34,072 nt of DNA from an uncultured Gemmiger sp. (GTDB lineage Bacteria; Bacillota; Clostridia; Oscillospirales; Ruminococcaceae). Shown one piece after another: positions 1 through 34,072 of this stretch (positions within the stretch are counted from its first letter, which is position 1; each line of letters opens with the position of its first letter). The translations under genes were made by a program, and so were the position numbers. The DNA is taken from positions 1 to 34,072 of the forward strand of contig CALXHO010000021.1 of the NCBI GenBank assembly GCA_944388125.1, written 5' to 3'. The notes below the pieces were generated by a model. That model saw only the letters and a list, made by a program, of their open reading frames with translations. It ran no database searches and was not told the DNA's origin.

Positions 1-139
1 GCAGGCCGCGGGTGAGCTTGGTGGTCTTCTTGGTCAGGATATGGCGGCGCTTGGACGCGTTGCGCTTGATCTTGCCGCTGGCAGTCATCTTAAAGCGCTT
101 TTTGGCGCCGGAAAGGGTCTTGAGCTTCATTTTAGCCAT
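1..139 (-). CDS. rpmI: 50S ribosomal protein L35 (partial, 3' end outside window)
   Basis: L35 is a small basic protein of the large ribosomal subunit. The minus-strand frame starts at an ATG at 139 and reads [16 protein letters not shown], then a Lys/Arg-rich stretch with KRRHIL and [10 protein letters not shown], which is the typical L35 pattern. Only 46 codons are inside the window; the family is about 65 residues long. An AGGAGG ribosome binding site lies 9 nt upstream of the ATG. The gene follows infC by 25 nt on the same strand, the usual infC-rpmI-rplT order, so rplT should lie just left of the window. Confidence 0.95.
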
Positions 140-164
140 TTTCAGTTTCCTCCTAAAAGCGTGT

Positions 165-695
165 TTACTTGTTCGGGCTGGGCGAAAGGAACATCATCAT
201 GCTGCGCCCCTCGAGCTTGGGCTGCTTGTCAACGACAGCCTTGCCCTCAAGCGCCTCGGCAAAGCGCTTTTCCACATCGATGCCCAGGTTGGTGTGCGCC
301 ATCTCGCGGCCGCGGAACCGGATGGAGACCTTCACCTTGTGGCCCTGCTGCAAAAATTTGACCGCCTGGTTCACTTTGGTGTTGAAGTCGTTGGTATCGA
401 TGTTCAGAGAAAGGCGGATTTCTTTCAGCTCGACAACCTTCTGGTTTTTACGGGCTTCCTTTTCCTTTTTCTGCATCTCGAACCGGTATTTGCCGTAGTC
501 CAGGATCTTGCATACCGGGGGCTTTGCCTGCGGAGCAACCTTGACCAGGTCAAGATCACGCTCCTGCGCAAGACGCAGCGCGTCGCGCGGACTCATGACG
601 CCCATTTGCTGGCCGTCTGCACCGATCAGGCGAACCTCCTTGTCTCGGATCCGCTCATTGATTTCCAGTTCCTTGGAATTGCTGTTGCTGGCGAT
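165..695 (-). CDS. infC: translation initiation factor IF-3 with an AUC start codon
   Basis: IF-3 binds the 30S subunit, prevents premature 50S joining and proofreads the start codon and initiator tRNA. The protein has the N-terminal motif [17 protein letters not shown], the linker [20 protein letters not shown] and a C-terminal domain with [11 protein letters not shown]. The first ATG in frame (605) would remove the conserved INERIR segment. The frame stays open upstream to a TGA at 711-713 and has no ATG, GTG or TTG before the conserved part. The best start is ATC at 695, 9 nt after a perfect GGAGG, giving 176 aa, the normal family length. Non-AUG starts on infC are known in other bacteria (AUU in E. 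coli) and let IF-3 repress its own translation. I infer the same here. Confidence 0.93.
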
Positions 696-888
696 GGGAA
701 CACACCTCCGTCACAAATATTATTGGGAAATTGCATGCAAAAAGCGGCTGCCAGTACCAAGCAGCCGCCAAACTCATACATACGCACATTGCCCGTCAGG
801 GGGCGAAACACGTTCGTAATGACCCGGGGTACCAATACCCACAAGGTGAGCCGACGGCGTCCAACGCCGGTCGCTGCTTTTTTTACAG
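696..888 (-). promoter_or_regulatory. infC operon 5' leader, L20-leader-like
   Basis: About 190 nt separate the predicted transcription start (near 888) from the infC start. The leader holds small hairpins near its 5' end (GGCGT-TGG-ACGCC; GGTA-TTGG-TACC) and a terminator hairpin at 739-768. A 7-nt segment near the 5' end (873-879) is perfectly complementary to part of the terminator arm and loop (759-765), so the two pairings exclude each other. In Firmicutes this operon is commonly controlled by L20 binding to such a leader. Assignment to that family is by position and architecture only; the L20-binding helices were not matched base by base. Confidence 0.55.
739..768 (-). terminator. attenuator hairpin in the infC leader
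   Basis: On the minus strand GCGGCTGC and GCAGCCGC form a perfect 8-bp stem with a 9-nt loop, followed directly by TTTTT. It lies between the infC promoter and the infC ribosome binding site, so it should act as a premature terminator rather than at a gene end. Confidence 0.75.
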
Positions 889-893
889 CGATT

Positions 894-922
894 AGTCTAT
901 CACGTCTTTGCCGCCCTGTCAA
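894..922 (-). promoter_or_regulatory. sigma-A promoter of infC-rpmI
   Basis: On the minus strand a perfect TTGACA (917-922) is followed by a 17-nt spacer and TAGACT (894-899). It points toward infC, about 190 nt upstream of its start codon. Confidence 0.85.
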
Positions 923-966
923 GAGGCATCTGTCCCGCACAAGTCAATTTTTTTGCGGAAAATCTA

Positions 967-995
967 TGGCAACACGCGCATAAGTATGGTATGAT
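967..995 (+). promoter_or_regulatory. possible extended -10 promoter of the ddl operon
   Basis: TATGAT at 990-995 is preceded by TGG, making an extended -10. The -35 region (TGGCAA, 967-972, 17-nt spacer) is poor. It lies about 65 nt before ddl and is divergent from the infC promoter. The rest of the 696-1059 gap is the infC leader and promoter; no gene was seen there. Confidence 0.45.
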
Positions 996-1059
996 AAGCT
1001 GAACATGCCTGTGTGTACATCAAAACCGCGGTATGTTATTAGGAAGGAGATATGCGTTT

Positions 1060-2172
1060 ATGTCGAGTTCGACTAACGATAAGCTGCGCGTGGCGCTGTT
1101 CTTCGGCGGCGTCTCCAGCGAGCATGAGGTCAGCTGTGTTTCGGCATCGGCCTGGGTCCGCGCCCTGTCCGAGGAACCCTGCCGCAGCAAGTACGATGTA
1201 GTGCGTGTGGGCATCACCAAGGACGGCCGCTGGCTGCGCTTTGACGGCAGTGCCGATGCCATGGCCGACGGCAGCTGGGAGCAGGATGCCTCCTGCCGTC
1301 CCTGTGTGCTCAGCCCCGACCGCGGCGACCACGGCCTGCTGGAGTTTGCCCCCGACGGCACCGTGACCCGCACCCATATTGATGTGGCGGCCCCCGTGCT
1401 CCACGGCAGAAACGGCGAGGACGGTTCCATCCAGGGCCTGTTTGCCGTGGCGGGCATCCCCTTTGTGGGCTGCGGCGTGCTGGCCAGTGCGGTCTGCATG
1501 GACAAAGCGGTGGCCAACACCATGATGGATGCCTCCGGTGTCCCCCACTGCCATTGGTGCTGGGCCCCCGCCGAGGAGGCCGACGACCCCGACGCCCTGT
1601 GCGACCGGGTGGAGAGCGTTCTCTCCTATCCCATCTTCGTCAAGCCCGCCAACGCAGGTTCCAGCGTGGGCATCAGCAAGGCTGCCGGCCGGGAGGCACT
1701 CAAAAAGGCCATCCGCGTCGCTCTGGCCGAGGACACCAAGGTGGTGTTTGAGGAGTTCATCGACGGGCAGGAAGTGGAATGCGCCGCCTTCGGCAACCCC
1801 GAGACCGGCGTCACCGTCACCCGCCCGGGAGAGATCGTGGCCGGCGCCGAGTTCTACACCTACGACGACAAATATAAAAACGGCGTATCCCAGGTCCTCA
1901 TCCCCGCCCGTCTGAGCGAGGAGAAACTGGACGAAGTGGCCGCCCTGGCCAAGAAGGCCTTCCTGGCTCTGGGTTGCACCGGACTGTCCCGCTGCGACTT
2001 CTTTGTGGAGAAGGGCACCGGCCGGGTGCTGTGCAACGAGCTGAACACGCTGCCCGGCTTCACCGCCATCAGCATGTATCCCAAGCTGATGGAGCACGAC
2101 GGCGTGGGCTTCTCCGACCTGGTGGACCGTCTGATCGGTCTGGCACTTGCCAAAAGAAAGGGTGCTTATTGA
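1060..2172 (+). CDS. ddl: D-alanine--D-alanine ligase
   Basis: Ddl joins two D-alanines with ATP in the cytoplasm to make the terminal dipeptide of peptidoglycan precursors. The 370-aa protein has the ATP-grasp ligase layout: FFGGVSSEHEVS at the N terminus, HGRNGEDGSIQG, VKPANAGSSVG in the ATP-binding part, EFYTYDDKYKNG in the omega-loop region and CNELNTLPGFT near the C terminus. The tyrosine-containing omega loop fits D-Ala rather than D-lactate as second substrate (family knowledge, not proof). I chose the ATG at 1060 because AGGAAGGAG lies 10 nt upstream and VALFFGG then starts near residue 10; an ATG at 1033 lacks such a site. murI follows after 3 nt. Confidence 0.95.
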   Translation: MSSSTNDKLRVALFFGGVSSEHEVSCVSASAWVRALSEEPCRSKYDVVRVGITKDGRWLRFDGSADAMADGSWEQDASCRPCVLSPDRGDHGLLEFAPDGTVTRTHIDVAAPVLHGRNGEDGSIQGLFAVAGIPFVGCGVLASAVCMDKAVANTMMDASGVPHCHWCWAPAEEADDPDALCDRVESVLSYPIFVKPANAGSSVGISKAAGREALKKAIRVALAEDTKVVFEEFIDGQEVECAAFGNPETGVTVTRPGEIVAGAEFYTYDDKYKNGVSQVLIPARLSEEKLDEVAALAKKAFLALGCTGLSRCDFFVEKGTGRVLCNELNTLPGFTAISMYPKLMEHDGVGFSDLVDRLIGLALAKRKGAY

Positions 2173-2175
2173 GCT

Positions 2176-3009
2176 ATGGATAACCGTCCCATCGGCGTAT
2201 TTGACAGCGGCCTCGGCGGCCTGACCGCCGTGCGCCAGCTTCGGCGGGTGCTGCCCGGCGAGGACATCGTCTACTTCGGCGATACCGGCCGCGTGCCCTA
2301 TGGCTCCCGCGGGCGGGACATCATTGTCCAGTATGCCCGCCAGGACATCGGCTTTCTGCTGTCCAAGGATGTGAAATTCATCGTCGCCGCCTGCGGAACG
2401 GTCAGCTCGACCTACCCGCCCTCTGAGGCTGCCCGGCTGCCGGTGCCCTTCACCGGGGTGGTGGGCGCTACTGCACGCCGTGCCGCCGCCGCCACCAGAA
2501 ACCGGCGCATCGGCGTCATCGGTACCCAGGCCACTGTCCGCAGCGGCAGCTACCAGCATCTGCTGAAGGAGCTAGTGCCCGGCGCCCAGCTCTTTGCCAA
2601 GGCCTGTCCGCTCTTTGTGCCGCTGGTGGAAAACGGCTACATCAACGAGGGCAATCCCGTGACCCGGCTGGTCATTGCCGACTATCTCACCGAGCTGCGG
2701 GACACCGGCATCGACACCCTGATCCTGGGCTGCACTCATTACCCTCTGCTGGAGGGGATGATCGGGGAATTCATGGGCCCTGATGTTGCCCTGATCGACC
2801 CAGGCAAGTCCACCGCCGACGCCCTGGTGGATGCCCTGGATGCCCTGGAGCTGCGCAATGGCCGGACCGCCGGAGGGCAGGCGGAATTCTACGTCAGCGA
2901 CACCACCGAAAGCTTTGCCGAGGCGGAGGCGCTGTTCCTGGGCAAGTACGGCGGCGGCCCCGTGACCCAGATCGCCATTGAGCAGTATGCTTGGCCGCCC
3001 AAACCCTAA
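2176..3009 (+). CDS. murI: glutamate racemase
   Basis: MurI interconverts L- and D-glutamate without a cofactor and supplies D-Glu for MurD. The 277-aa protein has GVFDSGLGGLTAV at the N terminus with the catalytic-region Asp10-Ser11, DTGRVPYGSR at residues 36-45, the first catalytic cysteine at Cys73 and the second at Cys186 in LGCTHYPLL. The first cysteine block reads AACGTVSS instead of the common ACNTAS, so the asparagine after the cysteine is glycine. The start is the ATG 3 nt after the ddl stop, with GAAAGGG upstream, so it is probably translated by coupling. Pairing with ddl puts both D-amino-acid steps of wall precursor synthesis in one transcript. Confidence 0.93.
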   Translation: MDNRPIGVFDSGLGGLTAVRQLRRVLPGEDIVYFGDTGRVPYGSRGRDIIVQYARQDIGFLLSKDVKFIVAACGTVSSTYPPSEAARLPVPFTGVVGATARRAAAATRNRRIGVIGTQATVRSGSYQHLLKELVPGAQLFAKACPLFVPLVENGYINEGNPVTRLVIADYLTELRDTGIDTLILGCTHYPLLEGMIGEFMGPDVALIDPGKSTADALVDALDALELRNGRTAGGQAEFYVSDTTESFAEAEALFLGKYGGGPVTQIAIEQYAWPPKP

Positions 3010-3029
3010 CACAGGCAGGTAAACAGAAG

Positions 3030-3485
3030 ATGGAAGAAAATTATCTGATCACGATCAAAGGCACCATGGAGCAGGACGGACGCAGCGAGAGCGTGGAACT
3101 GATGACCCACGGCAGCTTTTTGCAAAGGGACGGAAACTTCTATATCATATATAAGGAGACGGAGGCCACCGGCTACGACGGCTGCACCACCACCGTCAAG
3201 ATCTCGGAGGATGCCCGCCGGGTGGCCATGATGCGCTACGGCAAGGCCCAGAGCCAGCTGGTCATCGAGAAAGGCACCCGGCATCTCTGCCACTACGAGA
3301 CCGGCTACGGCGCCGTATCCCTGGGCGTCGCCGCCGACGAAATCGAGAACGAGCTGGGCCGGGACGGCGGCCGGGTCAAATTCAGCTACACCCTGGATTC
3401 GGGCAGCGAGGACTTCATCAGCCGCAATCTGGTGGACATTCATGTGACTCCCCTGCCCGAGCCTGAACCGGACAGTGTCTCTTGA
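3030..3485 (+). CDS. ywiB: DUF1934 (YwiB-like) beta-barrel protein
   Basis: The 151-aa protein starts MEENYLITIKGTMEQDG and contains repeated short beta-strand patterns: YIIYKETEATGYDG, VAMMRYGKAQSQLVIEKG, ending VDIHVTPLPEPEP. This matches my memory of the DUF1934 family (B. subtilis YwiB), a small lipocalin-like barrel of unknown function. As in B. subtilis it lies directly upstream of argS, which supports the call. The ATG at 3030 was preferred over one at 2991 that would overlap murI; the ribosome binding site (GCAGGT) is weak. A ligand or link to arginine charging is not known. Confidence 0.75.
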   Translation: MEENYLITIKGTMEQDGRSESVELMTHGSFLQRDGNFYIIYKETEATGYDGCTTTVKISEDARRVAMMRYGKAQSQLVIEKGTRHLCHYETGYGAVSLGVAADEIENELGRDGGRVKFSYTLDSGSEDFISRNLVDIHVTPLPEPEPDSVS

Positions 3486-3536
3486 CGCGAAAACATTATA
3501 CAGAATCGTAAATACTGCAAAAGGAGAGCGTTTTTC

Positions 3537-5297
3537 ATGACCGATTACCGCAACTACAACCCCCGCAAGACTGCGCTGGACGCCGCCCGCGACCTGCTGA
3601 CCAAGGCCGCCTGCGCCGCCATGGAGAGCGGTGCCCTGCCCAAGACCGAGCTGCCGGATTTCATCGTCGAGATCCCCGCCGACACCAAAAACGGCGACGT
3701 TGCCGCCAACCTTGCCATGGTGGGCGCCCGTGCCTTCCACAAGGCGCCGCGCCAGATCGCCGAGGCTGTGGTTGCCGCCCTCGATCTAAACGGCAGCCTC
3801 TTTGCCCGTGTGGAGATTGCGGGCCCGGGCTTCATCAACTTCTTCCTGGGCGACGGCTGGTTCACCTCGGTGCTGCGCGCCGCCTGTGCCGGCCAGGATT
3901 ACGGCCGCACCGATGCCGGCCAGGGCAAGAAATATAATGTGGAGTTTGTCTCCGCCAACCCCACCGGCCCCATGCACATGGGCAATGCCCGCGGCGGTGC
4001 TCTGGGCGACTGCCTGGCCGCCTGCCTGGACTGGGCGGGCTACGATGTGACCCGTGAGTTCTACATCAACGACGCGGGCAATCAGATCCAGAAGTTCGGC
4101 AAGAGCCTGGCCATCCGCTATCTGCAGCTGTACAAGGGTGAGGAGGCCTGCCCCCTGCCCGAGGAGTGCTACCAGGGTGCCGACATCATCGAGCGCGCCA
4201 AGGAGTTTGCCGCCGTCCACGGCGACAGCTACGTCAACGCCGACTTTGAGGCGCTGAAAGAGGCCATCACCGCCGACGCCCTGCCCAAGAACATCGCGGG
4301 GCTCCAGCGCGATCTGGGCAAGTACCGCATCGAGTACGACGTCTGGTTCCATGAGAGCACCCTCCACGAGAGCGGTGCGGTGAAGGACATCGTCCAGCTG
4401 CTGCTGGACAAGGGCGCCTGCTACAAGGCTGAGGACGGCGCCATCATGTACAAGAGCGCCCAGTACAGCTCCAAGTACGGCGTCGCCAACAAGAAGAAGA
4501 CCGACGACGGCACCGAGGAGGAAGCCAAGGACGAGGTTCTGGTCCGCGCCAACGGCATCCCCACCTACTTTGCCGCCGACATCGCCTACCACTACAACAA
4601 GCTGGCCGTCCGCGGCTTTGACAAGGCCATCGACGTCTGGGGCGCCGACCATCACGGCCACGTGGCCCGCATGAAAGGTGCCATGGACGCCATCGGTCTG
4701 GACGGCGACCGTCTGGACGTGGTGCTGATGCAGATGGTCAACCTGATCCGCGACGGCAAACCCGTCCGCATGAGCAAACGTACCGGCAAGGCCATCACCC
4801 TGACCGATCTGCTGGACGATGTGCCCATTGATTCCGCCCGCTTCTTCTTCAACCAGCGGGAGAGCTCCTCCACTCTGGACTTCGACCTGGATCTGGCCGT
4901 CAAGAATGACAGCGACAACCCGGTCTACTACGTCCAGTACGCCCATGCCCGCATCTGCTCCATCCTGAAAAAGCTGGAGCAGGAGGGCGTCACCTTCCGC
5001 GGCAGCGAGACCGTGGACGCCTCGGTCCTCACCGATCCCGCCGAGCAGTCCCTGCTGCGCCTGATCGCCGCCTTCCCCGCCGAGATTGCCGCGGCTGCCG
5101 AGAAGTACGATCCCGCCCGCATCACCCGCTATACCATTGATGTAGCCAGCGCCTTCCATCGCTTCTACGGCGCCTGCCGCATCCTGGGTGCTGAGGACAG
5201 CGTCCAGCAGGCCCGCATTGCCCTCTGCCTGGGCGTCCGCGATGTGCTGCGCAATGCCCTGACCATGTTCAAGATCACCGTTCCCGAGAGCATGTAA
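3537..5297 (+). CDS. argS: arginyl-tRNA synthetase
   Basis: ArgS charges tRNA-Arg with arginine. The 586-aa class I enzyme has the N-terminal Arg-tRNA-synthetase domain (residues 1-110), FVSANPTGPMHMGNARGG with the HIGH-type motif HMGN at about 147-150, and RMSKRTG near residue 411 in the place of KMSKS, as is common in this family. The C-terminal DALR anticodon-binding domain includes YYVQYAHARICSIL. The ATG at 3537 has AAGGAGA 10-15 nt upstream. It is the last gene of ddl-murI-ywiB-argS and is followed by a strong terminator. Confidence 0.97.
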   Translation: MTDYRNYNPRKTALDAARDLLTKAACAAMESGALPKTELPDFIVEIPADTKNGDVAANLAMVGARAFHKAPRQIAEAVVAALDLNGSLFARVEIAGPGFINFFLGDGWFTSVLRAACAGQDYGRTDAGQGKKYNVEFVSANPTGPMHMGNARGGALGDCLAACLDWAGYDVTREFYINDAGNQIQKFGKSLAIRYLQLYKGEEACPLPEECYQGADIIERAKEFAAVHGDSYVNADFEALKEAITADALPKNIAGLQRDLGKYRIEYDVWFHESTLHESGAVKDIVQLLLDKGACYKAEDGAIMYKSAQYSSKYGVANKKKTDDGTEEEAKDEVLVRANGIPTYFAADIAYHYNKLAVRGFDKAIDVWGADHHGHVARMKGAMDAIGLDGDRLDVVLMQMVNLIRDGKPVRMSKRTGKAITLTDLLDDVPIDSARFFFNQRESSSTLDFDLDLAVKNDSDNPVYYVQYAHARICSILKKLEQEGVTFRGSETVDASVLTDPAEQSLLRLIAAFPAEIAAAAEKYDPARITRYTIDVASAFHRFYGACRILGAEDSVQQARIALCLGVRDVLRNALTMFKITVPESM

Positions 5298-5330
5298 AGC
5301 AGATTTCATCGATCGTTCGATAAAATATAG

Positions 5331-5364
5331 AAGCCCCGCAGGCCAATGGCCTGCGGGGCTTTCT
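5331..5364 (+). terminator. terminator after argS
   Basis: AAGCCCCGCAGGCC (5331-5344), an AAT loop and GGCCTGCGGGGCTT (5348-5361) form a perfect 14-bp stem, followed by a short T-rich stretch. It lies 33 nt after the argS stop. Confidence 0.9.
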
Positions 5365-5466
5365 CGTTTAGGTACACCGAACAGATTTATTATACCATAT
5401 CAGTCAATGTACTTTCAACCCAATTTATGCACAAATAAATCCTTGTAAGGTTGTCGGGTTTGCGAA

Positions 5467-5495
5467 TAGACGTTCCTTTGGCGTAGTGGTATATT
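5467..5495 (+). promoter_or_regulatory. promoter of the candidate large RNA
   Basis: TAGACG (5467-5472), a 17-nt spacer and TATATT (5490-5495) preceded by TGG (extended -10). Predicted start near 5502. No coding gene with a convincing start lies downstream for 1.4 kb, which is why the transcript is read as an RNA gene. Confidence 0.55.
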
Positions 5496-5501
5496 ATAGT
5501 C

Positions 5502-6790
5502 ACAGAAAGAAAACAGCCGGAGATAAGGAGATAGAAACTCCAAGAGCCCACTTTCCAAAAGGTTCGGCCACAAAGTTTTGAAAATCTTTTCTAAAGGCTT
5601 AAGGTCAAATTCATTGAAGGTTTCTTTCTAAAAAACATACCGAAGAAACGGATCGGCAGAGTAAATCAAAGAAAACAGATTCACAATCGGAAAATTCAGA
5701 AGTAAATTTCAAAAGCAGGATTTTCGAAAGAAAAGAATGAAGGAGAAATTGAAAATGAAAAGAAGATTGGAAAAAGTGGGATTTGAAAGAAATGCAGAAA
5801 ACCGAAAGAATCGGATATGCAGAAAGAGATGCGATGGAATACCTTAAAAGTTCCAGAAAAACAGAGTTCAAAACAGACCGATGGTTTTTGGCAAGTTGTT
5901 ACAAAGAGGCACGTCGGCAGGATTCGTAAGGAAGGAGGCTCAGGTCCCATGGCAAACTTTAAAGATCCCATTCATCACCGGCAGGCCTGGGCTTGCTGAG
6001 ACGACAGAAACCACATCAAGAGCCGCAGGTCATAACCTGTAAAGAAGCACTACAAATGATGATTTGGTTCTGAAATCGATCAAGATGCAATCCCAGGGCC
6101 TGTCAAATCAGACAGCTTTATATAGATAGATGTGAAGACGAACGAAGGAGCAAAATCCGGATAGTCCGCCAAACTGATAAGCAAAATCTTACCTTTAAGA
6201 TAAAGCGTAAAGTTCCATCTACTGAACAAGGAGTTACTCCAATGTACTAGAGTAAAGAGAGTTCTTCTCTCAGCATCAAATCCCCAAACCCATTGCAGGT
6301 AACCCAAGATCTTCCCGGTTCCACAGATGCAGGGTAAGCAACGATCGGAAATACGTTGACAAAGTGTCCTGAATTTTCAGGCCGGAGCTACTCCCAGATG
6401 TTCCGAGATAGTTTCAAAGACACCGCAGGGTATCAGGTTCCAGGTAAAGCAAACTGGTCAAATACAAACGATTTTCCCTCTTCCCTTCCCCCAGGCAAAT
6501 AACGAACGACAGGGCGATCGGTTAAAAATCTTCCGAACCATCGAGGCAGGGATCCTTGAATCTCAGCCTGATTCCAGCAAAGTTTCTGGTAACCATTACA
6601 AGCATTCCCAAGATTTTTACCACCAAGAGTTCCGGCAAAATCAAATGGGTTCGATCCACACAACTATCTGGAAGAGGTAGCTCATGAAAATGAGTGAACA
6701 GTCCGAAAAATAGTGAATCACGGGTATGAGGCTATGACTCCGAAGATGTAAGACCGGCGGGACGCACAGAAATGTGCGTCCCGTCTTTTT
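5502..6790 (+). ncRNA. candidate large structured non-coding RNA (about 1.3 kb)
   Basis: The stretch from the argS terminator to the next gene (5365-6922) has no ORF that looks like a protein gene. It is strikingly A- and purine-rich, unlike the GC-rich genes around it. A promoter at 5467-5495 and a strong terminator at 6756-6790 bracket it on the plus strand. It contains many perfect small hairpins: GNRA-capped ones at 5721-5734 and 6681-6694 (GAAA loops), others at 5802-5814, 6026-6039, 6053-6066, 6100-6115, 6186-6201, 6368-6381 and 6558-6574, and a near-identical pair at 6230-6240 and 6384-6394. A T-loop-like GGTTCGATCC lies at 6648-6657 without a complete tRNA around it. In size and ornateness it resembles OLE, ROOL or GOLLD RNAs, but I cannot assign it to any. 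Degraded DNA or a long leader of the racemase gene are alternatives; the terminator argues against the latter. Confidence 0.55.
6756..6790 (+). terminator. terminator of the candidate large RNA
   Basis: GGCGGGACGCAC (6756-6767), a 6-nt loop and GTGCGTCCCGTC (6774-6785) make a 12-bp stem with one G-T pair, followed by TTTTT (6786-6790). Confidence 0.9.
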
Positions 6791-6861
6791 GTGTTTGCCG
6801 TCTGTCGGTTGCGCCCCGTTCTCTCCTCGTTCCGCCGGGAGGCCCGGGACGGGCATTTTTC

Positions 6862-6890
6862 TTGCATATTTTACCGGAGGGCCGTATAAT
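6862..6890 (+). promoter_or_regulatory. promoter of the racemase gene
   Basis: TTGCAT (6862-6867), a 17-nt spacer and a perfect TATAAT (6885-6890). It lies after the preceding terminator and about 33 nt before the racemase start, so the racemase does not need the upstream transcript. Confidence 0.85.
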
Positions 6891-6922
6891 AAGGATATTA
6901 TCCAAAAATGGGAGGTGTGCGC

Positions 6923-7648
6923 ATGCCGATATCTCAGCCGGGCAAACGCCCTGTGCTCGGCATTTTGGGAGGCCTCGGCCCCGCTGCAAGCTGCTATCTC
7001 TACCAGATGCTGATTGATCACACCCCTGCCACGTGCGATCAGGATCATATTGATATTGTGATCTCCTCCCGCGCGTCGACACCCGACCGCACGGCCTTCA
7101 TCACCGGCAAAAGCAAGGAAGACCCCTTCCTTGTCATGGAACAGGACGGCAAAAGTCTGGTGGCCTACGGCGCCACCGTGCTGGCCATTCCCTGCAACAC
7201 GGCCCATTATTTTTACGACCGCCTTGCGGCAGCCCTGCCGGTGCCGGTGCTCAACATGCCCCGCCTGACCGTAGCCGCCGCCAAGGCCGCCGGATGCACC
7301 AAGCTGGGCATTCTGGCCACCGACGGCACTCTGCTGGCTGAAACCTACCAGCTCATGTGCGCCGAGGCCGGGGTTGCCTGTGCAGTCCCCTCCCCCGAGC
7401 ACCAGCGCGGGGTGATGGCCGTCATCTATGACCAGATCAAGCACGGCAAGCGCGCCGACATGGCCCTGTTCAATGCTGCGGTCGATGACCTGAAACGTCA
7501 GGGCTGCGACATGGCGGTCCTGGGCTGCACCGAGCTCAGTCTGGTCAAGCGGGATGAAAAGCTGGGCAGCTTTTTCATTGACAGCACCGAGGTGCTGTGC
7601 AAAAATGCCCTGCTGGCCTGCGGAGTCCAGCCTGTGGGGTTTGACTGA
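6923..7648 (+). CDS. aspartate/glutamate racemase family protein
   Basis: Members of this cofactor-independent family interconvert L- and D-forms of aspartate, glutamate or other amino acids with two cysteines. The 241-aa protein has LGILGGLGPAASCYLYQ at the N terminus, AIPCNTAHYFYD with the first catalytic cysteine, and AVLGCTELSLV with the second. This fits the YgeA/RacX/aspartate racemase branch rather than MurI, which is encoded at 2176-3009. I chose the ATG at 6923 because GGAGG lies 7-8 nt before it; an ATG at 6908 precedes that site. Substrate is unknown; D-Asp for wall cross-bridges is one possibility. Confidence 0.88.
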   Translation: MPISQPGKRPVLGILGGLGPAASCYLYQMLIDHTPATCDQDHIDIVISSRASTPDRTAFITGKSKEDPFLVMEQDGKSLVAYGATVLAIPCNTAHYFYDRLAAALPVPVLNMPRLTVAAAKAAGCTKLGILATDGTLLAETYQLMCAEAGVACAVPSPEHQRGVMAVIYDQIKHGKRADMALFNAAVDDLKRQGCDMAVLGCTELSLVKRDEKLGSFFIDSTEVLCKNALLACGVQPVGFD

Positions 7649-7735
7649 CCATTTTCCTGTTTTGCTGATTTTCGCGCCTGTGCGCGTGTATTTTCCCGGA
7701 TGCCGGGCAAATGTATTTAGGAAGGATTTGAAACG

Positions 7736-9718
7736 ATGGACAACAAGAAGTTTTACATCACTACCCCGATCTACTACCCCAGCGACAAGCTGCACATCGG
7801 CCACAGCTATACCACTGTCGCCTGTGATGCCCTCGCCCGCTACAAGCGCGCCCAGGGGTATGACGTGATGTTTTTGACCGGCACCGACGAGCACGGCCAG
7901 AAAATCCAGGACAAGGCCGCCGCCAAGGGCGTGACCCCCAAGCAGTATGTGGACGAGATCGTCGCCACCGTCAAGGATCTGTGGAAGACCATGGACGTCA
8001 GCTACGACCGTTTCATCCGCACCACCGACGACTACCACGTCAAGAGTGTGCAGAAGATCTTCACTGCCCTGCATGACAAGGGAGACATCTACAAGAGCAC
8101 CTACAAGGGCATGTACTGCAAGCCCTGCGAGAGCTTCTGGACCGAGGCCCAGCTGAAGGACGGCTGCTGCCCCGACTGCGGCGGCCCCGTCTACGAGGCC
8201 GAGGAAGAAGCCTACTTCTTCAAGACCAGCAAGTACGCCGACCGTCTGCTCCAGTGGTACGAGGATCACCCCGACTTCATCCAACCTGCCACCCGCAAGA
8301 ATGAGATGATCGCTTTCATCAAGCAGGGCTTGCAGGATACCTGCGTCTCCCGTACCAGCGTGTCCTGGGGCATTCAGGTGCCTTTCGATCCCAAGCACAC
8401 CATCTATGTCTGGATCGACGCCCTCTCCAACTATATCACCGCCCTGGGCTACGGCAACGACACCTACCACGACTACGACAAGTACTGGCCTGCCGACGTC
8501 CACATGGTGGGCAAGGAAATCCTGCGCTTCCACACCATCATCTGGCCCGCCATGCTGATGGCGCTGGATCTGCCCCTGCCCAAGAAGGTCTTCGGCCACG
8601 GCTGGCTGCTGCTGGGCGGCGGCAAGATGAGCAAGAGCAAGGGCAATGTCATCGACCCCGTCAAGCTCTGCGACCGCTACGGCGTGGATGCTGTGCGCTA
8701 CTTCCTGCTGCGTGAAGTTCCCTTCGGCAACGACGGCTCCTTCACCAACGAGGCCCTCATCAACCGCATCAACACAGACCTGGCCAACGATCTGGGCAAC
8801 CTGCTGTCCCGCACCGTTGCCATGTGTGAAAAGTACTTCGGCGGCACCGTGACCGCCGAGGGCCGCTCCGAGGAATTGGATTCCCAGCTCACCGACCTGG
8901 TGGCCGGTCTGCCCGCCAAGGTGGACGCTGCCATGGAGGCTCTGGACGTGCCCCAGGCGCTGGTTGCCATCTTCGAGGTGGTGCAGCGTGCCAACAAGTA
9001 TATCGACGAGACCGCTCCCTGGGTGCTGGCCAAGAATGAGGCCGACAAACCCCGCCTGAACACCGTCCTGTACAACCTGTGCCGCGCCCTGCACAGCGTG
9101 ACCATTCTGCTGGAGTGCTACCTGCCCAACACCGCCCCCAAGATGGCTGCTCAGCTGGGCCTGACCGACGACGAGGTCAAGTTTGACGCTCTCACCTCCC
9201 ACAAGGAGAGCTACACCGTCCACAAGGGAGAGGCTCTCTTCCCCCGCATCGATGTCAAGGCGGAGATTGCCTACCTGGAGGCCGAGGATGCCAAGCGCAA
9301 GGCGGAGGCCGAAGCCAAAGCCGCCGCTGCCGCCAAGGCCGAGGCTGCCCAGTCCGAGCCTGCTGCCGAGATCACCGACCACGAGGCGGAGATCGACTTC
9401 GATACCTTCTGCAAGGTAGAGATGCGCGTGGGTGAGGTCCGCGCCTGCGAGGCCATGAAGGAGAGCAAGAAGCTGCTGCACCTCACCGTTTTTGACGGCG
9501 AGCGGGAGCGCTGCATTCTGTCCGGCATCGCCAAGTGGTACAAGCCCGAGGACCTGATTGGCAAGAAGGTGGGCATCGTCGCCAACCTGGCTCCCCGTCC
9601 CATGATGAAGGGCAAGTACGTCAGTGAGGGCATGATCGTGGCCGCGGACACCGCTGACGGCGGCTGTGCCATCGCCTTCTATCCCGACGAGGCCAAGGCC
9701 GGCAGCCGCATCCATTGA
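7736..9718 (+). CDS. metG: methionyl-tRNA synthetase with C-terminal tRNA-binding domain
   Basis: MetG charges both initiator and elongator tRNA-Met. The 660-aa class I enzyme carries HIGH at residues 20-23, a zinc-knuckle region with CKPCESF and CCPDCG (about residues 127-150), the KMSKS motif at 297-301 and an anticodon-binding alpha-helical domain. After a linker rich in Ala, Lys and Glu (about 525-550) comes an EMAP-II/Trbp111-type tRNA-binding domain from about 553, beginning DFDTFCKVEMRVGEVR. The ATG at 7736 has AGGAAGGA 8 nt upstream. The 87-nt gap before it is too short for a T-box and shows only two small hairpins. Confidence 0.97.
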   Translation: MDNKKFYITTPIYYPSDKLHIGHSYTTVACDALARYKRAQGYDVMFLTGTDEHGQKIQDKAAAKGVTPKQYVDEIVATVKDLWKTMDVSYDRFIRTTDDYHVKSVQKIFTALHDKGDIYKSTYKGMYCKPCESFWTEAQLKDGCCPDCGGPVYEAEEEAYFFKTSKYADRLLQWYEDHPDFIQPATRKNEMIAFIKQGLQDTCVSRTSVSWGIQVPFDPKHTIYVWIDALSNYITALGYGNDTYHDYDKYWPADVHMVGKEILRFHTIIWPAMLMALDLPLPKKVFGHGWLLLGGGKMSKSKGNVIDPVKLCDRYGVDAVRYFLLREVPFGNDGSFTNEALINRINTDLANDLGNLLSRTVAMCEKYFGGTVTAEGRSEELDSQLTDLVAGLPAKVDAAMEALDVPQALVAIFEVVQRANKYIDETAPWVLAKNEADKPRLNTVLYNLCRALHSVTILLECYLPNTAPKMAAQLGLTDDEVKFDALTSHKESYTVHKGEALFPRIDVKAEIAYLEAEDAKRKAEAEAKAAAAAKAEAAQSEPAAEITDHEAEIDFDTFCKVEMRVGEVRACEAMKESKKLLHLTVFDGERERCILSGIAKWYKPEDLIGKKVGIVANLAPRPMMKGKYVSEGMIVAADTADGGCAIAFYPDEAKAGSRIH

Positions 9719-9744
9719 TGTGACTGCTGCCGGGAGTATTTGCT

Positions 9745-10707
9745 TTGACTGAATCAACAACCAATCGCGGGGCAGCCCGTCTGGACGCCCTGTTTGCCGC
9801 ACCCGCCGCGGCTGTGGCCCTGGCCATCCTCTGCAACTGTCTGTGGGGGTCGGCGTTCCCGTTTATTAAGATGGGATACCGGCTGTTCGCCATCGACAGC
9901 GCCGACACGGCGTCCATCCTCTGCTTTGCGGGGGTGCGCTTCATGCTGGCGGCGGTACTGGTCTGGCTGTGCGGGCTGGCGCTCAACCGCCGCCCCCTGC
10001 CCATGCCCAAAGGCCGGGTGCTGGCCGAGTGCTGCGGCCTGGGTCTGTGGCAGACTGCCCTGCAATATTTCTTCTACTATTCTGCCGTCGCGGCGCTGAC
10101 CGGCGCCATGGGCGGCATTCTCAACAGCACCCAGAGTTTTCTGGGCGTTATTCTGGCCCACTTCGTCTACGGCAAAGCCGACCGCATGACCCCCGGCAAG
10201 GCCCTGGGTTGCGTGCTGGGATTCGGCGGTGTGCTGGTGGTCACTCTGGGCGACCACGGCGGCGGCAGTGCCTGGGGCGTTGCCGCCATGCTGACCGCCT
10301 CGGTGATCTTTGCCTTTGCCGGGCCGTGGAACAAATCCGTGACCCAAAAGGCCGACAGCTTTTCGGTCTGCTGCATCAATCTGGGTGTGGGCGGACTGGC
10401 CCTGGCCGTGATTGGCTTTGCCATGGGCGGGCGTCTCGCCCCTCAAAGTGCCGCCGGGCTGCCGGTACTGCTCTTCCTTGCCTTTATCTCGGGGGCCGGC
10501 TATGTGCTGTGGGCGCTGCTCATGAAAAACAACCCCGTCTCCCGCATTGCGGTGTTCGGGCTGCTGATCCCCGTCATCACGGTGCTGCTGTCCGCCCTGC
10601 TCAACGGAGAAACGCTGCTGGACTGGCGGTACCTGGCTGCCCTGGTACTGGTCTGCGCGGGCATCTGCCTGGTCAACCGCCGCTCTGCCCCCGCTGAAGC
10701 CCAATGA
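9745..10707 (+). CDS. EamA/DMT-family transporter
   Basis: This 320-aa protein is strongly hydrophobic with about ten predicted membrane segments in two similar halves, the EamA (drug/metabolite transporter) layout. The first half contains LCNCLWGSAFPFIKMGY and later GGILNSTQSFLGVILAHF; the second half repeats the pattern (SGAGYVLWALLMKNNPVSR, then VITVLLSALLNGE). Such proteins usually export amino acids or other metabolites. The start is a TTG at 9745, 8 nt after GGGAG; no ATG is nearer. It begins 26 nt after metG and ends 9 nt before tatD, so it is probably co-transcribed. The substrate cannot be read from the sequence. Confidence 0.88.
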   Translation: MTESTTNRGAARLDALFAAPAAAVALAILCNCLWGSAFPFIKMGYRLFAIDSADTASILCFAGVRFMLAAVLVWLCGLALNRRPLPMPKGRVLAECCGLGLWQTALQYFFYYSAVAALTGAMGGILNSTQSFLGVILAHFVYGKADRMTPGKALGCVLGFGGVLVVTLGDHGGGSAWGVAAMLTASVIFAFAGPWNKSVTQKADSFSVCCINLGVGGLALAVIGFAMGGRLAPQSAAGLPVLLFLAFISGAGYVLWALLMKNNPVSRIAVFGLLIPVITVLLSALLNGETLLDWRYLAALVLVCAGICLVNRRSAPAEAQ

Positions 10708-10716
10708 GGAGTCTCT

Positions 10717-11508
10717 ATGCCTGAAATTTACGATACCCACGCCCATTACAGCTCCCGGCAGTTTGACGCTGACCGTGACGAAGTGATGCGTGCGCTGCCG
10801 GAAGCCGGTGTGGCGGGCGTGCTGGAGTGCGCCACCCATTCGGGGGATGCCCCATCGGTGCTGGCACTGGCCCGGAAGTATCCTTTTGTCCATGCTGCCC
10901 TGGGCATTCACCCCGAAAGCCTGGGGGAGGATGACGCCCCCACGGTGGCCCGTTACGGCGGCGACTGGCGCGCCGAGCTGGCAGCCATGCGGGAGCTGTA
11001 CGACGACCCGCAGGTGGTGGCGGTGGGCGAGATCGGCCTGGATCATCACTGGCCGCTGCCCGCACAGGAGCAGTACGACCTGTTTGAGGCCCAGCTGAAG
11101 CTGGCGGCCGAATTGAATCTGCCCGTCTCCGTCCATGACCGGGAGGCCCACGCCGAGACCTATGAACTGCTGAAAAAATACCGTCCCCGGGGGGTGCTGC
11201 ACTGTTACAGCGGCAGTCCCGAGGATGCCGCCTGGCTGACGGCCCAGGGCATGCACCTGGGCTTTGGCGGCGCGGTGACCTACAAGGGTGCCAAACGGGC
11301 AGCCCGGGTGCTGGCGGCCATTGACCGCAGTGCCGTGGTACTGGAGACCGACTGTCCCTACATGGCGCCGGAACCGGTGCGCGGCCGCCGCAACGACAGC
11401 CGCAACATTGCCCATGTGGCGGCTTTCATCGGAACGCTTTGGGAGATGGATGCCCTTGAGGTCCTGCGCCTGACCGCAGCCAACGCCCGGGCCGTGTTCG
11501 GGAATTGA
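10717..11508 (+). CDS. tatD: TatD-family metal-dependent deoxyribonuclease
   Basis: TatD proteins are TIM-barrel metal-dependent hydrolases with 3'-5' exonuclease activity on DNA. The 263-aa protein has all expected metal-binding blocks in order: YDTHAHY at the N terminus, GIHPES, VGEIGLDHHW, PVSVHDREAH, LHCYSGS and ETDCPYMAPEPVRGRRN. GAGG precedes the ATG at 10717. In many Firmicutes a TatD gene follows metG; here the EamA gene sits between them. Confidence 0.93.
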   Translation: MPEIYDTHAHYSSRQFDADRDEVMRALPEAGVAGVLECATHSGDAPSVLALARKYPFVHAALGIHPESLGEDDAPTVARYGGDWRAELAAMRELYDDPQVVAVGEIGLDHHWPLPAQEQYDLFEAQLKLAAELNLPVSVHDREAHAETYELLKKYRPRGVLHCYSGSPEDAAWLTAQGMHLGFGGAVTYKGAKRAARVLAAIDRSAVVLETDCPYMAPEPVRGRRNDSRNIAHVAAFIGTLWEMDALEVLRLTAANARAVFGN

Positions 11509-11558
11509 GTTTTCTCCGGATTTTTTCTTTTGCACTACTGTGAGAGGATGTGTCTGAC

Positions 11559-13298
11559 ATGCGAAAAGATTTCGCGCCTCACAAGCCGAATCCCCGCGCG
11601 TGGTTTGCCTCGGAACGTGCCGAGCTTTCCGCCATGAAACGGCCCGCTGCAGCGGCCACCCTTTTTCTGGGAGTGCTGCTGATCGTGCAGTTCGGCTTTT
11701 TATGCTGGTGCAACCTGACCCAGTGGCAGAATCATCTGGATGGGGATTCCTCCACCCAGATCCTGAAGGTACTGGAAATCTGGAAATCCGGTTCTCTCTC
11801 GCTGCCCAACTGGAACGACACCACCACCCTGCTGCTGGACATGCCCCTGACGCTGGCGGCCCTCCTCATGCCGCTGCTGCGTGACCCGTTTACCGCATAC
11901 GGCGTCAGCAACATCGTCTGGCTGGCGTTTCTGGTATACGGAATCTGGCAGCTGCTGCGCCGGGTATCCTGTGCCATACCGCTGCGGATGCTGGCTCTCT
12001 TTCTGATTCTGACCCCATACAGCTACACTGAGGTTCTCGGTTACGCCAACTGCCTGCTGGTGCAGAGCGCCTACTACCTGGTGCGTGCCGTCTATATGGT
12101 GTATCTGATGTACTGTCTGGTTCAGCTGCACCGGGGCGAGCGGGGTTTGGGCCATCTGATCACCTGGCTGTTCACCCTGGGGCTGGGTGCCTGGATCGGC
12201 ATGTCCAGCGGAACCTTTATGCTGTTGCTGGCGCTGCTGCCTGTCATTGCGGGCTTCCTGATCCGTGCCTTTGCGGCAGGTCGTCCCCGTCTGCTGCTGT
12301 CCGCCGGGTCGGCATTTCTGGTGCTCAGCCTGCTGGGCTTCGGCGCCGGATACTATGTCCAGCGCAACATCATCCACTTTTCTTCCCGGGACTCGGTCAT
12401 TGCCTGGAACAGCTATACCGAGTTTTTGCCCAACCTGTCCAAGGTCATTCAGGGGTATCTCAAGCTCACCAACGCCCTGCCCGCTGAGGACGGCGTCATG
12501 ATCCTGAGCGGCGAGGGGATTCTGTTCGGCCTGTCCTTTGTGGTTGCCATGGTCATTCTGGGCGGGGCTCTCCTCTGTGTGTGGCGGATCGGCCATGCCC
12601 CTGCCGCTGCCTGCCGGGCTGCCGGAAACGAGCGCGGCCTGCTGTTTGCCGTACTGCTGAGCATTGTGGGGGTGGATACCCTCATTCTGATCGGCGCGTC
12701 CCTGGCCTATGGGGAGCAGGTCTACGAAAGCCGGTACCTGATTTTCATCCTCATTGCCGCGGTCCTGCTGCTGGCCCTTTGCCTGCCCTGGTTCCGGCGG
12801 ACTGGTGGTTTGTACGCTCCGGCAATGGTTGTGCTGGCGGCATGTGCCGTGTGCAACTCCTTTGCCTGCGACGCCCAATATATTTTCCACCCAAGCTATG
12901 ATTTTTCTACTGCCCTCGCCGTGACCCGGACACTTGATGAGGATTTCCCCGAGGTAAAGGTCGTCTATATGATTTCGGATGACCACGACCGTAAGGTTCT
13001 GCGAGTGGCCGACAGCACCAAGGTCTACCGCATGATCACCGGCAACTATAACCCCGGCGACTACACCTATTACAATGACGGCTCCGGTCTGGAGGACGGC
13101 AGTCTGCTGCTGGCCACTGACGCCCAGTATGCAGCCATGGACCCCGCTCTTTCCTCCCGCTTTGTCAAGACCGACCTGCCCCAGTTCTGGCTGTATCTCG
13201 ACATGACCGGATACAGCACCAACGCTCCCCAGCCCTACTCGGTGTACTACTGTGCCGACGGCGGTATCGACCTGACCAGCCTGCCCGTTACCAACTGA
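11559..13298 (+). CDS. polytopic membrane protein, GT-C-glycosyltransferase-like
   Basis: This 579-aa protein has roughly eleven or twelve hydrophobic segments between residues 30 and 430 and an outer C-terminal part of about 150 residues rich in Tyr, Asp and Ser. After the first membrane segment comes an acidic loop (HLDGDSST) and then SLPNWNDTTTLL, a layout reminiscent of lipid-linked sugar-dependent GT-C transferases. I see no diagnostic family motif, so the function is unassigned. A GTG at 11550 is in frame but only 2 nt after GAGAGG; the ATG at 11559 has better spacing. It follows tatD by 50 nt. Confidence 0.7.
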   Translation: MRKDFAPHKPNPRAWFASERAELSAMKRPAAAATLFLGVLLIVQFGFLCWCNLTQWQNHLDGDSSTQILKVLEIWKSGSLSLPNWNDTTTLLLDMPLTLAALLMPLLRDPFTAYGVSNIVWLAFLVYGIWQLLRRVSCAIPLRMLALFLILTPYSYTEVLGYANCLLVQSAYYLVRAVYMVYLMYCLVQLHRGERGLGHLITWLFTLGLGAWIGMSSGTFMLLLALLPVIAGFLIRAFAAGRPRLLLSAGSAFLVLSLLGFGAGYYVQRNIIHFSSRDSVIAWNSYTEFLPNLSKVIQGYLKLTNALPAEDGVMILSGEGILFGLSFVVAMVILGGALLCVWRIGHAPAAACRAAGNERGLLFAVLLSIVGVDTLILIGASLAYGEQVYESRYLIFILIAAVLLLALCLPWFRRTGGLYAPAMVVLAACAVCNSFACDAQYIFHPSYDFSTALAVTRTLDEDFPEVKVVYMISDDHDRKVLRVADSTKVYRMITGNYNPGDYTYYNDGSGLEDGSLLLATDAQYAAMDPALSSRFVKTDLPQFWLYLDMTGYSTNAPQPYSVYYCADGGIDLTSLPVTN

Positions 13299-13325
13299 TT
13301 TGTGGAAAGATCTGTGGCCGGGCAT

Positions 13326-13354
13326 TTGACACCGGCTGCGATCCCATATATCAT
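13326..13354 (+). promoter_or_regulatory. strong promoter of the 77-aa orphan gene
   Basis: A perfect TTGACA (13326-13331), a 17-nt spacer and TATCAT (13349-13354), about 30 nt upstream of the start codon. Confidence 0.8.
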
Positions 13355-13385
13355 AGAGAAAAACAAAAATCAGGAGTGTCGTTTT

Positions 13386-13619
13386 ATGAAAGCACGCATC
13401 CCCAAGCATCGCGAATTCATCATTGATTTCCCCAAGGAAGTCCCCGAAGCCAAGGCCAACGAGGGCTGGGACAAGCTGATGGCCATTGTGGAGGACTACA
13501 AAAAGTCTCACAACGGCCAGTCGGTCTACTCCCCTACCTTCATTGAGGACTGCGAGCCTGCGGTCAAGAAACTGCAGGAAGAGTACGGCTTCAATTACAA
13601 GGTTGAGGAAAGCAAGTAA
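13386..13619 (+). CDS. small conserved-looking protein of unknown function (77 aa)
   Basis: I do not recognise this family. The protein begins MKARIPKHREFIIDFPKEV and is charged, soluble and probably mostly helical, with one cysteine and several Tyr (VEDYKKS, EEYGFNYKVEES). The ATG at 13386 has AGGAG 9 nt upstream. It is framed by its own near-consensus promoter and a strong UUCG-capped terminator, so it is a stand-alone and probably well expressed gene. A longer frame from 13302 would run through the promoter and is rejected. Confidence 0.8.
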   Translation: MKARIPKHREFIIDFPKEVPEAKANEGWDKLMAIVEDYKKSHNGQSVYSPTFIEDCEPAVKKLQEEYGFNYKVEESK

Positions 13620-13627
13620 GTGCAAAC

Positions 13628-13659
13628 CGGGCGGATCTTCGGGTCTGCCCGATTTTTTT
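13628..13659 (+). terminator. UUCG-capped terminator of the 77-aa gene
   Basis: CGGGCGGATC (13628-13637), a TTCG tetraloop and GGTCTGCCCG (13642-13651) pair over 10 bp with two G-T wobbles, followed by seven T (13653-13659). Confidence 0.93.
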
Positions 13660-13829
13660 GCCATGCCGCATGGCCTGCCTTATCCTTTCCTTAGAAACTC
13701 CTGTTATCCTTGTGGACAGCGGCGGAAGGTTTCGGCTCCGCTACCAGACACAAACGGACAGTTCGTGGCCAAACCGCAGGGACCGGCTGAATTTCCGGCC
13801 CGGGCTGTCCCCGTACAGGAGGTTTTTTC

Positions 13830-14711
13830 ATGTCATCGCTCCATCCCCATGCTCTTGCCGCCCCGCGCGGCCTGTCCGATACCCAGCTCAAGCTCATCGC
13901 CCTGTTTTTGATGGTGCTGGATCACATCCACTACTTTTTCGGCTTTACCGGTCTTGTGCCGGATGCCTTTTCCATGCTGGGACGGCTGTCTGCCCCGCTG
14001 TTCCTCTTTTGCACAGTGGAAGGCTTTGCCCACACCCATGACCGGCGGCGCTACTTTAAACGGATCTGGGTGATCTCTGCCGGAATGGGCCTGATCCTGT
14101 TCCTCATGATGTATGCCCGCATCGGTGTCCGTCCCGACGGGTTCTACCCCATGAACGCCATCTTCATGAACTTTGTCATCCTCATCCCCGTCTGGCAGGG
14201 CATCGACTGGCTGCGTCAGCGACGCATCGGCCGCGGCCTTGCGGCAGTGCTGCTGCCCCTCGCCTGGCCGCTGCTCTTTGTGGTGCTGTATCAGCTTTCC
14301 CAGGCCGGTCCCGCCGCCTGGGCCACCGACTCCCTGCTGGCCCTCCTTGTCTACACGGTGCTGCCTGCCTGGTCCTTTATTTCCGACGGCGGCATCTTCT
14401 TTATCCTGACGGGGATCGGGATGTATCTCACACGGGAACACCGGGCACTGCAGGCCGCCGTCTTTGCCGGCATGACCCTGCTGTTTGATTTTGTCCTCGT
14501 CGCCGCCATGCTGTACAAAGGCGAAGGCTTTTCCCTCTCCCTTATGTTCACCGACTATTATGAATGGTTCGGTGTGTTTGCCGTGTTGCCCATGCTGATG
14601 TACAACGGCAGCCGCGGCCGCGGCTTCAAGCGGTTGTTTTACTGTTTTTATCCCGCCCATATCTACATTCTGTATGCCCTGTCCTGGGCGGCCTGTCTGG
14701 CTCTGACCTGA
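13830..14711 (+). CDS. TraX-family membrane protein
   Basis: TraX proteins are polytopic membrane acyltransferase-like proteins, named after the F-plasmid pilin acetylase but widespread in Firmicutes chromosomes. The 293-aa protein has the family signature near the N terminus: LKLIALFLMVLDHIHYFFGF, then GRLSAPLFLFCTVEGFAHT followed by a basic RRRYFKR. About eight membrane segments follow. The ATG at 13830 has AGGAGG 7 nt upstream. A two-component system begins 17 nt after its stop, so the three genes are probably one operon. Nothing here suggests conjugation; a role in modifying a surface polymer is my inference. Confidence 0.85.
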   Translation: MSSLHPHALAAPRGLSDTQLKLIALFLMVLDHIHYFFGFTGLVPDAFSMLGRLSAPLFLFCTVEGFAHTHDRRRYFKRIWVISAGMGLILFLMMYARIGVRPDGFYPMNAIFMNFVILIPVWQGIDWLRQRRIGRGLAAVLLPLAWPLLFVVLYQLSQAGPAAWATDSLLALLVYTVLPAWSFISDGGIFFILTGIGMYLTREHRALQAAVFAGMTLLFDFVLVAAMLYKGEGFSLSLMFTDYYEWFGVFAVLPMLMYNGSRGRGFKRLFYCFYPAHIYILYALSWAACLALT

Positions 14712-14728
14712 CCGAAGGAGGAATCGTT

Positions 14729-15394
14729 TTGGCAAATATTCTTGCGGTGGATGACGACCGGGACCTGTGTGCCCTGCTGCGCACGGCTCTGGAACGGGAC
14801 GGACATCGGGTAGAGGTGCTGCACAGCGGTGCGGAAGTCACCGACCGCCACTGCCGGTGGGCGGACTGCATCCTGCTGGATGTGATGATGCCCGGGGAGG
14901 ACGGTTTTGCCGCCTGCCGCCGGATCCGGGCTCTGACCGACTGCCCCATCCTGTTTCTCACCGCCCGCACAGAGGAAGCCGATGTGCTGCGCGGCCTGGG
15001 TCTGGGCGGCGACGATTATCTGTCCAAGCCGTTCCGTGTGACGGAATTGCGTGCCCGGATCAACGCCCATCTGCGCCGCCAGAACCGCCCGGCATCCCAC
15101 AGGATCCGCCGGGGCGGGCTGCTGTTTGATCTTTCGGCCGGCGAGGCCTCCACCGATGCCGGGCCGCTGCACCTGACCCGGGCAGAGTACGGCATCTGTG
15201 AGTATCTGGCCCTGCACCCGGGGCAGACCTTCTCCAAGGAGCAGATCTACGAGGCGGTGTTCGGCTGTGACGGTACCGCCGATGATTCGGCAGTGACGGA
15301 ACATGTGAAAAACATTCGTGCCAAGCTGCGTGCCCATGGCCTGCAGCCCATTGAGACGGTATGGGGGATCGGATACCGATGGAAAAGCGAATAA
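14729..15394 (+). CDS. OmpR/PhoB-family response regulator
   Basis: DNA-binding partner of the kinase encoded next. The 221-aa protein has a receiver domain (1-115) with the acidic pair Asp8-Asp9, phospho-acceptor Asp51 in LLDVMMPGEDG, Thr78 and Lys100 in LSKPF, then a winged-helix DNA-binding domain with LTRAEYGICEYL and the terminal IETVWGIGYRW. The start is a TTG at 14729, exactly 7 nt after AAGGAGG; no ATG fits the conserved beginning. It overlaps the kinase gene by 16 nt. Confidence 0.94.
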   Translation: MANILAVDDDRDLCALLRTALERDGHRVEVLHSGAEVTDRHCRWADCILLDVMMPGEDGFAACRRIRALTDCPILFLTARTEEADVLRGLGLGGDDYLSKPFRVTELRARINAHLRRQNRPASHRIRRGGLLFDLSAGEASTDAGPLHLTRAEYGICEYLALHPGQTFSKEQIYEAVFGCDGTADDSAVTEHVKNIRAKLRAHGLQPIETVWGIGYRWKSE

Positions 15395-16776
15395 ACTCTA
15401 GGAAAACCCTGTCCGGCCTGCTGATCGGTTATCTGGTGCGCACCGGTCTGGGGTGTCTGGCTGTCTGCGCTCTCTGGTTCGGGCTGATTCTTATTCTGAT
15501 CACAGCGGGCGTGCTGCTGCCCGCCAACAGCGCGGCAACCGCAGCGCTGGAAGCCGAGGACGTTCTGTCCACCATGTCCGCCGACCACTTTGATGCCGAC
15601 GCCCTGTCCCCCCTCTGCCGCTGGGTCCTGCTGGATACCACGGTCAGCCCGGGGCGTATTGCATCCCACGATCAGGTACTTGGCAGCAACATCGGCGGCC
15701 GGGATCTGGACCGGGCGCTGCAGCTGGACAGTCCGGTGATACGCCCTTTTTATTACCGGGATGTACGGCTGATCGACGGCACTCTCTGCCGCCTGCAATA
15801 CAGTTTCGGGGCAACCTATGCCGACCCGGAATTGCGCCGGGTCCTGCCGGATTTTGAACTCTGCTGGCTGGGCATTCTCCTGGTTCTGCTGGCCGTCACG
15901 GTATTGCTGTCCACGCGGTATACTGTGGCCTTGCTCCGGCAGGAGACCGACCTGCTGACCAATGCCTGCCGTACCCTGGCAGGCGGAGATCTCTCGGGGG
16001 ATTCCCTGGGGCACGCCCGGCTCCGGGAATTCGACCAGGCGCTGCGTACCATGGAGGGACTGCGGCAAGAGCTGGCCGGCTCCCTCAAATGCCAATGGGT
16101 CATGGAACAGCAGCGCAGCGAGCGTCTTGCCGCGCTGGCCCATGATCTGAAAACCCCCCTGGCCATCGTCCGCGGCAATGCGGAATTGCTGGCGGAGGAT
16201 TTCCTTCCCGATGCCCAGCGCAGTTTTGTGGACGCCATCCTGCGGGGGGCCGACCGGGCCGGGCAGTATCTGGCCGCCCTGCGCAGCGCCATCCAGGCAG
16301 AGCATTCCACCTCTGCGCCCGAGCCGATCGACGCTGCCGCCTTCGCCGCCTCCCTGGCAGATACCGGTACTGCACTGTGCGCCCCGCGGGGCATTTCTTT
16401 CCGGATGCAGACGGATTTTCCCGAGGGCTTCCGGCTGCGCGCCCAGCGGCAGAATCTGGGCCGGGCGGTGGAAAACCTGCTGGCAAACGCGGCACGGTTT
16501 GCCCCGGAGGACGGCCACGTCACCCTCACCTGCCGCGTGGAAGATGGATTTGTTCTCTTTGCGGTGCAGGATGACGGTCCCGGATTTCCGCCTGAGGTCC
16601 TGAGCCGGGGCGGTCAGTTGCTGCAGACCGGCGACGCCTCCCGGTCAGACGGGCACCAGGGTCTGGGCCTTTTCTTAGCCCGCACGGTGGTGGAGGCACA
16701 CGGCGGCAGTCTACACCTTGAAAACGCGGGCGGGGCGCTGGCCGTGCTGCGCATCCGTCAGAACGCATTTCCCTGA
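15379..16776 (+). CDS. sensor histidine kinase
   Basis: Membrane sensor kinase paired with the regulator upstream. The 465-aa protein has one membrane segment near residues 12-48, an extracytoplasmic sensor region of about 110 residues, a second segment around 158-180 and a cytoplasmic kinase. The dimerisation/phospho-acceptor block is LAALAHDLKTPLAIV with His255; the ATPase has the N box NLLANAARFAP, DDGPGFPPE and QGLGLFLA. The sensor region shows no domain I can name. The ATG at 15379 overlaps the regulator gene; an in-frame ATG at 15361 is a possible alternative start. Confidence 0.92.
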   Translation: MEKRINSRKTLSGLLIGYLVRTGLGCLAVCALWFGLILILITAGVLLPANSAATAALEAEDVLSTMSADHFDADALSPLCRWVLLDTTVSPGRIASHDQVLGSNIGGRDLDRALQLDSPVIRPFYYRDVRLIDGTLCRLQYSFGATYADPELRRVLPDFELCWLGILLVLLAVTVLLSTRYTVALLRQETDLLTNACRTLAGGDLSGDSLGHARLREFDQALRTMEGLRQELAGSLKCQWVMEQQRSERLAALAHDLKTPLAIVRGNAELLAEDFLPDAQRSFVDAILRGADRAGQYLAALRSAIQAEHSTSAPEPIDAAAFAASLADTGTALCAPRGISFRMQTDFPEGFRLRAQRQNLGRAVENLLANAARFAPEDGHVTLTCRVEDGFVLFAVQDDGPGFPPEVLSRGGQLLQTGDASRSDGHQGLGLFLARTVVEAHGGSLHLENAGGALAVLRIRQNAFP

Positions 16777-16797
16777 GCTTTTCTCTCCTTCTCATAC

Positions 16798-16838
16798 AAA
16801 AACCGCCCTGCCAGGAATGCTCCGACAGGGCGGTTTTC
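16798..16838. terminator. bidirectional terminator between the kinase and lipoprotein genes
   Basis: AAAACCGCCCTG (16799-16810) pairs perfectly with CAGGGCGGTTTT (16826-16837) around a 15-nt loop. A on one side and T on the other let it serve the kinase operon and the convergent lipoprotein gene. Confidence 0.88.
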
Positions 16839-16850
16839 TGTTTTGGTTTG

Positions 16851-18224
16851 TCAGATCATCTGGGTCCCGGCTGCCCCGTCCAGATGCGCAAGATCGTAGG
16901 GCATCGCATAGTCCAGCAGAGCACAGATCTCTTCCCAGCTGCCGGAGGCATCCTTCTCCGCGCCGCCGTCCTGGATGCGGACAACGATCCAGGGGTAATT
17001 CACCGACTGTGCGGTGACCTGATCTTCCAGATAGGCCCAGGCATAATAGTTTGCTGCCTTCAGGTCATTTTCCTCGTACTCGATCCACATGAGACTGTAC
17101 GCCAATGTATCACTGTTATAAAAATTGGAATCCGGAAACAGAGCGGGATGGGTGTCCATGAGCTCCGTATAATACTGGTCGATCAACCCCAGGTCGTTCT
17201 GGGTCACCGTGGTGTACATCTGGTATTTGACGGTGCGGTCCAGTTCCTCATTGTAAAACTGTACCATGTCATAGTCGGTGGCGGAAACTGCATAGCCCTC
17301 CGGCGTGGCAATATCCATATAATAGTTGCCTTCCCGGATGGTATAGATGCCGTTGCCGTTGTCGGGATTGCCCTCGACCAGGCGGGCAGCCTGCTCGGCG
17401 GCCGCATGGGCCTCTGCCGGCAGTTCGGGGATCTCCTGCGGCTCATAGGAGGTATAATCGCAGTTCATGGTGAAGCTGTTGACCGTGTAGGTGATGCCGG
17501 AATCCTCCAGAAGGCTGTTCATCACGGTATCCAGGCCCGAGACGGAGCATTCCATCCGGATGGGCAGGTAGGTTTCTTTGTTCACATACATCCGCACATC
17601 GGCGCTCACACCGGAAAAATCCAGTCCGCTTTGCAGCGGGGCTTCCGGGTTTTCCCCCTGGGCCCCGGCCAGTTCCCCCAGCATGTTGCCCAGCAGAGGG
17701 CTCAGGGCCTCCCCCGAGACAGTTCCCGTCAGGCAGACCGCCGGCACCCCGTTCAGCTCCTCCACCGTCTCGTCAAAGGCCAGCGTCCCGGGGTCATTAA
17801 ACTGGATGGCCGTTCCCGCCTGCACCATGGTGGCATCGGCATCGGCAGTCATCCAGACGTCGTTCGCGTGCAGATACTGCACCATCTTGCCGTCCTCTTC
17901 CAGGAGATAGCTTTCCACCGTAAGCGGCACCCGGACGCCCATCATCTCGTAGCCCATTTCCAGGTCGGTGTAAGCTTTCTGCGGGTCGGCAGAGTAGAGC
18001 AGCGACTGTTCCAGGGATACCGTGGTGTCCACCTCCAGCCCCATCATCCCGATGGAAAGATCCATCTGCCCCGTGACCGAGGCCGCCGTGCAGGGCGTTT
18101 TTGCCATATTTTCCGCCACCCGCTCCGCCGTCTTTGCCGGCGTCATGGGGCTGCAGCCCTGCAGGGGCAGCAGCATGGCTGCCGCCAGTGTACCTGCCGC
18201 AAAACGCAGGAAATTCCGCTTCAT
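16851..18224 (-). CDS. lipoprotein with DUF6612-like N-terminal half
   Basis: This 457-aa protein begins MKRNFLRFAAGTLAAAML and has a lipobox-like LQGC with the cysteine at residue 24, so it is probably exported and lipid-anchored. The first half (about 35-290) has the pattern of LppX/LolA-like lipoprotein folds: SVTGQMDLSIGMMGLEVD, YTDLEMGYEMMGVRVPL, and a later strand pair MYVNKETYLPIRMEC, resembling DUF6612 from memory. The second half is Tyr- and Asp-rich and unassigned. The start at 18224 has AGGAG 8 nt upstream; a longer frame to 18320 lacks a ribosome binding site and would hide the signal peptide. Confidence 0.82.
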   Translation of the reverse strand: MKRNFLRFAAGTLAAAMLLPLQGCSPMTPAKTAERVAENMAKTPCTAASVTGQMDLSIGMMGLEVDTTVSLEQSLLYSADPQKAYTDLEMGYEMMGVRVPLTVESYLLEEDGKMVQYLHANDVWMTADADATMVQAGTAIQFNDPGTLAFDETVEELNGVPAVCLTGTVSGEALSPLLGNMLGELAGAQGENPEAPLQSGLDFSGVSADVRMYVNKETYLPIRMECSVSGLDTVMNSLLEDSGITYTVNSFTMNCDYTSYEPQEIPELPAEAHAAAEQAARLVEGNPDNGNGIYTIREGNYYMDIATPEGYAVSATDYDMVQFYNEELDRTVKYQMYTTVTQNDLGLIDQYYTELMDTHPALFPDSNFYNSDTLAYSLMWIEYEENDLKAANYYAWAYLEDQVTAQSVNYPWIVVRIQDGGAEKDASGSWEEICALLDYAMPYDLAHLDGAAGTQMI

Positions 18225-18277
18225 GTGATTCACTCCTTTTCCCCTGATGGATGCGTTCTTCTCTGGTATATAAGGAA

Positions 18278-18306
18278 ATTGTATCATCAAATGCGCGTTA
18301 TTTCCA
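18278..18306 (-). promoter_or_regulatory. promoter of the lipoprotein gene
   Basis: On the minus strand TGGAAA (18301-18306), a 17-nt spacer ending in TGA, and TACAAT (18278-18283): an extended -10 about 54 nt before the start codon. Confidence 0.6.
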
Positions 18307-18351
18307 CAATATTTTCGCATTTTACATATAATTTTGTCCTGTTTGTTCAGT

Positions 18352-18834
18352 TTATCGGGTCTGAAGCCAGTATTCCCCCATGCTGGAACCGGGTTTGCCG
18401 GTCACCTCATCGGACAGATAGGCCGCCAGCTGCGGGGTGTCCGGCTGCCAGGAAAGTGCCTCCGCCTCGGTGGGATACTCGATCTCGGCATAGAAAAAGG
18501 CCCCCGGCAGGCCGGAATCCACCTCGTTGACCTCCAGCGTCAGTCCGCCCTCCAGGGCATAGCTGCGCCGCAGTTTGGCGATGAGCGGTTTGCCGATCAG
18601 ATGCCTGAGCTTTTCATACAGTTCGGGCTCGATGTCGGTCTCGATCTCCTCCCGGGAAAGGGTGCCCGCCCCCTTGAAGCAGAGGACATAGTGGGTGGGC
18701 CCGCCGGTCAACGCCTCGCGGCGGATGCGCACCGTGGGCCGGACGCTGATATAGCCCTGATCCATGCGGTATTCCTCGGTGAGGGTCAGGCCTTCCGGCC
18801 AGCCGGTCACCATCCATTTGCGTTCGATCTCCAT
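18352..18834 (-). CDS. CYTH-domain protein (triphosphate-binding tunnel enzyme)
   Basis: CYTH proteins form an eight-stranded tunnel that binds triphosphates; many bacterial members hydrolyse inorganic triphosphate. The 160-aa protein starts MEIERKWMV, which contains the diagnostic ExExK-type signature (Glu2, Glu4, Lys6), followed by alternating charged strand motifs: VRIRRE, HYVLCFKGAG, AKLRRSY, LTLEVNEVD and FFYAEIEYPTEAEA. These are the conserved Arg/Lys and Glu blocks of the tunnel. AAGGAG lies 6 nt before the ATG. It reads in the same direction as the lipoprotein gene downstream but is 127 nt away and that gene has its own promoter. Confidence 0.9.
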   Translation of the reverse strand: MEIERKWMVTGWPEGLTLTEEYRMDQGYISVRPTVRIRREALTGGPTHYVLCFKGAGTLSREEIETDIEPELYEKLRHLIGKPLIAKLRRSYALEGGLTLEVNEVDSGLPGAFFYAEIEYPTEAEALSWQPDTPQLAAYLSDEVTGKPGSSMGEYWLQTR

Positions 18835-18890
18835 TGTCGTCTCCTTTTTGCCGCGGCAGAGCGGCAGGCTTTTGTCCTTGCGGTCTCCTT

Positions 18891-18896
18891 ATTATA
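18891..18896 (-). promoter_or_regulatory. extended -10 promoter of the CYTH gene
   Basis: On the minus strand TATAAT is preceded by TGA (extended -10); no good -35 is visible. It lies about 57 nt upstream of the start codon and is back to back with the rlmI promoter. Confidence 0.55.
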
Positions 18897-18925
18897 TCAT
18901 GAGGGACGCATTCTGCGCGGCCTTC

Positions 18926-18954
18926 TTGCGTATTTTCCTTTGGGACGGTATACT
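18926..18954 (+). promoter_or_regulatory. promoter of the RlmI-type gene
   Basis: TTGCGT (18926-18931), a 17-nt spacer and TATACT (18949-18954), 37 nt before the start codon. Confidence 0.75.
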
Positions 18955-18991
18955 GATAGCGATTGATTTTGTAAGAAAAGGACGACTGCCG

Positions 18992-20224
18992 ATGAAAACC
19001 GTGCGTGAATGGCCTGCCTTCACCGTTTCCAAAAAAGCAGCGGCCAGCCTGGCCGCCGGGCATCCCTGGGTGTACGACAATGAGATCACCCAGTCCCCCG
19101 ATCCCCTGCCTGCCCCCGGCGGCCTGGCCGATGTGCTGAGCCCCCGGGGCAGCTACCTTGGCACCGCCATGTACAGCCCTGCCAGCCGCATCCGGCTGCG
19201 GGTCATCAGCCGCAACGCCAACGACCGCTTTGACGAGGCTTTCTGGCGCCGCCGCCTGGAATACGCCTGGGCCTACCGCAAGCAGGTGATGGGCGAGACC
19301 GACTGCCAGTGCTGCCGGTTTGTTTTCGGGGAGGCGGACTCCCTGCCCGGGCTGACCGTTGACCGGTTCGGTCCCCTGCTGGTCACCCAGATCACCAGTG
19401 TGGGCATCGAGGTGCGCAAGGACAGGATCCTGCCCCTGCTGGCCGATGTCCTGCGGGCCGACGGCCAGCACATCGAGGGCATCTTTGAGCGCAACGACCT
19501 GGCTCTGCGGGACAAGGAGGGGCTGTCCCGGGGCAAGGGGTGGTATCCCCTGCCCGGCGAACCCCTGCCCCAGAGTCCCGTCACCGAGATCTGTGAAAAC
19601 GGCATCTACTACGCCGTGGACGTGGAGAACGGGCAAAAGACCGGATTTTTCCTCGACCAGAAATACAACCGCCGGGCGGTGGCCCATCTGGCAGCCGGGC
19701 GCACCGTGCTGGACTGCTTCACCCACACCGGCAGCTTTGCCCTCAACGCGGCAAAGGGCGGCGCCAAACATGTCACCGCGGTGGATGTGAGCGCCTCCGC
19801 CATCGAGATGGCCCGCCGCAACGCCGTGCGAAACGGGCTGGATGACCGGATGGACTTTGTCTGCTCCGACGTGTTTGACCTTCTGCCCCGGCTGGAGGCG
19901 GAGGGACATCCCTACGATTTCATCATCCTGGACCCGCCGGCCTTCACCAAATCCCGCTCCACCGCCGCCAGCGCCATGCGCGGCTACAAGGAGATCAACC
20001 TGCGGGCCATGCGGCTTTTGCCCCGGGGCGGTTATCTGGCCACCGCCAGCTGCAGCCACTTTGCCCCCGCCCCCGAGTTCGTCAGGATGCTGCATGCCGC
20101 CGCCCGGGACACCGGCCGTTCCCTGCGGCAGATCGAAGCCCGCCAGCAGGCCCCCGACCATCCCATCCTGTGGGAAGTTCCCGAGACCGATTACCTGAAA
20201 TTCTACCTTTTCCAGGTAGTCTGA
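18992..20224 (+). CDS. rlmI: RlmI-type class I SAM-dependent rRNA methyltransferase
   Basis: RlmI makes m5C1962 in E. coli 23S rRNA. This 410-aa protein has the same layout: an N-terminal PUA domain (about 1-75, with GHPWVYDNEI), a central domain with ENGQKTGFFLDQ, and a Rossmann methyltransferase with SAM motif DCFTHTGSFAL, the acidic VDVSASAIEMAR, motif IV DPPAFTKSR and a Cys-containing ATASCSHF in the position of the catalytic cysteine. The ATG at 18992 follows AAAGGA; upstream in-frame codons would overlap the promoter. The exact target base in this organism is inferred from family. A 9-bp hairpin follows the stop at 20229-20250 but lacks a T tract. Confidence 0.88.
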   Translation: MKTVREWPAFTVSKKAAASLAAGHPWVYDNEITQSPDPLPAPGGLADVLSPRGSYLGTAMYSPASRIRLRVISRNANDRFDEAFWRRRLEYAWAYRKQVMGETDCQCCRFVFGEADSLPGLTVDRFGPLLVTQITSVGIEVRKDRILPLLADVLRADGQHIEGIFERNDLALRDKEGLSRGKGWYPLPGEPLPQSPVTEICENGIYYAVDVENGQKTGFFLDQKYNRRAVAHLAAGRTVLDCFTHTGSFALNAAKGGAKHVTAVDVSASAIEMARRNAVRNGLDDRMDFVCSDVFDLLPRLEAEGHPYDFIILDPPAFTKSRSTAASAMRGYKEINLRAMRLLPRGGYLATASCSHFAPAPEFVRMLHAAARDTGRSLRQIEARQQAPDHPILWEVPETDYLKFYLFQVV

Positions 20225-20313
20225 CCACCGGTTTTGCCCCCGCAGAACCGCAAACTATGGAAAAGCGCCAATTTTTACCGTTTCTGTGCCATCGTATTTT
20301 GGCAAACCGCCTA

Positions 20314-20342
20314 TTGCGTTTTGTTCCCGCGCCCGATATAAT
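20314..20342 (+). promoter_or_regulatory. promoter of the GS-III gene
   Basis: TTGCGT (20314-20319), a 17-nt spacer and a perfect TATAAT (20337-20342). Transcription should start near 20350, just before a long hairpin. Confidence 0.85.
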
Positions 20343-20357
20343 TATCACATAAACAGC

Positions 20358-20400
20358 AAGGGCGCTGCGAACGTAAGATTCGCAGCGCCTTTGTTAGTTT
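20358..20400 (+). promoter_or_regulatory. leader hairpin (possible attenuator) of the GS-III gene
   Basis: AAGGGCGCTGCGAA (20358-20371) pairs with TTCGCAGCGCCTTT (20379-20392) over 14 bp, capped by a GTAA-type loop. It is followed by TTTGTTAGTTT, an imperfect T tract. It lies between promoter and ribosome binding site, so it may be an attenuator or simply a 5' stabilising hairpin. I do not see the two hexaloop hairpins typical of ANTAR targets. Confidence 0.6.
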
Positions 20401-20423
20401 CGAGCAGTAAAGGAGTATGAAGT

Positions 20424-22514
<2,091 letters not shown>

Positions 22515-22600
22515 TCGGTTTCCTCGCCGCCTTGTAAACAGGGCGCTGCGCAGAGCACAAATTAGCCATTCTCCTTTTCCTATTTCTTACACCAGCTCGG

Positions 22601-22631
22601 AGGGCCCGCCATCGCGGGCCTTTCGAGTTTT
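22601..22631 (+). terminator. terminator/attenuator between the two GS genes
   Basis: AGGGCCCGC (22601-22609), a CATC loop and GCGGGCCTT (22614-22622) form a 9-bp stem with one wobble, followed by TCGAGTTTT. It ends the GS-III transcript or attenuates read-through into GS-I. Upstream at 22540-22550 is an 11-nt copy of the sequence AGGGCGCTGCG also found in the GS-III leader hairpin (20359-20369). Confidence 0.65.
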
Positions 22632-22688
22632 GGGCTACTACCGGCAGTGCGTCCCCGTCCCGGCGCCTGCCACGCACGGAGGTTCACC

Positions 22689-23999
22689 ATGAAACGGACT
22701 GCACAGGATATCCTGAACTTTGTGGAGGACAACGACGTCAAGTTTGTCCGTCTGGCTTTTTGTGATATTTTCGGCAACCAGAAGAACATCTCGCTGTTCG
22801 CCAGCGAGCTTCCCGGTGCGTTTGAGCATGGCGTCTGTTTCGACGGCAGTTCCATCGCCGGCTTCATGAACACCGAGGAGAGCGACCTCGTGCTATGGCC
22901 TGACCCGGACACTGTCTGCATTCTGCCCTGGCGCCCTGCCGAGGGCCGCGTCATGCGCATGTACTGTGACATCACGCTGCCCGACGGCAAGCCTTTTGAG
23001 GGCAACTGCCGGGGATACTTACAGTCGGTGGTGCGCCGCGCCCGGGCTATGGGTCTTGTCTGCAATGTGGGCTGTGAGTGCGAGTTCTACCTCTTTGAGA
23101 CAGACGATCACGGCAACCCCACCAAGATTCCCCTGGATCACGGCGGCTACTTTGACATTGCCCCCCTGGACAAGGGAGAGAACATCCGCCGGGAGATCTG
23201 CTTTGCCATGGAGGATCTGGGCCTCAAGCCCCAGCACAGCCACCACGAGAGCGGCCACGGCCAGAATGAGGTGGATTTCCTCTACGCCCCGGCCCTGCGC
23301 TCGGCAGACAACCTGAATACCTTCAAGAGCACCGTCAAGGCCATCGCGGGGCGAAACGGCCTGTTTGCCAGCTTCATGCCCAAACCCCTGCGGGATCAGG
23401 CGGGCAGCGGCCTGCACGTCAATATTTCCCTCAAGCGGGACGGCAAGAATCTGTTTGAGGGCGATATTGCCCCCGACAGTGAGCCCGGGCACTTCATTGC
23501 GGGCATTCTGGCCCACGCCCGGGAACTGACCGCCTTCTGCAACCCGCTGCCCAACAGCTATGCCCGCTTCGGCAGCTGTGAGGCGCCCCAATATATCAGC
23601 TGGAGCCGGCAGAACCGCAGCCAGCTGGTCCGTCTGCCCTCCGCCCACGGGGAGCTCTGCCGCATGGAAATGCGCAGCCCCGATCCTTCCTGCAACCCGC
23701 ACCTGGCCATCGGCCTGATCCTGGCGGCGGGCCTGGACGGCATCCAGAACAAGATGCTCCTGCCTGCCCCGGTCAACCGCAACCTGTTCCTGCATTCCAG
23801 CACCGAGGGCCTGGAAAGCCTGCCCCGCTCTCTGCGGGAGGCCATCACGGTGGCCGCGTCCAGCGACTTCATCTCCAACGAGCTGCCCCTGGCCCTGCTG
23901 AACAAATACTTTGAGTACCAGACCCGGCTGTGCCTGGACTTTGAAAGTGCATCCGATCCCGAGGCCTGGGAACGGGAGCACTGCTTCCCCACGGTCTGA
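22689..23999 (+). CDS. glnA: type I glutamine synthetase
   Basis: A second glutamine synthetase, 436 aa, of the shorter GS-I class. It begins MKRTAQDILNFVEDNDVKFV and contains FDGSSIAGF, GCECEFYLF with metal-ligand Glu residues, HHESGHGQNEVDF, GSGLHVNISL and the NPLPNSYARF block before the Arg-rich QNRSQLVRLP. There is no extended C-terminal adenylylation segment as in the beta-type enzymes, so the GS-I alpha type is likely. The ATG at 22689 has GGAGG 6 nt upstream; a longer frame from 22647 has no such site. It lies between GS-III and an ANTAR regulator. Confidence 0.94.
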   Translation: MKRTAQDILNFVEDNDVKFVRLAFCDIFGNQKNISLFASELPGAFEHGVCFDGSSIAGFMNTEESDLVLWPDPDTVCILPWRPAEGRVMRMYCDITLPDGKPFEGNCRGYLQSVVRRARAMGLVCNVGCECEFYLFETDDHGNPTKIPLDHGGYFDIAPLDKGENIRREICFAMEDLGLKPQHSHHESGHGQNEVDFLYAPALRSADNLNTFKSTVKAIAGRNGLFASFMPKPLRDQAGSGLHVNISLKRDGKNLFEGDIAPDSEPGHFIAGILAHARELTAFCNPLPNSYARFGSCEAPQYISWSRQNRSQLVRLPSAHGELCRMEMRSPDPSCNPHLAIGLILAAGLDGIQNKMLLPAPVNRNLFLHSSTEGLESLPRSLREAITVAASSDFISNELPLALLNKYFEYQTRLCLDFESASDPEAWEREHCFPTV

Positions 24000-24052
24000 A
24001 TTCCCCGCGCCGTCAACGATGACGGTGAACTTTGCCGAAAGGAGGAACCCGC

Positions 24053-24628
24053 ATGCCTCTGGCATTGATCGCATCTGCCGGCGTCAACGCCAACGAGTAC
24101 CTGGCACGGCATATTGCCGAGTTGGGCTATCCGCGCCCGGTCATCGTGGCCAGCGGCGGCGAAGCCCGCAGACGGCTGGCGGAGAAGGATTTCGAGATCG
24201 TGGTCATCAACACTCCGCTGCCCGATGAGTTCGGCCATGAGTTGGGCACCTATGCGGTGGAGAGCTCCCACGCCGGGGTATTGCTGCTGGCCAAATCCGG
24301 CACGGCGGAACAGATCTCCAACAATCTGCAGCACAGCGGCGTGCTGGTTCTGGCAAAGCCGTTTTCCTCCACCCAGTTCCGCCAGGCGGTGCAGATGGCT
24401 TCCAGCTGCTGCCGCCGGCTGGCTCCCCTGCTGGAGGAAAACGCCCGCCTGACCGACAAGATCGCCCAGCTTCGTCTGGTGGACCGCGCCAAATGCATGC
24501 TCATTGAAAAGCGCGGCATGACCGAGTCGGAGGCTCATCGCCTCATCGAAAAGCGGGCCATGGATACCCGTACCAGCCGGGGAGAGGTCGCCTCCGCCCT
24601 GCTGGATGAGGAGGACGACGATCTCTGA
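24053..24628 (+). CDS. ANTAR-domain antiterminator with degenerate receiver domain
   Basis: ANTAR proteins bind paired RNA hairpins and prevent early transcription termination. This 191-aa protein has an N-terminal receiver-like domain (1-115), a short coiled coil (about 118-135) and a C-terminal ANTAR domain with LRLVDRAKCMLIEKRG and TESEAHRLIEKRAMDT. The receiver lacks the usual acidic pair (residues 7-12 read ASAGVN) and the phospho-acceptor position is Asn53 in VVINTPLPDEFG; Lys102 in LAKPF is kept. It should therefore not be switched by phosphorylation. Location after two glutamine synthetases suggests nitrogen control. The ATG at 24053 has AAAGGAGG 7 nt upstream. Confidence 0.9.
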   Translation: MPLALIASAGVNANEYLARHIAELGYPRPVIVASGGEARRRLAEKDFEIVVINTPLPDEFGHELGTYAVESSHAGVLLLAKSGTAEQISNNLQHSGVLVLAKPFSSTQFRQAVQMASSCCRRLAPLLEENARLTDKIAQLRLVDRAKCMLIEKRGMTESEAHRLIEKRAMDTRTSRGEVASALLDEEDDDL

Positions 24629-24663
24629 TCCGCTGCGCTCCAACGCGGCAATCTGCAACCGCA

Positions 24664-24715
24664 TTGCCGGTCTGCACAAAAAACAGTAATTGCTTTTGTG
24701 CAGGCCGGCAATTTT
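24664..24715 (+). terminator. terminator after the glnA-ANTAR genes
   Basis: TTGCCGGTCTGCACAAAA (24664-24681) pairs with 24694-24711 over 18 bp with one G-T wobble, loop of 12 nt, followed by TTTTGTG. The remainder of the gap up to pyrG holds only the pyrG promoter. Confidence 0.85.
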
Positions 24716-24796
24716 GTGAGAAACTTTTCAGGCGGAAGCCTGATGCCCTGTCCACGGGACGGGGGTGGGAAATTTGCACGGCAGAACTGCGAAATC

Positions 24797-24826
24797 TTGA
24801 TTTTTGCAGGGCGACGTGTATATAAT
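24797..24826 (+). promoter_or_regulatory. promoter of pyrG
   Basis: TTGATT (24797-24802), an 18-nt spacer and a perfect TATAAT (24821-24826). A second TATAAT lies at 24837-24842 without a good -35. No C-rich start sequence or leader terminator of the kind used for CTP-dependent pyrG attenuation in B. subtilis was seen. Confidence 0.75.
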
Positions 24827-24867
24827 AATAAATTGGTATAATTGATATGGATGTGGAGGATGTGTGT

Positions 24868-26517
24868 ATGTCTACCAAATATATCTTTGTTACCGGCGGT
24901 GTCGTGTCCGGTCTGGGCAAGGGCATCACGGCGGCCAGCCTGGGCCGTCTGCTCAAGACCCGCGGGCTGAAGGTCGCTTCCCAGAAGCTGGACCCTTATA
25001 TCAACGTCGACCCCGGCACCATGAGCCCCCTGCAGCACGGTGAGGTCTTTGTCACCGACGACGGCACCGAGACCGACCTGGATCTGGGCCACTACGAGCG
25101 ATTCATCGACGAAAACCTCAACAAGTACTCCAACCTGACCACCGGCAAGGTTTACTGGAACGTGCTGCACAAGGAGCGCCAGGGTGCCTACTTGGGCCAG
25201 ACGGTTCAGATCATCCCCCACATCACCAACGAGATCAAGAGCTACATCTACAACCTGGCCAAGAGCACCGAGGCCGATGTGGTCATCACTGAGATCGGCG
25301 GCACCACCGGCGACATTGAGAGCCAGCCTTTCCTGGAGGCCATCCGTCAGGTGGGCGTGGAGCAGGGCCCTGAGAACTGCTGCTACATCCATGTGGTTCT
25401 GGTGCCCTACATTTCCGGCTCCGACGAGTACAAGTCCAAACCTGCCCAGCATTCCTGCAAGGAGCTGCAGGGCATGGGCATCACCCCCAACGTCATCGTG
25501 CTGCGCGCCGACGGCAGTGTGGGCGCCGACATCAAGCGCAAGATCAGCATGTTCTGCAATGTGCGCCCCGACTGCGTCATTGAGAACCTGACTATGCCCA
25601 GCCTGTACGAGTGCCCCCTCATGCTGGATGCCGCCGGTCTGACCAACGTGGTCGTCCGCCAGCTGCATCTGGAGACCCCGCCGTCCGATCTGACTGAGTG
25701 GAAGGAACTGATCTCCCGCATTGCCACCCGCAGCAAAAACTGCACCATCGCACTGGTGGGCAAGTATGTCAAGCTGCACGATGCCTACCTGAGCGTCATG
25801 GAGAGCCTGTACCATGCAGGCTTTGAGAACGAGTCCAAGGTGGACATCCGCTGGGTGGACAGCGAAAATCTGCTGGATCAGCAGCGCTGCTCCGAGGAGC
25901 TGGCCGACGTGGACGGCATCATCATTCCCGGCGGCTTCGGTGACCGCGGCATCGAGGGCATGATCCAGGCCGCCCGCTATGCCCGTGAGAACCGCATTCC
26001 CTGCTTCGGCATCTGCCTGGGCATGCAGATCATGGTCATGGAGTTTGCCCGCGACGTGCTGGGCTATGCCGATGCCAACTCGGGCGAGTTCACTCCCGAC
26101 GGCCAGCACAATGTCATCGCCCTCATGCCCGACCAGCAGGGCAACATTCCCAAGGGCGGCACCATGCGCCTGGGCAAGTATCCCTGCACCATCGCGGCAG
26201 GCACCCACATGGCTGCCTGCTACGGCAAGACCGAGATCGACGAGCGCCATCGCCATCGCTATGAGTTCAACAACGACTTCCGCGAGGAGATGCAGCAGAA
26301 GGGTCTGGTCATCGCCGGTACCAGCCCCGACGGCCGTTTGGTGGAGGCGGTGGAGCTGCCCGACCGTGAGTTCCACATCGGCGTCCAGTTCCACCCCGAA
26401 TTCAAGAGCCGTCCCAACCACGCCCATCCTCTGTTCAAGGGCTTTATTGCGGCTGCGCTCAACTACCAGTGTGAGCGCCTGCACCATGAGCATACTGCCA
26501 TGAACGACAACATCTGA
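24868..26517 (+). CDS. pyrG: CTP synthase
   Basis: PyrG aminates UTP to CTP with ATP and glutamine. The 549-aa protein has the N-terminal synthetase domain starting with [16 protein letters not shown] (P-loop type), [20 protein letters not shown] and [13 protein letters not shown], and a C-terminal class I glutamine amidotransferase domain with the nucleophile Cys383 in FGICLGMQ and His509/Glu511 in FHPEFKSRP. The ATG at 24868 has GGAGG 8 nt upstream; a frame from 24847 would start before the ribosome binding site. It follows the glutamine synthetase genes, which make its nitrogen donor, but has its own promoter. Confidence 0.97.
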
Positions 26518-26522
26518 TCTTC

Positions 26523-26573
26523 CCGCGCCCGGGCAGGCGGTCTGTGCACCGCTGTCCGGGCGCGGTCTGTTTT
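26523..26573 (+). terminator. terminator after pyrG
   Basis: CCGCGCCCGG (26523-26532) pairs with CCGGGCGCGG (26556-26565); an inner GCGGT/ACCGC stem extends it. TCTGTTTT follows. Confidence 0.85.
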
Positions 26574-26864
26574 GCCCGCAAGCACCGGTCCGGATGTAAA
26601 AGTTGTTCTCTTTTGAAAAAAATTCCTGCCGGATTGCAAAATTTCCCTTTGCCGCCTCGTATGATAGATAGTCATCCCAGGGAGGCAAACGCACGCTCCG
26701 CCGCACAAAAAGGCGGATGGGCTTTCGGGCAGAATCACAAATTCACGCCTGGCCGTGCAAAATATCTTGTAAGTTTTTGTACTACACTCCTTTGGAATGA
26801 TGCTGTATAATAGATGGATAACCGGAGGTAATTTTGCCCCGGTGACAAAAAAAGGAGCTGTACT
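26574..26864 (+). promoter_or_regulatory. upstream region of the PAP2 gene, partly unexplained
   Basis: About 290 nt without a credible gene. A perfect TATAAT at 26806-26811 with a weak -35 (TACACT, 26783-26788) is the nearest promoter. A similar box, TATGAT followed by AGATAG, lies at 26660-26665. Between them are a TCCGCC/GGCGGA hairpin with an A-rich loop (about 26696-26716) and AT-rich sequence. A small ACCGG/CCGGT hairpin lies just before the ribosome binding site. I compared it mentally with common riboswitches and matched none. Confidence 0.4.
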
Positions 26865-27557
26865 ATGGTTACCTGGTGTAAGCGCCATCCGATTCAGTTC
26901 ATGGCGCTGTATCTGGTCTTTTACTTATCGTTTTTCACCCTGCTGGAACACAGCACAGTCCCCTCCGTGATTCTCCACTGCGCACTGGATGATAAGATTC
27001 CCTTTTTCAAATACGCCATCATCCCCTATTACCTGTGGTTTGTCTGGATCGTCTGCACCTTGTTCTGGCTGCTGTGGTTCGCCCCCAAAAAGGAGTTCTG
27101 GCGTCTGTGTCTGCCGCTGTTTGCCGGCATGACCCTGTCGCTGATGTTCTGCGCCCTGGTGCCCAACGGCGTCTCGCTGCGTCCCGCCTCCATTGAGGGC
27201 AACGACATCTTCACCATGCTGGTGCGCGGACTGTGGAAAGCCGATACCTCCACCAACGTCTGCCCGTCCATCCACGTTTTCAACTCGCTGACCCTGGACC
27301 TGGCTTTCCAGCGCACCACGCTGCTGTCCAAGCCCAGATACCGCTTTGTGCGGTGGGGTGCCCATCTGCTGGATGTGGCCATCGTGATGTCCACCATGCT
27401 GCTCAAACAGCACTCGGTCATCGACGTGGTGTGCGGCATTGTGCTTGCCCTGGTCATCGACCGTGCGGCCACCGCCGTCGCCGCGTCCCTGGCCCGCCAT
27501 CCCGAACTCACCGCCCCGCAGGGGGAACGTCCCCACGCTGTTCTGGAGCACGAGTGA
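26865..27557 (+). CDS. PAP2-family membrane phosphatase
   Basis: PAP2 enzymes remove phosphate from lipid phosphates such as phosphatidic acid or undecaprenyl pyrophosphate. The 230-aa protein has about five or six membrane segments and the family phosphatase blocks: VSLRP in the first position, CPSIHVFNS with the PSxH signature and LLKQHSVIDVVCG with the HxxxD motif that supplies the catalytic histidine. AAAGGAG lies before the ATG at 26865. PopT, a polyprenyl-phosphate carrier, is encoded elsewhere in the window (31935-32786), so an undecaprenyl role is possible but only inferred. Confidence 0.85.
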   Translation: MVTWCKRHPIQFMALYLVFYLSFFTLLEHSTVPSVILHCALDDKIPFFKYAIIPYYLWFVWIVCTLFWLLWFAPKKEFWRLCLPLFAGMTLSLMFCALVPNGVSLRPASIEGNDIFTMLVRGLWKADTSTNVCPSIHVFNSLTLDLAFQRTTLLSKPRYRFVRWGAHLLDVAIVMSTMLLKQHSVIDVVCGIVLALVIDRAATAVAASLARHPELTAPQGERPHAVLEHE

Positions 27558-27570
27558 TCCATCGGTTTCC

Positions 27571-27615
27571 AAAATCCCCCGTTTTCCGGTTTTTCGCGAA
27601 AACGGGGGATTTTTT
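27571..27615 (+). terminator. terminator after the PAP2 gene
   Basis: AAAATCCCCCGTTTTC (27571-27586) pairs perfectly with GAAAACGGGGGATTTT (from 27598), followed by further T to 27615. Confidence 0.93.
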
Positions 27616-27628
27616 GCCGTTTTTTGCC

Positions 27629-27657
27629 TTTACCCCGCCATGGGTTTGTGTTATACT
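27629..27657 (+). promoter_or_regulatory. promoter of the flavodiiron protein gene
   Basis: TTTACC (27629-27634), a 17-nt spacer ending in TGT (extended -10) and TATACT (27652-27657). It starts a leader of about 145 nt. Confidence 0.7.
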
Positions 27658-27663
27658 GTGGTC

Positions 27664-27790
27664 GGAGAATGCCCCGCCGCCACTTGTTGCAGCGGCAACA
27701 GCAGCTCTCTCTGCAACATTTTATACTGGATGTTACTGATCGCGGGGCGGCGCACCGCGTTTTTTCGTGCGCCCAACCGCCATATTTACA
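27664..27790 (+). promoter_or_regulatory. structured leader of the flavodiiron gene, possible attenuator
   Basis: A perfect GTTGC-AGCG-GCAAC hairpin lies near 27684-27699. Further on, CGCGG (27741-27745) can pair with CCGCG (27755-27759), directly followed by six T (27760-27765), which looks like a short terminator. The same bases can instead pair as GGGC(GG)CGCAC with GTGCGCCC (27767-27774), which would hide the terminator arm. Two exclusive folds before a ribosome binding site suggest attenuation; the signal is unknown. Confidence 0.45.
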
Positions 27791-27807
27791 GGGAGGTTTC
27801 AAAGCAT

Positions 27808-29019
27808 ATGCACTGCACCCATCTGATTGCGGCCGATACCTGGTATGTCGGCGCAAGCGACCGCCGTCTGGCCAAGTTTGAAAATCTGTTCCCCATTCCC
27901 CGCGGCGTTTCCTACAACTCGTACCTGATCGTCGACGAGAAGACCGCGCTGCTGGATACCGCTGACGCTTCGGTCAGCGCACAGTATCTGGAGAACACCG
28001 CCTATGCCCTCAATGGCCGCGGGCTGGACTACCTCATCATCAACCATATGGAGCCCGACCACGCCGCCACCATCGCGGAAGTGCTGCTCCGCTGGCCCGA
28101 GGTGCAGATCGTCTGCAATGCCAAGACCGTCCCCATGCTCAAGAACTACTTCCCCGCCGCAGCGGAAAAGATCGATGCCGCCCTGCTGGTCAAGGAGGGC
28201 GATGTTCTCTCCCTGGGCAGCCACGAGCTGACCTTCGTCATGGCTCCCATGGTCCACTGGCCGGAAGTCATGCTGACCTTTGACAAGACCACCAACGTGC
28301 TGTTCTCCGCGGATGCCTTCGGCACCTTCGGCGCGCTGGACGGCAACATCTTTGCCGATGAGGTGGATTTCGCCCGGGATTGGCTGGACGACGCCCGCCG
28401 CTACTATGCCAACATCGTGGGCAAGTACGGTGCCCAGGTCCAGGCTGTGCTGAAAAAGGCCGCCGGCCTGCCCATCCAGGTCATCGCCCCGCTGCATGGT
28501 CCCATCTGGCGGCAGGATCTTGCCTGGTTCCTGGGCAAGTATGACCTGTGGAGCCGCTGGCAGCCGGAAGATCAGGGCGTTGTCGTCCTGTACGGCAGCA
28601 TGTACGGCAACACCGCCAGCGCGGCCTCCGCTCTGGCCGGCCTGCTGGCTGACCGCGGCGTCCAGAAGATCGCGGTCCATGACCTGTCTGTTGTGGATAC
28701 CAGCGAGGCTGTGGCCGAGTGCTTCCGTGCTTCCACCATCGTTCTGGCAGCCCCGACCTACAATGGCGGCCTCTATCTGCCCATGAACGCCCTGCTGGAG
28801 GACCTGAAGGCCCTCTCCCTGCAGAACCGCACCTTCGCCCTGATCGAGAACGGCAGCTGGGCTCCCATGTCCGGCAAGCTGATGGCCGAGCGCGTGGGCG
28901 AGCTCAAGAACTGCACCCTGCTGGACACCCGCGTCACGCTGCGCGGCGCGCTGTCCCCTGCTCAGGACGCAGACCTGGCCGTACTGGCCGACGCTGTCGT
29001 CGCTGCGGTGAAGGGCTGA
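27808..29019 (+). CDS. flavodiiron protein (FprA-type FMN flavoprotein)
   Basis: Flavodiiron proteins reduce O2 to water or NO to N2O and protect anaerobes. The 403-aa protein has an N-terminal metallo-beta-lactamase-like domain with the diiron ligands in HMEPDH (His80, Glu82, Asp84, His85), His150 in MVHWPE, Asp169 in DAFGTFG and His230 in PLHGPIW, then a C-terminal flavodoxin domain from about 255 with the FMN-binding loop LYGSMYGNTASAA. No rubredoxin or flavin-reductase extension is present, so it is the minimal class A form. The ATG at 27808 has GGGAGG 11 nt upstream. Confidence 0.95.
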   Translation: MHCTHLIAADTWYVGASDRRLAKFENLFPIPRGVSYNSYLIVDEKTALLDTADASVSAQYLENTAYALNGRGLDYLIINHMEPDHAATIAEVLLRWPEVQIVCNAKTVPMLKNYFPAAAEKIDAALLVKEGDVLSLGSHELTFVMAPMVHWPEVMLTFDKTTNVLFSADAFGTFGALDGNIFADEVDFARDWLDDARRYYANIVGKYGAQVQAVLKKAAGLPIQVIAPLHGPIWRQDLAWFLGKYDLWSRWQPEDQGVVVLYGSMYGNTASAASALAGLLADRGVQKIAVHDLSVVDTSEAVAECFRASTIVLAAPTYNGGLYLPMNALLEDLKALSLQNRTFALIENGSWAPMSGKLMAERVGELKNCTLLDTRVTLRGALSPAQDADLAVLADAVVAAVKG

Positions 29020-29036
29020 TTCCCTATAGATTTCCT

Positions 29037-29071
29037 GCGGGAGGAACGGTAGTGTTCCTCCCGCTTTTTTT
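29037..29071 (+). terminator. terminator after the flavodiiron gene
   Basis: GCGGGAGGAAC (29037-29047), a 6-nt loop and GTTCCTCCCGC (29054-29064), perfect 11-bp stem, then seven T. Confidence 0.95.
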
Positions 29072-29089
29072 GCAGCCCCGCCATCAGAG

Positions 29090-29138
29090 AAAAAACAGGA
29101 AGCCCCCGGCAAAAGCCGGGAGCTTCCTGTCTTTTTTT
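29090..29138. terminator. bidirectional terminator of the XpaC-like gene
   Basis: CAGGAAGC..CCCGGC (from 29096), an AAAA loop and GCCGGG..GCTTCCTG (to 29129). On the minus strand it is followed by TTTTTT (29090-29095); on the plus strand by TCTTTTTTT. It lies just after the stop of the minus-strand gene. Confidence 0.88.
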
Positions 29139-29143
29139 CGGTA

Positions 29144-30460
29144 TCAATCCAGTTTTATTCCGTTCTCACGGAGGCCGAAGGGATCGCTGTCCCCTGTCAG
29201 GCCGTCGGCCGAGAGCATTTTTTCCATCACATCAATGTCCGCCGAGACATCCAGGGCATCGTCCTGGAACATCTTGTCCAGCTGATTTTCAAAGGCCACG
29301 ACCAGCGTATCCATCGACTGCTCGATCCGGCGTTTGGACTCCCGGATGTTGGTGCCCTCGATTCCCTGGGCTTCCAGCTCGGCGTAAGTATCCAGCAGCT
29401 TGAGAGAGGTGGGAAGGTAATAATCCATGAACTTGCGCATCTGGGGCAGCTTTTCAGGATTCTCCCGGATCTGGGCAAAGATTTTGGCCGAGACTGCCTC
29501 CAGGCGGCTGATCTTGTCGCTCATCTCCGCATCGGGAATGGCGTCATTGACGCGGCGCAGTTCCCGGAGGATCTTCTCGTATTTTTCGTTGCCCTGGGTG
29601 TTCTTGTCGGATTCCGCCTCCTTGGGCTCCGGCTGCGGTTCCGGCTTGTCGCGGGGCTCCGGCGGAACGCCGCGGACGATCAGCGCACGGCTGCGCATAT
29701 CCAGATAGGCTCCCGGGCCGAACACACCTTTTGCAATGCAGTTTTCCAAATGGCCGCAGCATTCCTGCTCATTGCAGCCCAGGGAGGCGGCAATGTCCTC
29801 CACATACATATGGTCGGCATTGCCCACAATGTTTGCGATCTTGCGGCGCTTCATCCAGGAGGTACGCATCCGCTGCGCCCCGATGCAAAGCCCCAGGCCC
29901 CCGATGAAGAACATGGCAAGGGGCCAGATTTCCTCCAGGTACCAGGCGATGTCCCGGTAATCGGTCAAAATCCACAGATTTTCCAGCAGTTCCGCTCCGC
30001 CGCCCAGGCCGCCGATGACCATGAGAATAATGCCCACCACCAGCAGAATGTCCGCCTTGCTCTTGTCCTCGGTCCCGGCGCTGGCCGCCGAAGGCTGCGG
30101 CGCGGTGTAGGCCGGCCGCTGCGTCTGGGAGGATGCTGCCGGCCGTGAAGAACGGCTGGACCGGGCAGCGGGACGCTGGCGCATGACCTGGTTGACTGCC
30201 AGGAAGATAAAGCCCAGCGGGAACCACATCACAAATCCCAGCAAAATTGCCCACCAGGGAAACCAGAAATGCCCGTCACGGCTGAATTCCCGGCGCAGGC
30301 TGTTGCCAAAACTGGCGGGATTCTGCCGGTAACCAGGGCGGTAGGAATTGGGGCCATATCCGCCATTGGGACGGTAGGGTGTCCCCTGCTGATAGCGCGG
30401 TCCCTGGGTCTGCTGGCGACGGTTGCGCTGCTGTTCCTCGTCATATGGTTGGTTCGGCAT
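29144..30460 (-). CDS. XpaC-like membrane protein (5-bromo-4-chloroindolyl phosphate hydrolysis family)
   Basis: The 438-aa protein starts with a Gln/Asn/Pro/Arg-rich, probably disordered cytoplasmic segment (1-60). Membrane segments follow at about 66-90, 137-156 and 178-195, then a helix-turn-helix-like block (KIANIVGNADHMYVEDIAA) and a helical C-terminal domain with MRKFMDYYLPTSLKLLDTYAEL, the signature I associate with XpaC. The name comes from an indirect colony-colour phenotype; the true role is unknown. A GTG at 30469 is in frame, but AAGGAA is correctly spaced only for the ATG at 30460. It lies 30 nt after the SGNH hydrolase gene on the same strand. Confidence 0.78.
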   Translation of the reverse strand: MPNQPYDEEQQRNRRQQTQGPRYQQGTPYRPNGGYGPNSYRPGYRQNPASFGNSLRREFSRDGHFWFPWWAILLGFVMWFPLGFIFLAVNQVMRQRPAARSSRSSRPAASSQTQRPAYTAPQPSAASAGTEDKSKADILLVVGIILMVIGGLGGGAELLENLWILTDYRDIAWYLEEIWPLAMFFIGGLGLCIGAQRMRTSWMKRRKIANIVGNADHMYVEDIAASLGCNEQECCGHLENCIAKGVFGPGAYLDMRSRALIVRGVPPEPRDKPEPQPEPKEAESDKNTQGNEKYEKILRELRRVNDAIPDAEMSDKISRLEAVSAKIFAQIRENPEKLPQMRKFMDYYLPTSLKLLDTYAELEAQGIEGTNIRESKRRIEQSMDTLVVAFENQLDKMFQDDALDVSADIDVMEKMLSADGLTGDSDPFGLRENGIKLD

Positions 30461-30490
30461 GACTTTCACGTTCCTTCTTTGGCTGGTTGG

Positions 30491-31768
30491 TCAGGGAAGA
30501 TCCGAGAGCAGCTCCCGCAGCTCATCGGTCAGGTAGTAGGTGCTGCCTATCTGGTAGGGATTGTCCTTGTCGTAGGGCACATGGGTGCACAGATAGTCCA
30601 CCCAGGCGGAGTATCCCGATCCCGAAAGATGCAGGCCGTCCGGCTGGGCATAATCTGACCGCAGACAGCCGTTCTCATCCACAAGGGCATCGCTCAGGGC
30701 CAGGTACAGGCAGCCTTTTTCCGCTGCCATGGCGCTCAGGGAAGCATTGATGCTGTTTACGCGCTCCGGCGTCAGGCCCGGCATGGTTTCCAGGGCCTCA
30801 GCCTGCACCGGCAGAACCGACTGTACAAAGATGGTGGTATCCGGCAGGACAGCCTTCAGCTCATCAAGCATACGGCCGTAATAATTCAAGAAGCCTTCAT
30901 CATTGGTGGTGGAATACGCCAGCGTGTTGGCGCCCATGAGCACATACAGCTTTTTGGGCTGGGCCTGGGCCAGCACATCCAGGGGGATCTCCTCCCCGCG
31001 GGTATCGCTGCTCATGGTGGTGCGGTTGACAATGTCATTGGGCGAGGCGCCCTCATACGCGCAGACCAGGGCATCTCCCACATTGATGTTGTAGGTGGTG
31101 TAACCGACGGTCAGGGAATCCCCCAGGAACGCGGCGTCGTCAAACCAGCTCACGTCCACTTTGCCGAATTCCGGCACGGCCGCAGGCGTAGCGGGTGCCG
31201 CCGTATAGGTGTAGTTTTCCGTCTGGCGTGCGGGCCCCACATCTCCCCAGTTCACCGCGGCGTCCTGGGCAACGCCGGTATCCCCCGCATAGGGCAGCGG
31301 TGCCACCACCGACGCGGTCAGCTGGGAAGTGTCTCCCTGGAGGATTGTATCCTCGTTTTCGCTGCTGTCTCCCGGAAGCAGGGCCGTGATGACCCCGGAA
31401 GCCAGCAGAATACACACTCCTGTTGCAATGAAGGTCAGCCGCCGGCGCATCCGTCGGGTCTGGCGCGCCCTGCGGGCTGCCGCCCGCACCGACTGCTGCG
31501 GGCCGGGCATGGCCTCCCCGTCCGGGGAACGGACCGGCCTCTGGGGCTGGGGCGGGCGCTGCCAGCCGTCGGCCTCCGCCGCCGAGGGCGGTGAATAGGG
31601 TTTCCGGTAAATGTTTTTGGCGGTCGGTTCCGGGCGGGATTGCGGCGGGCGGACAGGCTGCTGCCCCGGTGTAACCCGGCGTACTCCGCCGCTGCCCGGC
31701 GCCTTGACCTGTCGGTTCTGTCTCGGCCGGGGCTGATATCCCCCGTATCCGCCTTCCTTGTTTGGCAT
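30491..31768 (-). CDS. membrane-anchored SGNH/GDSL hydrolase
   Basis: The 425-aa protein has a disordered Arg/Pro/Gln-rich N-terminal segment (1-105), a single membrane segment (about 108-130, LTFIATGVCILLASGVI), a Thr/Ala/Pro linker and an extracellular SGNH hydrolase domain. The nucleophile block is FLGDSLTVGY with Ser218, the MGANTLAY block supplies the Asn, and Asp377/His380 in DGLHLSGSGY complete the triad. Such enzymes deacylate surface polysaccharides or peptidoglycan; the substrate is not known. AAAGGAGG is 8 nt before the ATG at 31768. It is the first gene of a two-gene unit with the XpaC-like gene. Confidence 0.88.
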   Translation of the reverse strand: MPNKEGGYGGYQPRPRQNRQVKAPGSGGVRRVTPGQQPVRPPQSRPEPTAKNIYRKPYSPPSAAEADGWQRPPQPQRPVRSPDGEAMPGPQQSVRAAARRARQTRRMRRRLTFIATGVCILLASGVITALLPGDSSENEDTILQGDTSQLTASVVAPLPYAGDTGVAQDAAVNWGDVGPARQTENYTYTAAPATPAAVPEFGKVDVSWFDDAAFLGDSLTVGYTTYNINVGDALVCAYEGASPNDIVNRTTMSSDTRGEEIPLDVLAQAQPKKLYVLMGANTLAYSTTNDEGFLNYYGRMLDELKAVLPDTTIFVQSVLPVQAEALETMPGLTPERVNSINASLSAMAAEKGCLYLALSDALVDENGCLRSDYAQPDGLHLSGSGYSAWVDYLCTHVPYDKDNPYQIGSTYYLTDELRELLSDLP

Positions 31769-31804
31769 AGGCCTGCCCTCCTTTCGCAAAGACTGGTTAA
31801 AGGT

Positions 31805-31810
31805 ATTATA
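31805..31810 (-). promoter_or_regulatory. extended -10 promoter of the SGNH-XpaC operon
   Basis: On the minus strand a perfect TATAAT is preceded by TGC (extended -10); the -35 region is not consensus. It lies about 37 nt upstream of the start. Confidence 0.6.
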
Positions 31811-31898
31811 GCATATCCCCGTGCGTAAAAACAGCTTTTTGCCCGCCGCCTCTGTAAACTTTCACTGAACAACGCTTCTCGTTATGTCCACCGGGCAA

Positions 31899-31925
31899 AG
31901 AAAACGCCCCCGCTTGCGCGGAGGC
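31899..31925 (-). terminator. terminator after popT
   Basis: On the minus strand GCCTCCGC, a GCAA loop and GCGGGGGC form an 8-bp stem (31906-31925) with one wobble, followed by GTTTTCTTT. Confidence 0.8.
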
Positions 31926-31934
31926 ATCCGTTCT

Positions 31935-32786
31935 TCAGTTGTCCTTGGGGAACCGGCTGTTGAACCGGTCCAGCGCCAGGGCGCAGATCACGCCGACCAC
32001 CAGACAGATCAGATTGGCAGCCAGTGCTCCTGCCGAGGCGGCAAAGCTCTGGTAGGGCACGATCATGAGGGTTGCGGCGATCACAATGCCCACAATGGCA
32101 TGGAAAGCGCAGGAATACTGGTGGGTGAACAGCGAGTCGATGCCCTTGGCCAGGCAGATCACCGTAACGATAGCCCCCAGCGCCCCGGGCAGCAGCACGT
32201 TCACGTCCAGATGGCCCAGACCATCCACAAAGGGCGTGTACAGGCCCAACGGCATCAGCAGGGTGGAAAAGCTCATACCGGGCGCAATGACGCTGAGCGC
32301 CACGCAGAAGCCACAGAAGAGATACCAGCCAAAGTTGGGGACGATCCTGACCGACAGCACGTTGAGGGTCCCCAGCAGGGCCAGGACCACCAGGAATGCC
32401 ACCACCATGGACACCCAGGAAGCACGGGTACGCCCCTGCTCTCCCGCTTCCCGGAAGAGGGACGGCAGCATGCCTGCGATCAGGCCGACAAACAGACAGA
32501 CTGACTGGTCCGGATAGCTTTCCAGGAAAAAGGACAGCAGATTGGCAATGCCCAAAAAGCCCACCGCCGCACCGAGGATCACCGGCAGCAGGCGGGGCAC
32601 ATGGGTTTTGAAATGTCGGACCGGACTGGACAGCAATTCCATGACCGGCTTGTAGATACCGAAAATCACACACAGGACGCCGCCCGAGATACCAGGCAAC
32701 ACTGCTCCCAGCCCGATCAGCGCCCCCTGCAGGAAACGCATGACCAGACGCACCACAGGCTGACGTCCAACGGAAGAATCTTTCAT
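31935..32786 (-). CDS. popT: DUF368 polyprenyl-phosphate transporter
   Basis: DUF368 proteins were shown to be PopT, which returns undecaprenyl phosphate to the inner leaflet of the cytoplasmic membrane for reuse in wall polymer synthesis. The 283-aa protein is highly hydrophobic, with about eight membrane segments and the family signature near the N terminus: LQGALIGLGAVLPGISGGVL. A second similar element in the middle is CVALSVIAPGMSFSTLLMPL; the two halves look like an inverted repeat. AAAGGA precedes the ATG at 32786. It is a single-gene unit with its own promoter and terminator. Confidence 0.9.
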   Translation of the reverse strand: MKDSSVGRQPVVRLVMRFLQGALIGLGAVLPGISGGVLCVIFGIYKPVMELLSSPVRHFKTHVPRLLPVILGAAVGFLGIANLLSFFLESYPDQSVCLFVGLIAGMLPSLFREAGEQGRTRASWVSMVVAFLVVLALLGTLNVLSVRIVPNFGWYLFCGFCVALSVIAPGMSFSTLLMPLGLYTPFVDGLGHLDVNVLLPGALGAIVTVICLAKGIDSLFTHQYSCAFHAIVGIVIAATLMIVPYQSFAASAGALAANLICLVVGVICALALDRFNSRFPKDN

Positions 32787-32848
32787 AGAGAGGATATCCT
32801 TTCCCAGTTTTTTCCCAGCAGCGAAAACACCACCCGGAATTTCGTACC

Positions 32849-32877
32849 ATTATATCATACCCACGTATTTCTGAGAA
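32849..32877 (-). promoter_or_regulatory. promoter of popT
   Basis: On the minus strand TTCTCA (32872-32877), a 17-nt spacer ending in TGA (extended -10) and a perfect TATAAT (32849-32854), 63 nt before the start codon. Confidence 0.7.
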
Positions 32878-32979
32878 GCGTGACACCTGCTGTATTTCTG
32901 TCGCAGAGACAAAGTTTTTTTGTGTGTTTTGCGCATTTTCCTGTCGGGCATTCCTGCCTGCGGCCTGTCATCTGCAAGG

Positions 32980-33354
32980 TCACGGAATCCTTGTTCCCTG
33001 CTGCTTCCATTGTACCCGGAGTGCATACAGCGCACGCTTTTCAATGCGGGAGACATAGCTCCGGCTGATGCCCAACCGCCGGGCCACCTCCTGCTGAGTC
33101 TGTTCCTTCTCCCCATCCAGTCCGTAGCGCATGGCAAGAATACGGGCGTCCCTCTGCGGCAGTGCCTTGACCAGCTGCCGCAGCCGCACGGCAAGATCCC
33201 GCTGCTCGCAGTCCTCCTCCATGGCGGCATTGTCCGGCAAAACATCAGCCAGGGTCAGAGTGCCGCTGTCATTGGCGTGGCTTTCCAGCGGTTCCTGCAG
33301 GGAGAGCGGCGTTCCTTCCCGCCGGGTATGCCGCAGATGCATCCGCAGCTCATT
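32980..33354 (-). CDS. sigK: 3' half of sigma-K gene (interrupted sigK, spoIIIC-like part)
   Basis: Sigma-K is the late mother-cell sigma factor of sporulation. Only its C-terminal 124 residues are here: NELRMHLR, a linker with LSLQEPLE and TLTLADVL, then region 4 with LPQRDARILAMRYGL and GISRSYVSRIEKRAL. MHLR and SRSYVSRIEK fit SigK better than SigE. Upstream of Asn-Glu the sigma sequence stops and the frame continues into the recombinase gene in another frame, so regions 2 and most of 3 are missing. An internal ATG at 33342 exists, but no good ribosome binding site was seen. In B. subtilis sigK is split at the same place by the skin element. It may be restored by excision or be a remnant. 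Confidence 0.85.
   Translation of the reverse strand, partial: NELRMHLRHTRREGTPLSLQEPLESHANDSGTLTLADVLPDNAAMEEDCEQRDLAVRLRQLVKALPQRDARILAMRYGLDGEKEQTQQEVARRLGISRSYVSRIEKRALYALRVQWKQQGTRIP
33350..33354 (-). other. putative recombination core (AATGA) at the sigK junction
   Basis: On the minus strand AATGA spans the Asn and Glu codons just before LRMHLR of sigma-K. The B. subtilis skin element recombines at AATGA in the equivalent codons. Here it is the point where sigma homology ends and the recombinase gene begins. The matching copy should be in the 5' half of sigK beyond the right edge. Confidence 0.55.
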
Positions 33355-34072
33355 TGCTATCCTCACCCCAAGGGGCCTCGGCTGGAATATCGTGCGAGGG
33401 TTCCTCGTCCTCGTAGTCCACGTCCCCGAAAGGCTCCAGATCTTCGGTGTCCTCCTCGGCGCCCTCCGGGTTGCGGATGTCCAGGGCGGGCAGAACGTCG
33501 GCAGCATCCCGCCAATCCACGTCCTCGTCCACCGCCCCGAACAGCACCACATGGGCGTACTGGCCGTCCCAGATGACCTTGCGCACCACCGTGCGGATGG
33601 CCGCCCGCTTCTGCTCCACCGTCATCTCGTCGATGCCGTCCCGGAACACCGTGAGCAGCTGCCGCATAAGGTCGAACTCGATGCCGCTCAAAGCGTGCTG
33701 GGCGGTCAGGCCTTCCAGCTCTGTGATGCGGGCCTGCAGTTCGGCGTCCTGGGCGTGGAGTTCTTCCAGACGCTTTCGTACATGGATAGCCGCCGTGCTG
33801 TCGCCGAAGTCCGCCAGAGAGTCCACCAGGGCGTTGATCTTGCGCTGGGTCTCGGCCTGCTGCTGCCGCAGGTCCTCCAGCCGCTTGTCGTATTCCTCCC
33901 GGTTGCCGGTGTAAAACCGCTTGCTCTTTTCCAGCTGGGTCAGGAAGGTGCTGTCGTTGCTGGCCAGACTCTTGACCTGCTCCACGATAGCAGCGTCCAG
34001 CAGATTGCCGTGGGCGTTGCGCCGGTTGCAGAGGCTGCGCTTGCTGCGCTCCTTCATCTTGCAGACGTAGGT
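33350..34072 (-). CDS. large serine recombinase, C-terminal part (SpoIVCA-like; 5' end outside window)
   Basis: The last 240 residues of a large serine recombinase, open to the window edge in frame. It begins within a cysteine-containing zinc-ribbon region (TYVCKMKERSKRSLCNRRN), continues with LLDAAIVEQVKSL, a long charged coiled coil (about 30 to 110 of this fragment, EEYDKRLEDLRQQQ and LEELHAQDAELQARI) and an acidic tail ending PWGEDSK. The catalytic serine domain must lie beyond the right edge. Its TGA stop is inside the AATGA core of the sigK junction. Same-strand reading into the 3' half of sigK fits a skin-like element recombinase; a phage or other element that uses sigK as its attachment site is the alternative. 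Confidence 0.82.
   Translation of the reverse strand, partial: TYVCKMKERSKRSLCNRRNAHGNLLDAAIVEQVKSLASNDSTFLTQLEKSKRFYTGNREEYDKRLEDLRQQQAETQRKINALVDSLADFGDSTAAIHVRKRLEELHAQDAELQARITELEGLTAQHALSGIEFDLMRQLLTVFRDGIDEMTVEQKRAAIRTVVRKVIWDGQYAHVVLFGAVDEDVDWRDAADVLPALDIRNPEGAEEDTEDLEPFGDVDYEDEEPSHDIPAEAPWGEDSK

What the first reader, a model, noticed from the sequence alone, without database searches (positions are those of the whole stretch)
5467..6790. Candidate new large structured non-coding RNA of about 1.3 kb between argS and a racemase gene
Seen: after the argS terminator there are about 1.4 kb with no credible gene in an otherwise tightly packed region, with a marked A/purine-rich composition unlike both neighbours. 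A promoter (TAGACG-17-TGG TATATT) and a 12-bp terminator with a T tract bracket it on one strand. Inside are more than ten perfect short hairpins, two capped by GAAA, a repeated GGAG-YTA-CTCC hairpin, a T-loop-like element and a multi-branch closure GCCG/CGGC near the 5' end. Known: large bacterial RNAs such as OLE, ROOL and GOLLD look like this and lie between unrelated genes. Inference: this is an RNA gene, possibly of an undescribed class. I cannot rule out that it belongs to a known class.
Basis: partly seen in the sequence, partly recalled or inferred. Interest (0 to 1): 0.88.

Follow-up and report, generated by a model that had tools for sequence, protein, structure and literature searches.

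The report
Structured RNA strung with tiny ORFs
A gut bacterium's genome carries what looks like an undescribed RNA gene, roughly 1.3 kb long, that folds into conserved shapes and is strung with conserved reading frames of only 2 to 16 codons, which suggests an RNA whose folding is governed by ribosomes rather than a purely non-coding RNA.

Summary
The finding is real, but "non-coding" is the wrong word. Window 5467-6790 looks like a stand-alone RNA gene with its own conserved promoter and terminator. It is found in 33 of 35 Gemmiger genomes, mostly just downstream of argS, and recurs in 8 genomes of 5 other genera of the family. It matches no Rfam family. Covariation supports its folding: in one domain 12 of 32 pairs change on both sides and stay paired, and another long-range helix can form in 35 of 35 copies. 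In 20 of 45 transcripts such ORFs of 2-5 codons number 51, against 6.5 in shuffles and 2 on the antisense strand. Their stop codons swap, and three of the four ORFs tested show excess synonymous change. The last codons of ORF1 form one strand of a long conserved helix, so translating it should open that fold. Best guess: a free-standing, ribosome-gated RNA that reads or buffers translation. Transcription, translation and function were not tested. My paper searches found no such architecture.

The parts
5425..5500 (+). conserved upstream box (ATGNACAAAT-like), TGCGAATRGAC (-35 region, 5461-5471) and extended -10 TG..TATATT (5490-5495)
   Evidence: site; alignment (34 of 35 copies hold the region, L041 is cut at a contig end); a spaced pattern of the -35/-10 block found homologs in other genera
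5527..5541 (+). 5' hairpin GGAG..CTCC
   Evidence: varies in step across 35 copies: GGAAC/GTTCC 10, GGAGC/GCTCC 4, GGAAT/ATTCC 1, the rest GGAGn/ACTCC, GGAGC/GCTCT 1; badly paired in L028 (AAAGC/GTTCC)
5516..5520 (+). 5' strand of long-range helix GCCGG, pairing with 5914-5918
   Evidence: 35 of 35 copies can pair by at least 5 bp (best match in a 9 x 16 nt search, no shuffle control); variants CGCCAG/CTGGCG, GCCGA/TCGGC, ACCGG/CCGGT, CAGCCGA/TCGGCTG
5914..5918 (+). 3' strand of that helix (TCGGC)
5928..5938 (+). Shine-Dalgarno AAGGAAGGAGG of ORF1
   Evidence: nearly invariant
5949..5999 (+). ORF1, 16 codons, MANFKDPIHHRQAWAC*
   Evidence: start, frame and stop (33 TGA, 2 TAA) kept in 35 of 35 copies; 29 of 53 inferred changes synonymous, null 16.5 +/- 3.2
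5980..5997 (+). P1 5' strand: last ORF1 codons and first base of the stop codon
6086..6104 (+). P1 3' strand
   Evidence: P1 94.1% of cells paired, 4 of 17 pairs with both-side changes; duplex also strong in 4 sister-genus copies of different sequence
6008..6070 (+). P2 (6008-6017 with 6058-6070) enclosing P3 (6026-6030 with 6035-6039)
   Evidence: RNAalifold found P1 and P3 but not P2 on its own
6100..6115 (+). hairpin CTGTC-AAATCA-GACAG that shares 6100-6104 with P1, so the two exclude each other
   Evidence: sequence; a comparable competing hairpin (4 or more pairs) in 38 of 41 copies, mean -7.8 vs -5.8 kcal/mol shuffled, 33 of 41 below their own shuffled mean, absent in L021, L033, L052: suggestive only
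6120..6127 (+). ATATAGAT element (ATAGAT is the commoner core)
   Evidence: consensus; seen in L155, L158, L160 (first copy), L161 (first copy) and L167 of other genera
6160..6177 (+). degenerate ORF2 (..D S P P N *) with no start codon in this genome; intact forms such as MMKATTPPNRIYLNFT* occur in 20 of 35 copies
   Evidence: window sequence
6228..6250 (+). Shine-Dalgarno AAGGAG and the two-codon ORF ATG TAC TAG (6242-6250), MY*
   Evidence: ATGTAC in 35 of 35 copies, in-frame stop at codon 3-5 in 35 of 35, using TAG, TAA and TGA
6684..6713 (+). ORF MKMSEQSEK*
   Evidence: a ..[S/T]EK* frame found in 23 of 35 copies with TAA, TAG or TGA; no excess of synonymous change
6734..6751 (+). last ORF, MTPKM*
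   Evidence: ATG A[C/G]T CCN in 35 of 35, stop at codon 6 in 34 of 35 (not L044); 13 of 26 changes synonymous, null 8.1, P 0.014
6756..6785 (+). intrinsic terminator, starting 4 nt after the stop of the last ORF
   Evidence: distance 4 nt in 30 and 5 nt in 2 of the 32 of 35 copies where both could be placed

Best explanation
Supported by comparative sequence analysis: a stand-alone, structured RNA gene that carries an array of tiny ORFs, each with its own ribosome-binding site, ending at an intrinsic terminator. Inferred: it is transcribed, ribosomes load on the tiny ORFs, and their position decides how the RNA folds. A ribosome finishing ORF1 sits on one strand of P1 and opens that domain, freeing the other strand for a competing hairpin; ribosomes on the 12-16 codon ORFs end mostly 13-20 nt before the next two-codon ORF and could re-start there; a ribosome on the last ORF ends 4 nt from the terminator. 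The RNA would thus switch between a ribosome-covered and a folded state according to how well initiation, early elongation (several ORFs have TP or PPN) and termination proceed, and act in trans as a sensor or buffer of translation. The trans target is not known.
For: SD-led ATG ORFs of 2-5 codons: 51 vs 6.5 +/- 2.6 in 200 shuffles (max 14) and 2 antisense; of 2-16 codons: 95 vs 19.0 +/- 4.5 (max 32) and 3; with CC-N-ATG context: 54 vs 1.3 +/- 1.1 (max 5) and 0, in 20 chosen of 45 transcripts. That context is at 2 of 29 longer open frames of the window, a crude set with starts chosen by best SD. Stop-codon swaps and synonymous excess. ORF1 end paired in P1: 12 of 32 domain pairs with both-side changes, shuffles 3.5 +/- 0.8, slid versions at most 6; in other genera the duplex is kept with different letters: L155 -34.8, L158 -30.8, L160a -30.0, L178 -30.3 kcal/mol vs own shuffles of -18 to -23. 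A competing hairpin for the P1 3' strand in 38 of 41 copies. Spacing of two-codon ORFs recurs at 127-133 nt (L155, L021, L024, L040, L041, L047, L055; L052 143; L178 504 and 106, L158 633). Differing or opposite-strand downstream genes argue for a free-standing RNA.
Against: No expression or ribosome data were available. The 20 transcripts are related and some sister copies were recognised partly by their tiny ORFs, so its counts are not independent. The SEK frame shows no synonymous excess (10 of 42, null 11.1, P 0.72). ORF2 is missing or degenerate in 15 of 35 copies, the window included. Of 21 copies, L179 gave no P1, L160b was mis-anchored by the script, L180 was weak (-23.4 vs -19.8), and L049, L026 paired no better than with swapped partners. 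The structure counted was drawn by me from these sequences. The 3' half folds no better than shuffles. The competing hairpin is only modestly better than shuffles. An all-against-all covariation scan with a tree-based null was clear for terminator pairs only; pair 6090-6101 reached E 0.3.
Confidence: 0.4

Rival explanations
1. Structured RNA that works without translation; the tiny ORFs only place ribosomes on it to protect it from nucleases or early transcription termination, and the peptides and the gating do not matter.
For: Covarying long-range helices. Two-codon minigenes are suggested to protect an mRNA from nuclease attack in axe-txe (PMC8708949, passages read).
Against: Amino-acid level conservation of ORF1 and the placement of ORF1's end inside P1 suggest more than protection.
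Confidence: 0.25
2. A polycistronic mRNA for very small formylated peptides that act in the cell or as signals.
For: Conserved ORF1 and MTP peptides; related ORF1 pattern TTPAQ in other genera.
Against: A two-codon product (MY*, MF*, MI*, MC*) varies in its second residue between genera and can hardly be a specific effector; the peptides are too short for a usual export signal (not tested); helices would be unneeded.
Confidence: 0.12
3. A minigene sink: repeated short ORFs with strong SD use up initiator tRNA or release peptidyl-tRNA, slowing growth when the RNA is made.
For: Two-codon ORFs with strong SD are described as the most toxic minigenes in PMC8708949, which also saw no growth inhibition by its own minigene (passages).
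Against: The gene is found in 33 of 35 Gemmiger genomes and its helices are conserved; nothing here shows strong or conditional expression.
Confidence: 0.12
4. A leader or attenuator of the gene downstream.
For: Last ORF abuts the terminator at a fixed 4-5 nt in 32 copies; racemase follows within 300 nt on the same strand in 12 of 35 copies.
Against: Downstream genes differ and may lie on the other strand; paralogs L027, L028, L049 sit at other loci; two tandem copies, each with a terminator, in L160 and L161.
Confidence: 0.08
5. Purely non-coding large RNA of the OLE/ROOL/GOLLD sort.
For: Length, isolation, folding of 5500-6380.
Against: No Rfam match at gathering level and no such family up to E 10; conserved tiny ORFs.
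Confidence: 0.03

Closest known systems
Two-codon minigenes and regulatory uORFs (axe-txe mg2, PMC8708949 passages; ilvB and fthC uORFs, PMC11109978 passages; TopAI-YjhQ uORF, PMC12121999 search listing and start of abstract only)
   Same: very short SD-led ORFs whose translation acts through ribosome position or RNA folding
   Different: those sit in front of a gene that they control; here no downstream gene is conserved, and several tiny ORFs lie in one stand-alone RNA
Dual-function RNAs (SgrS, RNAIII; recalled, from no call)
   Same: structured RNA that also encodes a small peptide
   Different: they encode one protein of tens of residues; here a string of ORFs of 2-16 codons (four named in the window, about eleven in L155), several of two codons
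OLE, ROOL, GOLLD large RNAs (PMC12286853, search listing and start of abstract; layout recalled)
   Same: large ornate RNA between unrelated genes
   Different: no model match; tiny ORF array; length varies threefold
Trp-type attenuators (recalled, from no call)
   Same: ORF end paired in a helix with a competing pairing, last ORF next to a terminator
   Different: no conserved regulated operon

Membership tests
Any Rfam 15 family (the copy is said to hold 4227; that OLE, ROOL, GOLLD, tmRNA and 6S are among them is recalled) | covariance model score at or above the gathering cut-off | tested here: not met
   0 matches in the whole window; the 18 hits up to E 10 in 5300-6900 are all below their cut-offs, mostly on the hairpin after argS
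Leader / attenuator | conserved regulated gene directly downstream on the same strand | tested here: not met
Leader / attenuator | short ORF paired with alternative helices or next to a terminator | tested here: met
   the competing pairing is only suggestive
Dual-function RNA | regulatory RNA acting on targets plus a translated ORF | tested here: inconclusive
   ORF signal met by sequence; no target was sought
Minigene | 2-6 codon ORF with SD, translated, causing drop-off or regulation | tested here: inconclusive
   ORFs with SD present and conserved; translation itself not testable here
Phage or plasmid RNA (ROOL/GOLLD-like habitat) | occurs on phages or plasmids | tested here: not met
   no match in viral contigs (one exact pattern), phages or plasmids (blastn of the window copy only)

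The most novel reading that the evidence does not exclude
A new kind of bacterial RNA: a free-standing, modular, ribosome-gated RNA whose active parts are arrays of tiny ORFs (some of only two codons) interlocked with long-range helices, acting in trans as a gauge or buffer of translation in gut Oscillospiraceae.
Probability: 0.4. Interest if true: 0.92.

Novelty: categorically new. Interest (0 to 1): 0.82.

Why it matters
Bacterial RNAs are usually filed as mRNA, leader or non-coding RNA. This gene fits none well: it is structured, stand-alone and made of conserved ORFs shorter than gene finders look for. If it is ribosome-gated it would show that strings of two-codon ORFs can be the working parts of an RNA device, and it gives a directly testable case in a gut genus (Gemmiger), with the same layout in related genera.

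Tried and rejected
A CM of the ORF1 block (R1) searched in 396 family genomes found only Gemmiger at high score (8 genomes, 142-161 bits); 7 others scored 18.7-23.4 bits and were taken as noise without being inspected. It was too genus-specific: it also missed the sister-genus copies. Synteny and the promoter pattern found those. Of 14 stretches downstream of argS in sister genera, 5 held a copy and 9 showed none by motif or blastn; one of the 9, L166, is from G199, which has a copy elsewhere. The tree-based all-pairs covariation scan had little power over 880 columns. An order-wide pattern of the last ORF hit 3 of 394 genomes, all of the same family; it is strict and misses known copies. The 30-codon ORF at 5755 of the window is not listed in L030 or L045, near relatives, and was dropped. 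A pattern hit labelled Candidatus Acutalibacter (L067) is 98.5% identical to L022 over the RNA and 96% over 4.6 kb, so I do not count it as a further genus. The four antisense ORFs of 75-91 codons were not followed up.

Rows dropped: L043 (contig ends inside the RNA) from all alignments; L055 (near copy of L047); the three MRY-type copies in one extra ORF1 test only. One search used 20 of 45 transcripts (13 of 35 Gemmiger, 7 of 10 others). One search used 21; L160b was anchored on a wrong ORF by the script and L179 gave no duplex; both are in the printed mean. One search used 41 (34 Gemmiger, 7 others). Paper searches gave no report of this RNA; most subscription papers are not in that library.

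Full report
What was checked. The stretch 5400-6790 lies between argS (ends 5297, followed by an inverted repeat at 5331-5361) and a racemase gene (from 6908). It is poorer in GC than its neighbours and holds no ordinary gene on the sense strand. A promoter-like site at 5467-5495 and a 13-pair terminator at 6756-6785 bracket it on the + strand. cmscan against all 4227 Rfam families gave no match at gathering level for the window. At E up to 10 within 5300-6900 there were 18 hits, all below their cut-offs, most of them on the hairpin after argS and none of them OLE, ROOL or GOLLD. No tRNA or tmRNA was found in the window.

Distribution. blastn of 5400-6800 in 61 genomes hit 33, all of them among the 35 of the window's own genus, and 0 of the 26 outside it. 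A block search in the genus gave 32 of 35; the misses were G014 and G030 (68% and 82% complete) and G022, whose contig ends inside the RNA. A pattern search in named genomes gave 29 stretches, 25 of them titled Gemmiger, so I take the genus to be Gemmiger (Oscillospiraceae in NCBI). I used 35 copies for analysis: the window and 34 of 35 fetched loci. argS lies upstream on the same strand in 28 of the 35, at 170-387 nt in 24 and at about 1.1 kb in four. In four copies only 66-847 nt of contig are left upstream and hold no argS, and three (L027, L028, L049, in two genomes, both Gemmiger formicilis) sit at other loci. Downstream genes differ in kind and strand; racemase follows within 300 nt on the same strand in 12 of 35. 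Length from promoter region to terminator runs from 506 to 1538 nt, so the 1.3 kb of this window is a core plus variable stretches.

Beyond the genus. Synteny with argS showed homologs in five genomes of three other genera (L155; L158 and L159; L160 and L161, the last two with two tandem copies each). A promoter pattern hit 10 of 297 family genomes at 11 places (five Gemmiger, five others; the backward control hit one genome) and added G291, G114 and G199. Together that is 8 genomes in 5 other genera, all unnamed. The assignment is firm for G138, G291, G187 and G070 (shared promoter, ORF1 pattern, MY*, MTP*), good for G066 and G184, and weaker for G114 and G199, where it rests on the promoter and the tiny-ORF array. 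In G114 and G199 the RNA is not on the contig that holds argS (compare); for G291 I did not check. No match was found in phages, plasmids (blastn) or viral contigs (one exact pattern).

Tiny ORFs. Reading the alignments showed that the most conserved blocks hold short ORFs. ORF1, MANFKDPIHHR[R/Q]AWAC* in most Gemmiger copies, keeps start, frame and stop in 35 of 35; other genera have MAIEPAQFGQAVGTR*, MVDTTPAQFGQTVGNC*, MFSDTTPAQKGRLGSC*, MSNTEPVQQWQARGR*, MYHTEEPVQLVQGV*. ATGTAC followed by a stop at codon 3-5 occurs in 35 of 35, with all three stop codons; other genera have MY*, MF*, MI*, MC*. MTP[K/I][K/M/I]* or, once, MSPKQ* occurs in 34 of 35. A ..[S/T]EK* frame occurs in 23 of 35, and a PPN (once PPD) frame ending 18-35 nt before MY* in 20 of 35. 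Synonymous changes exceed the null for ORF1 (29 of 53 vs 16.5, P<0.0005), MTP (13 of 26 vs 8.1, P 0.014) and PPN (12 of 34 in 14 copies vs 7.2, P 0.016), but not for SEK (10 of 42 vs 11.1, P 0.72). In 20 of 45 transcripts, SD-led ORFs of 2-5 codons number 51 against 6.5 +/- 2.6 in shuffles and 2 antisense; those of 2-16 codons with CC-N-ATG number 54 against 1.3 +/- 1.1 and 0. These transcripts are related to each other, so the counts are not independent. That start context occurs in 2 of 29 longer open frames of the window. ORF1's end and the PPN frame also lie in paired regions (P1; CAGG..CCTG to CAGA..TCTG in the rows), so part of their synonymous signal may be due to pairing.

Structure. 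The 5' hairpin varies in step in the copies except L028, and the GCCGG/CCGGC long-range helix can form by at least 5 bp in 35 of 35 copies, with variants CGCCAG/CTGGCG, GCCGA/TCGGC, ACCGG/CCGGT and CAGCCGA/TCGGCTG (best match within a 9 x 16 nt search, no shuffle control). The domain after ORF1 (P1, P2, P3) has 93.0% of cells paired and 12 of 32 pairs with changes on both sides, against 3.5 +/- 0.8 in shuffles and at most 6 when slid; I drew that structure from these sequences, and RNAalifold finds P1 and P3, not P2, on its own. P1 is formed by the last codons and the first stop-codon base of ORF1. In other genera the duplex persists with different letters in L155, L158, L160a and L178, is weak in L180, was not found in L179 and was mis-anchored in L160b. 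The P1 3' strand can instead pair with the stretch just behind it (in the window 6100-6104 with 6111-6115): 4 or more such pairs in 38 of 41 copies, mean -7.8 vs -5.8 kcal/mol for shuffles, 33 of 41 below their own shuffled mean, which is suggestive of a switch, no more. Folding z-scores: -3.1 for 5500-6380, -1.25 for 5905-6130, +0.75 for 6200-6752, so energy alone does not support structure in the 3' half.

How it may work. Supported by comparison: own promoter and terminator, conserved helices, conserved tiny ORFs with SD. Inferred: transcription and translation. Further inferred: a ribosome ending ORF1 opens P1; re-starting ribosomes pass to two-codon ORFs that begin mostly 13-20 nt after longer ones; the last ORF, 4-5 nt from the terminator in 32 of 32 measured copies, covers its base. 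The 127-133 nt spacing of two-codon ORFs in seven copies suggests repeated modules. I think the RNA senses or buffers translation in trans (0.4), ahead of mere protection of a non-coding RNA (0.25).

Comparison with the known. Two-codon minigenes regulate a downstream toxin gene and may protect mRNA, and overexpression of some is toxic (PMC8708949, passages). uORFs sense translation for a gene behind them (PMC11109978, passages). Here no gene behind is conserved. PMC8040213 and PMC11109978 do not mention Gemmiger, Subdoligranulum or Faecalibacterium in the main text; their supplements were not open to me. My searches found no description of such an RNA; they cover open-licence papers only.

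Noticed in passing
L067: Contig labelled Candidatus Acutalibacter stercorigallinarum carries the RNA at 98.5% identity to L022 and 4.6 kb at 96%, but its argS is only 61.7% identical to the window's (L022: 91%): argS seems replaced while the RNA beside it stayed.
   Followed up: partly
L160, L161: Two tandem copies of the RNA, each with promoter and terminator, downstream of argS.
   Followed up: yes
L155 (transcript positions 411, 544, 671, 799): Alternating two-codon ORFs MY*, MF*, MY*, MF* about 130 nt apart; modules 1 and 3 share sequence, as if a two-module unit had been duplicated.
   Followed up: partly
L038, 3' end: The terminator hairpin lacks its T tract: after the stem comes a stretch of roughly 250 nt and then a second similar hairpin with a T tract, as if something had inserted there.
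   Followed up: no
5560-5900: Purine-rich, A-rich stretch between the 5' hairpin and ORF1, poorly conserved and highly variable in length between copies.
   Followed up: no
5389-5418: Strong sigma-70-like promoter match (11 of 12, TG-extended) on the minus strand, pointing back towards argS.
   Followed up: no
L027, L028, L049: Extra, shorter copies in two Gemmiger formicilis genomes away from argS; protein sequences beside L027 look like a sensor kinase and a MATE-type transporter (named by eye, no family search).
   Followed up: partly
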